Shown in pieces: positions 1 through 64,000 of a stretch of DNA of 64,000 nucleotides; positions within the stretch are counted from its first letter, which is position 1; each line of letters starts with the position of its first letter. The notes under the pieces are model-generated. The model had not been told where the DNA came from, did not search any database, and was given only the letters and a program-made list of their open reading frames with translations. This DNA is from Bacillus nitratireducens (GTDB taxonomy: Bacteria > Bacillota > Bacilli > Bacillales > Bacillaceae_G), in the NCBI RefSeq assembly GCF_001884135.1, contig NZ_MAOC01000069.1, positions 1-64,000 on the forward strand, read 5' to 3'. The translations under genes were made by a program, and so were the position numbers.

Positions 1-162
1 TAACATAAGAGAATAGTAACGTGCTTTTAAGTTTAAGAATAGTCTAAATCCTTAAGTTGATGGATGTGTGGAAGCCCCCCATAAAAAGTCTTTTTTAAAT
101 GAACTATTGAGCATAATTTTTACCTGTCCTTTTCAAAAATAGTATTGTTATAGTTTGTTGAT

Positions 163-310
163 TCCGCTATTTGTGGGCAGTAAAACTCCCACCTCAAAAT
201 TCAGGTGGAGCAAAGTAGTTAGGTGGGAGTCGGGCTGCCCGTAAATGCCCGATCGGTGAGGGCTGATAATCAGTGGGATGAACCCCCCACTGATTAAAAT
301 TTCACTTTAT
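163..310 (+). repeat. bcr1 repeat, full-length copy 1
   Basis: A ~148-bp element nearly identical over most of its length to the copy at 46679-46824. Both carry the GGGCAGTAAAACTCCCACC block, the GTGGGAGTCGGGCTGCCCG block, the hairpin around CAGTGGG...CCCACTG and the AAATTTCACTTTAT end. This is the B. cereus group bcr1 repeat. The right end is followed by TTTAT (306-310), the known bcr1 target duplication. The left border is degenerate (TTGAT-like). It lies 1 bp past the stop codon of the PTS IIA gene on the minus strand and may act as its 3' structure. Confidence 0.85.
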
Positions 311-311
311 A

Positions 312-632
312 TTAAGCTTGTTTCACTAAAAATGTTTCATAAACACTAATTAGCTCTTCCGCTATTATTTTAAATCCTTCTGCACTCATTAATTGATCTT
401 CTGCATGTGCTAACAATAAGCTTACTTCTACTTTTTCACCAGCTGCTTCTCTACTAATCAGTCCAGCATGCGCTCTATGCCCTTCAATGAAAGTTTCACT
501 ACCCTCATTCATTAATTGTCTTGCTTGTTCAAAGTTACCCATTTTTGCTTCTTGAATTGCTTCAATATAGGAAGATCGTGCGCTACCTACTGCTGATATA
601 ATTTGAAATACTACTAATTCATTTTGTTCCAT
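312..632 (-). CDS. PTS lactose/cellobiose-type transporter subunit IIA
   Basis: Cytoplasmic phosphocarrier of a lactose/cellobiose-family phosphotransferase system. It takes phosphate from HPr and passes it to IIB. The 106-aa length is normal for the family, as is the all-helical composition. The active-site histidine is H76 in the LLLAHAEDQLMSAE segment, matching the HA(E/Q)D(Q/H)LM motif of LacF/ChbA proteins. An AGGAG sequence lies 7-8 nt before the ATG. It is the last gene of a minus-strand operon with IIB at 4279-4581 and IIC at 746-2044, separated from IIC by a bcr1-derived hairpin. The sugar cannot be read from the sequence; beta-glucosides or other disaccharides are typical for the family. 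Confidence 0.93.
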   Translation of the reverse strand: MEQNELVVFQIISAVGSARSSYIEAIQEAKMGNFEQARQLMNEGSETFIEGHRAHAGLISREAAGEKVEVSLLLAHAEDQLMSAEGFKIIAEELISVYETFLVKQA

Positions 633-667
633 AACTATTCTCCTAACATTTTTTTATTTTTATTATT

Positions 668-732
668 TAAAAAGCAATCAGTGAGGTTTAGCTCATTCCC
701 ACTGATTACTAGCCCGAAATAATCGGGCTTTT
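668..732 (-). repeat. Partial bcr1-derived sequence (inverted)
   Basis: The stretch carrying AATCAGTGAGG, CCCACTGATTACTAGCCCG and ATAATCGGGCTTTT corresponds to the reverse complement of the right half of bcr1, with the two hairpins CAGTG/CACTG and GCCCG/CGGGC retained. It fills most of the gap between the IIC stop and the IIA start. It could attenuate IIA expression or protect the upstream mRNA. Confidence 0.6.
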
Positions 733-745
733 GAGGGACTCATTA

Positions 746-2044
746 TTATTGTTGTGCTGCTTGTTGTTCTGCCTCATAAGCTTTCTTATCTCCCATTTTA
801 AAGAACGGATAATATAGTAGAATTTGAGAGATAATAATTAATACCGTCATGATTAATAGTAACCAACCACCAGAAATATAACCTGCAAATGGTGCTGGTG
901 TTACCCATGGCAATTCAATAAGTGGATTAAAGGTAGATAAAATTCCCGTGATTTTAAGGAATACGACACAAATTAACCCGCCAACTATTGAAGATGCTAC
1001 TAATGGAATAAAGTAGATTGGATTCAGAACAAGCGGTAATCCAAATACAATCGGCTCATTAATATTAAAGATATTTGGGACGATACCGATTTTCCCAAGT
1101 GATTTATATTGCTGTGACTTCGCAAATAGTAGATTTATTGCTAAACCTAACGTATTTCCTGTTCCACCAATGGCAACTGCAAAATGCATTAAACTAAATC
1201 CTAAATAAGGAATTTCCGCAAAAGGTGTTCCTGAAGCGAAAGCTGTAATTGCTGCCGTAAATAATGGAGCCGTCGCACTATACCATACATTTATGATTGG
1301 AGCTGGATGTAAACCGAAGAACCAACATAAATTCATAAAAGTAAAGATAGCAATAACTGACCATACAGACGATCCAATTACTTTTACAGGTAACGAGATT
1401 ACTTGACTTACAAAGTTAAAAATATTTTCATATGGAGTATAGCCAAATATTACTCTAATAAAGAAGATAAGCGTGAAAATAATGATTGAAATAAATACTG
1501 GATTAATCGCATCAGCTACCATAGGTGGTACCGATTCTGGTAATTTTACTCCAATATTTTTTCTTTTTAATGCACAGTACAATTTACCGGTGAACACGCC
1601 GACAAACATGGCAACGAATATTCCATCACTACCTAAATACTGATTTAAAATGGCTGGTATTTGTTCTTCTCCAACTTTAATTGACATTGGCATTAAGCAT
1701 AAGAAACTACCTAATGCTATAACAGCAGCTGTCATTCCGTTCATGCCTTCTTCTTTCACATAAGAATAAGCGATAATGACAACCATATATACTGCTAACA
1801 AGCTAAGTGTCGCACTAATCATGTCTTGCATGTGCGTATATAAACCAATTTGAATTAAAAATTCTTTCCACCCTTTAAATGGTAGATTACCTAAAATAGC
1901 AAACAATGTAACACCAATCGTAACAGGAATCGTCATCATCATCCCTGATGTAATAGCATTCACTACTTTACTATTTCCGAGATAATTTGTTAGTGGTGTG
2001 ATGATTCGTTCTAATCCGTTTCTTATCCCTTCTAACAGCTTCAT
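746..2044 (-). CDS. PTS lactose/cellobiose-type transporter subunit IIC
   Basis: Integral membrane permease of the PTS, which binds and translocates the sugar for phosphorylation by IIB. The 432 aa give about ten hydrophobic segments. The family signatures are visible: the NINEPIVFGLP motif near residue 330 and the GGTGNTLGLAINLL segment of CelB/LicC proteins. The ATG at 2044 is chosen because GGAGGT lies 4-5 nt upstream, whereas the ATG five codons earlier has no ribosome binding site. It sits 33 bp downstream of the histidine-phosphatase gene in the same orientation and ~110 bp before IIA, so one transcript is likely. Confidence 0.93.
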   Translation of the reverse strand: MKLLEGIRNGLERIITPLTNYLGNSKVVNAITSGMMMTIPVTIGVTLFAILGNLPFKGWKEFLIQIGLYTHMQDMISATLSLLAVYMVVIIAYSYVKEEGMNGMTAAVIALGSFLCLMPMSIKVGEEQIPAILNQYLGSDGIFVAMFVGVFTGKLYCALKRKNIGVKLPESVPPMVADAINPVFISIIIFTLIFFIRVIFGYTPYENIFNFVSQVISLPVKVIGSSVWSVIAIFTFMNLCWFFGLHPAPIINVWYSATAPLFTAAITAFASGTPFAEIPYLGFSLMHFAVAIGGTGNTLGLAINLLFAKSQQYKSLGKIGIVPNIFNINEPIVFGLPLVLNPIYFIPLVASSIVGGLICVVFLKITGILSTFNPLIELPWVTPAPFAGYISGGWLLLIMTVLIIISQILLYYPFFKMGDKKAYEAEQQAAQQ

Positions 2045-2077
2045 AATTACCTCCAACATTTCTGACTTTTAATTAAT

Positions 2078-2860
2078 TTACTTTTTTCCTTTTTCTACGT
2101 AGCTCATATCATTTACAGATTGAACTTTATATTTCCCATCTTTATATACAACTTTTGAAACACTTGCATTTCCTAACCCTTCTTCAACCTCATTTAAAGA
2201 TTCAGGAGATATTGAATATAATAGATCCATTAAAGATATACCATGTGATACAACAAGGACTTCACCGCCGCCATCTTCTGCTACTTCTTTTGCAATTTTA
2301 TCAACTTCGTTTTTCATTCTCTTTGTGACTGTTTCAGTATCTTCAGCCTGTTTACTCTTATCGATCTTCGCTGCAGTTTTTTGCATAATATCGATGTCGA
2401 AATTATTCATAAATTCTTCATGGCTCATATTATTTGCTTGTGCAAGTTTTTCCCGAAAAGTATGATTTAACTCCCCTTCAAACTCACCGAAACACACTTC
2501 ACGCAAATTTTTACTTTGATTGATATTCATATCTTTATTTCCACTTTGATCTAATACAATTTTCGCAGTTTCTATTGCACGTCCACTATCGCTACTATAT
2601 GCCTTTTCAAACTTAACTTCTTTCAAACCTTTACCAAGATACTCTGCCACTTCAACTCCATCTTTAGTAAGGGGCGCATCTGCCCACCCCTGTACTCTAT
2701 CAGTCGTGTTTAGCATCGTTTTCCCATGCCTTACTAAATAAAACTCAACCGGCTTTTCTTCTTTTTTCTCTTTCACTTTTTGGTCTTCATTTGCTGAACA
2801 TCCAAATAATGAAACTGTTAAAGAAGCTAACAAGCAAAGTGATACTATCTTTTTACTCAT
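2078..2860 (-). CDS. Histidine phosphatase superfamily lipoprotein
   Basis: A predicted lipid-anchored phosphatase on the outer face of the membrane. Residues 1-20 form a signal peptide ending in the lipobox LFGC (Cys21), followed by a charged linker. The catalytic domain starts with YLVRHGKT (phosphohistidine H45), continues with the acid residues of LREVCFGEFEG near residue 125 and ends with the second histidine in VVSHGISL (H206). This is the branch-1 (phosphoglycerate mutase-like) layout. The length of 260 aa is normal once the leader is counted. It lies inside a PTS operon, which suggests dephosphorylation of a substrate outside the cell before uptake. That role is inferred; the natural substrate is unknown. 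Confidence 0.85.
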   Translation of the reverse strand: MSKKIVSLCLLASLTVSLFGCSANEDQKVKEKKEEKPVEFYLVRHGKTMLNTTDRVQGWADAPLTKDGVEVAEYLGKGLKEVKFEKAYSSDSGRAIETAKIVLDQSGNKDMNINQSKNLREVCFGEFEGELNHTFREKLAQANNMSHEEFMNNFDIDIMQKTAAKIDKSKQAEDTETVTKRMKNEVDKIAKEVAEDGGGEVLVVSHGISLMDLLYSISPESLNEVEEGLGNASVSKVVYKDGKYKVQSVNDMSYVEKGKK

Positions 2861-2947
2861 TATGAATTCTCCTTATGGGCTTATAAAAATGTGCATGCAC
2901 CACCTACATGAGTAGAATGCTATTTTTATAATCAAGATATTTAAAAA

Positions 2948-4198
2948 TTATTTTGACTGATTAAACAACCAATTTATCATCTCTTTATCCTGCAAAGCTG
3001 GTACCCAAGAGAAGTGTCCCATCGGTTGAACGATTCCAGTTGGATATTCTGTATATTTGACCAAAGAACCACCTAGTTCTTTAATCGCTTGTACAGCATC
3101 TCTGCTATATCTCACATCAACTAGCGGATCATCTTCTGCATGGAAGACCCAAATTGGCATATCTTTAATATCTTTGAATACTGAAGTATCTTGCATCGGT
3201 TCATATTCACTGACAAGCTTATTTTCCGGCAAATCACCTATTCCACAAATCGGAACAGCAGCTGCGAAAAGATCTGGGTTCTTCTTAATAACATTCCAAG
3301 TCCCAATTCCACCATTGGACATACCAACAACATATATACGATTTTTATCAATATCATATTTATCGATGGTTTCTTTGAGTAAATTCAACATAGTAGAATA
3401 GTTAGGTTCCTCGGTCCAATATGCTGTAAGGGTTTCAGTTGCTTTAACCTGAGGAGCTAACACATATGCAGGGTTTTTCTTTTGCTGTTCTGGATTAGCC
3501 CACGCTACAGCACCCTCATTCCCTACGACTTGCATATAGTTGTCATTTCCACGTTCACCTGATCCATGTAAAAATAAGACTAATGGATATTTTTTGTTAG
3601 CCTCTTTTTTAGGCTCAAAAAGTCTATATTGCATTTTGCTTCCAGATGTATCTTGATATACCCCTTTTTTAAAATCATCTACAACTGGAGTAACTACATT
3701 TGAAATTTTATTTTTCTGTTCGGATGCTTTAAAATTTGCACCATCTTTTGTCTTAATATCTTTCATAAGAGATAATTTATAGTCTAAATTATCTCTTGTG
3801 CTTAAAAATTTTTCTTCATTAAATGTTGAGGTAGATGCATATTTTTCGTTTTCATCTAATTCGATTACAACGTATTGTCCGTCTTTTGAAGTCTCTGATA
3901 CCTCAGCTTTATTATTTGTGTACACTTTATTTATTTTTCTATTTTGAGGCTTCCCATTCACTTCCACCTCAACTTTGAAACTATCTTTTGTTAATTTTGA
4001 GCTATCTATTGTATCTCCAAAATCACAAACGACGGTAGCTCCTACTTCACCATATGGAAGAACATTTGTTATAAGTGTTATATCTGAGTCTTTTAAATCC
4101 TTATCTTTACTTTCTGATGAACATCCTGAAAGTACCAAACCACCTGCCAAGCTCCCTATTACCATACATAAAATTGGAAATTTTCTTATCTTTTTCAG
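2948..4198 (-). CDS. Alpha/beta-hydrolase esterase lipoprotein (probable CTG start)
   Basis: A secreted, lipid-anchored hydrolase of 416 aa. A Lys/Arg-rich start and hydrophobic stretch end in the lipobox LSGC (Cys26). Residues ~35-180 look like the beta-rich domain preceding many bacterial esterases. The hydrolase domain has the oxyanion loop FLHGSGERG, the nucleophile elbow GMSNGG (S294), an acid near D357 and the terminal histidine in MGHFSW (H395). Start choice: GGGAGGT is followed after 7 nt by an in-frame CTG (4196-4198), and initiation there leaves an ideal lipoprotein leader. The upstream ATG (4240) has no usable ribosome binding site and would add 14 residues encoding the ribosome binding site itself. 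It lies between PTS IIB and the phosphatase, suggesting removal of acyl groups from a sugar. Confidence 0.8.
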   Translation of the reverse strand: MKKIRKFPILCMVIGSLAGGLVLSGCSSESKDKDLKDSDITLITNVLPYGEVGATVVCDFGDTIDSSKLTKDSFKVEVEVNGKPQNRKINKVYTNNKAEVSETSKDGQYVVIELDENEKYASTSTFNEEKFLSTRDNLDYKLSLMKDIKTKDGANFKASEQKNKISNVVTPVVDDFKKGVYQDTSGSKMQYRLFEPKKEANKKYPLVLFLHGSGERGNDNYMQVVGNEGAVAWANPEQQKKNPAYVLAPQVKATETLTAYWTEEPNYSTMLNLLKETIDKYDIDKNRIYVVGMSNGGIGTWNVIKKNPDLFAAAVPICGIGDLPENKLVSEYEPMQDTSVFKDIKDMPIWVFHAEDDPLVDVRYSRDAVQAIKELGGSLVKYTEYPTGIVQPMGHFSWVPALQDKEMINWLFNQSK

Positions 4199-4278
4199 AA
4201 GATGACCTCCCTCAAAATATGTACTTTTCATAACTGACATAACTCGAAAGCTCGTGTATGTTCCCTATGTATAATCTT

Positions 4279-4581
4279 TTAATCACCTAAAATGTTTTTC
4301 ACTTGCTCAATTACTTTTTTTCCATCTAACATGCCGTAAGCTGCCATATCAATCACTTCAATATGCTTTTCTGGCAATTGGCTTTTCACATTATTTAATG
4401 CATATCGAACTTGTGGTCCTAATAAAATGATGTCTGCTGTTGGCCCAACATTTTTTGCTTCAGTTAGTGCATAAGCATTAATTTCACAGTTATAACCTGC
4501 TGATTCTGCATACCCTCTCATTTTGTTCATTAACATACTTGTAGACATACCTGCATTACATAAAAGTACGATGTTTCTCAT
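4279..4581 (-). CDS. PTS lactose/cellobiose-type transporter subunit IIB
   Basis: The cytoplasmic IIB phosphocarrier. It accepts phosphate from IIA on a cysteine and phosphorylates the sugar bound to IIC. The 100-aa protein begins MRNIVLLCNAGMSTSM, with the phospho-cysteine C8 in the family P-loop-like CxAGMSTS motif. The start at 4581 is set by GGAGG 8 nt upstream; that sequence overlaps an earlier in-frame ATG. It is the first gene of the PTS operon, directly downstream of the MerR-type promoter at 4656-4686, so it is the entry point of regulation. Confidence 0.93.
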   Translation of the reverse strand: MRNIVLLCNAGMSTSMLMNKMRGYAESAGYNCEINAYALTEAKNVGPTADIILLGPQVRYALNNVKSQLPEKHIEVIDMAAYGMLDGKKVIEQVKNILGD

Positions 4582-4631
4582 AATAAAAACCTCCAATATT
4601 TATTTTAAGTGCTTTGCATACTTTCTATTTC

Positions 4632-4645
4632 TGCAAGCGCTTTCT
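4632..4645. promoter_or_regulatory. cre-like site (CcpA) before the PTS operon
   Basis: TGCAAGCGCTTTCT, or AGAAAGCGCTTGCA on the minus strand, matches the TGWAANCGNTNWCA consensus at 12 of 14 positions. It lies between the promoter and the IIB start, a common position for catabolite repression by roadblock. Assigned by motif only. Confidence 0.6.
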
Positions 4646-4655
4646 TCATAGGTTC

Positions 4656-4686
4656 AATATAAACTATGGTCTAAGACTAGGGTCAA
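4656..4686 (-). promoter_or_regulatory. MerR-type promoter and operator of the PTS operon
   Basis: Read on the minus strand, TTGACC (4681-4686) and TATATT (4656-4661) are separated by 19 bp. That is the overlong spacer typical of promoters activated by MerR-family DNA distortion. The spacer holds an imperfect inverted repeat, ACCCTAGTCT-T-AGACCATAGT (4663-4683), whose arms agree at 7 of 10 positions. A MerR regulator is encoded immediately upstream (4932-5753), making it the obvious ligand-dependent activator. Confidence 0.75.
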
Positions 4687-4731
4687 TAGCTTAATTTAAT
4701 TAATTCATTTATTTTGTATAATTTGTATAAA

Positions 4732-4818
4732 GTGTAACTTTAATCAATGGGATTTTGTTCATTCCCTACTGATTATCAGCCCATACCAATCGGGCGTTTA
4801 CTGCCCATAAATAGCTGG
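4732..4818 (-). repeat. Internally deleted bcr1 element with ATAAA flanks
   Basis: An ~87-bp derivative of bcr1 in inverted orientation. The end GTGTAACTTTAATCAATGGG, the hairpin TGATTATCAGCCCATACCAATCGGGCG and the opposite end TTTACTGCCC are retained; the central ~60 bp is missing. It is flanked on both sides by ATAAA (4727-4731 and 4819-4823), the complement of the TTTAT target duplication. It lies between the merR gene and the PTS promoter. Confidence 0.65.
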
Positions 4819-4931
4819 ATAAACCTAGCTAAACACCGTATAAAAACTCTTTTGTTTCAAAAAAAATGCATGTAACTGTAGACTGTGTCTAACAATTACA
4901 TGCATTTTTTCATTTCCTTCTCTACTTCAAG

Positions 4932-5753
4932 TCACTTTGTACCGTTTGATTTAATAATAGGAATCATAATAATATAATGTTCAACTGTTTTGTCTTGACT
5001 CTTTGTTTCACAAACATATCGACATAAAACATCTCCATTAAGAGCGTATCCCTGTTCCTGCATAATATGGAATGGTTCATCTAATATCAACGATGATAAC
5101 GGTTCATCCACGTCTTTTTCATATAAATAATTCAAGCACTCTCCCATAGGTATTTGAATAACTGAATCATCCATAGGTAATTGACATTCTTTCATCTTTG
5201 ATTCAGAGATAGCCATTACCCAGTAACTATTATCTATATTTTTCATTTTATATTCTTCAAGTGGAATACATAATGCTGTGGAAACTGTTGGCAAGAAATT
5301 TAACCATTTCTTTAATAGAGGATTTACACATAACCTTCCTTCATTTAAATGAACATGTTTGAGAAAATAATAAGTCTCAGCTTGTTTTATAACCCATCGC
5401 CTATCTTCTTGTTTATATTCGTTTAATAAGTTCATAAATTCATTTATTTGCTTTGTTTCTAACTCTAACTGTTTTATTGCTTCATTTTTTTCAGCTATTT
5501 TATCATTACATTTTTTCATTATGTCATCATACTCTAAACCGTTAAAAACCGATCCAATTTCTTTTACATGAAATCCCATCTGTCTAAAGCTTCTAATTGC
5601 TAAAAATACTCCAAAATCCTCATATGTATAAAATCTAAAACCGTTATCTTTGTCTTTTTGTGGTTTTAGGAACCCTTTCTTTTCATAAAACCTTAAAGCA
5701 TCTATTGAAACTCCAAATTCCTTTCCTACTTCTCCTATTTTATATTTCTTCAT
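4932..5753 (-). CDS. MerR family transcriptional regulator with C-terminal effector-binding domain
   Basis: A DNA-binding activator of 273 aa. Residues 1-70 are a classical MerR winged helix (YKIGEVGKEFGVSIDALRFYEKKG, then FRFYTYEDF). A coiled coil follows at ~80-112, and a C-terminal domain (~125-273) of the type used by BmrR/GyrI-like proteins to bind small molecules. The ATG at 5753 follows AAGGTGAT by 5-6 nt and is preferred to a TTG five codons upstream. It is encoded just before the PTS operon, whose promoter has the 19-bp spacer that MerR proteins act on, so it probably switches that operon on with a ligand, perhaps a sugar-derived molecule. The ligand is unknown. Confidence 0.87.
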   Translation of the reverse strand: MKKYKIGEVGKEFGVSIDALRFYEKKGFLKPQKDKDNGFRFYTYEDFGVFLAIRSFRQMGFHVKEIGSVFNGLEYDDIMKKCNDKIAEKNEAIKQLELETKQINEFMNLLNEYKQEDRRWVIKQAETYYFLKHVHLNEGRLCVNPLLKKWLNFLPTVSTALCIPLEEYKMKNIDNSYWVMAISESKMKECQLPMDDSVIQIPMGECLNYLYEKDVDEPLSSLILDEPFHIMQEQGYALNGDVLCRYVCETKSQDKTVEHYIIMIPIIKSNGTK

Positions 5754-5830
5754 GCATATCACCTTCAACTCTATAATTCCTTTTAAATACCTATATAGTG
5801 TAACAAGTTTTGAAAAACAATTATATAAAA

Positions 5831-5860
5831 ATAAAGTGCAACTTTAATCATTGGGATAAA
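5831..5860 (-). repeat. Terminal bcr1 remnant between two ATAAA repeats
   Basis: GTGCAACTTTAATCATTGGG (5836-5855) is the terminal 20 bp of bcr1 in inverted orientation and is flanked on each side by ATAAA (5831-5835, 5856-5860). It may be the end product of internal deletion. It is short, so the call is tentative. Confidence 0.4.
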
Positions 5861-5928
5861 AGAGATTTCGGATAAAGGTGAAACCTCCTTTTATCAAAAT
5901 AGAACATCACTGAAAATATAAACTTCTA

Positions 5929-8106
5929 TTACCCTACTACTTCCCCGTGCATATCATAAAGCTTCAACGCCATCATTAAATTAAATCTAACTTCAGCATG
6001 ATTTAAATCAACTGAAATGAGCGATTCAATTTTTTCTAGCCTGTATAAGAGTGAACTTCTATGAATAAAAAGTTCTTCTGCAGCACTTTTTACATTTCCA
6101 TTGTTTTGTAAGAATACATGTAATGTATTATATAAATCAATATTCTTGCCTTCTGAATATTCAATTAGCGGACCGATTTGTTTCTTAACAAAAAGATCTA
6201 CAGCTGTTGAATGATTTAAATGATGTAAAATGGCATACGATCCTAGATCTTCAAATAGTGCAAACCCCTGTTTGCGGAAGCGACTATCTAAAATATTTAA
6301 AGTCTGTATAGCTTGCTGATAACTAGTATAATAATCTTCCAACTGTTTTGTAACACCGCCAATCCCTAATAAAACACGACAGCCTATAGGTGATGAGCCA
6401 ATCCATTTTTTTATGCTATAAAACATCGATTCCCAAAATGTATCTGCGCCCTTTTTCTGATTTTCAATTGGAACAATTAAAAGTTGTTCATCGTTATGGG
6501 ATACTGCTAAAATGCCTGTCCCTAGTTCTGGAACACGCGTCTTAATCAAATCCCATATAAGTGACTTTTTCGCTTGTTGTTCGAGTAGGTTTCCTTTCTT
6601 TAATTCTTTCTCATCGAGTGAAATTGATAATACCGCGACTCGATGTTTTTTGAAAAGATCCCATTGATACAAGTTTGCATATTGCAAAATATTATCTCGG
6701 TCCTCAATTCTTTCAGTTAATAATTTACTAATAAAGCTGTCTTTCATCTGTTCTTTCGTATCTAGAACGAGCTTTTGTTTAATAAACTGGATGGAGCATA
6801 TATTTCGGGCTAAATCAACCGTTAATTGATCAAATTCATCCATCCCCCCGCTATTTCTTCGTACTGCTAAATATCCTAAAAAATTACCGCCCCCATTAAT
6901 GATCCAAAACGAAAAACAATAATCACTATTATTCGGATCATGAATTTGGAAAGTATCAGTAAATCTTTTCTTTTTACGTTCTTCTCTTGTTAGTTCAGCT
7001 AAATGTTCTGCTAAGCGACTATCCTTTTCATCATGAAATGCTATTGGTTGCATAAATCTATCAAAAATAAATACTGTATCTTGAAATAGATTACCAAGCA
7101 TTGTTGTAATGCCTTCAAAATTATTATCATCGACCGTTTCTTTTAATAATGCTTGCTGATAATCTAATAGAAAATGAAGACGTTGCTTATGCTCTTTCTC
7201 ACCATTATATAACCTTGCATTATCTAGTATAGTTGCTAAATGATTTGCAATCATTTCAAGTGATTTCGCATCTGCTTCCGTAAAAAACCCTTCGCATTCC
7301 TTTTCAACATGTAATACTCCAATTGGTTTCATATCAATAATGATTGGAGCAGTATACTGTTCACCACCAATCGTTTCAAAAAATGGAAAGTGTTCTTTTA
7401 ATACATATTTATCCTCAACCATAATTTTGTATGGCTTCTTCATTTCTCCATATGAAGGTGCTTGAAAAACAAAACAGTTTTCAGTCTCGTTATATAAATA
7501 AACACAAGCAAAATTCGAATTTGTTTCATTTCCGGCTTTAGAGGTTACCTCATATACATGATTTTCTAATGGAACATCTAGCGACAGATTTTTACTAATC
7601 CATCCAAACCCTTCAATTTTTTTCAACTGTGACTCTTTTTGTCTCGCTACAGCTATTGCCACTGCTATATCTTTTCCAAACTCTTCAAATGAAATTTCCA
7701 TATCTAAAAGCGGGATATGACTTGAAAAGGCGACAATACAAAAACCAAAATGCTGGATATCATCTTTTAATGGAACAGTAAACCAAGTCTCCACCCCAGC
7801 ATTTTTCAAAGTTTCAGATAGAAGACACACTTCTGGTAAATCTGCCGTTTGATCCGTCATGCTTTGGTATTGTAGTTTGGAGGAACATTCATCAGAATGA
7901 AGTGGAAACGCCGAAGCTAAAGAAGTTAAATTACCACTCCAGGCTTTTGGCAAAAATTGTCCACCTTCATTAAAAATTACAGCGACGAAATCACAATGTA
8001 ATTCCGCGCAAAAGGAATGAGTTAAATATTGAAGCGCCTCTTCTTCCGTATCAATTTTAATAAGCTGGCGTGATGTATTTCGCAAATGATATTCTATTCT
8101 TTTCAT
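5929..8106 (-). CDS. GAF-domain transcriptional regulator, PucR/CdaR type
   Basis: A cytoplasmic one-component regulator of 725 aa. The N-terminal half reads as GAF-like sensory regions (about residues 10-160 and 170-310). A middle domain (~460-590) resembles the GGDEF-like domain of CdaR proteins. The C-terminus is the PucR helix-turn-helix: SAAEELFIHRSSLLYRLEKI followed by DLNHAEVRFNLMMALKL. It lies 156 bp downstream of an aromatic-acid-type MFS gene on the same strand, and PucR-type regulators commonly control uptake and catabolism genes next to them, so this transporter is the likely target. Start is uncertain: ATG 8106 follows an AGAGAGAGA stretch, while a GTG nine codons earlier has a GGGGGA. 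Confidence 0.8.
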   Translation of the reverse strand: MKRIEYHLRNTSRQLIKIDTEEEALQYLTHSFCAELHCDFVAVIFNEGGQFLPKAWSGNLTSLASAFPLHSDECSSKLQYQSMTDQTADLPEVCLLSETLKNAGVETWFTVPLKDDIQHFGFCIVAFSSHIPLLDMEISFEEFGKDIAVAIAVARQKESQLKKIEGFGWISKNLSLDVPLENHVYEVTSKAGNETNSNFACVYLYNETENCFVFQAPSYGEMKKPYKIMVEDKYVLKEHFPFFETIGGEQYTAPIIIDMKPIGVLHVEKECEGFFTEADAKSLEMIANHLATILDNARLYNGEKEHKQRLHFLLDYQQALLKETVDDNNFEGITTMLGNLFQDTVFIFDRFMQPIAFHDEKDSRLAEHLAELTREERKKKRFTDTFQIHDPNNSDYCFSFWIINGGGNFLGYLAVRRNSGGMDEFDQLTVDLARNICSIQFIKQKLVLDTKEQMKDSFISKLLTERIEDRDNILQYANLYQWDLFKKHRVAVLSISLDEKELKKGNLLEQQAKKSLIWDLIKTRVPELGTGILAVSHNDEQLLIVPIENQKKGADTFWESMFYSIKKWIGSSPIGCRVLLGIGGVTKQLEDYYTSYQQAIQTLNILDSRFRKQGFALFEDLGSYAILHHLNHSTAVDLFVKKQIGPLIEYSEGKNIDLYNTLHVFLQNNGNVKSAAEELFIHRSSLLYRLEKIESLISVDLNHAEVRFNLMMALKLYDMHGEVVG

Positions 8107-8224
8107 TAATCTCTCTCTCTTATTACTAGACACGCCCAATCCCCCATTTCATCTTTCTATCTATTGTATAAGAAACGTTACATAAAATAAAAGTAAATAT
8201 TCTAATTACTCACTGAACAAATGC

Positions 8225-8256
8225 AAATCCCGAAGAAATGTATCCCCGGGATTGAT
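8225..8256 (-). terminator. Possible terminator after the MFS gene
   Basis: AATCCCG...CGGGATT inverted repeat (loop ~14 nt) just beyond the MFS stop codon, followed on the minus strand by a weak T-rich run. It may separate the transporter transcript from the regulator gene. Confidence 0.4.
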
Positions 8257-8262
8257 CATTTA

Positions 8263-9621
8263 CTATTTTGCTGTAGTTACATTATTATCTCTACTAGTGA
8301 TTTCTTTTTTCTCTTTATAATAAATCCCGTGTTCTTCTTTCACAAATAACAATGCTATACCGCCAATTACAGCAGCAGTCGCAATTGCTGCAAAATTATA
8401 TTGAGGCAATAAATGCATGGAAAGTAGAATACCTATCAAAGTTGGAGCTACCACACCTCCAAGACGCCCAAAGGCCATTGTACTTCCTACCGCTGTTGAG
8501 CGCATATTACTAGGATAATATTGAGAAACAAATGCATTTGACATATTTTGTAGTCCAACAGAAGAAGCACCAATTACTGAAATTAACAAAAATCCAACAA
8601 ACATATTATTTACAAATCCGATGAGTGATAATGCAATTGCTCCACAGAAAAATAATGGGACAAGTACTTTTTTAAATCCAATTTTATCTACTATTGGACC
8701 GAATATGAGAGTTCCAATGATAGCTCCGATTTGCATGACAGCTGTAAATGAGAGACTTGATTTAAGATCGTATCCTGACTGCATCATAAGCCTTGGTAAC
8801 CATGTACTCATAGAGTAAATGAGTACGAAAGCACTAAAACATGAAATCCAAAACATAATTGTACTTACGGCGCGCTTTTCCTCAAATAACTTAACAACAG
8901 GAGAACCTACTTCTTTAGTCGGTCGTTTTGTAAATTCAATTGCCGCATCTTTACTTAACTCTGGATTTACCTTAGCTATTACTTTTTTCGCTTCTTCTAT
9001 TTTTCCTCTCATTAAAAGAAAACCAATAGACTCAGGAATACTTTTCATTAAAAACGGGATAAACAATAACGGAATTCCTGCTAACCAAAAAACTGGCTCC
9101 CATCCTGCTGTCGTAAGAAGGGAACGACTTGTAAGTGCCGCTACCATTGCTCCAATTGAATATCCGCAAAAAATAAATGATACGATAGCAGTCCGAACTC
9201 GTTTTGGCGAGAATTCTGTTGCTATAGCAATTACATTCGGCATAACTCCGCCAAGCCCTATACCTGCGATAACACGAAAAATCGCAAACATTACAGGACC
9301 GTTCGCAAAACCAGATAGACATGTAAATAGACTAAATAAGATTGTAGTTACTATTATGATATTTTTACGACCTATTTTATCAGCTAATAAACCAAAGAAA
9401 GCAGCACCAATTGCTGTTCCTATAGCTGTATAACTACCAATTGCCCCTGCTGTAACATCCGATATTCCCCACTCTTTAATGAGCGAAGGTACTGATGCTC
9501 CATAAATAACAGCATCATATCCATCAAATGCAATTACGATAAATAACCAAAATATTAACCAAATATGCATGGAATGAATACGGCTTTCGTCTATCACATT
9601 CATCGGGTTAATCGATTTCAT
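8263..9621 (-). CDS. MFS transporter, aromatic acid:H+ symporter (AAHS)-like
   Basis: A 452-aa major facilitator permease with twelve hydrophobic segments. The FDGYD motif in the first transmembrane helix and LADKIGRKN in loop 2-3 are typical of AAHS transporters such as PcaK and BenK, which import aromatic acids with protons. The start at 9621 is set by AAGGAGG 9 nt upstream; sixteen codons of earlier in-frame sequence would cover that site. A cre-like site lies 50 bp upstream, consistent with carbon catabolite repression. No aromatic-degradation enzyme is encoded within this window, so the substrate remains open; the adjacent PucR-type regulator suggests an inducible catabolic substrate. 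Confidence 0.85.
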   Translation of the reverse strand: MKSINPMNVIDESRIHSMHIWLIFWLFIVIAFDGYDAVIYGASVPSLIKEWGISDVTAGAIGSYTAIGTAIGAAFFGLLADKIGRKNIIIVTTILFSLFTCLSGFANGPVMFAIFRVIAGIGLGGVMPNVIAIATEFSPKRVRTAIVSFIFCGYSIGAMVAALTSRSLLTTAGWEPVFWLAGIPLLFIPFLMKSIPESIGFLLMRGKIEEAKKVIAKVNPELSKDAAIEFTKRPTKEVGSPVVKLFEEKRAVSTIMFWISCFSAFVLIYSMSTWLPRLMMQSGYDLKSSLSFTAVMQIGAIIGTLIFGPIVDKIGFKKVLVPLFFCGAIALSLIGFVNNMFVGFLLISVIGASSVGLQNMSNAFVSQYYPSNMRSTAVGSTMAFGRLGGVVAPTLIGILLSMHLLPQYNFAAIATAAVIGGIALLFVKEEHGIYYKEKKEITSRDNNVTTAK

Positions 9622-9670
9622 CTTAATAGCCTCCTTATATGGGAATCTTCTTTTCTTGTACCTCAACAAC

Positions 9671-9684
9671 AGTAAACGCTTTCA
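9671..9684. promoter_or_regulatory. cre-like site (CcpA) before the MFS gene
   Basis: AGTAAACGCTTTCA matches TGWAANCGNTNWCA at 13 of 14 positions, 50 bp before the MFS start codon. It predicts CcpA-mediated repression in the presence of preferred sugars. Confidence 0.65.
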
Positions 9685-9841
9685 ATTACCTCCCTTAAGT
9701 TTCTAAATATTTTTCTGAATTTTCCGTATTTAAATTGTAATAATTACTATTAAAAATTGTTATCCGTTTTTTATAGGAAATAGAAAAGTAATATTCCTCT
9801 TTAATGCGGGCGTTGCCTCATAGGAATTAAAGTTTGAGCAT

Positions 9842-9870
9842 AAAAAAGAGGCGCAATAAGCACCTCTTTT
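9842..9870 (-). terminator. Rho-independent terminator
   Basis: AAAAGAGGTGC-TTATT-GCGCCTCTTTTTT on the minus strand, 28-56 nt beyond the stop codon of the hydrolase gene at 9898. A stable stem with a T run. Confidence 0.85.
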
Positions 9871-9897
9871 ACATGTAAATCAATAATTATTATTCAT

Positions 9898-10539
9898 TCA
9901 ATCTTTTATTGTTTCTTCCAGTTTCCCTATCATTTTTGCTATAACTGTAATTGAATTCTCTGTTTCAAATTCCCCAACATTTAAAGAATGATTAGCGTTC
10001 TTAACAACATCAATTTTTAAATTCGTTTTATGTACTTGATTCATTTGATGTACATTGTATTGATGATCTTTGTCTCCAATTACTAAAAGCCCTTCATGAC
10101 GACTATGTAAGATCGAATCAAAAATGGAATCAAAAGTTAGTAAAGGTGTAAGTAGTATCATTTTTGACTGTGCAAATTCTTCTCTCTTCATTAAATCATT
10201 TGCAATCGGGATTGTTCCGAGTGATTTTCCTAAAAACATCGAATCGTTGTATTGTCCATTTCTTAGCACTTCATTAATGATAGGATTAATATCATCCATC
10301 ATTACTTTCGTTACTTCTTCCATTGGTTTTTCCATTAACTGTCCATCGTAGGAATAATGAATATGTACTACATCTATTTTATTTTCAAGCATAAGCATCG
10401 TTGCATAATAAAATAACGGCTTGTCATAATTGTAGCCTGAGCCTGAGAACATAAAACAGATTGTATTAGAACCTTTTTCGATATGTGTGTAACGAATGAC
10501 TTTATTATCTATATGTATCTCTTTTTTAGTCCCCTTCAC
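9898..10539 (-). CDS. Small alpha/beta hydrolase
   Basis: A 213-aa cytoplasmic protein of the alpha/beta-hydrolase fold. An oxyanion segment FSGSGYNYD precedes the nucleophile elbow GKSLGT; the acid is likely in VIGDKDHQYN and the histidine in VVKNANHSLN. The start is the GTG at 10539: GGAGGGG lies 6 nt upstream and overlaps a TTG five codons earlier. It follows a Nudix hydrolase gene by 21 bp, so the two are probably co-transcribed. Substrate not predictable. Confidence 0.75.
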   Translation of the reverse strand: MKGTKKEIHIDNKVIRYTHIEKGSNTICFMFSGSGYNYDKPLFYYATMLMLENKIDVVHIHYSYDGQLMEKPMEEVTKVMMDDINPIINEVLRNGQYNDSMFLGKSLGTIPIANDLMKREEFAQSKMILLTPLLTFDSIFDSILHSRHEGLLVIGDKDHQYNVHQMNQVHKTNLKIDVVKNANHSLNVGEFETENSITVIAKMIGKLEETIKD

Positions 10540-10560
10540 CGTTTTCCCCTCCAAACACGC

Positions 10561-11028
10561 TTATTTTTGCAAAACGATATGTTCTGTATGAATTGATATA
10601 TCCTTTACTTTATCTTTTATAAACGCTGGCTGTAAGTTATACGCATCTAACTCTTCTACCGGCACCCACATAAATAAATACCTTCTACCTTCTTCTTCTA
10701 GAATATATTGATCAGCCCCATTTGCAGGTAACTCATGCAATTCTACTTCATAATAAAAACTAATCTCATGAAACTTTCGCTCAGAAAGTGTAAAGAAATT
10801 TTCTACTGACCATATTAATCTCTTCACCTTAATAGGAACAGCTAATTCTTCAGCAAGCTCTCGTTTTAACGCATCTTCACTACTTTCTAGCATTTTCACT
10901 CGTCCACCCGGTACATACCAAAAATCTTCACTGTCACCTTGCAGAATGAGTATTTTATTATCATGTTTACAAATTGCTCCAACGCGGTAATTAAAACATG
11001 TTTCCTCTACTTTAAATGTAAGATCCAC
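10561..11028 (-). CDS. Nudix hydrolase
   Basis: A 155-aa pyrophosphohydrolase. The Nudix box is complete: G-rich start GGRVKMLESSEDALKRELAEEL at residues ~50-71, with the metal-binding REL-AEE core. Such enzymes cleave nucleoside diphosphates linked to another moiety. The start is the GTG at 11028 because GGAGGG stands 7-8 nt upstream; a TTG at 11043 overlaps that ribosome binding site. It is the first gene of a two-gene unit with the small hydrolase. No features narrow the substrate. Confidence 0.85.
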   Translation of the reverse strand: MDLTFKVEETCFNYRVGAICKHDNKILILQGDSEDFWYVPGGRVKMLESSEDALKRELAEELAVPIKVKRLIWSVENFFTLSERKFHEISFYYEVELHELPANGADQYILEEEGRRYLFMWVPVEELDAYNLQPAFIKDKVKDISIHTEHIVLQK

Positions 11029-11218
11029 AACGAATCCCTCCAATGTATCATTACAAAACTATTATGTATGTGCTGTACAAATAAGATTACTAAATTTTTC
11101 TATTTCATTCAATAATTTTCGAACTTTCCGAAAACTACACTTACCTTTTTGTCATTACAGGTATTTATACATATGTTACAATCACAATGCACACTAGAAA
11201 AGCACTATGGGGGTACAA

Positions 11219-12010
11219 ATGGAAACGTTATTAATCCAGCAAACTGAGAAATCAAATAAGTTTTGGAAAATCGTTGTGAAAGATAGAGACTACGTTGTGT
11301 TTTACGGAAAAATTGGCACAGCTGGTAGTGTGAAAGCGAAAGAATTAGAAACAGAAGAAGAATGCATAAAAGAAGCTAACAAACTAATCGCTTCCAAACG
11401 AAAAAAAGGATATACCGACCCTATTCTAGGGAAAGATTACATAAAAGAAAAAACGATAACAGAAGAAAATTTTTGGGAACTACTTGCTCGTGCAAAATCG
11501 AAAGGCGAAGACCAAGAAGAACAAATAGAATGGCTCACTTCTCACCTCGCTAAACGTACAGTACATGAAATTGTAGCTTTTGACACACATATGCACCATA
11601 TTTTAAAAGCCTCCTATACGTCTCACTTATGGGCAGCTGCATATATAATTATGGGCGGTTGTTCGGATGATAGTTTTGATTACTTCCGCGGGTGGTTATT
11701 GTTCCAAGGAAAAGAAGTTTACGAAGCATGTATTGAAGATCCAGAACGGTTAATTCCTGTATTAGAAAATTTGAGTGAGTATGATGTTCCAGAAATTGAA
11801 GAACTTACGCTATATTTCGGACAAGAAGTATATATGGAGAAGACTGGGGATGAAGATGATACATACTTTACACTATACCATGTCTTATCAAATGAAGAAT
11901 TTGAGGAAGTTGATATCGAGTTAGACTGGGATGAAGATGACGAAGAAGGTTTGAAAAAGATGTTTCCTAAGCTATGGGAAATGTACGGGGAAGAACCGAT
12001 TGAGTGGTAG
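11219..12010 (+). CDS. WGR and DUF4240 domain protein
   Basis: A 263-aa soluble, acidic protein. Residues ~1-75 form a WGR-like domain (FWKIVVKDRDYVVFYGKIGTAG), known as a DNA- or partner-binding module in PARPs and some bacterial proteins. Residues ~85-220 match the DUF4240 pattern (FWELLARAKSKG, then LWAAAYIIMGGCSDDSFDYFRGWL). The tail is rich in Asp and Glu. GGGGGT lies just upstream; ATG 11207 and ATG 11219 are both possible and the second has better spacing. It is monocistronic with its own terminator. The function of DUF4240 is not established. Confidence 0.75.
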   Translation: METLLIQQTEKSNKFWKIVVKDRDYVVFYGKIGTAGSVKAKELETEEECIKEANKLIASKRKKGYTDPILGKDYIKEKTITEENFWELLARAKSKGEDQEEQIEWLTSHLAKRTVHEIVAFDTHMHHILKASYTSHLWAAAYIIMGGCSDDSFDYFRGWLLFQGKEVYEACIEDPERLIPVLENLSEYDVPEIEELTLYFGQEVYMEKTGDEDDTYFTLYHVLSNEEFEEVDIELDWDEDDEEGLKKMFPKLWEMYGEEPIEW

Positions 12011-12020
12011 ACTAATATTA

Positions 12021-12056
12021 GGACTCTGTTTAACCAATAGACAGAGTCCTTTTTTC
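12021..12056 (+). terminator. Rho-independent terminator
   Basis: GGACTCTGT...ACAGAGTCC stem followed by TTTTTT, 11 nt past the stop of the WGR/DUF4240 gene. It lies between convergent genes. Confidence 0.9.
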
Positions 12057-12069
12057 ATAGGATTCTTAT

Positions 12070-13107
12070 TTAACCTCTCTTTATTTCATACCACTTATCT
12101 AACAGCACCTTTTCTCTTTCAATTGAAATACCTGCCTTAAATTCCCTACCTTTCGTTTCTTTCATCCACTCATACACGTCTGTAACTGTATCTTCTAATC
12201 TTCTTAAAGTAAGACCCTCTTTAACTGCGCTCTCTATATTAATAGAGAATCCACCTTTCCACGGATCTGTTTCACCTTCTAATGAAAAAGTTTCGGGAAG
12301 CCATAATGGCATTTCCGTCCATGGATGTACTTTATTTTCATGCATAAACGATTCATCAACCCAAACGAATTCAGCATCGCTATTCGTAACTTCTTTACAC
12401 GTATTTAATAACTCTTCCATCGTCAATTCATCTTTCGGACCCGTTACATTAAATGTACCTGCTTTATTGTTTTCTGCCATGTTTAGTCCCCAGTTTGCGA
12501 CGTCTTTTATATCAACTATCTGCACTGGACGGTCCTTTCTTCCTGGAACTAACACTTCTCCTCCCTTTGCTACACGCCCAATCCAGTATGGAAGCCGATC
12601 TGTATAATCAAACATCCCTGAAAGAAGTCCTGCTCTTACGTGTAAAACACGCCCCGGCCAATACTTCTCTGCTTCTTTTTCACACAATACTTTCAGCGCA
12701 CCGTAATACTCATAAGGAGAAACTTCATCATTCTCCACAGCCTTTATTTGATCACCCGTTGGTTCGGGTTGTAAAATATAACTTTCTTTTATATGATGCG
12801 GAATCCAATCTTTATAAACGGAAAGACTTGAAATGAATATATAATGCTTTATATTATCCCGTAAGACTTCTCCAACATTTCTAATGTGATGCGGAGAAAA
12901 TCCACACGTGTCGACTACCGTATCCCATTTTCGATTTTCTAAACTTGAAACATCATCATTTCTGTCACCGATTAACTGCTCTACTTCAGGAAAAACTTCT
13001 TTATTCGTTCCGCGATTAAATAATGTAACTTCATGTCCTCTTTTTAAAGCTTTTTCTACGAAAGCTCTTCCTAAAAAACGTGTACCACCTAGAATTAAAA
13101 TCTTCAT
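12070..13107 (-). CDS. NAD-dependent epimerase/dehydratase family protein (extended SDR)
   Basis: A 345-aa Rossmann-fold protein. The N-terminal nucleotide-binding motif is GGTRFLGRAFVEKAL (residues ~7-21), with the basic FNRG segment behind strand 2. SSLSVYKDW and the later YYGALKVLCE (Y and K of the YxxxK dyad) give the catalytic core. The overall type is the atypical extended SDR found as isomerase-like or reductase proteins in Bacillus. AATGGGGGAG precedes the ATG. It is flanked by a convergent gene and an empty 250-bp stretch, so probably monocistronic. No substrate can be assigned. Confidence 0.82.
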   Translation of the reverse strand: MKILILGGTRFLGRAFVEKALKRGHEVTLFNRGTNKEVFPEVEQLIGDRNDDVSSLENRKWDTVVDTCGFSPHHIRNVGEVLRDNIKHYIFISSLSVYKDWIPHHIKESYILQPEPTGDQIKAVENDEVSPYEYYGALKVLCEKEAEKYWPGRVLHVRAGLLSGMFDYTDRLPYWIGRVAKGGEVLVPGRKDRPVQIVDIKDVANWGLNMAENNKAGTFNVTGPKDELTMEELLNTCKEVTNSDAEFVWVDESFMHENKVHPWTEMPLWLPETFSLEGETDPWKGGFSINIESAVKEGLTLRRLEDTVTDVYEWMKETKGREFKAGISIEREKVLLDKWYEIKRG

Positions 13108-13362
13108 GTTTCTCCCCCATTCATGATTGAAAATCCTTTCTTTTGTTAAACGATTTTTTGTTGTGAAAAGTTACGGGGGATTTGTTGTTTTACTTCAATT
13201 AAATATTTAACTATTTTCGGACCGTGACCTCATTATATAAGAAAAAACAACAGAAAAGTTAGAATATTCTTTCAATTAACGTTTTTACGTATTTTTTACA
13301 TTTACTCTACCAAAATGACATAAATTCTAAATTACGCTATTTTTAAAATTGACTGCTGATTT

Positions 13363-13683
13363 TCATAAAAACAATGCTCCTATCAAATTGACAGGAGCAT
13401 TGTTTTTTTTCAACCCCCATTTACTTTTATACATTTGAATTGAAATTATCGAAATCAAACTAAGCAACCCCATAAATAAACAAATCGCACCTAGAATTGT
13501 ATAAGAATTTCCATATCCTTGTAATAAAGCTAAATACGTACTTGTATCCATATGACCGCCCTGCTCTGCAACAGATTCACTTGCTGCCTTACTCCCCATT
13601 TCTGGTGCATTTATTAGTACATACACACCGATAATAGCTACTAATGCTGAAATGATTTCTACAACATTAGACTTTGTCATCAT
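13363..13683 (-). CDS. Small membrane protein of unknown function
   Basis: A 106-aa protein with two hydrophobic helices (about residues 6-24 and 62-84) separated by a polar loop rich in Ala, Ser, Glu and Gly, and a short basic tail. I do not recognise the family. AAAGGTGAGGG sits 1-8 nt before paired ATG codons at 13683 and 13680. The last dozen codons are formed by a terminator-like hairpin (13371-13410), so the C-terminus reads through what looks like the gene's own terminator. This may be a natural overlap or a sign that an original stop codon was lost. Confidence 0.6.
   Translation of the reverse strand: MMTKSNVVEIISALVAIIGVYVLINAPEMGSKAASESVAEQGGHMDTSTYLALLQGYGNSYTILGAICLFMGLLSLISIISIQMYKSKWGLKKNNAPVNLIGALFL
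13371..13410. terminator. Bidirectional terminator overlapping the end of a coding region
   Basis: ACAATGCTCCT and AGGAGCATTGT (11 perfect base pairs, 11-nt loop) with a T run on the plus side (13403-13410) and TTTTTA on the minus side. The minus-strand gene ends inside it at 13363. Confidence 0.8.
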
Positions 13684-13889
13684 ACCCTCACCTTTCAAAC
13701 AACGCCTTTTATCCATCTAGTGAAGTCTCTTTCTATCTCTTACTATACTAGCAAAAAAAAGAGATATAATTTAATCCCCTTCTCTATTACTAGAATCAAC
13801 AATATGAAAATATTCATTCTGTCTATTTCCATTTCATATATAATTAAAATATCCAATATTTGATTAACAAATTATACGTACTTAGGTAG

Positions 13890-14645
13890 GTGATAAATAT
13901 TAATAAAAACATAGTTTATCATTCAACATTTTACATTTATTCTCTCACATCGTTCTTTTATATCTTTTTGCTAAACATAGAAAATGGTCGTAGTTATTTG
14001 GGTTTCACGATGGTTGTTCCGTTGTTAGCCGTTCTTTTATATCAAAAAGCATATAAGAAACAAGAAATTTTTCATACATTTGGCATTTCACGTCCAACAT
14101 TAAAATCACTAATTTTCTCCATTTTATTCCCACTACTTCTAGGTCTATGTCTCCATTTCTATTTTTATATTTATAATATACAGTTCTTATTTAATCACTG
14201 CAATGAATTGGGATTTCTCCTACTCATTGGTCTTACAATTGCAGCTTTGTCTGCATTTTTAGAAGAAATCATATGGCGTGGAAATTTTCATTACCATTTA
14301 CGAAAAAAATATTCATTAAAACAAACAGCAATCATTACTGCATCGCTTTGGTCTTTATGGCATTTACCAGTATCAATCTTTTATAAAAACTATGAATTAT
14401 GGTTTGTAGGAATATTAAGCTATCTATCATTATTATTTATATTATCTATAATTTTGACGTATATGAGAGAGTATGGTCGTTCTGTAATACCACCCGCTAT
14501 TTTACACGGTATGTTTAATGTATTTTATTTAACAGATGGAGTAGAAACGAAATGGGATTTTAGCCTAATGGAATTAATTAAATTTATCTTGCTGGCAATT
14601 GTGTTTGGCATGATGTATCTAATACATCGAAAAGTTAAAAAATAG
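13890..14645 (+). CDS. CPBP family intramembrane metalloprotease (Abi-like)
   Basis: A ~250-aa protein with about seven transmembrane helices. The CPBP motifs are present: EEIIWRGNFHYHLRKK (motif 1, Glu-Glu and Arg), SLWHLPVS (motif 2, His) and ILHGMFNVFYL (motif 3, His and Asn). Members process prenylated or membrane proteins or serve in bacteriocin immunity. Start problem: the only conventional in-frame start is GTG 13890, which lies within the Shine-Dalgarno sequence TAGGTAGGTGAT. The codon 8 nt beyond the GG core is ATT 13899, so initiation there is possible. A hairpin downstream (14674-14724) likely ends the transcript. No bacteriocin gene is visible next to it. Confidence 0.8.
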   Translation: MININKNIVYHSTFYIYSLTSFFYIFLLNIENGRSYLGFTMVVPLLAVLLYQKAYKKQEIFHTFGISRPTLKSLIFSILFPLLLGLCLHFYFYIYNIQFLFNHCNELGFLLLIGLTIAALSAFLEEIIWRGNFHYHLRKKYSLKQTAIITASLWSLWHLPVSIFYKNYELWFVGILSYLSLLFILSIILTYMREYGRSVIPPAILHGMFNVFYLTDGVETKWDFSLMELIKFILLAIVFGMMYLIHRKVKK

Positions 14646-14673
14646 TTAAAAGTACCTAAACAAATTATAAAGT

Positions 14674-14724
14674 ACTTCAACACCTTGCAATTATTCAATA
14701 ATCGTATAGGTGTTGAAGTTTTCT
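14674..14724 (+). terminator. Probable terminator
   Basis: ACTTCAACACCT and AGGTGTTGAAGT, a 12-bp perfect inverted repeat with a 22-nt loop, then TTTTCT. It follows the CPBP gene by ~30 nt. Confidence 0.65.
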
Positions 14725-14828
14725 AATCTTAGTTGAACAACTTGGTTAATAAAACACTTTTTTCTATCATGAAGAACAAAACAAGTTTAACTAAACCTTT
14801 CATTCTTATTTTTATAAAAATAACCATA

Positions 14829-15770
14829 TTAATCTTTTAAATAAGGAAATATGCACTCTTTAATTAACTTCCATCTATCCCCTGCATTCGGTATGACTTC
14901 AGAAGCAATCGCCACCACCAGTTCCTTCTCTGGTACGCAGCAAATCATATTCCCACCATCGCCCATTGCACAATATGAAAAGATACCATCTTCTTCTCGT
15001 AACCACCATAAGTAGCCATATTGATTCGGATTCATCGCTATTGATTCTTTTACCCATGATTTTGAAAGAATTTGTTTCCCCTCATAAGTACCTGCGTTTA
15101 AATATAATCGTCCAAACTTAGCCATATCTTTAACTGTTAACATTAGTCCCCAGCCGCCCGTCGAAATTCCATTTGGATCGTGAACCCATCCCTTTACATC
15201 TTTTCCGAATAAGTCATCGAATCCAAATGCTTTCATATTGTAGTTTGGAATTTCTCTCATGCCGAGTGGCTGAAATAAGTATTCATTCGCAAATTCACGC
15301 GCACTTTTTCCTGTTACACTCGTAATAATTGCTGATAGTACATGTGCGCCTGCCGATGAATATTTAAAAGGTCCAATTTCTCCACCTTTTCCTGCCCTAT
15401 TTAACGTATACTTCACCCAGTCCATTTGTGTACATAGTTCTTCTAACGGTTCCTGCCAGTCTATATAAGGATATGGAGCTGTCATTGTAAGTAGATGCCG
15501 AACTGTTACTTCAGATGCCTTAAGATTATATTCAGGAAAAAACTCTATTACTTTTTGATTTACACTTTTGATATATCCTTTATCTATACATATCCCAATT
15601 AACGCAGAGATTATCGTTTTTGTGACCGACGCTATATGAAATGCATCATTTGGACCGTGACCGTTATAATAGTTTTCAAAAATAACATTACCTTTCTGTA
15701 CTACTAACATACCATTAACATTTTCATATTCTTCTTTTATAATCTGATCTAACTTTTCAGCAGTTTGCAT
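14829..15770 (-). CDS. Serine hydrolase, beta-lactamase class C/PBP-like
   Basis: A 313-aa protein of the serine beta-lactamase-like superfamily. It has the SxxK motif ASVTK (S48, K51), a second motif YSS (Y137) in place of YxN and a likely third motif around the GDGGN segment near residue 270. There is no signal peptide, so it is probably a cytoplasmic esterase or peptidase rather than a beta-lactamase. AGGGGGAAG precedes the ATG. It lies 23 bp downstream of the AraC-type regulator, so the pair is probably one transcript and the regulator may respond to the same compound. Confidence 0.8.
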   Translation of the reverse strand: MQTAEKLDQIIKEEYENVNGMLVVQKGNVIFENYYNGHGPNDAFHIASVTKTIISALIGICIDKGYIKSVNQKVIEFFPEYNLKASEVTVRHLLTMTAPYPYIDWQEPLEELCTQMDWVKYTLNRAGKGGEIGPFKYSSAGAHVLSAIITSVTGKSAREFANEYLFQPLGMREIPNYNMKAFGFDDLFGKDVKGWVHDPNGISTGGWGLMLTVKDMAKFGRLYLNAGTYEGKQILSKSWVKESIAMNPNQYGYLWWLREEDGIFSYCAMGDGGNMICCVPEKELVVAIASEVIPNAGDRWKLIKECIFPYLKD

Positions 15771-15793
15771 CGTTCTTCCCCCTTAATCAATGA

Positions 15794-16684
15794 TTAAAAA
15801 GGTTCGATAGGTACATATATATCAACTATATGTTTATTTTCCGGGTACTGCCTTGGATCATTTCTATATACTTCAAAAGGATACGAATCTCTCGGCTTAT
15901 ATCCGCTATTTGGAAGCCACTCACCGTATAAGAAATCCCATGCTCCTTTATATTCATCTTGGAATATTTCAAAATGACCTACCGCATACTTGCCTGAAGG
16001 TATTACCATTATTCCAATGTCGCTCGTTTCTACTGCGGACTCATCTGGAATTGTTATACATAGACTTGTTCTTAAATGATAGTCCTCAGTAAATTCATGA
16101 TGATCGTGGTAAATGGTTAATATTTTCGTATCCTCAAATACATGATAGTTTTGCTCCGATGCGTAATGAAATAGTTTTTCTATCATTTTCGGAAAATCTA
16201 TAGCTAAATCTTTATATGTACCTACATGTCTTATGTATGCGACGTTTACGTTGTCCGCTGTTACAATTTCGACCTCTCCTCGAACCTTCTTACACTCATT
16301 GTATTGAGAATCTTCGCTAACGTCTTTGCACTTCTTGCTATTGTGATTTCTATAGTGAGACGGACTTACTCCGTAATAACTTTTAAATGTCCGGGAGAAA
16401 ACTGCTGAATCTGTGAACCCGAAGTAATACGCAATGTCTGTAATCGTCATATCTGTACGATAAGTAAGAAGGTGTGTTGCCCTCTCTAATTTCAAACGAT
16501 TCACATACCGAGATAACGGCTCATCCATCATCCCTTTAAAAATTCTATGAAAATGAAATTTTGAAAAGCCTGCCACATTAGCTAAATCTTCAATTGAAAG
16601 TGAATCATTTATATGTGATTCTATATAGTCTTGCACTTTATAAACACGTCGTAAATACTCGTTTCTACTTTGAGAACTCTCCAT
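15794..16684 (-). CDS. AraC family regulator with GyrI-like effector domain
   Basis: A 296-aa one-component regulator. The N-terminal two-helix-turn-helix AraC domain (residues ~15-112) contains LSIEDLANVAGFSKFHFHRIF and ITDIAYYFGFTDSAVFSRTF. The C-terminal ~155 residues have the pattern of Rob/GyrI effector-binding domains (VNVAYIRHVGTYKDL ... YPFEVYRNDP). GAGGAG 8-9 nt upstream sets the start at 16684. It shares a transcript with the serine hydrolase. Regulators of this type bind small, often lipophilic compounds. Confidence 0.87.
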   Translation of the reverse strand: MESSQSRNEYLRRVYKVQDYIESHINDSLSIEDLANVAGFSKFHFHRIFKGMMDEPLSRYVNRLKLERATHLLTYRTDMTITDIAYYFGFTDSAVFSRTFKSYYGVSPSHYRNHNSKKCKDVSEDSQYNECKKVRGEVEIVTADNVNVAYIRHVGTYKDLAIDFPKMIEKLFHYASEQNYHVFEDTKILTIYHDHHEFTEDYHLRTSLCITIPDESAVETSDIGIMVIPSGKYAVGHFEIFQDEYKGAWDFLYGEWLPNSGYKPRDSYPFEVYRNDPRQYPENKHIVDIYVPIEPF

Positions 16685-16702
16685 ATTTATCACTCCTCAC
16701 AA

Positions 16703-16731
16703 CAAAAAGGCTAACGTTAAGCTAGCCTCCT
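16703..16731 (-). terminator. Terminator after the GNAT gene
   Basis: On the minus strand AGGCTAGCTTAACGTTAGCCT followed by TTTTTG. It lies 2-30 nt past the stop codon at 16733 and before the regulator promoter. Confidence 0.75.
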
Positions 16732-16732
16732 T

Positions 16733-17203
16733 TTACACATTTTTTAAAAATAGCACTCTACTACCGCCGTTCCCATCATAATTTGTATGTACCGATACAC
16801 CCTCTATCTCATCATCCCCAGCCTCGATTCGAAAACCGATTTCTTGATGAAACTGTATCGAATTTTTATTAATTGGTGACGTAATTGCTTTTACAACTTT
16901 ACGGTTATTTGCACGAGCGGCATCAAAGAAATAAGAATACAATGTCGATGCGATTCCTCTTCTTCTATACTTTGGATTTACACCGATAAAATGAACATAT
17001 GCTTCATCTTTATATGTTTGTGAAAAGAATCCACATAAGAAACCTAACGTTTCGCCATCTTCTTCAATGATAAAACTCGTTTCTTGAAAGTGAACGAAAA
17101 ACAATTTTGGCAACAAGGCAGCCATGTCTCTCCCGCCCCACCAATCATTTAAAACAGAATGAATCTTAACATAATCTTCCCCTTGAATGTTCCTTACTCG
17201 CAT
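16733..17203 (-). CDS. GNAT family N-acetyltransferase
   Basis: A 156-aa acyl-CoA-dependent N-acetyltransferase. The acetyl-CoA-binding motif A is YRRRGIASTLYSYF (pattern R/QxxGxG/A) at residues ~76-90, preceded by VHFIGVNP on strand 4. GAGGGAG 6 nt upstream sets the start at ATG 17203; a GTG seven codons earlier overlaps the upstream gene's stop. It is downstream of a small membrane protein gene with which it is probably co-transcribed. Substrate unknown. Confidence 0.85.
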   Translation of the reverse strand: MRVRNIQGEDYVKIHSVLNDWWGGRDMAALLPKLFFVHFQETSFIIEEDGETLGFLCGFFSQTYKDEAYVHFIGVNPKYRRRGIASTLYSYFFDAARANNRKVVKAITSPINKNSIQFHQEIGFRIEAGDDEIEGVSVHTNYDGNGGSRVLFLKNV

Positions 17204-17220
17204 GTATTTCTCCCTCTCAC

Positions 17221-17535
17221 TCACTTCATTTTTTCATAAATTTTAATGACTGTTTCTACTAATAGGATGAATACCCATATCCCGCAAAATACAAGAACAG
17301 ACTGGAATAGAGAACCTAGCATAACTATACTTATTAAACCTAATTCTGATCCTGAAATTGACATTTCATCAAATCCTATATTATGTATAAATGGACCGGT
17401 TGAAAAAGCCATAAAAATAGATGCTATTAAATAAATCACACTCATTATTTTTAATATTTTTATAGAAAGATAAGAAGTTTGTTCTTGCTCCACTTGTGAT
17501 AATTCGATTTCTCCGCTCGCAATTCCTTTTTGCAA
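17221..17535 (-). CDS. Small membrane protein of unknown function
   Basis: A 104-aa protein with two long hydrophobic segments (about residues 27-47 and 70-95) and a polar N-terminus rich in Glu and Gln. I do not recognise the family, though small DUF2975-like membrane proteins have similar size. The start codon is a TTG at 17535, with GTGAGGA about 5 nt upstream. It ends 18 bp before the acetyltransferase start. A tiny CxxC peptide could be encoded just upstream (17548-17628). Confidence 0.6.
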   Translation of the reverse strand: MQKGIASGEIELSQVEQEQTSYLSIKILKIMSVIYLIASIFMAFSTGPFIHNIGFDEMSISGSELGLISIVMLGSLFQSVLVFCGIWVFILLVETVIKIYEKMK

Positions 17536-17547
17536 ACAGTCCTCACA

Positions 17548-17628
17548 TTAAAATTCTTCCTTAATTTTTTTACCCCCATGTATTGTACCCGTTATCTCTT
17601 TACACCTTGAACATTTTCGATTTATCAT
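17548..17628 (-). CDS. Possible 26-residue Cys-rich peptide
   Basis: An ATG with GGAG ~10 nt upstream opens a 26-codon frame beginning MINRKCSRCKEITG. The C-x-x-C pair, basic character and position 12 bp ahead of the membrane-protein gene suggest either a true small protein or the remnant of a zinc-ribbon N-terminus. Weak evidence. Confidence 0.3.
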   Translation of the reverse strand: MINRKCSRCKEITGTIHGGKKIKEEF

Positions 17629-17724
17629 GTTGTTACCACTCCAATCCATTAAGATTATACTTATACCATTCTGTATTTACCTTAATATCCCTTTTATGTA
17701 TTTTATAGAGAAAGGTCGTGTTTT

Positions 17725-18192
17725 ATGATTTCAAAACTTACGTTTGGCTCGAAAAAACATACCGTTCATTATGTATTAAGACCTAGTTGTTATGCGGTTA
17801 TTTTCCATTCATCTTCTTCAATGATTGCTGTTATCCAAAAAGGAGACCGTTACTTTTTACCTGGTGGTGGTATGGAAGGTAATGAAACAAAAGAAGAATG
17901 TTTGCATCGTGAACTACTAGAGGAATTAGGATGGGCAATTGAAATGGATCAATATATCGGTAATGCAGCACGATATTTTTATGCAGAAAAGGAAGATACA
18001 TATTATTTAAACGATGGGTTCTTTTATAGCGCAAACATGGTACATCAGCAAACTGATAACTGTGAAGAGGATCATGTTTTAAAGTGGATGTCTCCTATAC
18101 TTGCTGTAGAAATTCTCATTCATGATCATCAAAAATGGGCCGTTGAACAAGCGCTTTTATTACGAAATAAAAAAGGATCTCCTTCTATATGA
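17725..18192 (+). CDS. Nudix hydrolase
   Basis: A 155-aa protein with the Nudix box GGGMEGNETKEECLHRELLEELG (residues ~49-71) preceded by the substrate strand RYFLPGG. Enzymes of this type hydrolyse nucleotide-sugar or oxidised-nucleotide pyrophosphates. AGAAAGGTCG precedes the ATG by about 7 nt. It is transcribed alone, convergent with the EamA transporter gene with which it shares a terminator. Confidence 0.85.
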   Translation: MISKLTFGSKKHTVHYVLRPSCYAVIFHSSSSMIAVIQKGDRYFLPGGGMEGNETKEECLHRELLEELGWAIEMDQYIGNAARYFYAEKEDTYYLNDGFFYSANMVHQQTDNCEEDHVLKWMSPILAVEILIHDHQKWAVEQALLLRNKKGSPSI

Positions 18193-18206
18193 AAGAGATC
18201 CTTTTT
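18170..18206. terminator. Bidirectional terminator
   Basis: AAAAAGGATCTC and GAGATCCTTTTT, 12 bp with a 13-nt loop and A/T runs on both sides, at the meeting point of convergent genes. Confidence 0.9.
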
Positions 18207-18210
18207 ACTG

Positions 18211-19122
18211 TTAGCTTACTTTTTTCAAATTGAGAGCTGGCTTTTTGATTCCGCCTTTTTTTACAACATATAAGCCGATAAAGATAATAAGTCCGCCAAC
18301 GAGTTGCATCATATTGATTTGCTCTCCAATTGTTACAGCTGCAAAGATAACTGCGAACAATGGTACTAGATACATATAAACCATTACTTTCGTTGAGCCA
18401 ATTTTACTAATACCGACATACCACATTGCAAGTCCGAAGATTGTCGCAAAGACGATTGAATATGCTAGAGAACCCCAGCTTGGCGTATCTACTGGCCACG
18501 TTAAAGAATTTACGTTGAATAAACAGTATATAACGAGAGGTACAATTCCAATTAAAGTAGACCATGATGTGACTCTCATTGCGGAGTATTTTGTAATAAG
18601 AGGTTGTGCTAATATTGGATACCATCCCCACGCAATTGCTGCGACTAATCCAATTACATTTCCGAGCCATGCATACTCGTATGTAGCTCCTCCTGTATGC
18701 CCTGTTAATAAAACGAATGCTGCACCAATAAACGCTATTATTGAACCAATTTGTACTTTTATCGAAAAACGTTCTTGTTTGTGTAATACTGCTAATATTC
18801 CTGTAAAAATAGGTGACATCGCAATTAATAATGAGGCGTTCGTTGCTGAAGTATATTTTACAGATAGCATAAACATCGTTTGATACATTGCCGTACCAAC
18901 GATACCGACTGCTACTAATCGTAACCAATCTTTTCTTTCAATACGTAATGAGCGTTCCATCATAAAAGTAATAAGTAATAATACCGGTGATGCTACTAAA
19001 AATCGTAAACTATTAAATTGAATGGATGACATATATGCCACGCCATACTTTCCAATTGTATAATTTGCTCCCCATACTAATGCTACTGATACTAGGAGCC
19101 ATTCCATTTGCCATCGTTTCAT
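18211..19122 (-). CDS. EamA/DMT family transporter
   Basis: A 303-aa permease with ten predicted transmembrane helices arranged as two EamA repeats (start WLLVSVALVWGANYTIGK, repeat beginning near AWLGNVIGLVAAIAWGWYPILA). Drug/metabolite transporters of this kind export amino acids or metabolites. The start at 19122 is set by GGAAGGGGAG ~6 nt upstream. It is transcribed divergently from a MocR-type regulator gene whose operator-like repeats lie in the shared intergenic region, so the regulator probably controls this transporter. Confidence 0.87.
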   Translation of the reverse strand: MKRWQMEWLLVSVALVWGANYTIGKYGVAYMSSIQFNSLRFLVASPVLLLITFMMERSLRIERKDWLRLVAVGIVGTAMYQTMFMLSVKYTSATNASLLIAMSPIFTGILAVLHKQERFSIKVQIGSIIAFIGAAFVLLTGHTGGATYEYAWLGNVIGLVAAIAWGWYPILAQPLITKYSAMRVTSWSTLIGIVPLVIYCLFNVNSLTWPVDTPSWGSLAYSIVFATIFGLAMWYVGISKIGSTKVMVYMYLVPLFAVIFAAVTIGEQINMMQLVGGLIIFIGLYVVKKGGIKKPALNLKKVS

Positions 19123-19153
19123 CCGAATCTCCCCTTCCATATTTAGCATAGTA

Positions 19154-19207
19154 AAATTGGCTGGATATAACACCGTCCAATTGGCTGTTTTTTTCCCCAG
19201 CCAATTT
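19154..19207. promoter_or_regulatory. MocR operator-like repeats
   Basis: Three copies of ATTGGCTG occur between the divergent genes: 19156-19163, 19180-19187 (direct, 24 bp apart) and 19198-19205 in inverse orientation. The outer two form the inverted repeat AAATTGGCTGG...CCAGCCAATTT. MocR proteins bind such direct plus inverted repeats. Confidence 0.7.
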
Positions 19208-19246
19208 GTTATACTTAATGTATATAAGAGATGCGGAGGCGTTTGT

Positions 19247-20689
19247 ATGGAATGGAAGCTAGATAACGACAGTAAAATCCCAATTTATCAACAAGTTGTT
19301 GACTTTATTGAGAAACGTATTACATACGGAGAACTTCCTCCAGGAAGCTTCCTCCCTTCAGAACGGAAATTAGCTACACAGTTAAATGTAAACCGAAGTA
19401 CAGTAACAACTGCTTATAATGAGCTACGCGCTATGGGAATTGTAGAAAGTACGACTGGTAAAGGTACACGTGTAAGTACACATATGTGGGGCGTTTCTCC
19501 AACATTAACGCCGAACTGGAGAAATTTTGTAGAAGGTGGCACGTTTTTACCAAACTTACCGTTACTTCGCCATATTCGTGCGGAGGTACAACAAAATGAA
19601 AATATTATAGATTTTGCAAATGGAGAGCTCGGTTGTAACCTCTATCCTCACGATCAATTACAATCAATTTTACGAGAACAACCGTTAACTCATTCATTAA
19701 GTTATGATCACCCGCAAGGCTATCTCCCGCTCAGACAAGCGGTCGTAAAATATATGAAGGAATATTTAAAAGTTGAAGCGACTGAACAATCCATTATGAT
19801 TACATCTGGCGCACAACAAGCACTTCACCTTATCGTGCAATGTTTATTAAATCCAGGTGATGCAGTTGCTTTCGAAAGTCCTTCACACTGTTATTCCTTA
19901 CCGTTATTCCAATCAGCAGGTATCCGTATTTTCCCGTTACCTGTCGATGAACACGGTATTAATCCAGACGATGTGCAAGAATTATATAGAAAGCATCGTA
20001 TTAAAATGATCTTTTTAAATCCAAACTTCCAAAATCCTACGGGCACAATGCTTCATCCTAACCGTAGAAAAAAACTATTATCACTTTGCGCAGACTTACG
20101 AATTGCGATTGTTGAAGATGACCCTTCTAGTTTACTTACGCTAGAAAAGAAACAACCTTGCCCTACTTTGAAATCAATTGATGAAAATGGAACAGTCATT
20201 TATGTACATTCCTTATCTAAAATGATTGCACCAGGTTTACGAGTTGGCTGGCTTGTCGCTCCGCAGTCTGTAGTAGAAAGGTTATCCGACGCAAGGCATC
20301 AAATGGAATTAGGTATGAGCATTTTCCCGCAGTGGCTTATGCAGCAATTTTTCGAAACTGTACCATTTCAGTCTCATATCGTACCGTTACGAAAACAACT
20401 AGCAGAAAAAAGAGACGTTATCGTTCGCGCCCTAAACGAGCAACTTCACGATAAAATCTCTTTTTCAAACCCGACCGGTGGTATATACATATGGGGAAAA
20501 TTAAACGAACCGATAAACGAAAAACAACTTATTATGCAGAGTTTAAAACAAGAAATCGCCTTTATGCCCGGTAGTATTTTCGGTGCGAAAGATGGTTATA
20601 TTCGTTTATCATATGGAAAAGTGAATATTGATCAAATTGAGGAAGGTATTTCTCGTTTACGTGAGGCTATTTTGGTTTGTGGAAAATAA
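19247..20689 (+). CDS. MocR family regulator (GntR HTH fused to aminotransferase)
   Basis: A 480-aa PLP-dependent transcriptional regulator. Residues ~1-75 are a GntR winged helix (PGSFLPSERKLATQLNVNRSTVTTAYNEL). Residues ~110-480 form a fold-type I aminotransferase domain with PLP-lysine K325 in HSLSKMIAPGLRVGW and NPNFQNPTG as cofactor loop. These proteins sense PLP or amino-group compounds and regulate a neighbouring gene. The start at 19247 follows GCGGAGG by ~7 nt. It is divergent from the EamA transporter gene. Confidence 0.92.
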   Translation: MEWKLDNDSKIPIYQQVVDFIEKRITYGELPPGSFLPSERKLATQLNVNRSTVTTAYNELRAMGIVESTTGKGTRVSTHMWGVSPTLTPNWRNFVEGGTFLPNLPLLRHIRAEVQQNENIIDFANGELGCNLYPHDQLQSILREQPLTHSLSYDHPQGYLPLRQAVVKYMKEYLKVEATEQSIMITSGAQQALHLIVQCLLNPGDAVAFESPSHCYSLPLFQSAGIRIFPLPVDEHGINPDDVQELYRKHRIKMIFLNPNFQNPTGTMLHPNRRKKLLSLCADLRIAIVEDDPSSLLTLEKKQPCPTLKSIDENGTVIYVHSLSKMIAPGLRVGWLVAPQSVVERLSDARHQMELGMSIFPQWLMQQFFETVPFQSHIVPLRKQLAEKRDVIVRALNEQLHDKISFSNPTGGIYIWGKLNEPINEKQLIMQSLKQEIAFMPGSIFGAKDGYIRLSYGKVNIDQIEEGISRLREAILVCGK

Positions 20690-20735
20690 GTAGCATCCTT
20701 ACATATCGTCAATAGAATTTAATTAATTTTTAACT

Positions 20736-20773
20736 AAGTACATAAACTAAAAACCACTTTAGTTTATGTACTT
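20736..20773. terminator. Long inverted repeat between convergent genes
   Basis: AAGTACATAAACT and AGTTTATGTACTT, 13 perfect base pairs with a 12-nt loop, between the MocR gene and a convergent acetyltransferase gene. There is no clear T run, so termination is inferred from position. Confidence 0.6.
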
Positions 20774-20781
20774 GTATTGGT

Positions 20782-21555
20782 TCATTTTTTTATTTCAATA
20801 AAATATGTATCATAAGATTCTTTAAAAGTGTAGCCTATCTTTTTTGCTAGTTCAACAGATTCAGAATTTGCTCCATCCCAACTAGGATATTTCCCTCTAT
20901 CTAAACAATCTAATATAAGTGCAGATGCTACAATCTTAGCTAAACCTTTTCTTCTATGTTCAGGATGACTCGCAATTTCAATCTCGATTCCATCATCAAA
21001 TATACTAAATGATGTTGCAGCAGAAACAACTTGTCCTTCATTTAAAATGGCGTACCCTACGCCCCTATCAATAAAATCATCAATTGAATTAAACTGACTA
21101 GTAAAATCTTCTGATAGTGCATGGAATGAAGAAGACTTTGCTATATCTTTATCGATTTTTTTCACTTCATAATCTTGCGGTAATGTAGACAAAATATCCC
21201 GTATGTATTCTTTATCTAAATCGCCGGGGTTCTTATTAAATCTAAACCTTTGAAACTTCTCAATTGATCCTTTGTGAACAGTCTCTATCCGTTTTTTCCA
21301 TTCATCCGAATCAACAATGGTAAGAGTAAAATCAGGTAGATTATATAGTAATTCATCCGCCTCTTCTGCGTTTGGATTCCCTGCGTAAAACACAAAAATT
21401 CCTACAGTTATTTGAGCAACAGTTGGATTTTCAGGATTGTCTACCCACGCACTTCCCATATGCCCTTGGAGATAGGAAAGTACAATAGTACTATCGAAAT
21501 TCCCAAACATCCCAATTAACTTTTTCCTTACATTGTTATCTGCTTTATAAATCAT
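20782..21555 (-). CDS. GNAT family N-acetyltransferase (two-domain type)
   Basis: A 257-aa protein. The C-terminal half carries the acetyl-CoA motif HPEHRRKGLAKIVASALILDCL (pattern RxxGL/A), preceded by IEIEIAS. The N-terminal half has no clear enzymatic motif. The organisation fits the larger GNAT_acetyltran group of Bacillus. A signal GGAATG precedes the ATG. It is monocistronic. Substrate not identifiable. Confidence 0.75.
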   Translation of the reverse strand: MIYKADNNVRKKLIGMFGNFDSTIVLSYLQGHMGSAWVDNPENPTVAQITVGIFVFYAGNPNAEEADELLYNLPDFTLTIVDSDEWKKRIETVHKGSIEKFQRFRFNKNPGDLDKEYIRDILSTLPQDYEVKKIDKDIAKSSSFHALSEDFTSQFNSIDDFIDRGVGYAILNEGQVVSAATSFSIFDDGIEIEIASHPEHRRKGLAKIVASALILDCLDRGKYPSWDGANSESVELAKKIGYTFKESYDTYFIEIKK

Positions 21556-21718
21556 TCCATTCCTTCTTTCTAAAAATTATTATTATTCCATCAATTATAT
21601 GTTAGCATATAATTTTAAATATATACAATTTTTGTAAATTAAAATACAAATTCCTCGTTTGACAAAACCTAAATCTACCATTATCATCAACACGAACCTA
21701 GTTTTAGGAGTGATAAAA

Positions 21719-22159
21719 ATGAAAATCTACGTTGATGCAGATGCTTGTCCTGTAAAAGATGTGATTATTTATGAAGCTACGAATGCTGAAATTCCTGTTA
21801 CCCTCGTTACTAGCTTTTCTCATTATTCTAATGCGGAACAGCCATCAGGAGTAGAAACAATTTATGTTGATTCCGGAGCGGATGCTGCGGATTACCGAAT
21901 AATGCAGTTAGCAAAAAAAGAAGATTTAATCGTAACCCAAGATTACGGTCTTGCTTCACTCGCTTTAGCAAAAGGCTGTATCGTTCTACACCATAAAGGC
22001 TATAAGTATACGAATGAAAATATTGAACAATTGTTACAAACACGGTATTTAAGTGCAATGGTTCGAAAAAGCGGCAAGCGTACAAAAGGGCCAAAACCAT
22101 TTACAGCAGAAGATAAAGAGAAGTTTAGAGCGCTCTTTAAAAGTATAATCGCACTTTAA
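21719..22159 (+). CDS. YaiI/YqxD family protein (UPF0178)
   Basis: A 146-aa member of a conserved family (DUF188) related to PIN/NYN nucleases. It starts [16 protein letters not shown], with the acidic pair D6/D8 and the later [15 protein letters not shown], both characteristic. The C-terminal [11 protein letters not shown] motif is also conserved. AGGAGTGAT 4-5 nt before ATG 21719 defines the start; an earlier in-frame ATG has no ribosome binding site. Biological function is unproven; an RNase-like role is inferred from the fold. Confidence 0.88.
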
Positions 22160-22197
22160 AAATGAACCGTCTATTTGCAAGGAAAACTTCGCAAAAC

Positions 22198-22232
22198 AAA
22201 GAAGAGAATATCCAAATGAACATTCTCTTCTT
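22198..22232 (-). terminator. Terminator between convergent genes
   Basis: AAAGAAGAGAAT and ATTCTCTTCTT (11 bp, 12-nt loop). On the minus strand it is followed by TGTTTTG, so it best serves the DUF3892 gene. Confidence 0.7.
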
Positions 22233-22245
22233 GAGGTTTACCTGT

Positions 22246-22560
22246 TTAAAATGAAGGTAAATTATCTAAGTTATTTTCCTTTATCCCATCAGGTTCACTA
22301 CGTATAATATCTCTACCATACTTATGAAATACGTCCACATGAGCTAACTTCCCTGATTTCGCTTCACTAAGAGCAGCTATATAATCTAACTCTCTTCCGC
22401 TACTTGTTTTAAAAGCAATTAAATCCCCATCATCATTTTTACGAACGGCAACAATTTGTTCTGCTCCTGAATTGACTTCATTGCCTACTTCAAATTGCGC
22501 TTGCTCTTCTCCTTGATGTAAGTAATCATTATAAACTTTTTCAAAGTCTTTTTTGTCCAT
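22246..22560 (-). CDS. DUF3892 domain protein
   Basis: A 104-aa protein. The C-terminal ~70 residues show the DUF3892 pattern (EQIVAVRKNDDGDLIAFKTSSGRELDY, then LAHVDVFHKYGRDIIRSEPDG), a small domain common in Firmicutes. The N-terminal 30 residues are charged and look helical. GGAGGTGAAATTT directly before ATG 22560 sets the start. It is downstream of, but convergent with nothing in, the kinase operon. Function unknown. Confidence 0.78.
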   Translation of the reverse strand: MDKKDFEKVYNDYLHQGEEQAQFEVGNEVNSGAEQIVAVRKNDDGDLIAFKTSSGRELDYIAALSEAKSGKLAHVDVFHKYGRDIIRSEPDGIKENNLDNLPSF

Positions 22561-22609
22561 AAATTTCACCTCCAACACATTTTATTAGTATGGTTGTGAG
22601 GTGTTGGTT

Positions 22610-23620
22610 TTATGTGCTTTTCTCTAAAACTTGAGTGTTTTCAAATGAAAACATAGTCCCCTCACTATTTGATTGTAAAGTGTATTTTACATTGAACATC
22701 TTTGATATATCTTCAATATTTTTTAATCCTATTCCCGTTCCTTTGACATTTATATCAAAGCCAATCCCATTATCTCTAAAGAAAACAATATCATTGCCTA
22801 TGAGGATCTCAAGTTTTTTAGCATGTGAATGTTTAAGCACATTTTGCAAAATATTATCGAATAGCCTTTGAATCCATAACTCATTACTATTCCATACCAA
22901 CTCTTTATCTTGTGGATTATATACTAATTCAATTTTATGAATGCTATACAAATAGCTCCATTTTTTAACCATGTTTTCTATTAAATTTTGTATATTCACT
23001 TCATCCTTCACAATATAAGTATTCTCTAATGTCTCTGTAGATTGCATATTAAATTCGTTAGTTAAATCACTTATATATTGTATCTGCCCATACATTGATT
23101 CAAGTACCGGTGCTTGTCCTTCGTATTCGCCTTCTAAATAATATAATTGTAATCTAACCGCTGTTAAGGGTGTATTAATATCATGCCGTAATTTATTTAA
23201 TAGTTCCTTTTTTATTTGATCCTGTTGTTGTAGTTCTAATTCTCGATAAGTCGTTCTTTCTATAAGCAAGTTTACTGATTTAATCAGTTCCCCCATCTCA
23301 TCATCGCTTTTGACATCTATTATATTTGGAATTTTTTTATCACTTGCTAAATCTCGAATCGTTTGATTTAATACATTAATTTTATTTAATAATGTATTAA
23401 TTGATTTTGAAAATACAAAAGCTAATACTAATAGTGATAATAAAAATATGATTAACATAGTAGGATATGCAAAGGATTCATGAAAAGGAATGTTCTTGTT
23501 TTTAGTTTTAAAGGCAACATTATAAATTACTGATACAAAGATACTAATCGATAGTAATAACAATGGTACGCTAATAATAGCAGTGAATAGTAATAACTGA
23601 TATTTCTTCTTTAATTTCAT
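22610..23620 (-). CDS. Sensor histidine kinase
   Basis: A membrane sensor kinase of 336 aa with two transmembrane helices (about 9-33 and 51-71) and almost no extracellular loop, so it probably senses within the membrane or through a partner protein. A HAMP-like linker is followed by the HisKA box KLRHDINTPLTAVRL (phospho-His H146). The ATPase domain has the N box NELWIQRLFDNILQNVLKHS, the G1 box FRDNGIGFD and the G2 box GTGIGLKNI. It overlaps the response regulator stop by 4 bp (ATGA). The short loop recalls intramembrane-sensing kinases of cell-envelope stress systems. Confidence 0.92.
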   Translation of the reverse strand: MKLKKKYQLLLFTAIISVPLLLLSISIFVSVIYNVAFKTKNKNIPFHESFAYPTMLIIFLLSLLVLAFVFSKSINTLLNKINVLNQTIRDLASDKKIPNIIDVKSDDEMGELIKSVNLLIERTTYRELELQQQDQIKKELLNKLRHDINTPLTAVRLQLYYLEGEYEGQAPVLESMYGQIQYISDLTNEFNMQSTETLENTYIVKDEVNIQNLIENMVKKWSYLYSIHKIELVYNPQDKELVWNSNELWIQRLFDNILQNVLKHSHAKKLEILIGNDIVFFRDNGIGFDINVKGTGIGLKNIEDISKMFNVKYTLQSNSEGTMFSFENTQVLEKST

Positions 23621-24288
23621 TTCTTCATAAAGGTATTTAATCTATACCCTTCTCCATATATGTTCTGAATAATGTTACCTGTTTTATCATCGATTTTGGT
23701 CCTAATTTTCTTTATATGTACGTTCATGATATTTTGATTTCTATCTTCGAGTTGCCATAAGTAATCAAAGAAGTGTTCTTTTGTTAGAATTCTATCCCTA
23801 TTTTCATACAAATAGAAAAATATTTTTCGCTCAATCGCTGTAAACACAACTTCATCACGCAAACCATTAATGAAAACCCTTTTATATTCTGCATCTATAA
23901 ATAAATGTTTAATTTGCGCGAAAGTACCATATTGATTACCTAACATTTTCTGAATTCTTAACAATAATTCTCGAGGATCAAAAGGTTTTATCATGTATTC
24001 TTCTCCAATGGTAAGACCTTTTAGTTTACTATCAATATCATTCCGAGCTGATAGAAATATGATTGGAATATTTAATCCTAGATTTTTTATTTTTTTTGTA
24101 ATTTGATAACCATCTTCACCTGGTAACATAACATCCATTATGACTAAATCTATTTCATGAATTACATCAAGAACATTCTTTCCTTCTTTCTCCCAATACA
24201 CTTTATACTTCTCACGCTGCAAAATTTTTTGTAATAAATCTCCTATCATCAAATCATCTTCAACAATTAATATGTTATATTCTTTCAT
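23617..24288 (-). CDS. OmpR/PhoB family response regulator
   Basis: A 223-aa response regulator. Receiver domain residues 1-115: acidic pair E10/D11/D12, phospho-acceptor D52 (LVIMDVMLPGEDG), S80 and K101 in MIKPFDPRE. The usual GADDY before the lysine is GEEY here. The C-terminal winged helix (~130-220) ends with IMNVHIKKIRTKIDDKTGNIIQNIYGEGYRL. The start lies 34 bp downstream of the hydrolase stop and the stop overlaps the kinase start, so all three form one operon. Likely targets include its own promoter at 25352-25371. Confidence 0.93.
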   Translation of the reverse strand: MKEYNILIVEDDLMIGDLLQKILQREKYKVYWEKEGKNVLDVIHEIDLVIMDVMLPGEDGYQITKKIKNLGLNIPIIFLSARNDIDSKLKGLTIGEEYMIKPFDPRELLLRIQKMLGNQYGTFAQIKHLFIDAEYKRVFINGLRDEVVFTAIERKIFFYLYENRDRILTKEHFFDYLWQLEDRNQNIMNVHIKKIRTKIDDKTGNIIQNIYGEGYRLNTFMKK

Positions 24289-24322
24289 TATGTAGACCTT
24301 CCATCACTAAAATAACAATAGT

Positions 24323-25309
24323 TTAGTTCTTCACCACTTTATTATTAATAAAATCCATTGCAAGTTTGTATATTTCATCAGGAGCGTGTAAATAAATACT
24401 ATGTGTACCTTCAATTTTTTTCACATCAGCTATCAATAACTTGCTAGCAAACTCCTCATAATCTCTGTTTTTTTGCTTTGTATATTTCGAGTTTTTATTT
24501 TCCCTAGCAATCGCATCTATAAATAAAATTGGTGTTTCTTTTGGGAATGATAAGGAATTAGATTTGTTACTGTTATTGTAACTTTGTAAAAGTTCTTGCT
24601 TCATATCATCATTAAAAGCTTGTTTATATGAGAGCGCTTTATAAATAGTTTTTTCCTGTTCGGTTAAAAAGGATTGCTGAATTACTTCGGGATTATAAGT
24701 AATAGAAGGAGCTAATCGCTGAAAACCAATTTTCGTTAAAATATTCATCCCTTTTATTATTAATGAATCAACCTCTTCTATTTTATGAGTTACGTACTGA
24801 TTAGGTAAACCAATATCTAATCCAATAATCCCTTTTACTTCACTTGAGTATTTTTGTGCCCAATAAATAGCCTCTATACCCGATAAAGAATGTGGCACTA
24901 AAATATAGGGAGGTTTATTCCCACTTCTAATAAGCGCTTTTCTCGTTTGTTCTAATATCGTATCAATATCTCTATCATCATGAAAAACATCACTGTATCC
25001 ATAACCAGCCCTCTCAATTACAGAAATCTTGTTTTCTTTCGAAAATTCACTATATAATCCTTTCAATTCATAAACAGGAGCGGCAATTCCAGATCCGGCC
25101 ATAAATACAAACGTATCCTTCCCGCTCCCCTCGTTATAAACATTCACTTTTTTATTATTGAAATTAACAATTTCCCCTTCATTGTTCATTAATTTCGATT
25201 CCATTCTTAATTGATAGTTATGATATATAAATACAGCGCCTGTTCCAAGGAAAATAATGCTACTACACACAAAAAATATAATCTTTACTATCTTCAATAA
25301 TTTTTTCAT
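24323..25309 (-). CDS. Membrane-anchored alpha/beta hydrolase in a two-component operon
   Basis: A 328-aa protein with an N-terminal transmembrane anchor (residues ~8-30), the rest outside the cell. The hydrolase fold is visible: FMAGSGIAAPVYEL (oxyanion region), RAGYGYSD, the nucleophile elbow PHSLSGIEA and a late EGTHSIYLH carrying the histidine. It is the first gene of an operon with the response regulator and kinase. Its Shine-Dalgarno AAAGGGG forms one arm of a perfect hairpin (25317-25340), suggesting translational control. It may generate or remove the signal for the kinase; that is inference from context. Confidence 0.82.
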   Translation of the reverse strand: MKKLLKIVKIIFFVCSSIIFLGTGAVFIYHNYQLRMESKLMNNEGEIVNFNNKKVNVYNEGSGKDTFVFMAGSGIAAPVYELKGLYSEFSKENKISVIERAGYGYSDVFHDDRDIDTILEQTRKALIRSGNKPPYILVPHSLSGIEAIYWAQKYSSEVKGIIGLDIGLPNQYVTHKIEEVDSLIIKGMNILTKIGFQRLAPSITYNPEVIQQSFLTEQEKTIYKALSYKQAFNDDMKQELLQSYNNSNKSNSLSFPKETPILFIDAIARENKNSKYTKQKNRDYEEFASKLLIADVKKIEGTHSIYLHAPDEIYKLAMDFINNKVVKN

Positions 25310-25316
25310 TTGACAC

Positions 25317-25340
25317 CCCTTTCAGCCTATACTGAAAGGG
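25317..25340 (-). promoter_or_regulatory. Hairpin that includes the ribosome binding site
   Basis: CCCTTTCAG and CTGAAAGGG, a perfect 9-bp inverted repeat with a 6-nt loop. On the minus strand the second arm contains the AAAGGGG ribosome binding site of the hydrolase gene, which starts 8 nt further on. It could be an RNA switch or a DNA operator. Confidence 0.6.
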
Positions 25341-25351
25341 TACAATTTAAA

Positions 25352-25371
25352 AATAAATTTCTAATAAATTT
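25352..25371. promoter_or_regulatory. Tandem repeat, candidate response-regulator site
   Basis: AATAAATTT occurs at 25352-25360 and again at 25363-25371, an 11-bp period as used by OmpR-family dimers on DNA. It lies about 45-60 bp upstream of the operon's first start codon. The sequence is AT-rich, so chance is possible. Confidence 0.35.
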
Positions 25372-25442
25372 TTCAAAATTAATATTTTCTCTTTGTTTCT
25401 AAGTATGGATTTCTTTTAAAATTTCCAATTCAAATGCTTTTT

Positions 25443-26267
25443 TTAATACCTACGCAAATCCTTCAAAGTCTCCAATATATCATCTGTAAAGGCTGTACTA
25501 CCCTCTGTCTCTAAAACTCTGAAATATAAACTTCTTAAGAAGGCTCTAATATTTTGTACTAAAATATCATACTGAGGATGCGGGATGTCTTCAACAATTG
25601 CTATACTATGTAACCAGTTGCCCCACTCTTCTTCAGTTAAAAGATTTTGGTTTCGTAACGACATAATTGGCGCTACTAATCTCTCATCCTCAAAATGTAT
25701 GTATACGTAATCATTCAATCGAATCTTCTGACGAACAGCAGCTAATATTGCATATGAAAACTCACGATTTTGTATTGTACGTGCTAACGCATCTAGTGCA
25801 TCAGCCGCATGAGCCGTAGAATGTGCCCAACCTTTTCCTTCTACGTAACCTCTTACATCTTCTTCTAAATAGACATATTCCAGAACTTGTTCTGCTACAC
25901 TGTACAGTTGTTCTTCAGATAACAACGGTTCTCTTTCATGAACAGATAAAATAAGTGGCGGAATTAATACGGAGAATGCACGTTTAAATACAGAATCAGT
26001 TCCCTTTTCACCAATTTTATAAAATAAATAATCAGGACTAATCGCTTGTAACATTAATCCTCGTAATTCTTTTTGTCTAAATACATCATTTGTAATCCAT
26101 GTGTGAAGCGTACTATATATCAAATCATCACGTAATTCAGCATCAGGTGATCCGATATAATCTAGCATCCACTGTGCATATGGATATGCGTCTACGTCTT
26201 CTGGCACAGCATAATTATTATTTTTAATTTGTAGTAGTTCTTCTTTTAATTCTAGTACTTCTGTCAT
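25443..26267 (-). CDS. DUF2785 domain protein
   Basis: A 274-aa soluble, mostly helical protein. The pattern MLDYIGSPDAELRDDLIYSTLHTWI near residues 34-58 and KGWAHSTAHAADALDAL near 145-161 matches the DUF2785 family, a HEAT-like helical protein of unknown role. Two conserved histidines lie in WAHSTAHAAD. GGGACAGGGAA precedes the ATG. It is transcribed alone, downstream of the empty 26268-26544 stretch. Function is not known. Confidence 0.75.
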   Translation of the reverse strand: MTEVLELKEELLQIKNNNYAVPEDVDAYPYAQWMLDYIGSPDAELRDDLIYSTLHTWITNDVFRQKELRGLMLQAISPDYLFYKIGEKGTDSVFKRAFSVLIPPLILSVHEREPLLSEEQLYSVAEQVLEYVYLEEDVRGYVEGKGWAHSTAHAADALDALARTIQNREFSYAILAAVRQKIRLNDYVYIHFEDERLVAPIMSLRNQNLLTEEEWGNWLHSIAIVEDIPHPQYDILVQNIRAFLRSLYFRVLETEGSTAFTDDILETLKDLRRY

Positions 26268-26544
26268 TATATTCCCTGTCCCCTTTTTACGTTTTTTAAC
26301 TTATTTTCGCCTTATCCCCTGTAATTTCCCTCATAAAATCAAGTCAACTTTTAATATAGCTTTAGTCCCTATCTTTCTATGAACTTGATTCAATTATATA
26401 AAATTTCTCCCGAGAAATAAAAGGAAATACATTGGAACACCAAAGCTTCTCACTTTGTTTACATGCATTTCATGTAAGTTTAGGTTATAAAATAAAGTAT
26501 GTTTTTTCATTCATATTCAAACGTAGTTACAATCAAAATTCGAA

Positions 26545-27087
26545 TTATTTTAGAACTTGTTTAATAAATTTTGCTTTAGCTTTTGTGTATGCTTCTCTAT
26601 CTTGGTTAAACCTTTTAGCTAACTCTTGCTTTAAATTTGAATAATCATAAACTAATTGTGGATTTTCTCGTAAGCGGTTACGAAATAAAAGTTGTTGCTC
26701 CCATCGCTCAGTTCCTTTAACCATCAAATGCAGATGAGCTACACGCCTATTACTCTTCACTTTCACAAAGAACCTTCTCCAAGGTCTTTCATCTAATTCC
26801 GGGCCTACATAATGCCAATCATATATAGCCAATTTTGCTGAAATATCTAGTACTCTATCAAATGAGTCTGTTTCAGCCATTAGATCAATGATAGGTTTTG
26901 CAGATAAACCAGGTATGGATGTACTGCCTATATGTATTACTTTGCTAATACCGAGAGGAGTAAGTAGTTCATAAAGTTGCTGTTCTTCACATCGGCCTTT
27001 ATCTTGCCAATCAGGATTCGCATTAACTATCTCTACTGACTCATTCGCCCATACAGGCCAATCGTTCGGATTATCTTTTTTATCCAC
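26545..27087 (-). CDS. GrpB family protein (UPF0157)
   Basis: A 180-aa member of the GrpB family, related to nucleotidyltransferases. The motif HIGSTSIPGLSAKPIIDLM (residues ~55-73) carries the GS-x(n)-D active-site-like signature, and HLHLMVKGTERWEQQLLFRN is also typical. The start is likely GTG 27087, about 9 nt after AAAGGGG; the ATG three codons earlier is too close to that site. It lies 43 bp downstream of a uridine-kinase-like gene and is probably co-transcribed. Confidence 0.82.
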   Translation of the reverse strand: MDKKDNPNDWPVWANESVEIVNANPDWQDKGRCEEQQLYELLTPLGISKVIHIGSTSIPGLSAKPIIDLMAETDSFDRVLDISAKLAIYDWHYVGPELDERPWRRFFVKVKSNRRVAHLHLMVKGTERWEQQLLFRNRLRENPQLVYDYSNLKQELAKRFNQDREAYTKAKAKFIKQVLK

Positions 27088-27130
27088 CCAACACATCCCC
27101 TTTCACGAACTATTTGCTATATAAACGATT

Positions 27131-27799
27131 TTAAATTCCTTTAAATACAACTACCGGATCATCAAAATTACTATTCTGAAATATAACATTCGCACATTCT
27201 TTCGGATTATGCTCATCTATATACATCTTACAAGCCGCATGATATCTGTTTATAAACATTTTCTCTGCTTCTTCATAACTTCCAAAAGCTTTAGTCTCCC
27301 GATTTGCACCACGTTTTCTCGCAATCTCAAAATCTGTATCTACGAAAATTTTATAATCAAATAGATACTCAATTTCTTTTTTCAATAAAAATGTTCCATC
27401 TACTATTAGCACCATATTTGGCGGTGCCACTAGCGGCGTATTATATACAGGGATGTCCGTTATTAAGTTATGAGAAATCGTTTCATAGTGCAAATTCCCG
27501 TTAGGTCCTAAAGGCTTTAATAGCCTTTCTTTGAAAGCTGTATAATCGTGTGCATCTTCATAATACCCTCTTGCTGATTCTTTGCCTTGTGTATAGCGAA
27601 TCACTCTCGGGTTATGAAAATCATCAATGCTTGCGCGTGTTGCTTGTACTCCTCGTTTTATCATTTCCTCTGCCAGTTCATTTGCAAATGTTGTCTTTCC
27701 TGAAGCTGTTATACCACTTACTCCAACTCTTATTGGATGGGTTAAGTTTAATTTAAAAATATGATCTACAATGTTTTTAATACGTTGTTTTCGGAGCAT
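27131..27799 (-). CDS. Uridine kinase-like P-loop NTPase
   Basis: A 222-aa P-loop kinase. The Walker A motif is GITASGKTT (residues ~28-36). RASIDDFHNPR provides the acidic base-side residues, and the lid has FEIARKRGANRE. Family members phosphorylate nucleosides or related hydroxyl groups, and this shorter version is common in Bacillus and annotated as uridine kinase family. ACAGGAGGGAATG precedes the ATG. It is the first gene of the two-gene unit with GrpB. Confidence 0.82.
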   Translation of the reverse strand: MLRKQRIKNIVDHIFKLNLTHPIRVGVSGITASGKTTFANELAEEMIKRGVQATRASIDDFHNPRVIRYTQGKESARGYYEDAHDYTAFKERLLKPLGPNGNLHYETISHNLITDIPVYNTPLVAPPNMVLIVDGTFLLKKEIEYLFDYKIFVDTDFEIARKRGANRETKAFGSYEEAEKMFINRYHAACKMYIDEHNPKECANVIFQNSNFDDPVVVFKGI

Positions 27800-27921
27800 G
27801 ACATTCCCTCCTGTAATTCTGTTTACATAATAAAATTATAATAAATAAACTTCATCAATGTTTGTTGGTAAGTCGATATTTTGAAAAATCATTGATATAT
27901 TTTTATTGAATTATATTTTCC

Positions 27922-28665
27922 TTACTTCCCCTTAAACCCTCGATACAAAGCAGTCCGTAATTCTTGCTTGTATTCCTCGATTTCTGGCATATCGAGTTCT
28001 TCCGCTAATCGAATTGCTAATTCAATATCATACGGTACACGTACGAGTTGAATAGAAAAACTCGCTGCTTCTTTTTCATTGTAAGTTCCTTCGAAAATTA
28101 AATAGGAAGCTTGTGTAATTTCAAGAGGATTTCCTACGCTACCAGCATTACATAACGTTTTCCCTCTAAAATTTTGCACATACGCCTGGTGAACGTCACC
28201 GTAGCAAACGACATCTGGTTTTCTTTCCCCTTCTATATTCTCTGTGAGCTCACTATTTTCGAACATACTAATACGCTCTTCTCTTGTTGCATGTGGTTGA
28301 ATTCTTTCATATAAACTTCTTGGTGAAGCGTGGAACATACGAATGAGTTTGCCGCTCATAAAAAATTCGATTGAAAATGGTAAGCTTCTTAAATACTCAT
28401 TTTGTTCTTCTGACAATTGTTTTTGATGCCATTTTAACGATTCAAATTCAGTCGGTTTTGTAATGAAATCATCCCAGTTCCCCATAACAACTCCTTCACA
28501 CTCTTTACGAATGATTTCAATTACTTCGCTAGAATGAGGACCCTTTCCTACTAAATCTCCAAGACAAATAATGCGCTCGATTCCTCTTAATTTAATATCT
28601 TTCAGCACAGATTCTAATGCCGGAATATTACCATGAACATCTGAAATTACCGCTATTTTATCCAA
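27922..28665 (-). CDS. Metallophosphoesterase family protein
   Basis: A 247-aa calcineurin-like phosphoesterase. Metal ligands are visible in order: ISDVHGN (D-x-H, residues 8-10), CLGDLVGKGP (GD), VMGNWDD (GN), then FHASP and CYGDVHQAYVQNF (GD-H). This matches the DevT/YfcE-like single-domain type that hydrolyses phosphodiesters. The start is a TTG at 28665, with GGAGGGG 6-7 nt upstream. It is the last gene of an operon with an APH-type kinase (13 bp away) and a VOC protein. Confidence 0.88.
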   Translation of the reverse strand: MDKIAVISDVHGNIPALESVLKDIKLRGIERIICLGDLVGKGPHSSEVIEIIRKECEGVVMGNWDDFITKPTEFESLKWHQKQLSEEQNEYLRSLPFSIEFFMSGKLIRMFHASPRSLYERIQPHATREERISMFENSELTENIEGERKPDVVCYGDVHQAYVQNFRGKTLCNAGSVGNPLEITQASYLIFEGTYNEKEAASFSIQLVRVPYDIELAIRLAEELDMPEIEEYKQELRTALYRGFKGK

Positions 28666-28678
28666 ATGAACCCCTCCA

Positions 28679-29617
28679 TTATCTATTGTTTATTATATCC
28701 ACATGATGTGATTGATACCATTTCGGAATATAGGATGAAAAATGATTATGATCTTCTAAAATTCTGTTTAATCTCTCTTTCATATCATCTACTAAATGTG
28801 GCGTGCTTCGGTTTGTCCATACGATATCCGCTGGGAATGTCATTGCTGCATATAATGAATACAGTTTCCAAAAATGAAGTGAAGGTTCACCTCCGCAATA
28901 ACCGTGAACTTGACCAACCGCAAATGGTTTGCTTATTCTTGTAGTAAAAATCGCTACGTTATAAAAATCGTGTATTGGATCGCCAAAATCATATCCACCA
29001 AAATCGATAACGATAAACTCCTTATTGTGAATCATACTATTTGCTGGGTGGTAATCATCGTGTAAAAATGTGATAGGACGATTTTTCAATAAGTCTTTAT
29101 GATCCTCTACAAAGGTTGATACTGGCTTCATATCGAGAAAGTCTACCTCAAAGTCTGCTAATGCTTTCAAGTATCTCTCATACTTGTTCCACCGAAACGT
29201 TTCCCACGAACCAATGACATTCTCTTTTTCTATTGCATGAATTCTCTTTAAAACTTCTCCAGCTCTTTTCCCCGCAGCATACTGCTCTTTCACCGATAAC
29301 TTACCTAAACTCTCTTCTCCATTTACACCGTTAATCCATTCAAATATTTGAACGCATTTATTTAATTCTTCGAGTCTTATGAAATGAATTAATTTTGGCG
29401 TCGGGATATGTAATGACTCCAACTGTTTCATATACGTATATTCTTCTTGTTTTCGTTCAAAATTAGCAGAATCACACACTTTGACAAAATACGTTTCTCG
29501 ATTCTCTAATTCAACTTTATATTTCTCTTCATGTGAAAACCCTTTTGTAATAGATGTACATTTCACAATACGAGGACACTCTATTTTTCTCTCTATCTCT
29601 CTTAAAATTTCTTCCAC
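28679..29617 (-). CDS. Aminoglycoside phosphotransferase-family kinase
   Basis: A 312-aa small-molecule kinase. The APH fold signatures are FLHDDYHPANSMI (catalytic loop, HxDxxxxN) and VIDFGGYDFGDPIHDFYN (the DFG-like metal site). A lysine-bearing strand YFVKVCD and a glutamate helix precede them. The substrate is unknown, and antibiotic resistance cannot be assumed. The start is GTG 29617, because GAGGTG lies just upstream and includes an earlier GTG at 29626. It is the middle gene of a VOC-APH-phosphoesterase operon. Confidence 0.83.
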   Translation of the reverse strand: MEEILREIERKIECPRIVKCTSITKGFSHEEKYKVELENRETYFVKVCDSANFERKQEEYTYMKQLESLHIPTPKLIHFIRLEELNKCVQIFEWINGVNGEESLGKLSVKEQYAAGKRAGEVLKRIHAIEKENVIGSWETFRWNKYERYLKALADFEVDFLDMKPVSTFVEDHKDLLKNRPITFLHDDYHPANSMIHNKEFIVIDFGGYDFGDPIHDFYNVAIFTTRISKPFAVGQVHGYCGGEPSLHFWKLYSLYAAMTFPADIVWTNRSTPHLVDDMKERLNRILEDHNHFSSYIPKWYQSHHVDIINNR

Positions 29618-29628
29618 AAAGTTCACCT

Positions 29629-30429
29629 CTATTCATATATGTACAAACTACCTAGCACTTCATGCTCTCGTTTATTTTCACCTTTAAACTCCACTGCAAA
29701 TGGATATTCGCCATGATGATTCAAACGTTCTAGTACTAGCCCTTCTCCAATTGGTTCACAAAACTGCACATGAATGTCACCAAACGATACACTTTGACAT
29801 TCCGCATTCCATTCTTCATTTTTTACGACTGAGCTTGCAGTTAGCTCCATTACTTTTTTCCATTTCCGCACTGTTTCTCGAACGCTTTTCACCGCATAAT
29901 GAATCGTTTCAATTTCTTGTACTTTGTTTTTATGTTCAGTGATTGTTCCTATGTTACATAAATCGTTTCTTCTTTCTTCATCCGTTTCATTCCACTGTAT
30001 AAAGAAAGGTAATTTCGGTCCACTTTCTTCCTGCTTTACAAATAACATTTTCCATTCTAAAAGACGGCCATCTTTTCTCACACGTTTCCCTTCGAATGGT
30101 CCAATCGTTTGTAAGCCATGTTTGCTTAAATTCACTGCTAGTTCTTCAATTTCATTTGTTCGAATTGCGATTTGTAGCATCCCTTCTCCATTTTGCAATT
30201 TAACAACCGTTTCCTGCACTAATGGATTTTCTGCTTCTTTCGCTTTTTCTTCATGCTGAACTGCTAAAAATTCTATATATGATAAATCAAAATAACATAA
30301 ACTATTCCAAGTACCCCAGTTCGTATGCTCTCCGCCTAGTGCAGTATGAAATCCAAGCTCCTGCATTTGTTTTGCCGCTTCCTCTGGTGTACCATGCACT
30401 GCATGAACAAGATGGTCAAATGCTAACAT
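29629..30429 (-). CDS. VOC family protein (glyoxalase-like domain)
   Basis: A 266-aa protein with two vicinal-oxygen-chelate-like halves. The first begins FDHLVHAVHGTPEEAAKQMQELGF, the second with IETIHYAVKSVRETVRKWKKVM. His5/His9 and Glu residues may bind a metal. It fits the Glyoxalase_3-type proteins of Bacillus. AAAGGGGAG ~8 nt upstream sets the start at 30429, not the ATG eight codons earlier. It is the first gene of the operon with the APH-type kinase and the phosphoesterase. Substrate unknown. Confidence 0.8.
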   Translation of the reverse strand: MLAFDHLVHAVHGTPEEAAKQMQELGFHTALGGEHTNWGTWNSLCYFDLSYIEFLAVQHEEKAKEAENPLVQETVVKLQNGEGMLQIAIRTNEIEELAVNLSKHGLQTIGPFEGKRVRKDGRLLEWKMLFVKQEESGPKLPFFIQWNETDEERRNDLCNIGTITEHKNKVQEIETIHYAVKSVRETVRKWKKVMELTASSVVKNEEWNAECQSVSFGDIHVQFCEPIGEGLVLERLNHHGEYPFAVEFKGENKREHEVLGSLYIYE

Positions 30430-30509
30430 ATTCTTTCTCCCCTTTCTCTCCATCCTTTTATTGTATATTTTATTTTTCTTTCATTCAATTCAAAAACTTT
30501 AAAACCTAG

Positions 30510-30539
30510 TTGATTTATACGATTAATATGTATTATAAT
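30510..30539 (+). promoter_or_regulatory. Sigma-A-like promoter of the TauE gene
   Basis: TTGATT (30510-30515) and TATAAT (30534-30539), spacer 18 bp. The predicted transcript would begin near 30546 and immediately meet the leader hairpin at 30576. Confidence 0.65.
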
Positions 30540-30575
30540 AAAACAAATTTAATTATTGCTGATTGGAAAAACCAA

Positions 30576-30609
30576 AGGCACTTTTCTCATACGGGAAAAG
30601 TGTCTTTTT
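30576..30609 (+). terminator. Leader terminator-like hairpin before the TauE gene
   Basis: AGGCACTTTTC and GAAAAGTGTCT pair over 11 bp (one G-T), then TTTTTC. It lies about 30 nt after the predicted promoter and 27 nt before the start codon of the exporter gene, so it must be read through for expression. Candidate attenuator. Confidence 0.6.
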
Positions 30610-30635
30610 CATTTATTATTACAGGGGGATTATTT

Positions 30636-31538
30636 ATGCAGAAATTAATTGTCTTTGCTATTATCGGATTTTTCGCTCAATTGATCGATGGTGCACTTGG
30701 TATGGCGTACGGGGTAACGTCTACCTCACTATTATTAATGTTTGGTATCGCACCAGCCGTTGCATCGGCATCAGTTCATTTAGCTGAAGTTGTTACAACT
30801 GCCGCTTCTGGTGCATCTCACATCAAATTTGGAAACGTTGATAAATATACAGTTTCTAGGCTTACATTACCAGGAGCAATTGGCGCATTTATTGGGGCAT
30901 GTTTTTTAAGCAATTTACCTGGTGATGTAATTAAACCGTACATTTCCATATTTTTATTTACTTTAGGGGTTTATATTTTATTACGATTCCTCATTCAAAA
31001 ACAAATTGTTGCTTCAAATAAACGTATGTCTGCAAAACAACTTGTACCACTTGGCTTATTCGCTGGATTCGTCGATTCAACTGGTGGTGGTGGCTGGGGG
31101 CCGATTACGACACCTGTTCTTCTTGCAAGAGGAAATGAAGCTAGAAAAGTTATTGGATCTGTAGATACGAGTGAATTTCCTGTTTCACTCGCTGCAACGA
31201 TTGGCTTTTTCATTTCACTTGGCTGGGAACAAGTAAGCTGGGTTTGGGTATTTTCTCTCATGCTCGGTGGTATCGTTGCGGCACCAATCGCTGCATGGCT
31301 AGTACGCATCGTTCCTTCTCATTTACTTGGCGTATTAGTTGGTGGCCTTATAATCTTTACAAACATTCGTACACTACTTACTACATTTAAAGTGGATCCA
31401 ACTATTATTTCACTATCTTACGTTGCAGTTGGTCTTGTCGTTATTATTTCTATTTTCATTGCTGTTCGTAATCATTCCAATCGTTCTAACGAATCGACAG
31501 CTGGCTATCCGAAAGATCAAAAACAAATGCTACCATAA
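30636..31538 (+). CDS. Sulfite exporter TauE/SafE family permease
   Basis: A 300-aa membrane protein with about eight helices. Two TSUP-family repeats are visible: GFFAQLIDGALGMAYGVTSTSLL at the N-terminus and GLFAGFVDSTGGGGWGPITTPVLL in the middle, both with the D-G/S-x-x-G-G-G/W signature. These permeases move sulfur-containing anions such as sulfite or sulfonates. GGGGGAT ~6 nt upstream sets ATG 30636 as start. The transcript leader contains a terminator-like hairpin. There is no sulfur-metabolism gene nearby to fix the substrate. Confidence 0.88.
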   Translation: MQKLIVFAIIGFFAQLIDGALGMAYGVTSTSLLLMFGIAPAVASASVHLAEVVTTAASGASHIKFGNVDKYTVSRLTLPGAIGAFIGACFLSNLPGDVIKPYISIFLFTLGVYILLRFLIQKQIVASNKRMSAKQLVPLGLFAGFVDSTGGGGWGPITTPVLLARGNEARKVIGSVDTSEFPVSLAATIGFFISLGWEQVSWVWVFSLMLGGIVAAPIAAWLVRIVPSHLLGVLVGGLIIFTNIRTLLTTFKVDPTIISLSYVAVGLVVIISIFIAVRNHSNRSNESTAGYPKDQKQMLP

Positions 31539-31547
31539 TTAATAATA

Positions 31548-31580
31548 ATACCGCCCGATTTACTTCGAGCGGTATCTTTT
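31548..31580. terminator. Bidirectional terminator
   Basis: ATACCGC and GCGGTAT (7 bp, 14-nt loop) with CTTTTATTT on the plus side, between convergent genes. Confidence 0.75.
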
Positions 31581-32028
31581 ATTTATCTATTTTCCAATTG
31601 ATCATCGTTTCAGTACTATTTACTCTTTTCATATGTAATTTCTCTAATACACGAATGGAGCTATAGTTATCAAGGAGTGTCTCTGCTGTAATCGTTTCCA
31701 CTTCGCCTGTTTGAAAAGCCCATTTCATTAATTCACTAACTGCTTCTGTTGCATAACCTTTATTCCAATATTTCTCAATAAATCCGTAACCAATTTCTAC
31801 CGTATGTTCCTCGTTTGGTTTCCCTTTAAATCCTATATCACCTAGAACTACGTCATCCTCTTCTCGAATAACATACCACGGTCCCCACGGTAATGAAGCC
31901 GCATCTCGTTTCACATTTTCTATATATCCTACCATATGCGGACCACTATTGTATCCTTGATTATCCGCAATTTGAATCCATTCTTCTGTACACGGTACTA
32001 TATGTAATCTTTCCGTTTCTAATTTCAT
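31579..32028 (-). CDS. GNAT family N-acetyltransferase (RimJ/RimL-like)
   Basis: A 149-aa acetyltransferase. The motif IEKYWNKGYATEAVSELMKWAF (residues ~82-103) is the acetyl-CoA-binding helix of RimJ/RimL-type enzymes, and the C-terminal SSIRVLEKLHMKRV is the matching motif B. A signal AAGGGGATATC precedes the ATG. It is monocistronic, convergent with TauE. The acceptor is unknown. Confidence 0.85.
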   Translation of the reverse strand: MKLETERLHIVPCTEEWIQIADNQGYNSGPHMVGYIENVKRDAASLPWGPWYVIREEDDVVLGDIGFKGKPNEEHTVEIGYGFIEKYWNKGYATEAVSELMKWAFQTGEVETITAETLLDNYSSIRVLEKLHMKRVNSTETMINWKIDK

Positions 32029-32411
32029 AATGATATCCCCTTTTCAATTAAACAATACCTCAATTTTATCAGAAATAAAAAGAATATTCATTCTATTTAT
32101 CGGATTTATACTTATTATTTGAATCGAATTTAAGGAATAATCCCCTTCTGATAGTTATGTCGAATTATATTTTCTGAATTTTCTTTTAATTTTAAAGGGT
32201 TTTTCATTATTTTTTGCGAAACATTTGTATAACAATTTTTTCTTTGCTTATTGCTACATAATAGTAGGTTCGGGTGGAGTTATGCAAGCGTTTCCTATAC
32301 AATAACCGATATTTTTTGACTTTTCCTAACAAAATTCCTTGCAATATATTCAGAAAGTCATTACAATTGCCATATATTAAATATCTTAGCAATATATAAA
32401 TCCTCATCAAT
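32029..32411. other. Intergenic region upstream of the lysine riboswitch
   Basis: A 380-bp AT-rich stretch between divergent transcription units. It must hold the promoters of the acetyltransferase and of the riboswitch-led permease transcript. A 67-codon minus-strand frame (32207-32410) lacks a convincing ribosome binding site and any recognisable motif, and I do not consider it a gene. Confidence 0.5.
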
Positions 32412-32602
32412 CCGATGAGGTAGAGGTTGCGACTTTTAAAAGTAAAATGGACGAGACACAGAGAATGTCACTGACTCCGTTTGAAAGGAAAAGTTGCCGA
32501 AGTTTATATTTCTTCTCTGGAAATATGAGCTGGGGCTGTCTCCGAAAGGAACAGAACTGTCACGTTTACAAAATTACCGTGTAAACGTGGGGTGCTATCT
32601 TA
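32412..32602 (+). promoter_or_regulatory. Lysine riboswitch (L box)
   Basis: The conserved L-box blocks appear in order: GATGAGGTAGAGGTTGCGAC, TTTGAAAGGAAAAGTTGCC with GAAG, CTGGGGCTGTCTCCGAAAGG, GAACTGTCACG and the closing GGGGTGCTATCT. They span ~190 nt as in known class members. It sits 115 bp upstream of a LysP-like permease and is followed by a terminator, so lysine binding should stop transcription of the permease. Confidence 0.95.
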
Positions 32603-32640
32603 ACGGAAGGGTATGATGGGGTGGTTATTTGTGAAACGTT

Positions 32641-32667
32641 CCGCCTAATTACTTTGGCGGTTTTTTG
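32641..32667 (+). terminator. Expression-platform terminator of the lysine riboswitch
   Basis: CCGCC...GGCGG stem then TTTTTTG, 38 nt after the last L-box motif and 50 nt before the permease start. It is the OFF switch when lysine is bound. Confidence 0.85.
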
Positions 32668-32717
32668 TATTTTTCTCCCCCGCTCCTTCCTAACCTACAA
32701 GAAAAGGAGTGTTGAAC

Positions 32718-34184
32718 ATGAATAGCGCAACAAATCAATCTACCTCTAAAACGCAAACTACACAAGGACAAGGTGAATTAAAACGCGGATTAAAATCTCG
32801 TCACCTTACGATGATTTCTCTCGGTGGTACAATCGGTACCGGATTATTTCTTGCCAGTGGTGGTGTTATCCATTCAGCTGGTCCTGGCGGTGCATTAGTC
32901 GCATATGCCGCAATTGGAATTATGGTTTATTTTTTAATGACAAGCTTAGCAGAACTCGCAGCTTACATGCCTGTTACTGGATCTTTTAGCACTTATGCAA
33001 CAAAATTTGTTGATCCATCACTTGGTTTTGCACTTGGATGGAATTATTGGTATAACTGGGCGATTACGATCGCTGCTGAACTAGCGGCCGTAACATTAAT
33101 TATGAAATTTTGGTTCCCAGATACCCCTTCTCTTATTTGGAGTGGACTTTGTTTAGCTATTATTTTTCTCTTAAACTATTTATCTGTTAAAGGTTTTGGT
33201 GAATCTGAATATTGGTTCGCACTTATTAAAGTCGTTACTATTATTATCTTTTTAATTGTCGGTTTTATGATGATTTTTGGAATTATGGGCGGTGAAGCTG
33301 TTGGTTTTAAAAACTTCACTGTTGCAGATGCACCATTTAATGGCGGCATCATGGCAATTATCGGTGTATTTATGGCAGCTGGTTTCTCATTCCAAGGAAC
33401 TGAATTATTAGGAGTGGCTGCTGGTGAAACTGCTGATCCAGAACGCAATATTCCGAAAGCAATTCGTTCTATCTTTTGGCGCATTATATTATTCTACATT
33501 TTAGCAATTCTTGTTATCGGTTTATTAATTCCTTATACGACTGATAGCCTTGCAGCAAGTGATGTTACAGTAAGTCCATTTACACTAGTATTTGAAAAAG
33601 CGGGCGTTGCCTTCGCTGCTTCTGTTATGAACGCTGTTATTTTAACTGCAGTTCTATCTGCTGGTAACTCTGGAATGTACGCATCAACTCGTATGCTTTG
33701 GGATTTAGCTCGTCAAGGAAAAGCACCAAAGTTCTTAGGCAAATTAGATAGCCGCGGTGTACCTGTTAACGCATTAATCGCAACATCAGTAGTTGGTAGC
33801 GTCGCTTTCATCGCTTCTTTATACGGTGACGGTGTTGTATACATTTGGTTATTAAATGCTTCTGGAATGTCAGGGTTTATTGCTTGGGTAGGAATTGCTA
33901 TTAGTCATTACCGTTTCCGAAAAGCTTATGTTGCACAAGGAAAAGATTTAAAAGATTTACCGTATAGAGCAAAATGGTTCCCGTTCGGTCCAATCTTTGC
34001 ATTTACACTTTGTGTTATCGTTATTTTAGGACAAAACTACGGCGCATTTATGGGAGCATCTATCGATTGGAACGGTGTACTCGTTTCTTATATCGGTTTA
34101 CCACTCTTCTTAGTACTATGGTTAGGATATAAATTTACTAAGAAAACGAAAGTAATTCCACTTGATAAATGTGAACTAAAATAG
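32718..34184 (+). CDS. lysP: Lysine-specific permease, APC family
   Basis: A 488-aa amino acid:H+ symporter with twelve hydrophobic segments. The consensus SLGGTIGTGLFLASGG in helix 1 and the later GVFMAAGFSFQGTELLGVAAGE match the amino acid transporter group including LysP. The specific assignment rests on the lysine riboswitch directly upstream, which makes lysine import the expected function. AAAGGAGT ~7 nt upstream gives ATG 32718 as start; a GTG three codons earlier overlaps the ribosome binding site. It ends with a strong terminator. It is regulated by transcription attenuation through lysine. Confidence 0.93.
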   Translation: MNSATNQSTSKTQTTQGQGELKRGLKSRHLTMISLGGTIGTGLFLASGGVIHSAGPGGALVAYAAIGIMVYFLMTSLAELAAYMPVTGSFSTYATKFVDPSLGFALGWNYWYNWAITIAAELAAVTLIMKFWFPDTPSLIWSGLCLAIIFLLNYLSVKGFGESEYWFALIKVVTIIIFLIVGFMMIFGIMGGEAVGFKNFTVADAPFNGGIMAIIGVFMAAGFSFQGTELLGVAAGETADPERNIPKAIRSIFWRIILFYILAILVIGLLIPYTTDSLAASDVTVSPFTLVFEKAGVAFAASVMNAVILTAVLSAGNSGMYASTRMLWDLARQGKAPKFLGKLDSRGVPVNALIATSVVGSVAFIASLYGDGVVYIWLLNASGMSGFIAWVGIAISHYRFRKAYVAQGKDLKDLPYRAKWFPFGPIFAFTLCVIVILGQNYGAFMGASIDWNGVLVSYIGLPLFLVLWLGYKFTKKTKVIPLDKCELK

Positions 34185-34192
34185 AGTATAGC

Positions 34193-34228
34193 AAAACGAG
34201 CAAACAAATTTGTTTGCTCGTTTTTTTA
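34193..34228 (+). terminator. Rho-independent terminator of lysP
   Basis: ACGAGCAAACAAA/TTTGTTTGCTCGT perfect palindrome with TTTTTTT following. Confidence 0.92.
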
Positions 34229-34303
34229 TTACAATCCCATTTACTTCCCTATTTCTTATCTTTTTGCAATAATAAAGTAAATACACTTAAAGGTTGGGAT
34301 CAC

Positions 34304-34609
34304 ATGAACATTCGTATTACTGATGAAGCAAAAGTTGCTATACATAGATTAGAACGTGAAGACAAAAAGATTATTCGCATTAGAGGGACAATGACAAACT
34401 CTTGTAGCATTTTCGTTGATGTCGATTTAATTTGGGATACATATCATGCAGATGATGTTGTATATGAAGATGCGGAGCTTATCGTACAAATGGATTCATT
34501 TACGAAAGACTACACTGGTGATACCGTGAAACTTGATTATAAAACGACAGGTTTTAGTATTACGACTCCTAGTGAGACTTTGGTGTATGGATTGTCGATT
34601 AAAAAATAA
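34304..34609 (+). CDS. HesB/IscA-like protein with degenerate cysteines
   Basis: A 101-aa protein of the Fe-S cluster biosynthesis (HesB-like) fold family. It starts MNIRITDEAKVAIHRLE, has IRGTMTNSCSIFVDVDL in the middle and a C-terminal DTVKLDYKTTGFSI. True A-type carriers have three cysteines, two in a C-terminal CGC motif; here only one (C35) remains and the C-terminal pair is absent, so classical cluster carriage is unlikely. AAAGGTTGGGAT precedes ATG 34304. It lies 34 bp upstream of the AlkC-like gene and may be co-transcribed. Confidence 0.72.
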   Translation: MNIRITDEAKVAIHRLEREDKKIIRIRGTMTNSCSIFVDVDLIWDTYHADDVVYEDAELIVQMDSFTKDYTGDTVKLDYKTTGFSITTPSETLVYGLSIKK

Positions 34610-34642
34610 ACTTTGTTTTTATCCGACCAATGGGGTGAAAAA

Positions 34643-35413
34643 ATGGGCAAATATGTTCCACTAAAATTTTTATTCAACGAAGAATTAGCAGAAAAAATGG
34701 CTGATTCTATTTGTAAACACGATCCTAATTTCTCTAAAATAAACTTTGTATCTTCCGTAACATATAAAGTTGAAAATTTAGAGTTAAAGCAACGTATAGA
34801 AGCCATAGCAGATGAATTACACAATGCATTACAAAAAGATTTTAATGAAGCAATACATATATTACTGAAAACATTGGGACCAGAAAATACAACAGAAGTA
34901 GGCACATTTACAAACGGATATATGTACATGCCTATCGCAAAATACGTTGAAAAATATGGGCTTAACGATTTTGAATCCTCTTTCAACGCAATGTATGAAA
35001 TAACAAAAAGGAATACTGCTGAATATGCCATTCGGCCTTTTCTTGAAAAATATCATGAAGACACACTAGACATATTACAACAGTGGATTCATGACGAAAA
35101 CAGCCACATTAGGAGATTAGTTTCAGAGGGTACTAGACCTAGACTTCCTTGGGCTAAAAAAATAGGAGCTCTGAAAGGTGACTTTAGAAATAATTTAAAG
35201 CTACTTGAGCTATTAATGAATGACCCTTCTAAATATGTCCAAAAATCAGTAGCCAATCATATTAACGATATTACAAAAGAAGATAAAGAACTCGTTTTTC
35301 AATGGTTACAACAATTACGTGATAAACAGCTTCCTGTTAACCCTTGGATTATAAAACATGGGTTAAGAACGGTGATAAAAAATGGTACTTTACCAAAAGA
35401 TTTTTCTTTTTAA
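34643..35413 (+). CDS. DNA alkylation repair protein, AlkC-like (HEAT repeats)
   Basis: A 256-aa helical protein. The segment AEYAIRPFLEKY ... HDENSHIRRLVSEGTRPRLPW (residues ~132-180) is the signature of AlkC, the DNA glycosylase of the HEAT-like-repeat superfamily that removes N-methylated purines. Further repeats (NNLKLLELLMNDPSKYVQKSVANHIND) follow. GGGGTG ~5 nt upstream supports ATG 34643. It ends 12 nt before a strong terminator. It belongs to the AlkC/AlkD superfamily, and I favour AlkC. Confidence 0.85.
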   Translation: MGKYVPLKFLFNEELAEKMADSICKHDPNFSKINFVSSVTYKVENLELKQRIEAIADELHNALQKDFNEAIHILLKTLGPENTTEVGTFTNGYMYMPIAKYVEKYGLNDFESSFNAMYEITKRNTAEYAIRPFLEKYHEDTLDILQQWIHDENSHIRRLVSEGTRPRLPWAKKIGALKGDFRNNLKLLELLMNDPSKYVQKSVANHINDITKEDKELVFQWLQQLRDKQLPVNPWIIKHGLRTVIKNGTLPKDFSF

Positions 35414-35424
35414 GTATTTTAAAC

Positions 35425-35466
35425 AAAACGCTTATGCTTCAAAAATGAAGTATAAGCGTTTTTTCT
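35425..35466. terminator. Bidirectional terminator
   Basis: AAAACGCTTATGCTTCA and TGAAGTATAAGCGTTTT pair over ~17 bp (one mismatch), with TTTTTT on the plus side. It ends both the AlkC-like gene and the convergent DUF2716-like gene. Confidence 0.9.
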
Positions 35467-35476
35467 CTTTAAAACA

Positions 35477-35968
35477 TTAGCCCTGCCTTAAAATATTTTG
35501 AAACATTTCTGGCTTACTTTGTTCAAAGCTCTCTATTAATTCTTTTCCAAATATCGTTATACTCTTCTCCCAAGGATGGCCTAAATACCCCCACTTATAG
35601 TCCTTTTGAATAAAGAAATTGTAATCTCCATTTGGAAAAATCGGGATTGTCCACTCATCAAATTCATTTCTTTCAAACTCTATGTGTGGATTCACCCAGT
35701 AACACTCATGTTGCCAATCAAGTACCATAATATATTCATTCGCTGCTGTATTTTCTTTAAAAACTAGTAATGCTTTTTCTTCCAAATCATCATATACATT
35801 TAAATCTATCGATTCTCCAAAGTAATGAGAAATATCATATGTAACAAAAGGACTTGGCACTTTAAATGATGGGAATATAGAAATACTTGGTGAAAACTCA
35901 AAATCACTATATACCCTATCCCATATTTGATCGCTCTCTTTGTCTGTAAACTTCATCCAATTTTTCAT
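35477..35968 (-). CDS. DUF2716-like protein
   Basis: A 163-aa acidic, aromatic-rich soluble protein. The segments MVLDWQHECYWVNP and WGYLGHPWEKSITIFGKELI agree with my recollection of the DUF2716 family found in Bacillus and other Firmicutes. No catalytic motif is evident. A GAAGGCAG sequence precedes the ATG. It is monocistronic, divergent from the methyltransferase leader. Proteins of this kind are sometimes immunity-like, but nothing here proves that. Confidence 0.6.
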   Translation of the reverse strand: MKNWMKFTDKESDQIWDRVYSDFEFSPSISIFPSFKVPSPFVTYDISHYFGESIDLNVYDDLEEKALLVFKENTAANEYIMVLDWQHECYWVNPHIEFERNEFDEWTIPIFPNGDYNFFIQKDYKWGYLGHPWEKSITIFGKELIESFEQSKPEMFQNILRQG

Positions 35969-36043
35969 TAAACAACTGCCTTCCCTTATAATTTCAAAGG
36001 ATTTTCACTTAATTATCCCGAATATACAAATAACCATTCTCAC

Positions 36044-36163
36044 AAGGAGCGAATTTCTATGAATCTATTCGAACACGAAACGTAAAACCGCTTCACCTTA
36101 ATAAGAGGTCCTCCCTTTTTTCTCATCATATCACTCACTTTAAAAAATAGGAGGACATAATTA
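36044..36163 (+). promoter_or_regulatory. Candidate translational attenuator leader
   Basis: A strong ribosome binding site AAGGAG (36044-36049) serves a 9-codon frame (36059-36085). Downstream, GTCCTCC (36108-36114) is perfectly complementary to the methyltransferase ribosome binding site GGAGGAC (36150-36156). After a 2-nt internal loop, TTTTT/AAAAA extends the stem. The layout resembles erm/cat translational attenuators, where a stalled ribosome frees the second ribosome binding site. Confidence 0.5.
36059..36085 (+). CDS. Possible leader peptide MNLFEHET
   Basis: ATG plus seven sense codons and TAA, with AAGGAG 9 nt upstream. It precedes the sequestering hairpin of the methyltransferase gene. 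The peptide has no obvious amino-acid bias. It could instead be a chance frame. Confidence 0.35.
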   Translation: MNLFEHET

Positions 36164-36927
36164 TGAAACGTGATCCATTATTTTTAACTTTTTTAGAAAG
36201 TGCTAATACAAATTTTAGTGGCTGGGATTTTTCTTTCATTTCAGAAACTGGCCGTATGAATAGCGAGCCTTTATCATGGTCGTACGGTAGCACAGCCTTC
36301 CAGCTTATGCAGCATGCAGAATCAATGCTAGATATGGGAACTGGCGGCGGAGAGTTTTTATCTATGTTACAACCGTTCCCGTCAACTATTTATGCGACTG
36401 AAGGCTACGCTCCGAATGTACCAATTGCACGAAAGAAATTAGAACCTTTAGGAGTTACAATCGTAGAAGTTACGGATGATACTGCTTTACCATTTCAAGA
36501 TAGTCAGTTTGATTTAATTGTCAATCAACATGAATCCTTTTCTGCTTCTGAGGTGAAAAGAATTCTTTCCACCAATGGAACATTTCTTACTCAACAAGTT
36601 GGCGGTCTTGATTGTGCGGAGCTTAATGAGCAGTTTGGCACACCGCTGAATAGCGAATTTTCAAGTTGGTCACTCAAAATGGCATGTAATGAACTAAAGG
36701 AGAATGGATTTACTATTTTAGAAGCGAAGGAAGAATTCCCCCTTCAGCGTTTTTATGATGTCGGTGCTGTTGTCTATTACTTAAAAGCAATTCCGTGGCA
36801 AATTCCTGATTTTATAGTAGATTGCTATACCGAGGAATTGTATCGTATACATGAAATTATCTTACAAAAAGGATATTTCGATGTGAAGCAACACCGCTTT
36901 ATTATTAAAGCAAATTATGTAGAGTAA
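36163..36927 (+). CDS. Class I SAM-dependent methyltransferase
   Basis: A 254-aa soluble methyltransferase. Motif I is SMLDMGTGGGEFLSML (residues ~54-69), followed by acidic YATEGYAPN (motif post I) and FDLIVNQHESF (motif III region). The shape is of a UbiE/ Methyltransf_11 enzyme; the substrate cannot be read. GGAGGAC 6-8 nt upstream is strong but sits in a potential hairpin with GTCCTCC 36 nt earlier. The protein has no clear similarity in motif to Erm (no NPPF). It is monocistronic with its own terminator. Confidence 0.82.
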   Translation: MKRDPLFLTFLESANTNFSGWDFSFISETGRMNSEPLSWSYGSTAFQLMQHAESMLDMGTGGGEFLSMLQPFPSTIYATEGYAPNVPIARKKLEPLGVTIVEVTDDTALPFQDSQFDLIVNQHESFSASEVKRILSTNGTFLTQQVGGLDCAELNEQFGTPLNSEFSSWSLKMACNELKENGFTILEAKEEFPLQRFYDVGAVVYYLKAIPWQIPDFIVDCYTEELYRIHEIILQKGYFDVKQHRFIIKANYVE

Positions 36928-36950
36928 AATTTGAATTAGCATTCCCTACA

Positions 36951-36986
36951 AAAAAGCCAAGTCCCAATAAAGGACTTGGCTTTTCC
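36951..36986. terminator. Rho-independent terminator
   Basis: AAGCCAAGTCC and GGACTTGGCTT (11 bp, 7-nt loop), flanked by A and T runs. Shared by convergent genes. Confidence 0.9.
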
Positions 36987-37009
36987 TTAGTATTTTAACG
37001 CTTCTTATC

Positions 37010-37534
37010 TTATTGAGAAATGAGATATTTTTCATATCGTTTTTTCGTATCATCTTCTGTCAAAAGTGTAGTTGTGTAATCAATAATATTCCGGTTATCA
37101 TATGTGAATGTATGCTCTAAATTGTTTTCTTCTTTTAATACTCTCGGTAAATATCTTTGCAAATTGCTAACTACACCTCTATTATCACCATCTAATATCC
37201 AATCAATTGACTTCCATTCTAATATACCTTCATCTGTGCTTACTGGCGTATCAATATGTACTCCATCTGGTAAATCAGTTAGGAATACATACATTCCCTC
37301 ACTACCCAAAGGTTCGTCTTTAACTTGAAACATAACATTCCCTTTATACGTTACACTTGGAAGCTCTATTCCCGTTTCCTCAAACGTTTCTCTAATAACT
37401 CCTTCGTATGGCGTTTCATACTCTTCTATTTTCCCTCCGACACCATTCCACATTCCCATTGTCGGCTTTTTGTTTCTATTTAATAGCAGTATATTATCTC
37501 CTTTTCTAATGAAGCAAATTGTGTACTTATACAT
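37010..37534 (-). CDS. Nudix hydrolase, 8-oxo-dGTP diphosphatase-like
   Basis: A 174-aa Nudix enzyme. The box GKIEEYETPYEGVIRETFEETG (residues ~34-55) is complete and follows GMWNGVGG, the typical MutT/YtkD arrangement. Such enzymes sanitise oxidised nucleotides. An AAAGGAAA sequence lies somewhat far (~13 nt) from the ATG. It is monocistronic and converges on the methyltransferase terminator. Confidence 0.83.
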   Translation of the reverse strand: MYKYTICFIRKGDNILLLNRNKKPTMGMWNGVGGKIEEYETPYEGVIRETFEETGIELPSVTYKGNVMFQVKDEPLGSEGMYVFLTDLPDGVHIDTPVSTDEGILEWKSIDWILDGDNRGVVSNLQRYLPRVLKEENNLEHTFTYDNRNIIDYTTTLLTEDDTKKRYEKYLISQ

Positions 37535-37721
37535 ACGATCATTTCATTTCCTTTCATTTACATCTTCTTTTGTAAGTAATTCATTTTCCACATGTGTTAT
37601 TTTGCTTATTTTCACGTGAAAACAATCGCCTTATAATCCCTTACCACATAATATATAGTACAACTTTCATACGTAAACTCTTTACGTATGAAAGAATCCT
37701 TTTTAGAAAGGAGAATTCAAA

Positions 37722-38345
37722 ATCGATAACATTAGTAGCGAATTTCTAAAACAATATTACGACAGCAACGTTTGGCTACATGGTACACACTGGTTCGGGG
37801 TTCCAATCTGCAAACTTCCTTCTGATCTTTTTTTGTACCAAGAGATCATTCACGAATTAAAACCCGATTTAATTATTGAATGTGGAACCTTCTATGGTGG
37901 TAGCGCACTGTATTTAGCTTCTATGTTAGATTTAATTGGAAAAGGTCATGTACTTACTATCGATATAACTCCGCAACCAAATCGGCCATCACATAATCGG
38001 ATTACGTATTTAACAGCCTCTTCTGTTTCTGTACAGGCGGTCCAAACAATATTAAGTATGCGCAAACCTGATGATGTGATTTTAGTTATTTTAGATTCTG
38101 ATCATAGTAAAGAGCATGTATCGAAAGAACTCTTACTTTATAAATCTATTGTCACCACTGATAGTTACATTATTGTAGAAGATACAAGTATTAACGGAAA
38201 TCCTCTCCTTCCTAATTGGGGCCCTGGCCCAATGGAAGCTGTAGAAGAGTTTTTAACTAAAAATAGTAATTTCATAATCGATGAATCTAAGCATAAGTTT
38301 TTCATCTCATTTAATCCAAAAGGTTTTTTAAAGAAGATAAAGTGA
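37722..38345 (+). CDS. CmcI-like SAM methyltransferase family protein, start codon ATC
   Basis: A 207-aa protein of the cephalosporin hydroxylase (CmcI)/class I methyltransferase group: PDLIIECGTFYGGSALYLASML (SAM-binding), VLTIDI, then VILDSDHSKEHV. The reading frame continues upstream of the first TTG (37833) with meaningful family-like sequence (WLHGTHWFGVPICKLPSDLFLYQE) to codon 37722. There an ideal AAAGGAG (8-nt spacing) points at ATC. No ATG/GTG/TTG exists between the in-frame TAG at 37704 and 37833. Either ATC initiates, or a former ATG mutated and the gene is weakened or dead. The C-terminus runs into bcr1-derived sequence that supplies the stop codon. Confidence 0.72.
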   Translation: MDNISSEFLKQYYDSNVWLHGTHWFGVPICKLPSDLFLYQEIIHELKPDLIIECGTFYGGSALYLASMLDLIGKGHVLTIDITPQPNRPSHNRITYLTASSVSVQAVQTILSMRKPDDVILVILDSDHSKEHVSKELLLYKSIVTTDSYIIVEDTSINGNPLLPNWGPGPMEAVEEFLTKNSNFIIDESKHKFFISFNPKGFLKKIK

Positions 38346-38388
38346 AACTTTAATAAGTGGGGGCTTTGTCCATCCCCCACTTATTCTA
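38337..38388 (-). repeat. Truncated bcr1 end between convergent genes
   Basis: ATAAA followed by GTGAAACTTTAATAAGTGGG and the hairpin AAGTGGGGG...CCCCCACTT is the inverted terminal part of bcr1. It forms the 3' ends of both flanking genes: TGA of the CmcI-like gene lies inside its first bases, and the TAA of the signal peptidase at its far edge. The hairpin may serve as terminator. Confidence 0.6.
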
Positions 38389-38902
38389 TGATCTTCATTT
38401 TCGAAAAAGGATAGTACACAAATTCCACTTTTCCTATTATATTATCTTCTTCAATATAACCTAAACCATTTCGACTATCCTTACTTTGTTCACGATTGTC
38501 TCCCATTACAAATAACTTATTTGGCGGAATCTTTGTCTTTTGAAAATTGTAAAACACTTGTGTATTATTATATAAATCTTTATTTATATAAGGTTCATTT
38601 TGCTTTTTGTCATTTACGTATACAGTTCCATTCGTTATGTTAATTATGTCACCAGGAAGTCCTATTACGCGTTTCACATAATATTTCGACTCATCCTCTT
38701 CCTTAATAATGACGATTTCTCCGTGCTGTAAGCTAGAAAAATGTACAGCAGCTTTATTTACAAATACGTAGTCTTCTTCATGTAAAGTCGGCTGCATCGA
38801 TTTTCCTTCCACCTTACATAAAGTAAAAGACTGGTACGTTACTACCATGACAAATATAAATAGTATGTATTTTCCCCAACCTCTCTTAATCTCCTCTTTC
38901 AT
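38381..38902 (-). CDS. lepB: Signal peptidase I
   Basis: A 173-aa membrane-bound type I signal peptidase that cuts secretory signal peptides. It has an N-terminal transmembrane anchor (~10-28), box B with the nucleophile GKSMQPTL (S35), box D YYVKRVIGLPGD (general-base K77) and box E FVMGDNREQSKDSRN. It is the short Gram-positive form. AAGGTGG ~8 nt upstream selects ATG 38902. A second paralogue occurs at 50790-51341. It lies downstream of a penicillin-binding protein gene on the same strand (gap ~110 bp), so it is upstream in neither operon. Confidence 0.93.
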   Translation of the reverse strand: MKEEIKRGWGKYILFIFVMVVTYQSFTLCKVEGKSMQPTLHEEDYVFVNKAAVHFSSLQHGEIVIIKEEDESKYYVKRVIGLPGDIINITNGTVYVNDKKQNEPYINKDLYNNTQVFYNFQKTKIPPNKLFVMGDNREQSKDSRNGLGYIEEDNIIGKVEFVYYPFSKMKIIE

Positions 38903-39013
38903 ATCCATTCCCACCTTATCAAAACACTTTTCAACTCAAAAATATATCACTGCACCTGTTCATTTGCGCAGTGATATACTACAATTTGAAGTTTTTTACT
39001 GTGCCTTATTCGG

Positions 39014-41152
39014 CTATTGTGCTACTGGGACTGGACTTGCACCCGATCTCTGCGTTTTCAAATCAAAATATGCATCCAAAATCTCTTTACCAATTGTAGA
39101 ATTAATACCTGATTTATCATTATTTACCCATGGCACAACAACAGAAAAAGCGACTTCCGGATCAGCGTCATATGGCGCATACCCGGCGAGAGTTAAATTA
39201 TAACATTTTTTTCGATAGTTGTTTTCATCTCTTCCAATATCACTCTCTCCACCGTACACTGTCTCTGCTGTTCCTGTTTTTCCAGCCGGTTTATAAGGTA
39301 GTCCTTTAAAAGTTCCAGTACCGGTCCCATCTGCCTCTTGGAAAACCCTTCTAAATCCTTCTTTCACATGATTTATATATGAAAGGTCCATATCCACTCG
39401 ATTTAACACGACTGGTTCCATCGATTGTATAACTTTTCCCACTTCCTCGGGTCTATTTGGTTGCTCTCTAATTTCTTGTACAATTTGTGGTTTCATTCGG
39501 TAACCGCCATTTGCAATCGTTGAAATATATTGAGCAAGCTGCAGTGGCGTATATGTATCATATTGTCCAATCGCGTAATCAAGTAAAAAACCAGGTATAG
39601 TATCGGTTCTACCCATTTGACCCATCGATTCATTTGGCAAGTCAATGCCAGTAGACACACCTAAACCAAATTGTCTAAAGTAATAGCGCATTTTATTGAA
39701 TGTTTCTTGTTTAATATCTAACGGGTTGTTTGGTACATAATCAATACCTGCCATTTTTAAAGCTGTATTGAACATATATACGTTCGATGAAACTTGCAAA
39801 GCTCTTAAATCATCAATATCTCCAAAGTCTTTCCAAGATTTCTTCGGCTTCGAACTTCCTTTAAAGTACATTGGCGCATCAAAGAAATGCGTAAATGGCT
39901 TAATCGCTCCTGCTTGATATCCAGCTAATACCGTAGCTCCTTTCACCGTCGATCCTAACTCATACGAGCTTATCATCGTTCCTAAAGCGTAGTCTTCTAT
40001 TTGCATCCCGCCGTCTTTATTTACAATTTTCTTTCCTGCTAATGATAGAATTTGACCATTTTTCGGATTCATCATAACGACGAATGCACGATCCATCATC
40101 GGTTCAGAAGAATGGAATGCCCTTAAATTCCTTTCAAGACTTTCCTCCACCTTTTTCTGTAAATCCATATCAACTGTTAACATTAAATTATTTCCACTTT
40201 TTCCTTGTGTCACTTTTTCAGTCCGAATAATATTTCCAGCTCTATCAGTAATATTTTTGGACTGTTCTTTCATTCCATGTAACACATCTTCGTATTGTTT
40301 TTCGATGTAACTCTTACCGATACGATCATTTCGGTTATAATCTCGTACTAAATAGTAGTCTAATTGTTCCCTTGGTAATCCTTCATTCTCACTCGAAACA
40401 CTACCAAGTACGGAACGTAGTATTTTGTCATTTGGGTATTCACGCTCCCAATCCACAGTCGTATCTACGCCTGGCAAAATCGATAGTCTTTCACTCACTA
40501 CTGCATATTCATTTTGACTTACATCTTTTTTGACGATTTGTGGCGTCATTTTATATCCCGCATTCATTTTGCTTTTAATTGCTAGTACTTCTATATCCTC
40601 TTTCGAAAGCTCGTTTAGTTCTTCCTGTGTAATTCTTTCTCGTCTCAACTCTTCTACTTTTTTGTCTAATTCTTTTCCTTCGATTTCCTGTTTCCTAAAT
40701 TTACTCTCATCTTCTTTCGTTACTTTTGTTGCTGCACGTTTTTCGTTTAACTGCATCCAAAAATCTTTTTTATCTGTCTCTGTTAACTTGTCCATTTCTT
40801 CTTGCGGCATTTCGATTAGCTTTGCTAAATTTCTTGCCACTATTAAAACCTCTTTTGAGTCCACTCCTTTCATCTTCGTATATGTAACAGTTCGTAACGG
40901 TTTATTATTTACAATAACTTTCCCTTCCCGGTCAAACATCTTCCCTCTCGGAACTGGAGTACTCACCGTTACATCTTCCTTTTTATTCACTTCATTTCGA
41001 TACGTTTCTCCGTCAATAATTTGTACTTTACCTAATTGAATAATAATAGCTGAAAATAAAAGAAAAACGATAAAAAATAGTACATTTAACCGAAAAGGAA
41101 TATGAGTCTTTTTCTTTTTCGACTGTTTCTGCTTCTCCTTTTTCTGTCTCAT
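39014..41152 (-). CDS. pbpA: Class B penicillin-binding protein (PBP2A/PbpA type)
   Basis: A 712-aa cell-wall transpeptidase. It has a very basic cytoplasmic tail (KKEKQKQSKKKK), one transmembrane helix at ~24-45 and a PBP dimerisation domain (VPRGKMFDREGKVIVNNKP). The transpeptidase domain carries ELGSTVKGATVL (SxxK), SSNVYMF (SxN) and KTGTAE (KTG). This layout matches Bacillus PbpA/PbpH rod-shape enzymes. GCGAGGGAG 5 nt before ATG 41152 is the chosen start. Interrupting charged segments around residues 120-200 are usual for this group. It acts in peptidoglycan cross-linking during elongation. Confidence 0.92.
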   Translation of the reverse strand: MRQKKEKQKQSKKKKTHIPFRLNVLFFIVFLLFSAIIIQLGKVQIIDGETYRNEVNKKEDVTVSTPVPRGKMFDREGKVIVNNKPLRTVTYTKMKGVDSKEVLIVARNLAKLIEMPQEEMDKLTETDKKDFWMQLNEKRAATKVTKEDESKFRKQEIEGKELDKKVEELRRERITQEELNELSKEDIEVLAIKSKMNAGYKMTPQIVKKDVSQNEYAVVSERLSILPGVDTTVDWEREYPNDKILRSVLGSVSSENEGLPREQLDYYLVRDYNRNDRIGKSYIEKQYEDVLHGMKEQSKNITDRAGNIIRTEKVTQGKSGNNLMLTVDMDLQKKVEESLERNLRAFHSSEPMMDRAFVVMMNPKNGQILSLAGKKIVNKDGGMQIEDYALGTMISSYELGSTVKGATVLAGYQAGAIKPFTHFFDAPMYFKGSSKPKKSWKDFGDIDDLRALQVSSNVYMFNTALKMAGIDYVPNNPLDIKQETFNKMRYYFRQFGLGVSTGIDLPNESMGQMGRTDTIPGFLLDYAIGQYDTYTPLQLAQYISTIANGGYRMKPQIVQEIREQPNRPEEVGKVIQSMEPVVLNRVDMDLSYINHVKEGFRRVFQEADGTGTGTFKGLPYKPAGKTGTAETVYGGESDIGRDENNYRKKCYNLTLAGYAPYDADPEVAFSVVVPWVNNDKSGINSTIGKEILDAYFDLKTQRSGASPVPVAQ

Positions 41153-41341
41153 TTTGCTCCCTCGCTTCATTCTTTTAACATTTCTGCGCAAAAATCATTA
41201 TGTATTAAATTTATTTATATGATATATATAGAATTTTATATTAGTTACAAAAGAAAGAAAAGATTTAATTTTCAGTTTTTGTATTTTACAACCTATTTAT
41301 TACCATTCCCCTTAATACGTAATAACATGAATATAATGCAT

Positions 41342-41377
41342 ACAAAAAACTGAGGTGGACATCAGTCACCTCAGTTT
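41342..41377 (-). terminator. Terminator overlapping the sirtuin stop codon
   Basis: On the minus strand AAACTGAGGTG and CACCTCAGTTT (11 bp, 9-nt loop), then TTTTGT. The last codons and stop of the sirtuin gene form the first arm. Confidence 0.85.
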
Positions 41378-42061
41378 CTTTACGAAAACAAAATCAAAAT
41401 TATATTCTTGCCCTGTTAGTTCTTCATTTACTAAAATGGTTGTTGCTCCCACTTCCCTCTTTGCAATTTCTGGGAATGAAGCGACATGCTGTACTTTCAG
41501 TGACGTTCCCATTACGAGAAGTACATCTGTTTCATATAAACGTTTGATCGCATTTTGATATTGAGGTAACGTATCTCCGTATAAAACAACATCTGGATTT
41601 AGAATGAAATTACATTTTTCACAACGCGGCACTTCATGATCAATCATATATTGTAAATCATATCCCGTTTTACACTTCGGACAATGCGCAGTTTGAAGTG
41701 TTCCATGTAAATCAATTACATGTTTACTTCCACCTACTTGATGCAAACCATCAATATTTTGCGTTAATATCGTTATGTCTTTCCCTCGTTCTTCTAGCTC
41801 AGCTAAAAAACGATGCCCACGATTTGGTTTATATTGATGAAACGTATTAATTTGAAATATTTCTTTATAATGCTTCCAAAATTCTTTCGGACTTCGGTTA
41901 TAGTATCCTCTTGATAAGTACATCTCCACATTCGCATCAGCATACAATCCATTTGCTGAACGAAAATCTGGGATACCACTTTCTGTGCTTGCACCAGCAC
42001 CTGTTAACACCGTAATTTTCTTTGCTTTTTCTAATATCGAACGTACTTCTTCAAATTGCAC
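41366..42061 (-). CDS. cobB: SIR2 family NAD-dependent protein deacylase
   Basis: A 231-aa sirtuin that removes acyl groups from protein lysines using NAD+. It has GAGASTESGIPDFRSANGLY (NAD binding), TQNIDGLHQVGG, the catalytic H in IDLHGTL and four zinc cysteines (CPKC...CEKC). GTS and NVE-like motifs (VMGTSLKVQHVA, ILVNEE) follow. The start is GTG 42061, 6 nt after AGGTG; a GTG three codons earlier overlaps this site. It is monocistronic. Confidence 0.92.
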   Translation of the reverse strand: MQFEEVRSILEKAKKITVLTGAGASTESGIPDFRSANGLYADANVEMYLSRGYYNRSPKEFWKHYKEIFQINTFHQYKPNRGHRFLAELEERGKDITILTQNIDGLHQVGGSKHVIDLHGTLQTAHCPKCKTGYDLQYMIDHEVPRCEKCNFILNPDVVLYGDTLPQYQNAIKRLYETDVLLVMGTSLKVQHVASFPEIAKREVGATTILVNEELTGQEYNFDFVFVKKLR

Positions 42062-42229
42062 AAAAATCACCTATATATATATTGCTATACTTATTATACC
42101 AGTTGTTTACAGAAGGTGTTGTATAATTCATTTTACTTACTTCATTGCATGAATTAAACCCAAACTTTTTGAGCGTAATTAAAGTTTCAAAGATAACTAC
42201 TGTTCAATTAAAATAAAGTTATCATTTAG

Positions 42230-42253
42230 AAAGCAGCCAGAAGGCTGCTTTTC
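42230..42253. terminator. Orphan hairpin upstream of the peptide transporter
   Basis: AAAGCAGCC-AGAA-GGCTGCTTT with flanking T-rich sequence, upstream of the probable TATAAT (42310) of the transporter. There is no recognised gene in front of it; it could end a small RNA or read-through transcript. Confidence 0.55.
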
Positions 42254-42347
42254 TTCATCGGTAGGCTTAGATAGTTATGGACTACTGGAAGCCCCTTAAG
42301 TTATACTTGTATAATATCAAAAATTAACAAGGGGTAATATTAACATT

Positions 42348-43835
42348 ATGAAAGAAAAAAACGAACTTGTTCAAAGTATTCCTCAAACAGGATTTTTTGG
42401 GCATCCAAAAGGATTATTCTCTTTATTCTTCACTGAGTTTTGGGAAAGGTTTTCTCATTACGGAATGAGAGCTATTTTACTGTATTATATGTACTATTCG
42501 GTCGCAAAAGGTGGATTAGGCATTGATCAATCTACCGCAACCTCGATAATGGCAATTTACGGTTCCTTACTGTTCATGTCTAGTATTATCGGTGGATGGA
42601 TATCGGATCGTTTATTTGGTCCAAGTAAAACCGTATTCTTTGGTGGCGTTTTAATTATGATTGGCCATCTTATTTTAGCTTTACCGGGTAGTAAAAGTGC
42701 GTTATTTATCTCTATGGTCTTCTTAGTTCTAGGAACAGGGTTGTTAAAGCCTAACATATCGAACATCGTAGGAAGTTTATACAGTGAGACAGATGCGCGT
42801 CGTGACTCAGGGTTCAGTATATTCTACATGGGTATTAACTTAGGTGCCTTACTTGCACCTTTAGTTGTCGGAACATTAGGTCAGCAATATAATTTCCACC
42901 TTGGTTTTGGAGTTGCGGCAATTGGTATGGCAATTGGGTTAGGGGTATTTGTTGGAACAAAACAGAAAAACCTTGGTCTAGTCGGTACGCAAGTACCTAA
43001 TCCATTATCAGATTCGGAAAGAAAAAAGACTATTAAGTATTTCAGTGTTGGTCTGGTTGTATTAACATTGCTAGGTGTGGTTACAATTCCAACTGGGTTG
43101 TTAACTATAAATCGTTTTACATTCCTGATTAGTATCTTAGGGATTGTTATTCCAGCCTATTATTTCATTTATATGTATCGTAGTCCTAAAACAACAAAAG
43201 TAGAGCAATCTCGTCTTCTTGCGTATATACCACTCTTTATTGCAGCTACAATATTTTGGTCTATACAAGAACAAGGTGCTATTATCTTAGCGACATACGC
43301 GGATCAACGAACTCAATTACAGTTCAATGGAATTACATTGCATTCCGCTTGGTTCCAATCATTAAGTCCAATCTTTATCGTAACGCTTGCCCCGATTTTT
43401 GCATGGGTTTGGATAAAGTTAGGCAAGAAGCAGCCTTCAACGGCAAAAAAATTCGCTATTGGATTGCTATTTGCAGGTTTATCATTCTTAGTTATGATTA
43501 TTCCGGCTTTAATCAACGGTACTCACTCTTTAGTGAATCCTATGTGGTTAGTCCTTAGCTTCTTTTTAATTGTAATTGGAGAAGTTTGTTTATCTCCTTC
43601 AGGGTTATCAATAACGACGAAGCTGGCTCCAGCTGCTTTCTCTTCGCAAACCATGAGCTTATGGTTCTTATCAACTGCGTCTGCGCAAGCAATAAATGCC
43701 CAAGTTGTTAAACTGTATAATCCTGCAACAGAAGCAATTTACTTTGGTGTTATTGGTGCTATCTCCATTTTAGTTAGCATCCTGCTGTTTACATTATCAT
43801 CAAAAATCCAAAATTTCATGAAGGGACTTCAATAA
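42348..43835 (+). CDS. dtpT: POT family di/tripeptide transporter
   Basis: A 495-aa proton-dependent oligopeptide transporter with 12-14 hydrophobic segments. The PTR2 signature FFTEFWERFSHYGMRAILLYYM (the ExxER motif) begins at residue ~26, and FSIFYMGINLGALLAPL is the second signature. It imports di- and tripeptides with protons, which fits the downstream pyroglutamyl peptidase neighbourhood. AAGGGG stands rather far (~13 nt) from ATG 42348; an in-frame ATT closer to it is noted. It is followed by a terminator. Confidence 0.93.
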   Translation: MKEKNELVQSIPQTGFFGHPKGLFSLFFTEFWERFSHYGMRAILLYYMYYSVAKGGLGIDQSTATSIMAIYGSLLFMSSIIGGWISDRLFGPSKTVFFGGVLIMIGHLILALPGSKSALFISMVFLVLGTGLLKPNISNIVGSLYSETDARRDSGFSIFYMGINLGALLAPLVVGTLGQQYNFHLGFGVAAIGMAIGLGVFVGTKQKNLGLVGTQVPNPLSDSERKKTIKYFSVGLVVLTLLGVVTIPTGLLTINRFTFLISILGIVIPAYYFIYMYRSPKTTKVEQSRLLAYIPLFIAATIFWSIQEQGAIILATYADQRTQLQFNGITLHSAWFQSLSPIFIVTLAPIFAWVWIKLGKKQPSTAKKFAIGLLFAGLSFLVMIIPALINGTHSLVNPMWLVLSFFLIVIGEVCLSPSGLSITTKLAPAAFSSQTMSLWFLSTASAQAINAQVVKLYNPATEAIYFGVIGAISILVSILLFTLSSKIQNFMKGLQ

Positions 43836-43875
43836 CGGTCTCTTATTGAAATGAACAAATACAAGTTTCTATGTG

Positions 43876-43904
43876 AAGAGTAGCCAAGCGGGTTACTCTT
43901 TTTT
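43876..43904 (+). terminator. Rho-independent terminator of the POT gene
   Basis: AAGAGTAGCC-AAGC-GGGTTACTCTT with TTTTT, ~40 nt past the stop. Confidence 0.88.
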
Positions 43905-44290
43905 GTAAAAGTTAGATAAATATTGCATTCTTACCGTACTTATATTTAAATTTATCAGTTTTGAAAAATCATAGTACAATTAACAATTCTGCTGATTATC
44001 TCTTACCCAGTTATACTTTACTAATGGCAAAAATTCACTCTGTTTGTTTTACATAAAAATGGTGTGATATTTTTTATCACACCATTTTAAAATCATTACT
44101 TTGTATGTCTTTGAGTTTATCAGAACTTAACTGTTTATCCATTCATATAGACGAAAATTCTACATCATTAAGAAACTATCTAAAAAGTTTCCTTTTATTC
44201 GGAACAATTCCATATTTGTTAGAATACTCCCATTGCAACCTTTCCCTTTATATTCTATACTGCGTCTTCAATTACAAAATACAAACACAC
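43905..44290. other. Gene-free stretch with an orphan hairpin
   Basis: A ~390-bp AT-rich region. Apart from the hairpin AAAATGGTGTGATA/TATCACACCATTTT at 44056-44088, I see no coding sequence with a ribosome binding site. A 70-codon plus-strand frame from 44105 has no supporting signals. Confidence 0.5.
44056..44088. terminator. Orphan 14-bp inverted repeat
   Basis: AAAATGGTGTGATA and TATCACACCATTTT, perfect 14 bp with a 5-nt T loop and A/T-rich flanks on both sides. It is placed between two transcription units whose own terminators lie elsewhere, so the transcript it would end is unknown. Confidence 0.6.
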
Positions 44291-44315
44291 AAAAAGGGCT
44301 GCATCAGCCCTCTTT
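44291..44315 (-). terminator. Terminator of the pcp operon
   Basis: On the minus strand AGAGGGCTGATGCAGCCCTTTTTG: a short GC-rich hairpin with T run, ~15 nt past the pcp stop codon. Confidence 0.85.
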
Positions 44316-44328
44316 AATCTACTATTAT

Positions 44329-44976
44329 TTAATGCGTCGTACCCCCAATTTCCACAATATCCACCTCAACTTCCATCGCTACCTCAATTGCCAATTCTAT
44401 ACCTTTACTAATAGTAGAAAGTGACATACTCGGTTGACCTGGATAGTTGCTCGCTTGCTCTGGTAAGAACGGAATATGAACAAATCCGCCTTTTATTTTC
44501 TTATCATTCTTCTCTAGTTCGTGCATGAGTCCATAGAATAAATGATTACAAACAAATGTACCTGCCGTTTGTGAAACAGACGACGGTATACCTTCTTCAC
44601 GAAGTTTTTTCACAATTGCTTTCATCGGAAGTGTAGACCAATACGCAATAGGTCCTTCTTCTACAACCGGCATATCCACCGGCTGATTTCCTTCATTATC
44701 AGCAATTCTTGCATCGTCAACGTTAATTGCTACACGTTCTATCGTAATATCTGATCTGCCCCCAGCTTGTCCAATACATATAATAATGTCGGGCGACAGC
44801 TCTTCTATATATGCTTTTAATACTTGTATCGATTTATGAAATACCGTCGGAACTTGCTTACTTATAATCTTGTACTCTCCAATTGTTTTTTCATGTAAAC
44901 TTTTTGCTACTTCCCAAGCTGGGTTGATGCTTTCTCCGCCGAACGGATCAAATCCTGTTAATAATACTGTTTTCAT
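44329..44976 (-). CDS. pcp: Pyrrolidone-carboxylate peptidase (pyroglutamyl peptidase I)
   Basis: A 215-aa cysteine peptidase that removes N-terminal 5-oxoproline (pyroglutamate) from peptides in the cytoplasm. The start [19 protein letters not shown] is typical. The catalytic triad is E80 (DITIERVA), C143 ([12 protein letters not shown]) and H167 ([10 protein letters not shown]). ATTAGGAGAGTG precedes the ATG. It is the last gene of the pxp operon, 16 bp after DUF979. Together with PxpABC it would feed released 5-oxoproline into glutamate. Confidence 0.96.
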
Positions 44977-44992
44977 AGTTTCACTCTCCTAA

Positions 44993-45955
44993 TTAGAAAC
45001 GATATACGAGGCCGTACATAATAAACATATTGATAATGAAAATGGAAAGAGCAATTGGTACTTGCGCTTTAATGACTGCATTTTTATCTTTCAGTTCTAA
45101 AAGCATCGCAGGTACGATATTAAAGTTTGCCGCCATTGGAGTAAGCAGCGTTCCGCAATATCCAGCAAACATACCTAGTGCTGCCATAATTGCTGGGTTT
45201 CCTCCGTGCATTTGTACAATTAAAGGTAAGCCGATTCCGCCAGTGATTACAGCAAATGCTGCGAATGCATTCCCCATTACGACTGTAAATAGCATCATTC
45301 CTAAACAATACGCCATAACAGCAACGAATGGATACTCTGTCGGTAACACTTGTCCGACTAGATCCGAAACGACTTGTCCTACGCCAGACTTCGCGAAAAT
45401 ACCGCCAAGTGCTGCTAACATTTGTGGTAAAATAACTGCCCACCCGACAGCCTGTAGTAACCTACTTCCTTCTTGAACAGGCGTTGTTATTTTCGCTTTT
45501 GTAATACGCATCGCCGCAATGAATGCGAGTAATGCCCCTAACGCTAATGCTACTAATGTTACTTTATCAGGATCAACAAGTGCGACATTTCCCCATTTGA
45601 TTTTTCCTAACGTTAACGTTCCGATAATTGTAAAAATAGGTATTAATATTGCAGGCATAAAAATTTTATTTTTTAATTTCTCAGCATGTTTCACACGTTC
45701 TTGTACTGGTACTTCTTTCTCCTCGGATTTTGTTACTTTATTCAATGAAGCTAACACGACCATAGCGAGCACAATACAACCAACGTAAAACGAAGGTATT
45801 ACATTTCCGAATATGAATGTAACTGCAAACAATGCCCAAAATAGGCTAGAACCAAATCGGTTTGGATGTTCACGATCAAATGCAATACGAACGGCAATAA
45901 ATGCAACGATTATACCTAATACATAATAAATTGTATCCATTGTTATGATGTTCAT
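44993..45955 (-). CDS. DUF979 family membrane protein, candidate 5-oxoproline transporter part
   Basis: A 320-aa integral membrane protein with about nine hydrophobic segments, starting MNIITMDTIYYVLGIIVAFIAV. The glycine-rich loops LPQMLAALGGIFAKSGVGQVVSDLVG and MGNAFAAFAVITGGIGLPLIV match the DUF979 family. It is always-partner-like with DUF969, which precedes it by 1 bp here. AAGGAGG 9 nt upstream supports the start. It is embedded in a 5-oxoproline operon, so transport of 5-oxoproline or pyroglutamyl peptides is inferred; I know of no direct proof from sequence alone. Confidence 0.85.
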   Translation of the reverse strand: MNIITMDTIYYVLGIIVAFIAVRIAFDREHPNRFGSSLFWALFAVTFIFGNVIPSFYVGCIVLAMVVLASLNKVTKSEEKEVPVQERVKHAEKLKNKIFMPAILIPIFTIIGTLTLGKIKWGNVALVDPDKVTLVALALGALLAFIAAMRITKAKITTPVQEGSRLLQAVGWAVILPQMLAALGGIFAKSGVGQVVSDLVGQVLPTEYPFVAVMAYCLGMMLFTVVMGNAFAAFAVITGGIGLPLIVQMHGGNPAIMAALGMFAGYCGTLLTPMAANFNIVPAMLLELKDKNAVIKAQVPIALSIFIINMFIMYGLVYRF

Positions 45956-45956
45956 C

Positions 45957-46652
45957 TTATATAGCCTCCTTCTCTTGTTTTTCTTCTGCTTTCATTGTTT
46001 TCTCTATATACTTATCAAACCTTCTAAACCTGATCCAGCTCACAATAAGGGCAGATATCGCAGTTGGAATTCCCCAAAGCGCCATATCCCATACACCGAC
46101 ATGCATACCTACTGAATCGAAGAATCCTTTCATTAATAAAATGGCTCCAGTTGCGATGAAAATATCTTCTCCGAAAAACCAAGCTGTATTTTCCGCGGCT
46201 GCTGCGTTTGCTTTAATCTTTTCTCTCAATTTTTCAGGGAGTTTACCATATTTACCTTGCGCAGCTCCTTCTGCCATTGGCGCAACAAGTGGTCTTACTG
46301 TTTGCGCATGCCCACCAATATTCAGTCCAAGTGCTGCTGATGATTCTCTTATCGTAAAATATGACATTAATACTCTTCCAGTTGTTGCGCCTTTCGATTT
46401 CGTTATAAGCGCTTCTGCCCTTTCTTTTAAACCATAACGCTCTAAAATTCCGATTACCGGTAAAGTTAATATGATTGGCATAGACATATATCTGTTTTCT
46501 ATGAAAAATTTACCGAACATGCTGATTACATCATAAAAACTTAAGCCTGAAACCATACCAGTAACAATACCTGCAACCATTACTACTAACAGTGTATTTA
46601 ATCTAAATAAAAACCCAACTGCAACAAGTAGTATCCCAATTAATTTAATCAT
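45957..46652 (-). CDS. DUF969 family membrane protein, partner of DUF979
   Basis: A 231-aa integral membrane protein with several transmembrane helices. The segments ENRYMSMPIILTLPVIGILERYGL and ALGLNIGGHAQTVRPLVAPMAEG are characteristic for DUF969. The ATG at 46652 is chosen, though the nearest ribosome-binding sequence GAGGGG is 11 nt away and a GTG three codons earlier (46661) is also possible. It begins just downstream of a bcr1 element that separates it from pxpA. DUF969 and DUF979 probably form one two-subunit permease. Confidence 0.83.
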   Translation of the reverse strand: MIKLIGILLVAVGFLFRLNTLLVVMVAGIVTGMVSGLSFYDVISMFGKFFIENRYMSMPIILTLPVIGILERYGLKERAEALITKSKGATTGRVLMSYFTIRESSAALGLNIGGHAQTVRPLVAPMAEGAAQGKYGKLPEKLREKIKANAAAAENTAWFFGEDIFIATGAILLMKGFFDSVGMHVGVWDMALWGIPTAISALIVSWIRFRRFDKYIEKTMKAEEKQEKEAI

Positions 46653-46678
46653 TTCCAGCACTTCCCCTCATTTTTTAT

Positions 46679-46824
46679 CCCGCATTAACGGGCAGTAAAA
46701 CTCCCACCTCAAAATTCGGCTGGGGCAAAGAAATTTAGATGGGAGTCGGGCTGCCCGTAAACGCCCGATTGGTACGGGCTAATAATCAGTGGGGGATGAA
46801 CCTCCCCACTGATTAAAGTTTCAC
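46679..46824 (+). repeat. bcr1 repeat, full-length copy 2 with TTTAT target duplication
   Basis: A 146-bp element beginning CCCGCATTAACGGGCAG and ending GATTAAAGTTTCAC, flanked by perfect TTTAT duplications (46674-46678, 46825-46829). It lies in the same orientation as copy 1. The right-hand duplication contains the pxpA stop codon (46826-46828), so the element inserted exactly at the end of pxpA inside the operon. Confidence 0.9.
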
Positions 46825-46825
46825 T

Positions 46826-47587
46826 TTATTTCGGTGCATTTATAGAAACACCGTTAAGTTCGAATGTTCTGTATATTTTCTCCGCAAATTGGACTGCTTT
46901 CTCCCCATCACCGTGTAAACATATCGTTTGCGCCTGAACTGCTACTTTTCCTCCATTAACAGCTTCTACATACCCTTCCTTTACCATTTGAAGCACTTGT
47001 TTTATCGCTTCATCTTCATTTTTTATAAGAGCATTTTCTTCTGTACGGCTCGTTAACGTTCCATCCTGCTTATACGTACGATCAGCAAAAGCTTCTTGTA
47101 CGAGAGTTATATTATATTTTTCTGCTGCCTTTATAAACGCCTCACTATTCGCTAATCCGTAAAGTAATAATCTAGGGTTAATATGATAAATTGCCTTTGC
47201 GATTGCATCTGCAATTTCTGAATTAGTTGCCGCCATATTATATAAGGCACCGTGCGGTTTTACATGCTGCATTTTCCCTCCAGCAGCTTTAACAAATCCT
47301 TCTAATGCGCCAATTTGATATAAAACATAATCGTATACTTCACTTGCTGAAACATGCATGTTCCTTCTTCCAAATCCAATTAAATCAGGAAATCCAGGGT
47401 GTGCCCCTATTGCTACATTTTGCTGCAGGGCTTTTTCAACCGTTTGCCTCATAACGGACGGATCACCCGCATGAAAACCACAAGCAACGTTTATAGAGGA
47501 AACGAACGGAAGAATTTCATCATCATTCCCCATTTTATAAGCTCCAAAACTTTCTCCTAAATCACAGTTTAAATCGATCGTAGTCAC
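46826..47587 (-). CDS. pxpA: 5-oxoprolinase subunit PxpA (LamB/YcsF family)
   Basis: A 253-aa subunit of the prokaryotic ATP-dependent 5-oxoprolinase, which opens 5-oxoproline to glutamate. It starts MTTIDLNCDLGESFGAYKMGND and contains NVACGFHAGDP, GAHPGFPDL and VKPHGALYN, all signature motifs of LamB/YcsF. The start codon is GTG 47587, with AGGAGG ~9 nt upstream. It is third in the operon after pxpB and pxpC, 18 bp after pxpC. Its stop codon is now formed by the bcr1 target duplication. Confidence 0.95.
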   Translation of the reverse strand: MTTIDLNCDLGESFGAYKMGNDDEILPFVSSINVACGFHAGDPSVMRQTVEKALQQNVAIGAHPGFPDLIGFGRRNMHVSASEVYDYVLYQIGALEGFVKAAGGKMQHVKPHGALYNMAATNSEIADAIAKAIYHINPRLLLYGLANSEAFIKAAEKYNITLVQEAFADRTYKQDGTLTSRTEENALIKNEDEAIKQVLQMVKEGYVEAVNGGKVAVQAQTICLHGDGEKAVQFAEKIYRTFELNGVSINAPK

Positions 47588-47605
47588 GATGTTTTCCTCC
47601 TAATC

Positions 47606-48595
47606 TTAGCTTCGTAAAGCGATGAATTTCTTTAATAGACTCATACTTGTTTCCTGTTCTATATACAATTGTGCAGCTTCTTCCATAGTTATTTTTTCAA
47701 AAGTTACATAGTCTCCTGGTTTCAGCTGCGCTAGAAGAGGTAAATCTACTGAAATTACATTTCCAATTCTCGGATAACCACCTGTCGTTTGTCTATCCGC
47801 CATTAATATAATAGGCTGTCCACCATTCGGTACTTGAATTGTTCCGAATGTAACGGGGCTCGATAAAATTTCTATCTCTTCAGCTCTATTTAAAACATCT
47901 CCGTCAAGCCTATATCCCATTCGATCAGCATAATTGGATACTTTATACTCTTTCGAAAAAAACGACTTTATACTTTCTTCTGTAAATTGATCATATTCAA
48001 AGTCTGTTATGACGCGAAGAATAGGATGCTTCTTATATTTTGGTAAAGCGTCATTACAAATTGCCCACTTCGTTTTTATACGCGCTTCTTCTTGTAAGTT
48101 TTGAATGAAACGACTCGCAACTTCTGCCCCTGTACCAATTTGAAAATAATCTCCTTTTTTCAGCATTCTCCCTTCGATACCGCCAAGAGCAGCACGTATG
48201 TAAGTACTTTTACTTCCCATCGTACAATCAATATTTATACCGCCCGCAAAAGTCACATATGCTCTGCAACCGCTTTTCGCTTTTCCGAGGCAAAGCATGC
48301 TTCCTTCTTCAGCTAATATAGGGCGCCATAATGGAATGCGCTCTCCATTTAATAACGGTTCCATATCTGCACCGCCAATTGCGAGCAATGTCGTTTTCTT
48401 TATTAACAATTTAGGTCCCATTATTGTAATTTCGAGTCCCGCCTCATTCTCTTCATTACCTACTAACATATTAATTATCCTGAGCGCATTCTTATCCATA
48501 GCACCGCCAACAGGTACACCGTATTGTTGATAATGAGATCGTCCTAAATCTTGGACTGTTGTAAACATTCCTGCATGCAAAACCTCTACATCCAT
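47606..48595 (-). CDS. pxpC: 5-oxoprolinase subunit PxpC (biotin-dependent carboxyltransferase-like, KipA)
   Basis: A 329-aa subunit of 5-oxoprolinase related to urea amidolyase/KipA. The motifs DLGRSHYQQYGVPVGGAMDKNALR near the N-terminus and ADRQTTGGYPRIGNVISVDLPLLAQLKPGD near the C-terminus are diagnostic. GGGGGCTAAAG precedes the ATG, which overlaps the end of pxpB by 10 bp, so translation is probably coupled. It works with PxpB as the PxpBC subcomplex. Confidence 0.95.
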   Translation of the reverse strand: MDVEVLHAGMFTTVQDLGRSHYQQYGVPVGGAMDKNALRIINMLVGNEENEAGLEITIMGPKLLIKKTTLLAIGGADMEPLLNGERIPLWRPILAEEGSMLCLGKAKSGCRAYVTFAGGINIDCTMGSKSTYIRAALGGIEGRMLKKGDYFQIGTGAEVASRFIQNLQEEARIKTKWAICNDALPKYKKHPILRVITDFEYDQFTEESIKSFFSKEYKVSNYADRMGYRLDGDVLNRAEEIEILSSPVTFGTIQVPNGGQPIILMADRQTTGGYPRIGNVISVDLPLLAQLKPGDYVTFEKITMEEAAQLYIEQETSMSLLKKFIALRS

Positions 48596-49299
48596 TCTTT
48601 AGCCCCCTCAAGCGATACGTACTCTTCCTGTGTTATTGGTATAAATCGTAAATACATACCACTTTGAATATATGTTGGTGTTTCTTCTTTTGGATTAAAT
48701 AGAGAAATAGGTGTTCGGCCGATAATATTCCATCCTCCTGGTGTTTCAAGCGGATAAATACCCGTTTGATTTCCGCCAATCCCTACTGAGCCAGGAGCAA
48801 TTTGTAACCGTGGTGTTTCTTTTCTAGGTGTTTCTAGTTCTTTTGATAATCCCCCTAAATAAGGGAAGCCTGGCGTAAAGCCTAACATATACACGAAATA
48901 TGTTGTTTCACTATGTATTCGAATAACATCCTCTACTTGTAATCCTTGATAATGTGCAACCTCTTCTAAATCAGGTCCATATTCTCCCCCGTAACACACT
49001 GGTATAGAAATATGTTTCACATCTCGGTTCACTTCTTCTTTATAAGAATCACACAGCTCCCGTATAAACTGGCAAACGTAATCATATGGTCTTATATTTC
49101 TATCATTTTCCTTCCATACTTCGTATAAATTGTAATAAACCGCTAATGAAGTAAACGACGGAACGCATTCAACCATTCCTGCAAACGGATGTTGCTGCAG
49201 TGCTTGAAATAGTCGTTGTACTTTTTCGTATATATCCATCCCAATTTCTTCACCAAATGTAACAATAATTGCTTGATCCCCTAACGCAGAAAATTTCAT
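48586..49299 (-). CDS. pxpB: 5-oxoprolinase subunit PxpB (KipI)
   Basis: A 237-aa subunit of 5-oxoprolinase, homologous to KipI, the inhibitor of kinase A in B. subtilis. The motifs FTPGFPYLGGLSKELETPRK and VGIGGNQTGIYPLETPGGWNIIGRTP are typical of the carboxyltransferase domain. AGAGGGAG 5-6 nt upstream supports the ATG. The first enzyme gene in the operon, 15 bp downstream of the IclR regulator. Confidence 0.95.
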   Translation of the reverse strand: MKFSALGDQAIIVTFGEEIGMDIYEKVQRLFQALQQHPFAGMVECVPSFTSLAVYYNLYEVWKENDRNIRPYDYVCQFIRELCDSYKEEVNRDVKHISIPVCYGGEYGPDLEEVAHYQGLQVEDVIRIHSETTYFVYMLGFTPGFPYLGGLSKELETPRKETPRLQIAPGSVGIGGNQTGIYPLETPGGWNIIGRTPISLFNPKEETPTYIQSGMYLRFIPITQEEYVSLEGAKEWM

Positions 49300-49313
49300 C
49301 CCACTCCCTCTTT

Positions 49314-50066
49314 CTATGCCAAAAAGCCGAGTTCTTTCGAAATGCGGTTCGCTGTTTCTTTCACTTTCGCAGTAAAATACGTAATGTTACTTTCGCTATA
49401 CTCAATTGCCAATCCCGAAATACTAATGCCTGCTACAACCGTTCCATCACTTGCAAAAATTGGAGCTGCTATAGCCGCTGTATGATTTTCTAATTCAGAA
49501 TAACTAATTGTATATCCAGCTTGTTTTGCCATATGTAACACTTCTAGTAAATGCTCCTTATTCACAATCGTTCCATCTGCAAACTGCTTTAAATCCGTTT
49601 CCTCTACGTACTTTCTTTTCTCTTCCTCAGAAAAATACGATAGTAAAATTCTCGGACATGCCCCCGCATAAAGCGGTGCTCTTCTTCCAACCGCCGTATA
49701 AACACGTACTGGCTGAACTCCTTCCATCTTCTCAACGTAAATTGCGTCATTACCATCTTGAATAATTAAATTTACTGCTTGCCCTAAACTATCCCTAAGC
49801 TCTTTCATATAAGGAATCGCAATATTTCTTACGGATAACCTTTGGGAAACAAGTTGACCAAATCGTAAAAAAACGACTCCGAGACGATACTTGCCCTTTT
49901 CTGTTTTTTGTAAAAAGTCCATTTCTTCTAACGAACCAATTAAACGATAAACAGATGTTTTCGGCATATTCGTAAGCTGAACCATCTCTGTCAAACTTAG
50001 CTCCTCATGCTCATAAAACAACTCTAAAATATCCATTGTCTTAACTGCCGTTTTATTTATACTCAT
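49314..50066 (-). CDS. IclR family transcriptional regulator of the pxp operon
   Basis: A 250-aa one-component regulator. The N-terminal winged helix (residues ~3-68: LSLTEMVQLTNMPKTSVYRLIGSLEEM) is followed by the IclR effector-binding domain (ATGs VEKMEGVQPVRVYTAVGRRAPLYAGA, then CLxxLxxGISISGLAIE). AAAAGGAGAT ~5 nt upstream fixes the start at 50066. It is the first gene of the operon. Two palindromes just upstream (50081-50097 and 50103-50118) are probable binding sites, so it is autoregulated and may sense 5-oxoproline. Confidence 0.92.
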   Translation of the reverse strand: MSINKTAVKTMDILELFYEHEELSLTEMVQLTNMPKTSVYRLIGSLEEMDFLQKTEKGKYRLGVVFLRFGQLVSQRLSVRNIAIPYMKELRDSLGQAVNLIIQDGNDAIYVEKMEGVQPVRVYTAVGRRAPLYAGACPRILLSYFSEEEKRKYVEETDLKQFADGTIVNKEHLLEVLHMAKQAGYTISYSELENHTAAIAAPIFASDGTVVAGISISGLAIEYSESNITYFTAKVKETANRISKELGFLA

Positions 50067-50080
50067 CCTATCTCCTTTTC

Positions 50081-50118
50081 GTTCCGAATTTCGGAACTTC
50101 AATTCCGTTTTTCGAAAC
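50081..50118. promoter_or_regulatory. Two operator-like palindromes of the IclR regulator
   Basis: GTTCCGAATTTCGGAAC (50081-50097) is a perfect 17-bp palindrome. An imperfect copy TTCCGTTTTTCGAAAC (50103-50118) follows with centres 21 bp apart, i.e. two helical turns. They lie directly upstream of the ribosome binding site of the first gene of the operon. Confidence 0.75.
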
Positions 50119-50318
50119 AAACATATAATTTAAAATTATAAAATATTCTTTCAATTCTATCAATATATTTTTCGCGTATATTATCCGATATATTTTGTCA
50201 GTAATTTAAAAAACGTAAATAATTAAATACATTTGTAAATTTTCACATTAAGTTATTACATTTTTAATATGTTTATTTATTATAGTATATGTACAATAAA
50301 ATATAAGGAGTGTTTCTT

Positions 50319-50732
50319 TTGAAAAAACTGCTAGTAATCCCTGCAATTATGTTATCTTTTTGTATAAGTTATAATGTAACATTTGCTACAAATGAAGATA
50401 CTCATTCAAACTCTCCAATCGCTCAAAATCATAATATAGCGAATGAAGAAATTCATTTTTTTGGATCAAGTAATTCTGGATTTGACTATTCTAATGAGAA
50501 TGACTTAAGTGTTTTTGTGAAAAATATAGGTGATTCTCCTTTTAATTACACTTTATATAACGCTAAAGGTTCTTGGATGATTGACGGAACTTTAAAACCT
50601 GGAGAACAAGCTATAAGTGAGTTCAGTATAAATTGGAGTGATTGGCTTCCTGACGGTGAATACAAGATTAAATTTAGAAATAATGATGGTTCTCTTTCAA
50701 AAGTTCAAATTATAGCAAAACCAAAAATTTAA
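50319..50732 (+). CDS. Small secreted protein, paralogue of the 52230-52700 product
   Basis: A 137-aa protein with a signal peptide (KKLLVIPAIMLSFCISYNVTFA; cleavage probably before TNED). The mature ~110 residues have alternating beta-like segments: GFDYSNENDLSVFVKNIGDSPFNYTLY, then TLKPGEQAISEF and LPDGEYKIKFRNNDGS. No known catalytic motif. The second copy shares the GFD-DL-x-x-x-KN-G and P-G-D/E-Y-x-x-x-NxDGS positions. The start is TTG 50319, 8 nt after AAGGAG. Function unknown. It sits beside a signal peptidase gene. Confidence 0.75.
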   Translation: MKKLLVIPAIMLSFCISYNVTFATNEDTHSNSPIAQNHNIANEEIHFFGSSNSGFDYSNENDLSVFVKNIGDSPFNYTLYNAKGSWMIDGTLKPGEQAISEFSINWSDWLPDGEYKIKFRNNDGSLSKVQIIAKPKI

Positions 50733-50745
50733 ATAAGTAGGACAC

Positions 50746-50787
50746 AAAAAAAGTATGGAAGATTATATTTCTCCCATACTTTTTTTG
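50746..50787. terminator. Bidirectional terminator
   Basis: AAAAAAAGTATGG and CCATACTTTTTTT, a 13-bp stem between the convergent secreted-protein and signal-peptidase genes, with A and T tracts on the respective sides. Confidence 0.88.
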
Positions 50788-50789
50788 CT

Positions 50790-51341
50790 TTATAACGCTC
50801 TCACTTGTTTCAACGGCCAGAAAACAGCTTGTCCTTTTCCGACAATTTCATCTTCTGAAATAAACCCAAACATACGACCGTCTTTTGAAACTTCACGATT
50901 ATCTCCTAAAACAAATACTTGGCCTTCTGGTACTTTCGTTTTCCCTGTGATTTGTTCTAACGTAAAGTCTGGAGTTAATACACGGCCCGCTGCCTTTTCT
51001 TTAAATTCTTTTAAATACGGTTCTTCCATCGCTTTTCCGTTTACATATAAAACATCATCTTTATACTCAACTGTATCACCTGGTAAACCAATTACTCGTT
51101 TTACTAAATCGTACCCTTCTTTTCCATGGAAGACGATAACGTCAAAACGTTCTAATCCGTTTATACTATAACCAATCTTATTAACGAGAACTCGCTCATT
51201 ATTTTCTAAAGTTGGCATCATCGACTCACCTTGTACTAATGACGGCGTAAATAGCACCCCGCGAACGATAAAGGCAATCGCAAGTGTAATACCTATCGTT
51301 TTAATCCATGAGATCAATTCTTTCTTCGTATTTGTCTTCAT
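50790..51341 (-). CDS. lepB: Signal peptidase I
   Basis: A 183-aa type I signal peptidase with N-terminal anchor (residues ~14-33), nucleophile S40 in QGESMMPTL, general base K81 in YDLVKRVIGLPGD and FVLGDNREVSKDGRMFG. It differs from the paralogue at 38381-38902 by a longer loop (FKEKAAGRVLTPDF). AGAGGAGAG precedes the ATG. It lies 23 bp downstream of cutC on the same strand, so the two may be co-transcribed. The flanking genes encode two secreted paralogues. Confidence 0.94.
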   Translation of the reverse strand: MKTNTKKELISWIKTIGITLAIAFIVRGVLFTPSLVQGESMMPTLENNERVLVNKIGYSINGLERFDVIVFHGKEGYDLVKRVIGLPGDTVEYKDDVLYVNGKAMEEPYLKEFKEKAAGRVLTPDFTLEQITGKTKVPEGQVFVLGDNREVSKDGRMFGFISEDEIVGKGQAVFWPLKQVRAL

Positions 51342-51364
51342 CGTCTCTCCTCTTTCTTACATAT

Positions 51365-52042
51365 TTACTTTATTATTTCAACTAATTCTTGTACTAACTT
51401 TAGGTCAATTTCAGAAAAACATGACTTATCTTCTCTAACCGCTGTACCTACATGTGCCTGCGTAATTCCAGTCTCATCTAGCAATTGTTTTACATTCTCT
51501 TTCGTTACTCCGCTTCCGACAACAAGCTGTATATTCCCTTCACTTTCCTTTTGCATCTCTGTAAGTACCGGAATATTATCTACTACATTTCCTTGTCCAC
51601 CTGAAGTTAACACGTGAGTAACTTTATTGAATTTCTTCAAAACTTTCATCGCTTCTACTGGATTTTCTGTATCATCTATCGCACGGTGATACGTTACATT
51701 TATTCCATCTACAACAGATAATAAATCTGCTAGTTGCTCTTCATCAACTTCATTTTGTTCATTTAACACACCTAATACAACACCAGCAGCCCCTAGATTT
51801 TGAGCAACTACAATATCTTCTTTCATCATTTCAATTTCTTCTTCCGTATATGTAAAAGACTTTGCATGCGGACGAATCATAACATGAACTGGTATTTGCA
51901 CTGCTTCTACTGCTTTTTTTATAAAAGCATAGCTCGGTGTTAAACCACCTTCTGTATATGATGAAATGAGTTCAATTCGATTTCCACCAGCCTTTTCAAT
52001 TCGCTTCACATCTTCTAAACAAGTTGCAATAATCTCTAGCAT
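51365..52042 (-). CDS. cutC: Copper homeostasis protein CutC
   Basis: A 225-aa TIM-barrel protein of the CutC family. Signature segments are LEIIATCLEDVKRIEKAGGNRIELIS, GGLTPSYAF and VMIRPHAKSF at the N-terminal half and VTHVLTSGGQGNV later. The family is linked to copper tolerance, though its enzymatic activity is unsettled. AGAGGTTATCTC lies before the ATG. It is transcribed upstream of the signal peptidase and divergently from the second secreted paralogue. Confidence 0.93.
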   Translation of the reverse strand: MLEIIATCLEDVKRIEKAGGNRIELISSYTEGGLTPSYAFIKKAVEAVQIPVHVMIRPHAKSFTYTEEEIEMMKEDIVVAQNLGAAGVVLGVLNEQNEVDEEQLADLLSVVDGINVTYHRAIDDTENPVEAMKVLKKFNKVTHVLTSGGQGNVVDNIPVLTEMQKESEGNIQLVVGSGVTKENVKQLLDETGITQAHVGTAVREDKSCFSEIDLKLVQELVEIIK

Positions 52043-52229
52043 GAGATAACCTCTTTTCGTGCTTTTTTCTTATTATACAGTAGGTGAAATAAGAAACATA
52101 GCATTCCACTATAAAACTATAAAAAGAAGAATGAAAAGAAAGATTTTTCAAATTGATAATAAATGTCATATATGTTATGTTTTTCTTGGGATTATACATT
52201 ATTATATTTTTATAAAAGGAGATACATAT

Positions 52230-52700
52230 ATACTTCTTACAAAAAAACAGTTCGTTATCTCTAGTTCATTTATTGTAATTACATCACTTTGCGCGATTAC
52301 TTTTTTAACAAAACCAAATACAAAACTAGATTCCTCAACTTCAAGTATAGAAACAGAAACAGTTACCCTTTCATCAAGCAATAAAGAAGAAACCCGAACA
52401 TTTCATTCATCTTCATTTAATAATTCAACTGTATTCAGAGGTGGCACAGGTACTGGTTTTGACTTTAGCGGCCAAGGTGACTTACATATTACAATTAAAA
52501 ATACTGGTACAAACAGTTTTACTTATTCAATTAAATTCAAAGAAGATCGTTTAGTAAAATTCACGTTACAGCCAAATGAAAGTAAATCCTTTACTTTACG
52601 TTCACTCATCGCCAATCCTTTACCAGGTGATTATTCATTATTTGCACATAATCAAGACGGTTCTGAAAGTAGTATGAATCTTGAAGTGCAACCCCAATAG
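52230..52700 (+). CDS. Small secreted protein, paralogue of the 50319-50732 product, probable ATA start
   Basis: A protein of ~156 aa. The reading frame is open far upstream, but AAAGGAG (52215-52221) stands 8 nt before an ATA codon (52230). From there LLTKKQFVISSSFIVITSLCAITFL reads as a signal peptide or anchor, followed by a Ser/Thr-rich linker. The C-terminal ~85 residues (TGTGFDFSGQGDLHITIKNTG ... LPGDYSLFAHNQDGS) match the paralogue across the shared GFD, DL, KN-G and P-G-D/E-Y motifs. No ATG/GTG/TTG is available near the ribosome binding site. Function unknown. Confidence 0.7.
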   Translation: MLLTKKQFVISSSFIVITSLCAITFLTKPNTKLDSSTSSIETETVTLSSSNKEETRTFHSSSFNNSTVFRGGTGTGFDFSGQGDLHITIKNTGTNSFTYSIKFKEDRLVKFTLQPNESKSFTLRSLIANPLPGDYSLFAHNQDGSESSMNLEVQPQ

Positions 52701-52708
52701 AACAAAAT

Positions 52709-52746
52709 AAAAAGGCTATCCTCTTATCAAAAGGGTAGCCTTTTGA
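52709..52746 (+). terminator. Rho-independent terminator
   Basis: AAAAGGCTATCCT...AGGGTAGCCTTTT stem with a T run, 10 nt past the stop of the secreted-protein gene. Confidence 0.88.
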
Positions 52747-52798
52747 TTTTGTAAAACGAGAGCTTTCTCTCCTTTGAACAATGACATACTACATGGAA

Positions 52799-52858
52799 TT
52801 ATATCAATGATTTTTCGAATATATCTGTCTCAACTCTAAATATATCAATGATTCAACA
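52799..52858. repeat. Short direct repeat ATATCAATGATT
   Basis: The 12-mer ATATCAATGATT occurs near 52801 and again near 52845 in the otherwise featureless gap downstream of the secreted-protein terminator. Meaning unknown. Confidence 0.35.
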
Positions 52859-52880
52859 TAGAGTATCAATTCACCGACAA

Positions 52881-52913
52881 CAAAAAGTCTGCTCCAGAAC
52901 GGAACAGACTTTA
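52881..52913 (-). terminator. Terminator of the acyl-CoA dehydrogenase gene
   Basis: On the minus strand AAAGTCTGTTCCGTTCTGGAGCAGACTTT with a T run (TTTTG) following; about 20 nt past the stop at 52924. Confidence 0.85.
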
Positions 52914-52923
52914 TATTTCTTCA

Positions 52924-54072
52924 TTACGACCGAAACGCCGCATCCGCCAGCATAGATAGTGTTGCATCATCCATCGGCGGATTGTGTAGTCCTGCTCTGA
53001 CGTTTAAATAATAGCGATGAAGCGGATTTTTTTCTGATAAACTTTTCGCGCCTACGATGCGCATTGCTTTATCTACAATAGATATTGCCGCGTTCGTGAC
53101 AACATATTTCGCTGCTGCTAGTTCGGCTTGCAATAATAATTTATCTTCTGCCTCATCGTATTTTTTCGCAATTTGATATAAAAAGACGCGAGCTTGCATA
53201 AGCTCAAGTTCTAATTCTCCAACTAATCTTCTAACATTTGGTAATAAACTTATAGAATGATTTAAACTGTTTGGCTTGTATGATACCGCAAACTGAACTG
53301 CATAATTTCTTGCTGATTGCGCAATTCCTAAATAACATGCTGGTATATGTAGCAACCAGCCAATACCCTTTTGTTTCACTTTCCCGCCCCATACATCCGT
53401 AAAAAAGCGGTTCTCTATCTCTACATTTTGTAAAACGAGATCATGGCTCGCAGTTCCTCGCATTGCGATACTATCCCACGTTTCTTCAATTGTTACGCCT
53501 ATCGTATTCTTCGGAATAACAAACTCTCCGATTTCTTCTCGGCCTTCAATACTTGCTGAAATGATAAAATAATCAAGTACTGGTGCCATTGTCGTAAACG
53601 TTTTTCTTCCATTTATAATCCACTTCTCACCTTTTTGGACAGCTAACGTCTCTGGTTTCCCGCCGCGCGTAGGACTCCCCGTATTCGGTTCTGTTGCAGC
53701 TCTATTAAAAAGCGCGCCATTACGCACTTCTTCACAAAACCAAGTGAACATTTCTTCATTCCAAGAATGATTTTCAGCTAACTCTTTTACGATGCCAAGA
53801 TGCCATCCAATCGATAATGCGGTAGCACCGCAACCTTCTGCTATTTTCTCTTGAAATAAAACGAAGTCATATAAAGAAATCGCATTGCCTCCCACTTCTT
53901 TTGGCAACGTTAATTTCGTATATCCGATATCTTTCAAATTATTAATATTTTCATACGGAAATGCTCCTAATTCACTTAGTTGATGCTCCCTTTCCATGAA
54001 CTTCGGAATCAATTTATTTATTTGTTCAATAATTAAAGATTGTTCTTCTGTTTCAACAAATGAGAGTGCCAT
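52924..54072 (-). CDS. Acyl-CoA dehydrogenase family protein
   Basis: A 382-aa FAD enzyme of the acyl-CoA dehydrogenase superfamily. N-terminal helices, then FNRAATEPNTGSPTRGGKPETLAVQKGEKWIINGRKTF (flavin-binding beta domain), and a C-terminal helical domain ending ADAAFRS. I do not see a clear catalytic glutamate motif, so oxidation of an acyl-CoA or a related hydroxylase-like reaction is open. AAAGGAG ~6 nt upstream supports the ATG. It is monocistronic; no beta-oxidation partners lie nearby. Confidence 0.87.
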   Translation of the reverse strand: MALSFVETEEQSLIIEQINKLIPKFMEREHQLSELGAFPYENINNLKDIGYTKLTLPKEVGGNAISLYDFVLFQEKIAEGCGATALSIGWHLGIVKELAENHSWNEEMFTWFCEEVRNGALFNRAATEPNTGSPTRGGKPETLAVQKGEKWIINGRKTFTTMAPVLDYFIISASIEGREEIGEFVIPKNTIGVTIEETWDSIAMRGTASHDLVLQNVEIENRFFTDVWGGKVKQKGIGWLLHIPACYLGIAQSARNYAVQFAVSYKPNSLNHSISLLPNVRRLVGELELELMQARVFLYQIAKKYDEAEDKLLLQAELAAAKYVVTNAAISIVDKAMRIVGAKSLSEKNPLHRYYLNVRAGLHNPPMDDATLSMLADAAFRS

Positions 54073-54226
54073 ACTATAATCTCCTTTTATGTTCGATTCA
54101 TAAACCTTTCATTTTGTCATTATGATTATATGAAGCTACCTCTCTATTGTTTCACTATTCCGATAAAAATACAATGTTTTTGAACAATAAGAAAATCCCC
54201 TATTAAAGATAGGTTCTTTCCTTATA

Positions 54227-54859
54227 TTAATCTCCTTTCAATGCCTTTAATGGCAATGAGGTTACATATCCAATATACGAGCATAATTCTTTAAAAAAGA
54301 ATGGAATCTCTGTATCTAACGTTTTATACGCTGACGTTGGAGTTGGTGATGCATACGCTTCAATTTTAATATGTTTTGCAATTCTCATCGCACGTTTCAT
54401 ATGAAGTGGATCACTTACAATCGTATATGTGCGTATTCCGTTCTCTATTCCAACTTGCTTTGCATTCTTCAAATTATCCTCTGTGAAAAGGGATTTTGTT
54501 TCAATTAAAATATCCTCTTCTTTTACACCATGTTTCATTGCATACACTCTAGCAGTACGAGCTTCTTCAAGCTCTGCCTCAAACTTTGTACCACCTGTGA
54601 AAATAATCTTTTTAATATTACCGTTCTTATATAATGAAATTGCATGATTAATTCTCTCTTTAAATACAGGAGATGGTTTTCCGTTCCATGAAGCTGCTCC
54701 CAGCACGATACCAGCATCTGTCTTCATTCCATCATCTGTTTTAAAGCGATAACTCCAAATATCGTAAGCTGCATAACTTACATATAAAATAATAGAACAA
54801 ATCATAAGCAAGAATACTTGCAAGATTCTTCTTTTCTTACTCTTCTTATTTTCTTTCAT
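54227..54859 (-). CDS. YdcF/SanA-like membrane protein (DUF218)
   Basis: A 210-aa protein with an N-terminal membrane anchor (~14-30) and an extracytoplasmic DUF218 domain. The motif DAGIVLGAASWNGKPSPVFKERINHAI, then FTGGTKFEAELEEARTA and ESxFTEDN-like KSLFTEDNLKNAKQV, are characteristic of ElyC/SanA/YdcF proteins, connected to cell-envelope maintenance. ATTTCTTTC-poor sequence precedes the start; the ATG at 54859 is the only good candidate. It is monocistronic. Confidence 0.87.
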   Translation of the reverse strand: MKENKKSKKRRILQVFLLMICSIILYVSYAAYDIWSYRFKTDDGMKTDAGIVLGAASWNGKPSPVFKERINHAISLYKNGNIKKIIFTGGTKFEAELEEARTARVYAMKHGVKEEDILIETKSLFTEDNLKNAKQVGIENGIRTYTIVSDPLHMKRAMRIAKHIKIEAYASPTPTSAYKTLDTEIPFFFKELCSYIGYVTSLPLKALKGD

Positions 54860-55138
54860 TTATAACTGCCTCCGCACATCATCCATACTTCTATATAAAA
54901 ACGTATATATCAAATCATTTTGTTTGAATTTGTTTAAAAGAAGGAATTTTTCTTGTCATATATATTCATTAAAGGGTTTTCATTTAAAATTGAGGATTAT
55001 CAATTCATTTTTCGTTTGCGGTTTTCATTACATTTATGTAATTTATAAGTTTATTACCATACAACTACATTGTAACGAATTTTTTATCATAATGGAATGA
55101 TGAAACAAAAGTAAATAAAAGAAGTAACTGTTTTGTAA
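54860..55138. other. Gene-free AT-rich interval
   Basis: No reading frame with a ribosome binding site and no repeats beyond low-complexity A/T. It presumably contains the YdcF-like gene's promoter. Confidence 0.5.
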
Positions 55139-55183
55139 GAAAAAAGGTATATTTTTCAACTAGACGATCAATACACCTTTCTT
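55139..55183 (-). terminator. Probable terminator of the acetyltransferase gene
   Basis: On the minus strand AAAGGTGTAT...ATATACCTTTTTT, a ~9-bp stem with a long loop and T run, past the stop at 55192. Confidence 0.65.
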
Positions 55184-55191
55184 AATATAAA

Positions 55192-55779
55192 TTATCGTTT
55201 TTCTTTATACGATTCTAATTTTTCTAATAACCGTTCCTTTACGGCTGGCCATTCACTTGCAATAACACTGTATACAACTGCATCTCTAACATGCCCACTC
55301 GGTAATTTTCTTTCGTTTCTAAGTACACCCTCTTTTACTGCGCCGAGTCTTTCAATTGCTCTTTGTGCTTTTTCATTTCGTGCATCCGTCTTAATTTGTA
55401 CTCTCCGCATATGCAACTTTTCAAAAGCATATTGTAATAACATGTACTTACATTCTGTATTCATACTCGTACGTTGCACACTTGGGTCATACCACGTTTT
55501 CCCTAATTCTACCGTCTTATCTTCCACTGAAATGTTATATAGGCGTGTACTCCCTACTATTTCATTCGTCTTTTGATCCACAACAACAAATGGTAAATCC
55601 TTCCCTGCCCCATAAGCTTTTATCGCCTTTTGAACATATTGCTGCATATCTTGAACAGTATCCATTTTAGAGATTAAATACGCCCAAATGTCTCGATTTC
55701 CTTCCACGATTGAAAACATTTTTTCGACATCATTGCTATCCATTAACCGTAACTTTGCTCTTTCGTGAATTACTTCCAT
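55192..55779 (-). CDS. GNAT family N-acetyltransferase (RimJ/RimL-like)
   Basis: A 195-aa acetyltransferase. The segment NTECKYMLLQYAFEKLHMRRVQIKTD and the following NEKAQRAIERLGAVKEGVLRNE are the acetyl-CoA and substrate elements of the RimJ/RimL group. VELGKTWYDPSVQRT precedes them. AAAGGGGG ~8 nt upstream of ATG supports the start. It is monocistronic. The substrate is unknown. Confidence 0.87.
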   Translation of the reverse strand: MEVIHERAKLRLMDSNDVEKMFSIVEGNRDIWAYLISKMDTVQDMQQYVQKAIKAYGAGKDLPFVVVDQKTNEIVGSTRLYNISVEDKTVELGKTWYDPSVQRTSMNTECKYMLLQYAFEKLHMRRVQIKTDARNEKAQRAIERLGAVKEGVLRNERKLPSGHVRDAVVYSVIASEWPAVKERLLEKLESYKEKR

Positions 55780-55885
55780 TTTTAAGCCCCCTTTGTTGTA
55801 ACTATATCATACTCTATTAACATTTAATCGTTATATAGGAATATAAAATTATATTTATGTTAAGGAATATAATATATTTTTAAAA

Positions 55886-55920
55886 TAAAAAATGCGATGC
55901 CTTTATTCAAGCATCGCACT
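55886..55920 (-). terminator. Rho-independent terminator
   Basis: On the minus strand TGCGATGC...GCATCGCA, 8 bp with a 10-nt loop, then TTTTTTATTTT. About 20 nt past the VOC gene. Confidence 0.9.
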
Positions 55921-55938
55921 CATAAATTGAATTGAAAC

Positions 55939-56319
55939 TTACTTCTTTTCCATTACTGCAAAATAATTATTTTCGCTATCTGCAAAATTAAATATTCTAC
56001 CTGAAGGCATATTTACAATTTCTCCGACTGTAACGTTTTTGTTTACTAAATCACTATATAAACTATCGAATTCTTTTGAGGAGAACATTAAAGAAGGTGT
56101 ACCAAGATTTAACTCCGGCTGCATTTTAGCAATTAGCTCCTTATTATGGAGAATAATACTTGTTTCAGCTTCTTTAGTTGGAGCAATTTCAATCCATCGC
56201 ATTCCTTGACCGTTATCTTCCTCTGAAATTACAATAAATCCTACTTTTTCTGTCCAGAATTCCTTCACTTCATCTTGGTTATTTACATACAACATGATTT
56301 GACCAACATTATTAATCAT
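55939..56319 (-). CDS. VOC family protein (glyoxalase/bleomycin-resistance fold)
   Basis: A 126-aa single-domain VOC protein: MINNVGQIMLYVNNQDEVKEFW, later SIILHNKE and a C-terminal MPSGRIFNFADSENNYFAVMEK with the conserved acidic terminus. Substrate unknown. AAAGGAGCGTT ~8 nt before the ATG is a strong ribosome binding site. It lies 90 bp downstream of the SRPBCC gene and is probably in the ArsR-controlled operon. Confidence 0.83.
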   Translation of the reverse strand: MINNVGQIMLYVNNQDEVKEFWTEKVGFIVISEEDNGQGMRWIEIAPTKEAETSIILHNKELIAKMQPELNLGTPSLMFSSKEFDSLYSDLVNKNVTVGEIVNMPSGRIFNFADSENNYFAVMEKK

Positions 56320-56409
56320 TTATTTTAACGCTCCTTTATAAACAATTTTTATTAAACTCCATACACTTACATCTAATTATCACCGAAAATAAAGTTGTGG
56401 TACAAAAAT

Positions 56410-56925
56410 CTATTTCAGCGACTCCAATCGCTCGTTCAAACGATCCCAAGTTTCGGTGATACCTTGTAGCATGCCCATGTCCATAACAGTCTTAAGAGCT
56501 TCTTCGGAAACATATTCTGCACGGTTTATTAGCTTTGTCTTTCCACCTAAATCGATGAATTCCAATGTCATCTCGGTTGACGGCATAGAATCATTTACAT
56601 TGCCTTCAGCATCCGAAAAGTAATCGGTGTAGACAATTTTCTCTGGCTCAATAATCTCTTTATAAATTCCTTTGCCCCATGATTCCATACCAAAAAATTG
56701 CCCCAGGTTCTGATCAACACACTTCATACAGTAGTGCCAAACGCCTCCCGGACGGAAGTCGACAGTGCATGCAGGAACTTCCCAGCCCCTTGGTCCCCAC
56801 CAGTGTTTCAAATGCTCTGCCTCTTTAAACATACTGAATACAAGATCACGCGGCGCATCGAAAACGCGCTCCAGTACTAATACCCGATCGTTCTCTACTC
56901 TCGATACCATTGTATTGTTTGACAT
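56410..56925 (-). CDS. SRPBCC/AHSA1 domain protein
   Basis: A 171-aa START-like ligand-binding protein of the AHSA1 (activator of Hsp90 ATPase homologue 1-like) type. The segment RVFDAPRDLVFSMFKEAEHLKHWWGPRGW is the family signature, with MTLEFIDLGGKTKL later. TAAGGAGG ~7 nt upstream supports the ATG. It is preceded 29 bp upstream by an ArsR-type regulator, a very common pairing in Bacillus genomes. The ligand is unknown. Confidence 0.9.
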   Translation of the reverse strand: MSNNTMVSRVENDRVLVLERVFDAPRDLVFSMFKEAEHLKHWWGPRGWEVPACTVDFRPGGVWHYCMKCVDQNLGQFFGMESWGKGIYKEIIEPEKIVYTDYFSDAEGNVNDSMPSTEMTLEFIDLGGKTKLINRAEYVSEEALKTVMDMGMLQGITETWDRLNERLESLK

Positions 56926-56954
56926 TTTAATTCCTCCTTAAATATGAACTGATT

Positions 56955-57299
56955 TTATGACTTTTCCTTGTTTTGCAATTCCTTCAAATACTCATCTAAA
57001 TTATCGAATCGCTCTTCCATCACACGCTTAAATGACTGCACCCAACAATCCAGTGCTTGGAAAGGCTCAGGTCGGAGCTTATAAATCCGGCGATTAGCTT
57101 CAGCCTGCACTTCCACAATCCCTGTATCGCTTAACACTTTTAAATGTTTCGAAGTTTGTGGTTGCCTTAATCCCAAATGTTCGGCGATTTCCCCAACGGT
57201 TAAGGGACCGTCACGCAAGAGTTCAACGATATTCATACGATTCGGTTCAGATAAAGCGCTCAACGTCGTCATATTCACACCCGGAATTTTCCCCGACAT
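56955..57299 (-). CDS. ArsR family transcriptional regulator
   Basis: A 114-aa winged-helix repressor. LSALSEPNRMNIVELLRDGPLTVGEIAEHLGLRQPQTSKHLKVLSDTGIVEVQAEANRRIYKL covers the complete HTH and wing. There is no metal-binding Cys cluster, so a non-metal ligand or redox signal is likely. GAGGTG ~7 nt upstream sets ATG 57299. It is the first gene of the SRPBCC/VOC operon. The promoter at 57378-57407 carries GGAATATTCC repeats that fit an autoregulatory operator. Confidence 0.9.
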   Translation of the reverse strand: MSGKIPGVNMTTLSALSEPNRMNIVELLRDGPLTVGEIAEHLGLRQPQTSKHLKVLSDTGIVEVQAEANRRIYKLRPEPFQALDCWVQSFKRVMEERFDNLDEYLKELQNKEKS

Positions 57300-57377
57300 A
57301 TCACTCACCTCGTTAAGTGATGGTCTCCGGTTATAACACATCAATATCATCACTAATATTATTTTCCTGTTGAATTA

Positions 57378-57417
57378 ATTATACCCAAAGAGGAATATTC
57401 CCGTCAAGGAATATTCA
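57378..57417 (-). promoter_or_regulatory. Promoter with GGAATATTCC operator repeats of the ArsR operon
   Basis: On the minus strand TTGACG (57402-57407) and TATAAT (57378-57383) are spaced 18 bp. GGAATATTCC (57392-57401) lies inside the spacer and a second copy GGAATATTCA (57408-57417) overlaps the upstream side of -35, 16 bp apart. It is ideal for repression by a dimeric regulator. Confidence 0.75.
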
Positions 57418-57559
57418 AAGCTAAAGTAATATCAAATCGTTACTTAATAATAAGAATGGATTAAAAACATTTCACAAACCTATGTTTTACGATAAAGTGA
57501 TGCTTTAGTCAGTGGGTTTGGGGACAATTTCCGCGAAGGCTTTGTTTTTATTTGCTCCA

Positions 57560-58010
57560 AGAAAGCTTTAACACTTTTAATACTATTTAACGCTATAGTA
57601 TTTTTTGTCATATTTTTATTTGATAGGTTAGGTGCCTTAGTCGGAGCTATAACCATTGGAAAATGGGGAAATACAATAAACAAAATGAATATCTTAAACG
57701 GTTCGGCCTTTTATCGAGCAATTATTTTTATGGTTAATCATTTTGGTTTTTATTGGTATATTTATCACTTCTATCTCTGTATGCTATAGTTACTTACTTC
57801 AAATCTAAACCCCTGCAATATTAATGGAAAAAGTAATTACAATGGTGCACGGCGCCATGGTTATTTCACCTACATTAGGTTCACTTTTAGCCCTATGGAT
57901 AAAGTTTTTCTACTCGCAGGAGTTTTAATCACAAATATCGGTATAATTATATATTTAGCTAATACGTTATTTATGAAAAAATCATCTAGAGTTACTTTGG
58001 AACATAATTA
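57560..58010 (+). pseudogene. MFS transporter remnant (frameshifted)
   Basis: Continuous similarity to a major-facilitator permease C-terminus appears only when frames are switched: LLILFNAIVFFVIFLFDRLG and GKWGNTINKMNILNGSAF in one frame, LIILVFIGIFITSISVCYSY then ITMVHGAMVISPTLGSLLALW in another, and DKVFLLAGVLITNIGIIIYL up to the stop at 58010 in a third. At least two frameshifts and an internal TAA are present. The N-terminal half is missing. It ends right before a strong terminator. Confidence 0.7.
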
Positions 58011-58057
58011 AAGTTATGCCATTTTCTGATTTGAATAATCAGAAAATGGCATAACTT
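58011..58057. terminator. Strong 20-bp inverted repeat/terminator
   Basis: AAGTTATGCCATTTTCTGAT and its perfect complement are separated by 7 nt. It lies between the MFS remnant and the convergent YjiH-family gene. Confidence 0.85.
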
Positions 58058-58078
58058 CAGAAACTTAACGCTACATGT

Positions 58079-59407
58079 TTAAAGTAACAAATAAGCAATC
58101 GGCGTAATAATTAGCAACGTTAATATCGTTCTTTGTACATAGAGAATAATAAGTTCCGATACTTTTAACGGAATGTCTGTCGATAAAATACAAGGAATGG
58201 AAGCTGAGAAAAACAATATAGATGATACCGAAACAACCGCAATGACAAGCTTTGTTACAAGTGGTGCACTTACAACTAAAAGAGAAGGTAAAAACATTTC
58301 TGCGATACCAACGGATGCCGCTTTAGCAGCTAGTTCCGCTTCTGGAAGCTGTAAAGCCCATGTAAATGGATAAAAAATATAACTAATCCAATCAAATATT
58401 GGCGTAAACTTTGCTAAGACGATGCCAATTAGTCCTACTGACATAATCGATGGTAATATTCCCATCGTCATTATAAATCCGTCTTTTAGGTTCACTGCGA
58501 TATTTTTCATAATGCCCGGTGCAGATTTTGACACTTCTAATGCATCTTCCCAAGCACGTTCTAGCATTTTTTCTTTATAAACAGGCTCTGGGAACCCTTC
58601 TTTCGTAATGTATGTATCTGGTTTTCTACTAAGAGGCGGGATTCTTACGGTGATAGCGGTCACGATGAATGTTACAACAAGAGTAGTCCAAAAATAAACA
58701 TTCCATAAATGCATAATGTCTAATGTTTTTGCGATGATGATCATAAATGTAGCGGATACTGTAGAAAAACCTGTAGCGATAATTGCTGCTTCTTTCGTCG
58801 TATACTTTCCTTCTTTGTACACGCGATTCGTAATAAGAAGTGCAAGCGAATAACTCCCCACAAAGGAAGCAACCGCATCGATTGCTGAGCGCCCAGGTGT
58901 TTTCCATAACGGTCTCATAATCGGACGACAAAATGTGCCGATAAACTCAAGCAATCCATACCCGACTAATAACGCTAAAAATGCCGAGCCAATTGGTACG
59001 AGTAAACTTACTGATATAACTAACTTCTCATACAAAAACGGTCCAACATCTGGCGCAAAGAACCAAGCTGGTCCTACTTTCAAACAATATAATACTCCAA
59101 AAACAACACCTACTATTTTTAAAATAGAAAAACAAATATCTACAATAGATACATTCCATTTCTTCGTATAAAATGGATAAATCGCACCAATTATCATTAC
59201 AAGTAATGCGTAATACGGTACTACAGAAGGAACTGAAGTCCGAATCCACGATACGATATGATCAATCATAATGGACGAAGCACCATTTATCGTAACTGGT
59301 ACGAAAAACATAAACACCCCTACTAAACTAGCAAGTATAAACCGAAGAATAATCCCCTTCTCTCGCCCTGTCTTAATTACATTCCTTTTTAATTCAATTT
59401 CACTCAA
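58079..59407 (-). CDS. YjiH family membrane protein (nucleoside-recognition domain)
   Basis: A 442-aa integral membrane protein with about ten to eleven hydrophobic segments. The repeated gate-like blocks VGYGLLEFIGTFCRPIMRPLWKTPGRSAID and the SVGIAEMFLPSLL region are typical of YjiH/nucleoside recognition domain (gate) proteins. Such proteins may move nucleosides or peptides; the function in Bacillus is unproven. The start is TTG 59407 after AGGAGGTGTCG. It is monocistronic; its 5' region (59408-59647) is shared with the divergent SLH gene. Confidence 0.87.
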   Translation of the reverse strand: MSEIELKRNVIKTGREKGIILRFILASLVGVFMFFVPVTINGASSIMIDHIVSWIRTSVPSVVPYYALLVMIIGAIYPFYTKKWNVSIVDICFSILKIVGVVFGVLYCLKVGPAWFFAPDVGPFLYEKLVISVSLLVPIGSAFLALLVGYGLLEFIGTFCRPIMRPLWKTPGRSAIDAVASFVGSYSLALLITNRVYKEGKYTTKEAAIIATGFSTVSATFMIIIAKTLDIMHLWNVYFWTTLVVTFIVTAITVRIPPLSRKPDTYITKEGFPEPVYKEKMLERAWEDALEVSKSAPGIMKNIAVNLKDGFIMTMGILPSIMSVGLIGIVLAKFTPIFDWISYIFYPFTWALQLPEAELAAKAASVGIAEMFLPSLLVVSAPLVTKLVIAVVSVSSILFFSASIPCILSTDIPLKVSELIILYVQRTILTLLIITPIAYLLL

Positions 59408-59647
59408 AATTCGACACCTCCTATTATCTAAATATTCTGTATAATTATATTGAATTCCTCCTTATTGATCGAAAATTAAACAAGTAATAATCTTACTTTT
59501 TCATTGTCAATCTCCAAAAGTTATCATATAATGTTCTTCGGGAATGTTACATATACATATTAAAAACATATAATTAGTAACGGACTATTTTCTTTTGTTA
59601 ATTTATTCATTAACTTAACATACATAAAATTAAAGGAGAATGTACAA

Positions 59648-61462
59648 TTGAAAACAATAAAAATAACTATGGCAAGCGCACTGCTACTTGGTGCTATCAT
59701 CGCTCCATCTAGTTCTTTAGCTGTGAGTGAAACTGTAACACAAGAAAATAATGCGCAGTTGGAGATTTACGAAGACGAAGACGATTACTACTATCAGTTT
59801 CCTGATGTTATGGGCTGGGCAAAGCCGTCCGTTGATTATTTAGTAAAGAAAAAAGTCTTATCTGGCTTACCAGACCGTACATTTGGACCTAATCTTGAAA
59901 TCGATAGAGCTTCTGCCGCAATTATCATGGCAAAAATATTAAACTTACAAATAGACGCTTCAGCTAAGCCATCATTTAAGGACTCTCAAGACCATTGGGC
60001 TACTCCTTATATTGCTGCAGTTGAGAAAGCTGGGATTATTAAAGGAGTAGGTAATGGGAATTTCAATCCTTCTGGAAAGCTAACGAGAGCTGCTATGGCT
60101 TCTATGCTTGCTCATTCATATAACTTAGATAAAAAATCTACTGAACTATTACCTACTGTATTTCAAGATTTAAAAGGTCACTGGAGTGAAAAGTCGGCCA
60201 ATCTTCTTGTTGCTCTTGGTATTTCAGCGGGTTATGGTGGTAGTCATTGGTATCCAGATAACACTATTACCCGTGCAGAAGCTGCAAGTTTAGTTGCCCG
60301 CACAGACCAATCGAAAGATAAAGAAATTAAATTAAAGCAAGTTACTATGAAACAAAATTATTTTATTTATCCTGAATCCTCTCTTCATTCAGGTATACTT
60401 GCTGAATATGCACCACAAACCGTTACTGTATTTGATGAATCTGAAAACGGATGGATTAAAATAGCTACGGATCATGGGTTAAAGTGGACACCATTACAAG
60501 AAAAACAAATGTATATTGATATAAATTTTGTTACCTTTGATAGACCGTCAAGAACAGGATACGTGGTTGGTAAGTATCCCCCTCAAACTGTAACAGTCGT
60601 TGAAGAAAATAGTATCTGGTTAAAAATTCGCACTAGCGAAGGTCTTCAATGGATGAATCCATACTTAAAAGAGGGTGAAGGAAAAGAACTAACATACATA
60701 CCGAGAGAATTTTTCGCTTACGATAGCCCTAGTTTTTCTTCTAGAGTATCTGGAAAATATGCTCCACAAGGTGGCATAGAAGAATTAGCTAAGAGAGATG
60801 ACGGATGGGTACAAATTCGTACAGATAAAGGTCCAAAATGGGTAAATATGTCTTATCTCTTACGTCCAAAGCTTCTCTTAAATGTTCCTGCCATTAATCA
60901 ATTACCGGAACTACAAAAAGGAAGTACAGTTGTTTCACTGCAAATGCTTTTAGAATACTACACAGGACGTTCATTAAATAAAGTAGAATTTGCTAATCAA
61001 ATGCCATTTGATACAACGCGACAACAGATTAATGGAGATGGAAAAATTACAGTTTGGGGTGATCCAGACATTGGATTCGTTGGTGACGTAAGAGGAATAA
61101 GATATGGTTACTCTATTAACCCAGCACCATTGAAACAATTACTTGATAAGCATGCAAGAGGTACAGATTTAACAGGACAGGATTTCTCTGTATTAGAAAG
61201 CTATGTACGTAATGGTAAACCAGTTGTAGCGTGGGTAGGAAACAGAATAACTGCTCCGCAACTAGAACACACTTGGCAAACACCTCAAGGAAAAACCGTA
61301 AATGGATACAGAAATGCACATACTATTATCATAACTGGTGTAGATGATCGTAACATTTACTATAATGACCCATTAGAAGGTAAAAAAGACCAACCAATGG
61401 TAAAATCCCGATTTGAGCACAGTTATAATCAAATGGGTAAAAAAGCTTTAAGTATCGATTAA
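59648..61462 (+). CDS. S-layer (SLH) surface protein with SH3-like repeats and C39-like domain, nucleophile replaced by Ser
   Basis: A 604-aa exported surface protein. It has a signal peptide (residues 1-25, cleavage near SLAVSE). Three SLH repeats bind the pyruvylated secondary cell-wall polymer (~53-97, 108-157, 171-218). Three SH3-like repeats follow at ~233-400 (each ending GWIKIATDHGLKW, IWLKIRTSEGLQW or GWVQIRTDKGPKW). The C-terminal ~195 residues are a C39-like peptidase domain with INQLPELQKGSTVVSLQMLL, H558 in AHTIII and D574 in YYNDPL. The usual GC (catalytic Cys) is GS: S426. The domain is therefore likely a binding or remodelled domain. The start codon is TTG with AAAGGAG 9 nt upstream. 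Confidence 0.9.
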   Translation: MKTIKITMASALLLGAIIAPSSSLAVSETVTQENNAQLEIYEDEDDYYYQFPDVMGWAKPSVDYLVKKKVLSGLPDRTFGPNLEIDRASAAIIMAKILNLQIDASAKPSFKDSQDHWATPYIAAVEKAGIIKGVGNGNFNPSGKLTRAAMASMLAHSYNLDKKSTELLPTVFQDLKGHWSEKSANLLVALGISAGYGGSHWYPDNTITRAEAASLVARTDQSKDKEIKLKQVTMKQNYFIYPESSLHSGILAEYAPQTVTVFDESENGWIKIATDHGLKWTPLQEKQMYIDINFVTFDRPSRTGYVVGKYPPQTVTVVEENSIWLKIRTSEGLQWMNPYLKEGEGKELTYIPREFFAYDSPSFSSRVSGKYAPQGGIEELAKRDDGWVQIRTDKGPKWVNMSYLLRPKLLLNVPAINQLPELQKGSTVVSLQMLLEYYTGRSLNKVEFANQMPFDTTRQQINGDGKITVWGDPDIGFVGDVRGIRYGYSINPAPLKQLLDKHARGTDLTGQDFSVLESYVRNGKPVVAWVGNRITAPQLEHTWQTPQGKTVNGYRNAHTIIITGVDDRNIYYNDPLEGKKDQPMVKSRFEHSYNQMGKKALSID

Positions 61463-61463
61463 T

Positions 61464-61506
61464 AAAAAAGCCTATTTTGATCGCATGATTCAAAATAGGC
61501 TTTTTC
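61464..61506. terminator. Bidirectional terminator
   Basis: AAAAAGCCTATTTTGA and TCAAAATAGGCTTTTT (16 bp, 9-nt loop) between the SLH gene and the convergent kinase gene. Confidence 0.92.
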
Positions 61507-61508
61507 TA

Positions 61509-62387
61509 TTACATCCCATACTCATCAACAATTACTTGAATGACACGATACGATTCTTCTGCCACTATCTTATTACTAGTCTTATTCGCATCATATGTAA
61601 TTAACGCCTTCCAAAGTGCCCATCCTCTCGCTCTATTCCACGCTTCTTCATCTATATGCAATACTTCTTTAAATACGTTTCTACTATTCTTATCAAAAAA
61701 TGTCCATGCCATCGCTGCATCACAAGCAGGATCTCCCACTCCTAATATACCAAAATCAATTACGGCACAAAGTTTTCCTTCTTTAACAAGTAAGTTCCCT
61801 GGCGCTACATCTCCATGAACCCAAACTGGTTTGTGGTCCCATGTTGACCTAAGTGCTAAATCCCAAAGATGCTTTAATAATGTCTCATCAAAAACGTCCT
61901 TATTATTTTCGATAGCATCTCTCGCTTCTTCATCGTATACAGATATAAGCCCGCCTCGGTAAAAATTATGTGCTCCAGCTATTGGTCCGTTACTCGCATC
62001 AATTGATTGTAACTCTATTAAAAATGAGCCTAAGTCCGCCGCAAACTCATCTAAGTCACGAACATTTTCTTTCGTAACCGTTTCTCCCTCTATCCACTTA
62101 TTAATGGACCAAGGCAATGGATACGCTTCAGACGGATTTCCTTTCGCAATTGGTGTAGAAATTGGCAAAGAAAGTCCCTTACTTAATATAGGAAGCCAAC
62201 TATTTTCTTTCTCTACTTGTGGTGCATATGCCGCATCACTTGGCAATCTTACACTCATCTTATCCCCTAAGTGAAACGTTCTATTATCATGCCCACTAAA
62301 CTTTACAGGTTTCACTTCTAAATGTGCCCATTCAGGAAACTGTTGTTGTATTAACTTCTTAACTAAACTTACGTTAATGAGATTCAT
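61509..62387 (-). CDS. Aminoglycoside phosphotransferase-family kinase
   Basis: A 292-aa small-molecule kinase of APH fold. It has the catalytic loop VWVHGDVAPGNLLV (HGD...N, residues ~189-202) and the metal site AVIDFGILGVGDPACD. A glycine-rich N-terminus (FSGHDNRTFHLGDKMSVRLP) is present. The pattern is that of the macrolide/aminoglycoside phosphotransferase-like proteins common in Bacillus. Resistance is not established. AAAGGGGGAAG 3-4 nt before the ATG is a good signal. It is preceded by a DUF2691 gene 23 bp away. Confidence 0.85.
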   Translation of the reverse strand: MNLINVSLVKKLIQQQFPEWAHLEVKPVKFSGHDNRTFHLGDKMSVRLPSDAAYAPQVEKENSWLPILSKGLSLPISTPIAKGNPSEAYPLPWSINKWIEGETVTKENVRDLDEFAADLGSFLIELQSIDASNGPIAGAHNFYRGGLISVYDEEARDAIENNKDVFDETLLKHLWDLALRSTWDHKPVWVHGDVAPGNLLVKEGKLCAVIDFGILGVGDPACDAAMAWTFFDKNSRNVFKEVLHIDEEAWNRARGWALWKALITYDANKTSNKIVAEESYRVIQVIVDEYGM

Positions 62388-62410
62388 TTACTTCCCCCTT
62401 TATATACCTA

Positions 62411-62872
62411 TCACACGGATAAACGCGTTCTACCGTCATTTTCGTCTGTAACATATTCAACATAAAACCCTTGATCAATTGCGTTTTCATACATCAATTC
62501 AATCGCTTCTTGGTCTTTAGCGTAAACTGTGACGTATGTACAATCCGCAACTAGTAAAACTAATTCACACTTACTCTCTTTAAATTCTTCATATGTTTCA
62601 ATATCTACTACTTCCTCTCCTTTTGGATACGCTTTTAAATCTGCAAAAATAACATAATATATATTGCCTTTAAATAATCTTTTCAAATCTGATCCTTCCA
62701 CTATACTTGGTTCTTCTGGAAATAATGCCTCATCCAATCCACCACGTGCCGCTAAGTACGACTCCTCACTCCCCACCCACCAATCAAATGAAGTAATATC
62801 GATTGGCTTTAACACTTTCCAAAGTAGGTTATCATATTCATTTGGAATATCTACTGTAATTCCTCTTTTCAT
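62411..62872 (-). CDS. DUF2691-like protein
   Basis: A 153-aa acidic soluble protein starting MKRGITVDIPNEYDNLLWKVLKPIDITSFDWWVG, which matches my recollection of the DUF2691 family. Segments NIYYVIFADLKAYPKG and ELVLLVADCTYVTVYAKD are hydrophobic beta strands. Function unknown. CAGGAGCAAATAA precedes the ATG. It is followed by the kinase gene with a 23-bp gap, so the two are likely co-transcribed. Confidence 0.62.
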   Translation of the reverse strand: MKRGITVDIPNEYDNLLWKVLKPIDITSFDWWVGSEESYLAARGGLDEALFPEEPSIVEGSDLKRLFKGNIYYVIFADLKAYPKGEEVVDIETYEEFKESKCELVLLVADCTYVTVYAKDQEAIELMYENAIDQGFYVEYVTDENDGRTRLSV

Positions 62873-62974
62873 TTATTTGCTCCTGGCTTATTTATTTTCG
62901 TTTTCATTTCATACATTATATACCAAATTCAACTACTATATTTTGTCGATACCTATGTAACTTGTATTTCACCG

Positions 62975-63013
62975 CGAAAAAACCGTCCCACTACTTATGA
63001 AACGGTTTCTTTC
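62975..63013 (-). terminator. Rho-independent terminator of the ferritin-like gene
   Basis: On the minus strand AAACCGT...ACGGTTT with TTTTTCG, ~95 nt after the stop at 63105. Confidence 0.75.
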
Positions 63014-63104
63014 TGCTTATATTTAAGTTTTTCATTCAATTATTGCACTGCGTTTTAAAATAATTTCTAATATGTTCAACACATCAGCCATTCATTTTTA
63101 ACAC

Positions 63105-63539
63105 TCACTTCGACTTCACAAAATAATATAAAAACCACACCGCATGATTTTGTTCATCTGCAGCTATTCTGCGCAATAACTCTTTCATAGATGCATCTGC
63201 TGCTTCATCTGAAATTTCCAAGTAAAAATCTACGGTCTTTTGCTCATCTTGTATAGCGAACTCTAATCCCTGTAAGTACGTATTAGGGCAATTTTCCGTA
63301 ATCTGTGGTTTCGGCTGTCTGCCAGTTAAATTTGTATAGATTTGTACAAAATGATGAAAATGCCTTATTTCATCATTACGGATCTCAAGAATTTGTTTTT
63401 GTTCTACTTGACTTGGAGCCATGTTAGCTAATTTTGCATAGCAGCTTATAGCGCTATACTCTCCGTTTATAGCTTTTTCAATATCACTAATTAGCTTATC
63501 ATTCTGTCTATACCAATCATCATAATTCGAATTATACAT
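63105..63539 (-). CDS. Ferritin-like (rubrerythrin/DUF2202-like) four-helix protein
   Basis: A 144-aa helical protein. Helix pairs carry conserved Glu/His of di-iron proteins: EYSAISCYAKLANM, EIRNDEIRHFHHFV, EFAIQDEQKTVDFY and RRIAADEQNHAVWFL, with E/H residues at the usual ExxH spacing. The fold suggests iron storage or peroxide scavenging, or a spore-associated role as in several Bacillus ferritin-like proteins. GGAGGGG ~5 nt upstream sets ATG 63539 rather than an ATG eight codons earlier. It is monocistronic. Confidence 0.82.
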   Translation of the reverse strand: MYNSNYDDWYRQNDKLISDIEKAINGEYSAISCYAKLANMAPSQVEQKQILEIRNDEIRHFHHFVQIYTNLTGRQPKPQITENCPNTYLQGLEFAIQDEQKTVDFYLEISDEAADASMKELLRRIAADEQNHAVWFLYYFVKSK

Positions 63540-63724
63540 CGTATCCCCTCCATTATTTCGCATAACATTTTATGCATTTCGAAATAGTAGGAGCATGTAT
63601 ACATAAAAGAACAGTATGGACTCATTCTTATAGCCCTTTTACTCTAATCCTTTTAAAACATTGAAAAAGCCTAACCATCACTACTTTCATTTCCTATCGA
63701 TTGAATATTCTATAATGATTTCAC

Positions 63725-63762
63725 AAAAAAAAACGCTTCACTACTAGTGAAACGTTTTTATC
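63725..63762 (-). terminator. Terminator of the ABC permease gene
   Basis: On the minus strand AAACGTTTCACTAGTAGTGAAGCGTTT with a long T run, ~75 nt after the stop at 63835. Confidence 0.8.
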
Positions 63763-63834
63763 TTTTAAATGTTTAATTCAGTTTTATTTCCTCTTCTTAT
63801 TTTATTGACATCACATCAAAAAATGTATTGATTC

Positions 63835-64000
63835 TTATTTATACACAATTTTAAAATACGAATAAACAGTTAACACATAATACCCAAAGTAAATTACACA
63901 ATATGCACCACTACTAATTAAAATAGGAATAATGATATTATATATAGGCATGTTGTTTATTATCGGTATCGCAAATAAGCTATGAACGAGTCCGACTATT
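63835..64000 (-). CDS. FtsX/BceB-like ABC transporter permease, C-terminal fragment
   Basis: About 55 codons at the window edge, with the beginning outside it. They encode IVGLVHSLFAIPIINNMPIYNI and IIPILISSGAYCVIYFGYYVLTVYSYFKIVYK then a stop, the arrangement of the last two transmembrane segments in BceB-type bacitracin-exporter permeases. The frame overlaps nothing else. The rest of the gene lies beyond the window, so length and partner ATPase are unknown. Confidence 0.6.
   Translation of the reverse strand, partial: IVGLVHSLFAIPIINNMPIYNIIIPILISSGAYCVIYFGYYVLTVYSYFKIVYK

What the first reader, a model, noticed from the sequence alone, without database searches (positions are those of the whole stretch)
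36044..36163. Leader peptide plus anti-Shine-Dalgarno hairpin in front of a methyltransferase gene
A short frame (MNLFEHET) with a strong AAGGAG is followed by GTCCTCC (36108-36114), perfectly complementary to the GGAGGAC of the methyltransferase gene (36150-36156). A further TTTTT/AAAAA pairing extends the stem. This is the architecture of inducible translational attenuators (erm, cat), which is not expected for an ordinary methyltransferase. If real, an antibiotic or other ribosome-acting signal could induce the gene. The peptide has no arrest-motif similarity I recognise.
Basis: partly seen in the sequence, partly recalled or inferred. Interest (0 to 1): 0.75.

Follow-up and report, generated by a model that had tools for sequence, protein, structure and literature searches.

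The report
Stop-codon-gated switch for resistance-type genes
A short leader before this methyltransferase gene hides a ribosome-stalling motif behind a stop codon, and its anatomy suggests that the gene is switched on only when ribosomes misread that stop, as some antibiotics make them do; the same design sits before streptomycin-inactivating enzyme genes in related bacteria.

Summary
MNLFEHET is followed by an in-frame TAA, and the same frame then continues into Arg-Gly-Pro-Pro (36104-36115), which the anti-Shine-Dalgarno arm itself encodes. RGPP/RAPP are published ribosome-arrest motifs. The architecture (short ORF, TAA, 3-14 codons, R[G/A/S]PP, hairpin onto the gene's SD) stands before 99 of 204 nonredundant homologues; all 99 stops are TAA. 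Leaders chosen without looking at the motif carry it in the leader's frame in 71 of 72 cases and never in another frame; the 72nd has in-frame RDPP. Base changes after the stop are mostly synonymous in that frame only. So the region after the stop is translated, most simply by readthrough. The same leader precedes some ANT(6) streptomycin adenylyltransferase genes and a few other gene families. Most likely mechanism: miscoding or failed termination lets ribosomes pass TAA and stall on RGPP, which opens the hairpin and frees the SD. Readthrough, stalling, inducer and the methyltransferase's substrate are inferred, not shown. No listed paper of eight library searches describes a stop-gated arrest peptide in bacteria.

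The parts
36044..36049 (+). Shine-Dalgarno of the leader ORF (AAGGAG)
   Evidence: sequence; 68 of 71 distinct EH-type leaders have an SD match of 4 nt or more
36059..36085 (+). leader ORF 1: MNLFEHET followed by TAA
   Evidence: 73 of 99 leaders have E-H at this place
36083..36085 (+). gating stop codon TAA, followed by A (C or A in 96 of 99 leaders, never T)
   Evidence: TAA in 99 of 99 leaders; the methyltransferase genes of the same loci end TAA 57, TAG 36, TGA 6
36086..36160 (+). post-stop frame NRFTLI-RGPP-FFLIISLTLKNRRT ending at TAA 36158-36160
   Evidence: after the stop, synonymous differences exceed non-synonymous ones only in this frame
36104..36115 (+). RGPP ribosome-arrest motif (AGA GGT CCT CCC), overlapping the anti-SD arm
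   Evidence: R[G/A/S]PP in frame in 99 of 204 loci; RGPP/RAPP arrest published (PMC12992588, PMC10951233)
36108..36114 (+). anti-Shine-Dalgarno arm GTCCTCC
36150..36156 (+). sequestered Shine-Dalgarno arm GGAGGAC of the methyltransferase gene
36163..36927 (+). class I SAM-dependent methyltransferase gene (254 aa), the controlled gene
   Evidence: Pfam PF08241 35.1 bits; AlphaFold2 mean pLDDT 91.4; Foldseek matches to class I methyltransferases

Best explanation
A stop-codon-gated translational attenuator. Normally ribosomes start at ATG 36059, make MNLFEHET and terminate at TAA 36083. The hairpin 36108-36114/36150-36156 stays closed and the methyltransferase SD is hidden. When termination fails, most likely because a miscoding antibiotic lets a near-cognate tRNA read UAA, the ribosome continues in frame, makes NRFTLI-RGPP and stalls with Arg-Gly-Pro in the P site and the second Pro codon (36113-36115) in the A site. 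The stalled ribosome then sits on the anti-SD arm, the SD is freed and the methyltransferase is made. Shown here: the anatomy, its conservation, protein-level selection after the stop, the uniform TAA with a non-T next base, stem covariation, and reuse before ANT(6) streptomycin adenylyltransferase and other genes. Inferred: readthrough in cells, arrest at this RGPP, miscoding drugs as inducer, and a protective or drug-modifying role of the methyltransferase.
For: (1) Leaders chosen by E-H-[E/D/N]-x plus any stop: 72; stop TAA 72 of 72; RxPP within 75 nt in 71, all in frame 0, none in frames 1 or 2. The 72nd (L230) has RDPP in frame (read as L367). (2) Arms chosen on nucleotides alone (G..CC.CC): codon-aligned with the leader in 72 of 72. 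In 71 distinct leaders the preceding codon is Arg 71 of 71, with five different codons; in-frame stops in the spacer 0 of 481, against 6 and 8 of 410 in the other frames. Among 19 close pairs, single-base codon differences after the stop are 56 synonymous to 15 non-synonymous in frame, 9:50 and 12:51 in the shifted frames. (3) Spacers of 3, 4, 5, 6, 7, 13 and 14 codons, at least 15 changes on a FastTree tree of 198 rows. (4) Controls for the architecture: reverse complement 0 of 204, inside the gene 0 of 204, single-base shuffles 1 of 1020. (5) SD paired with the RxPP arm in 93 of 99. Wobble positions of the x and second Pro codons covary with the other arm (61 of 92 paired against 38.4 shuffled; 67 against 43.9), while the Arg codon pairs no better than shuffled, so its conservation is not explained by RNA pairing. 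(6) Stop context: next base C 52, A 44, G 3, T 0; residue two before the stop E 47, D 28 of 99, against E 1, D 0 of 99 at the end of the controlled genes (within the EH subset this position was part of the selection, but 17 of the 26 other leaders also have E or D). PMC11126739 passages: UAA is the tightest stop in E. coli and T after the stop improves termination, which fits a tight off-state with a context that is not the strongest. (7) Same leader before ANT(6) genes. (8) RAPP/RGPP arrest is published (PMC12992588, PMC10951233).
Against: No expression, ribosome-profiling or reporter data. 105 of 204 homologues lack the full architecture by this test; 70 of the 100 leaderless tree rows lie outside the 123-row branch that holds 93 of 98 leader rows, but 30 lie inside it, and that branch is weakly supported. 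Some relatives depart from RxPP: L080 KGPP, L064 RGSP and L157 LGPP, and L183 has lost the leader although its sister L186 keeps it. Most ANT(6) genes examined (58 of 66) have no such leader. Mobile S. aureus str and E. faecalis ant(6)-Ia, one record each, have none. The methyltransferase is of unknown function, so feedback logic cannot be checked. Close-pair counts reuse sequences and are not independent. UAA is the stop least prone to readthrough, so induction may need strong misreading; PMC7987974 notes that streptomycin is weaker than other aminoglycosides for some mismatches. In E. coli the next base reported to weaken termination was G, not the C/A seen here.
Confidence: 0.75

Rival explanations
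1. Same anatomy, different signal: the switch senses weak termination itself (release-factor shortage or inhibition, starvation, cold) and not miscoding antibiotics.
For: A readthrough gate responds to anything that slows release. UAA is read by both release factors (recalled), so the signal must be general. The residue two before the stop is E or D in 75 of 99 leaders; acidic residues there were reported to weaken termination (recalled). PMC11126739 reports that low temperature raises readthrough in E. coli (passages).
Against: The clearest companion gene family is ANT(6), which inactivates streptomycin, a miscoding drug; other companions look like hydrolases and a transporter.
Confidence: 0.2
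2. Classic erm/cat-type attenuator: a drug-bound ribosome stalls within or at the end of MNLFEHET, and nothing beyond the stop is translated.
For: The pre-stop peptide has E-H at the same place in 73 of 99 leaders, and MsrDL-type leaders stall at their stop (recalled).
Against: Protein-level selection, frame and Arg codon conservation after the stop would have no reason to exist; the stop lies 25 nt before the anti-SD here and the spacer reaches 14 codons in relatives; pre-stop peptides vary widely between clades.
Confidence: 0.05
3. RNA-only: the hairpin is a fixed or RNA-binding-controlled structure, and RGPP is an accident of CCUCC being the complement of GGAGG.
For: CCUCC encodes Pro-Pro when in frame, and the stem is well supported.
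Against: The phase is codon-aligned in 72 of 72. Arg is kept through AGR/CGN changes that do not pair. CCA and CCG replace CCT as the first Pro codon in 10 of 99, keeping Pro at the cost of the middle pair. Spacer changes come in whole codons.
Confidence: 0.03
4. The frame after the stop is reached by hopping, frameshifting or re-initiation, not by decoding UAA.
For: When the last sense codon is Ile it is ATA in 54 of 54, against 344 of 1473 Ile codons in the genes, which hints at a decoding peculiarity of that codon.
Against: Only 1 of 99 spacers holds an in-frame ATG, GTG or TTG, spacers can be three codons long, and selection runs through the spacer in the leader's frame.
Confidence: 0.07

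Closest known systems
RAPP/RGPP arrest peptides (ApdA, ApdP, ApcA, RQH family)
   Same: Same arrest core R-[A/G]-P-P, with the stalled ribosome opening RNA structure that hides a downstream SD (PMC12992588 and PMC10987492, passages; PMC10951233, abstract and passages).
   Different: There the arrest sequence is in one uninterrupted ORF, often with a localization signal, and the best-known members sense protein localization. Here an in-frame stop precedes it and the gene is not a Sec factor. PMC12992588 states that, Actinomycetota excepted, RGPP/RAPP uORFs were absent in many Gram-positives including Bacillota.
erm and cat translational attenuators
   Same: Leader ORF plus a hairpin over the SD of a (methyltransferase) resistance-type gene, with likely ribosome-drug induction.
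   Different: In erm/cat the drug causes the stall within the leader (recalled). Here the proposed signal is reading past a stop, and the stall is intrinsic.
E. coli uORF before topAI-yjhQ
   Same: One uORF responds to several classes of ribosome-targeting antibiotics (PMC12121999, title and abstract start in listings).
   Different: It senses stalling at codons within the uORF; no stop-gated arrest motif is mentioned in what I saw.
Human AMD1 stop readthrough and C-tail stalling
   Same: Readthrough of a stop followed by ribosome pausing caused by the extension (PMC13025110, title and abstract start in listing).
   Different: Eukaryotic; the pause is at a second in-frame stop 384 nt downstream; no SD hairpin.
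Release factor 2 (prfB) autoregulatory frameshift
   Same: Termination efficiency at an in-frame stop is the regulatory signal (recalled).
   Different: It uses +1 frameshifting within the gene; no arrest motif or attenuator hairpin (recalled).
Proposed aminoglycoside riboswitch of integron resistance cassettes
   Same: Claimed aminoglycoside control of aminoglycoside-resistance genes (PMC7588185, title and abstract start in listing).
   Different: A riboswitch was proposed there, and PMC9410878 (abstract) reports evidence against it. The present element is a translation-based sensor.

Membership tests
Leader-peptide translational attenuator (erm/cat type) | short leader ORF with its own SD before the gene | tested here: met
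   SD match of 4 nt or more in 68 of 71 distinct EH leaders; window SD 36044-36049
Leader-peptide translational attenuator (erm/cat type) | hairpin hiding the gene's SD | tested here: met
   93 of 99; covariation
Leader-peptide translational attenuator (erm/cat type) | the stalling site lies inside the uninterrupted leader ORF | tested here: not met
   the only recognised arrest motif lies beyond an in-frame TAA
Leader-peptide translational attenuator (erm/cat type) | induction by a ribosome-targeting drug | not testable with these tools
   needs a reporter assay
RAPP/RGPP arrest peptides (RQH type) | conserved R-[A/G]-P-P in the translated frame near the downstream gene's SD structure | tested here: met
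RAPP/RGPP arrest peptides (RQH type) | motif reached by ordinary translation of one ORF | tested here: not met
   TAA in front of it in 99 of 99
RAPP/RGPP arrest peptides (RQH type) | N-terminal export or membrane signal | tested here: not met
   judged by length only: about 8 residues before the stop and 3-14 after it; no signal predictor was run
RAPP/RGPP arrest peptides (RQH type) | ribosome stalling shown by toeprint or peptidyl-tRNA | not testable with these tools
RlmA/TlrB 23S rRNA methyltransferases (for the controlled gene) | NCBIfam equivalog cut-off | tested here: not met
   NF008300 19 bits against a cut-off of 303
RlmA/TlrB 23S rRNA methyltransferases (for the controlled gene) | structural similarity above other class I methyltransferases | tested here: inconclusive

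The most novel reading that the evidence does not exclude
A new class of genetic sensor: stop-codon readthrough acts as the input, with a RAPP-type arrest motif hidden behind a UAA stop as the trigger. Bacillota use it as a general miscoding or termination-failure alarm that turns on a scattered set of intrinsic antibiotic-inactivating and export genes (ANT(6), this methyltransferase, beta-lactamase-fold and alpha/beta hydrolases, an MFS transporter). It escaped ORF-based surveys because the stop codon splits the arrest peptide.
Probability: 0.6. Interest if true: 0.95.

Novelty: new variant of a known kind. Interest (0 to 1): 0.9.

Why it matters
It would be a case of bacteria using loss of translation fidelity itself as the signal for drug defence, explaining how genes against miscoding drugs could be induced without a drug-binding RNA, a question left open by the dispute over aminoglycoside riboswitches. 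It would place RAPP-type arrest peptides in Bacillota, where a survey reported them absent from many members (PMC12992588). It supplies a motif (short ORF, TAA, R[G/A/S]PP, anti-SD) for finding uncharacterised resistance-type genes, and gives this methyltransferase family a testable function.

Tried and rejected
Rfam: no match reached its gathering score in 35400-36400. Promoter and terminator scan of 35940-36170: nothing. Neighbour genes: no convincing family recurs near the methyltransferase across distant clades (loci of 3 kb or more only; most clusters are clade-specific). PDB by sequence: three weak class I methyltransferase hits, best E 0.0005; fold search does not single out a substrate. 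First genome scan with the single protein found nothing; the alignment-based scan found 272 relatives, of which the best 80 were kept. The 190-aa companion protein has no Pfam or NCBIfam match and no meaningful PDB match. RNAalifold found no consensus pair on the mixed alignment A5, so model R2 is sequence-only; the 30 loci it returned were read, and its hits with E above 0.003 are individually unconvincing and were kept only where the full architecture was present. Not read: five weak R1 places, the R2 places without loci, and five fragment places of 70. L300 (TAG variant before an ANT(6) gene) and L364 (TGA, before an ABC transporter) look similar but were not counted. L043 and a few RxPP matches are chance. 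A bypass (tRNA hop) idea from the invariant ATA codon was dropped because spacers have no matching landing codon in general (by eye). A first statement that the residue two before the stop is always E, D or N was circular, since the leader pattern demanded it; it was recounted on the 99 leaders. Six methyltransferase rows shorter than 180 aa were left out of the tree (198 of 204).

Full report
What is there. RNAfold gives the stem with the U/A extension, z -2.07, 4 of 200 shuffles as good. On one sequence this is suggestive only.

Continuing the leader's own frame past the TAA gives N-R-F-T-L-I-R-G-P-P-F-F-L-I-I-S-L-T-L-K-N-R-R-T and a stop at 36158-36160. The RGPP codons (36104-36115) overlap the anti-SD arm. 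RGPP and RAPP are arrest motifs: PMC12992588 (abstract, outline and passages) reports robust arrest by both and partial permissiveness of RDPP and RSPP; [quoted passage not shown] That RGPP stalls in the same way here is inferred.

Relatives. Homologues were collected from plasmids (five loci fetched), genome contigs (best 80 of 272) and unnamed whole genomes (16 of 16 genomes of earlier loci; 88 of 397 in one order; 42 of 296 in another; 21 of 291 in a class). With the window this makes 249 sequences, 204 nonredundant. The window protein is 51-64% identical to the 13 homologues aligned.

Unbiased frame test. Leaders were chosen only by E-H-[E/D/N]-any codon-any stop: 72 found, stop TAA in 72 of 72. 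RxPP follows within 75 nt in 71, all in the leader's frame, none in the other two. The exception L230 has RDPP in frame (the same place read as L367). Choosing the arm by nucleotides only (G..CC.CC) it is codon-aligned in 72 of 72. In 71 distinct leaders the codon before it is Arg in all (AGA 25, CGT 19, CGC 11, AGG 9, CGA 7), with tetrapeptides RGPP 67, RAPP 3, RDPP 1; in-frame stops in the spacer 0 of 481 codons, against 6 and 8 of 410 in the shifted frames. Among 19 close pairs of the six-codon class, single-base codon differences after the stop are 56 synonymous to 15 non-synonymous in frame, and 9:50 and 12:51 in the shifted frames (pairs share members and are not independent). This is protein-level selection on a region that lies after a stop codon.

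Wider set. With leaders of any sequence, 99 of 204 loci have short ORF, stop, at most 16 codons, R[G/A/S]PP; reverse complements 0 of 204, inside the gene 0 of 204, single-base shuffles 1 of 1020. Pre-stop peptides differ by clade (for example MYIYFILYGV, MNPEGFI, MCYSFFNP, MPNQYEP, MYPYSHPT), although 73 of 99 have E-H at the same place. The stop is TAA in 99 of 99; the methyltransferase genes of the same loci end TAA 57, TAG 36, TGA 6. The next base is C 52, A 44, G 3, T 0, against A 51, T 22, G 18, C 8 after the gene stops. Spacers are 6 codons (47), 3 (20), 5 (12), 13 (11), 14 (5), 4 (3) and 7 (1). On a FastTree tree of 198 rows the spacer changes at least 15 times and leader presence at least 20 times; starred branches alone force fewer (for presence 10). 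Sisters L098 and L099 differ by a nine-base, in-frame spacer change.

Hairpin. The gene's SD pairs with the RxPP arm in the minimum-energy fold of 93 of 99. In 92 usable arms of 99 the wobble bases of the x codon and the second Pro codon pair more often than shuffled partners (61 against 38.4; 67 against 43.9), but the Arg codon does not (13 against 25.8 at its first base; arms were put in register from the fold, which favours pairing). On alignment A4 (27 sequences) two-sided changes are 16 cells against 9.1 in shuffles; the counts of pairs with such a change and of further pair types do not exceed the shuffles. RNA pairing and the peptide therefore both look to be under selection.

Other genes under the same leader. 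A covariance model of the leader (R1) gave 55 places in 52 of 299 genomes of one order. Thirty-seven lie at methyltransferase places. Of the other 18, 13 were read and five weak ones were not. Four lead into ANT(6) genes (L279, L281, L282, L283; PF04439 E 7e-126 for L279), L280 and L286 into beta-lactamase-fold hydrolases (PF00144 for L280; L286 by resemblance), L284 into an alpha/beta hydrolase, three (L262, L263, L272) into what look by eye like methyltransferase remnants, L288 has the leader but no clear first gene, and L285 and L287 show nothing. Looking at ANT(6) genes themselves (61 of 199 genomes; 65 of 70 places fetched), 8 of 66 nonredundant loci have the leader: L279, L281, L282, L283, L321, L330 by the script and L310, L314 (RDPP) by eye; the first four had been brought in by the leader search. 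Three more ANT(6) leaders came from a leader search in 198 genomes of another order (13 with a match; L359, L360, L368). A named example is NZ_OK052578.1, Metabacillus dongyingensis plasmid (L370: MKKRFNKL, TAA, PIFNGLGLHHS, RAPP). One S. aureus str (L369) and one E. faecalis ant(6)-Ia record (L371) lack it. A second, sequence-only model (R2; 52 of 289 genomes with a match) added an MFS transporter (L377, E 1.7e-6) and four copies before a 190-aa protein of unknown family (L379, L387, L392, L400, with RGPP, RGPP, RSPP and RAPP). Those four matches were weak (E 0.003-0.026) and rest on the architecture.

Mechanism. Continuous selection in one frame across a stop is most simply readthrough. The gate looks tuned to be tight but leaky on demand: UAA is the stop least read through and T in the next position improves termination in E. 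coli (PMC11126739, passages; there G, not C or A, was reported to weaken it). The leaders combine UAA with a non-T next base and an acidic residue two before the stop in 75 of 99, against 1 of 99 at the ends of the controlled genes. Aminoglycosides make ribosomes misread, streptomycin included although weaker for some mismatches (PMC7987974, passages), and classical work shows that streptomycin suppresses nonsense codons in bacteria (recalled). That a streptomycin-inactivating enzyme family carries the switch is the main argument for miscoding drugs as the input. None of this has been tested in cells.

The methyltransferase. It is a class I SAM methyltransferase of unknown substrate; the model is confident (mean pLDDT 91.4) but the fold is shared by very many enzymes. 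In some genomes of the class searched the family is fused to a GrpB domain (L214; L212 looks alike), and in L058 a GNAT acetyltransferase domain runs in frame into the start of the methyltransferase before the frame is interrupted. Both partners are small-molecule-modifying folds (recalled), which fits, without proving, a drug-modifying or ribosome-protecting role.

Literature. Eight library searches (lists capped, titles and abstract starts seen) listed no paper describing a bacterial arrest peptide gated by a stop codon or a readthrough-controlled resistance gene; only open-licence PMC papers are held. PMC12992588 states that, Actinomycetota excepted, RGPP/RAPP uORFs were absent in many Gram-positive bacteria including Bacillota, probably because uORFs were taken as uninterrupted frames (my inference).

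Noticed in passing
leaders; last codon before the gating stop (window 36080-36082 is ACG): When the last sense codon before the gating stop is Ile it is ATA in 54 of 54 leaders, although ATA is 344 of 1473 Ile codons in the same genes. The base before the stop is A in 85 of 99 (53 of 99 for the genes). Codon-level selection there is unexplained.
   Followed up: partly
L279, L283, L359, L360, L368 and window 36059-36082: Leaders before ANT(6) genes share E-H-F-[I/K/T] before the stop with the E-H-E-[I/T] of methyltransferase leaders, suggesting that the leader moves as a cassette or that E-H matters at the stop.
   Followed up: no
L212:1012-2244, L214:991-2247, L058:1315-1965: Methyltransferase family members fused to a GrpB domain, and one preceded in frame by a GNAT acetyltransferase domain in an interrupted frame.
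   Followed up: partly
L379, L387, L392, L400: A 190-aa protein (MSKP-x-MNVALVCGPD..) without Pfam, NCBIfam or clear PDB match lies behind the same leader; its FHG and GC motifs recall caspase-like peptidases (recalled).
   Followed up: partly
window 36046-36095: The fold also pairs the leader's own SD (GGAGCG) with CGCTTC just after the stop; conservation was not tested.
   Followed up: no
L003:1501-2249: The homologue on the Niallia taxi megaplasmid is frameshifted.
   Followed up: no
L001, L002, L100: Some Priestia-type leaders seem to start at ATT with a good SD.
   Followed up: no
L300; L364: Similar leaders with TAG (before ANT(6)) and TGA (before an ABC transporter) instead of TAA; doubtful.
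   Followed up: partly
window 37728-38342: A second, unrelated methyltransferase (PF04989, RMNT_CmcI) lies downstream.
   Followed up: no
L262, L263, L272, L361: Intact leaders before what look by eye like decayed methyltransferase genes.
   Followed up: no
L371: In an E. faecalis plasmid a gene annotated as a class I SAM methyltransferase lies directly before ant(6)-Ia, without this leader.
   Followed up: no
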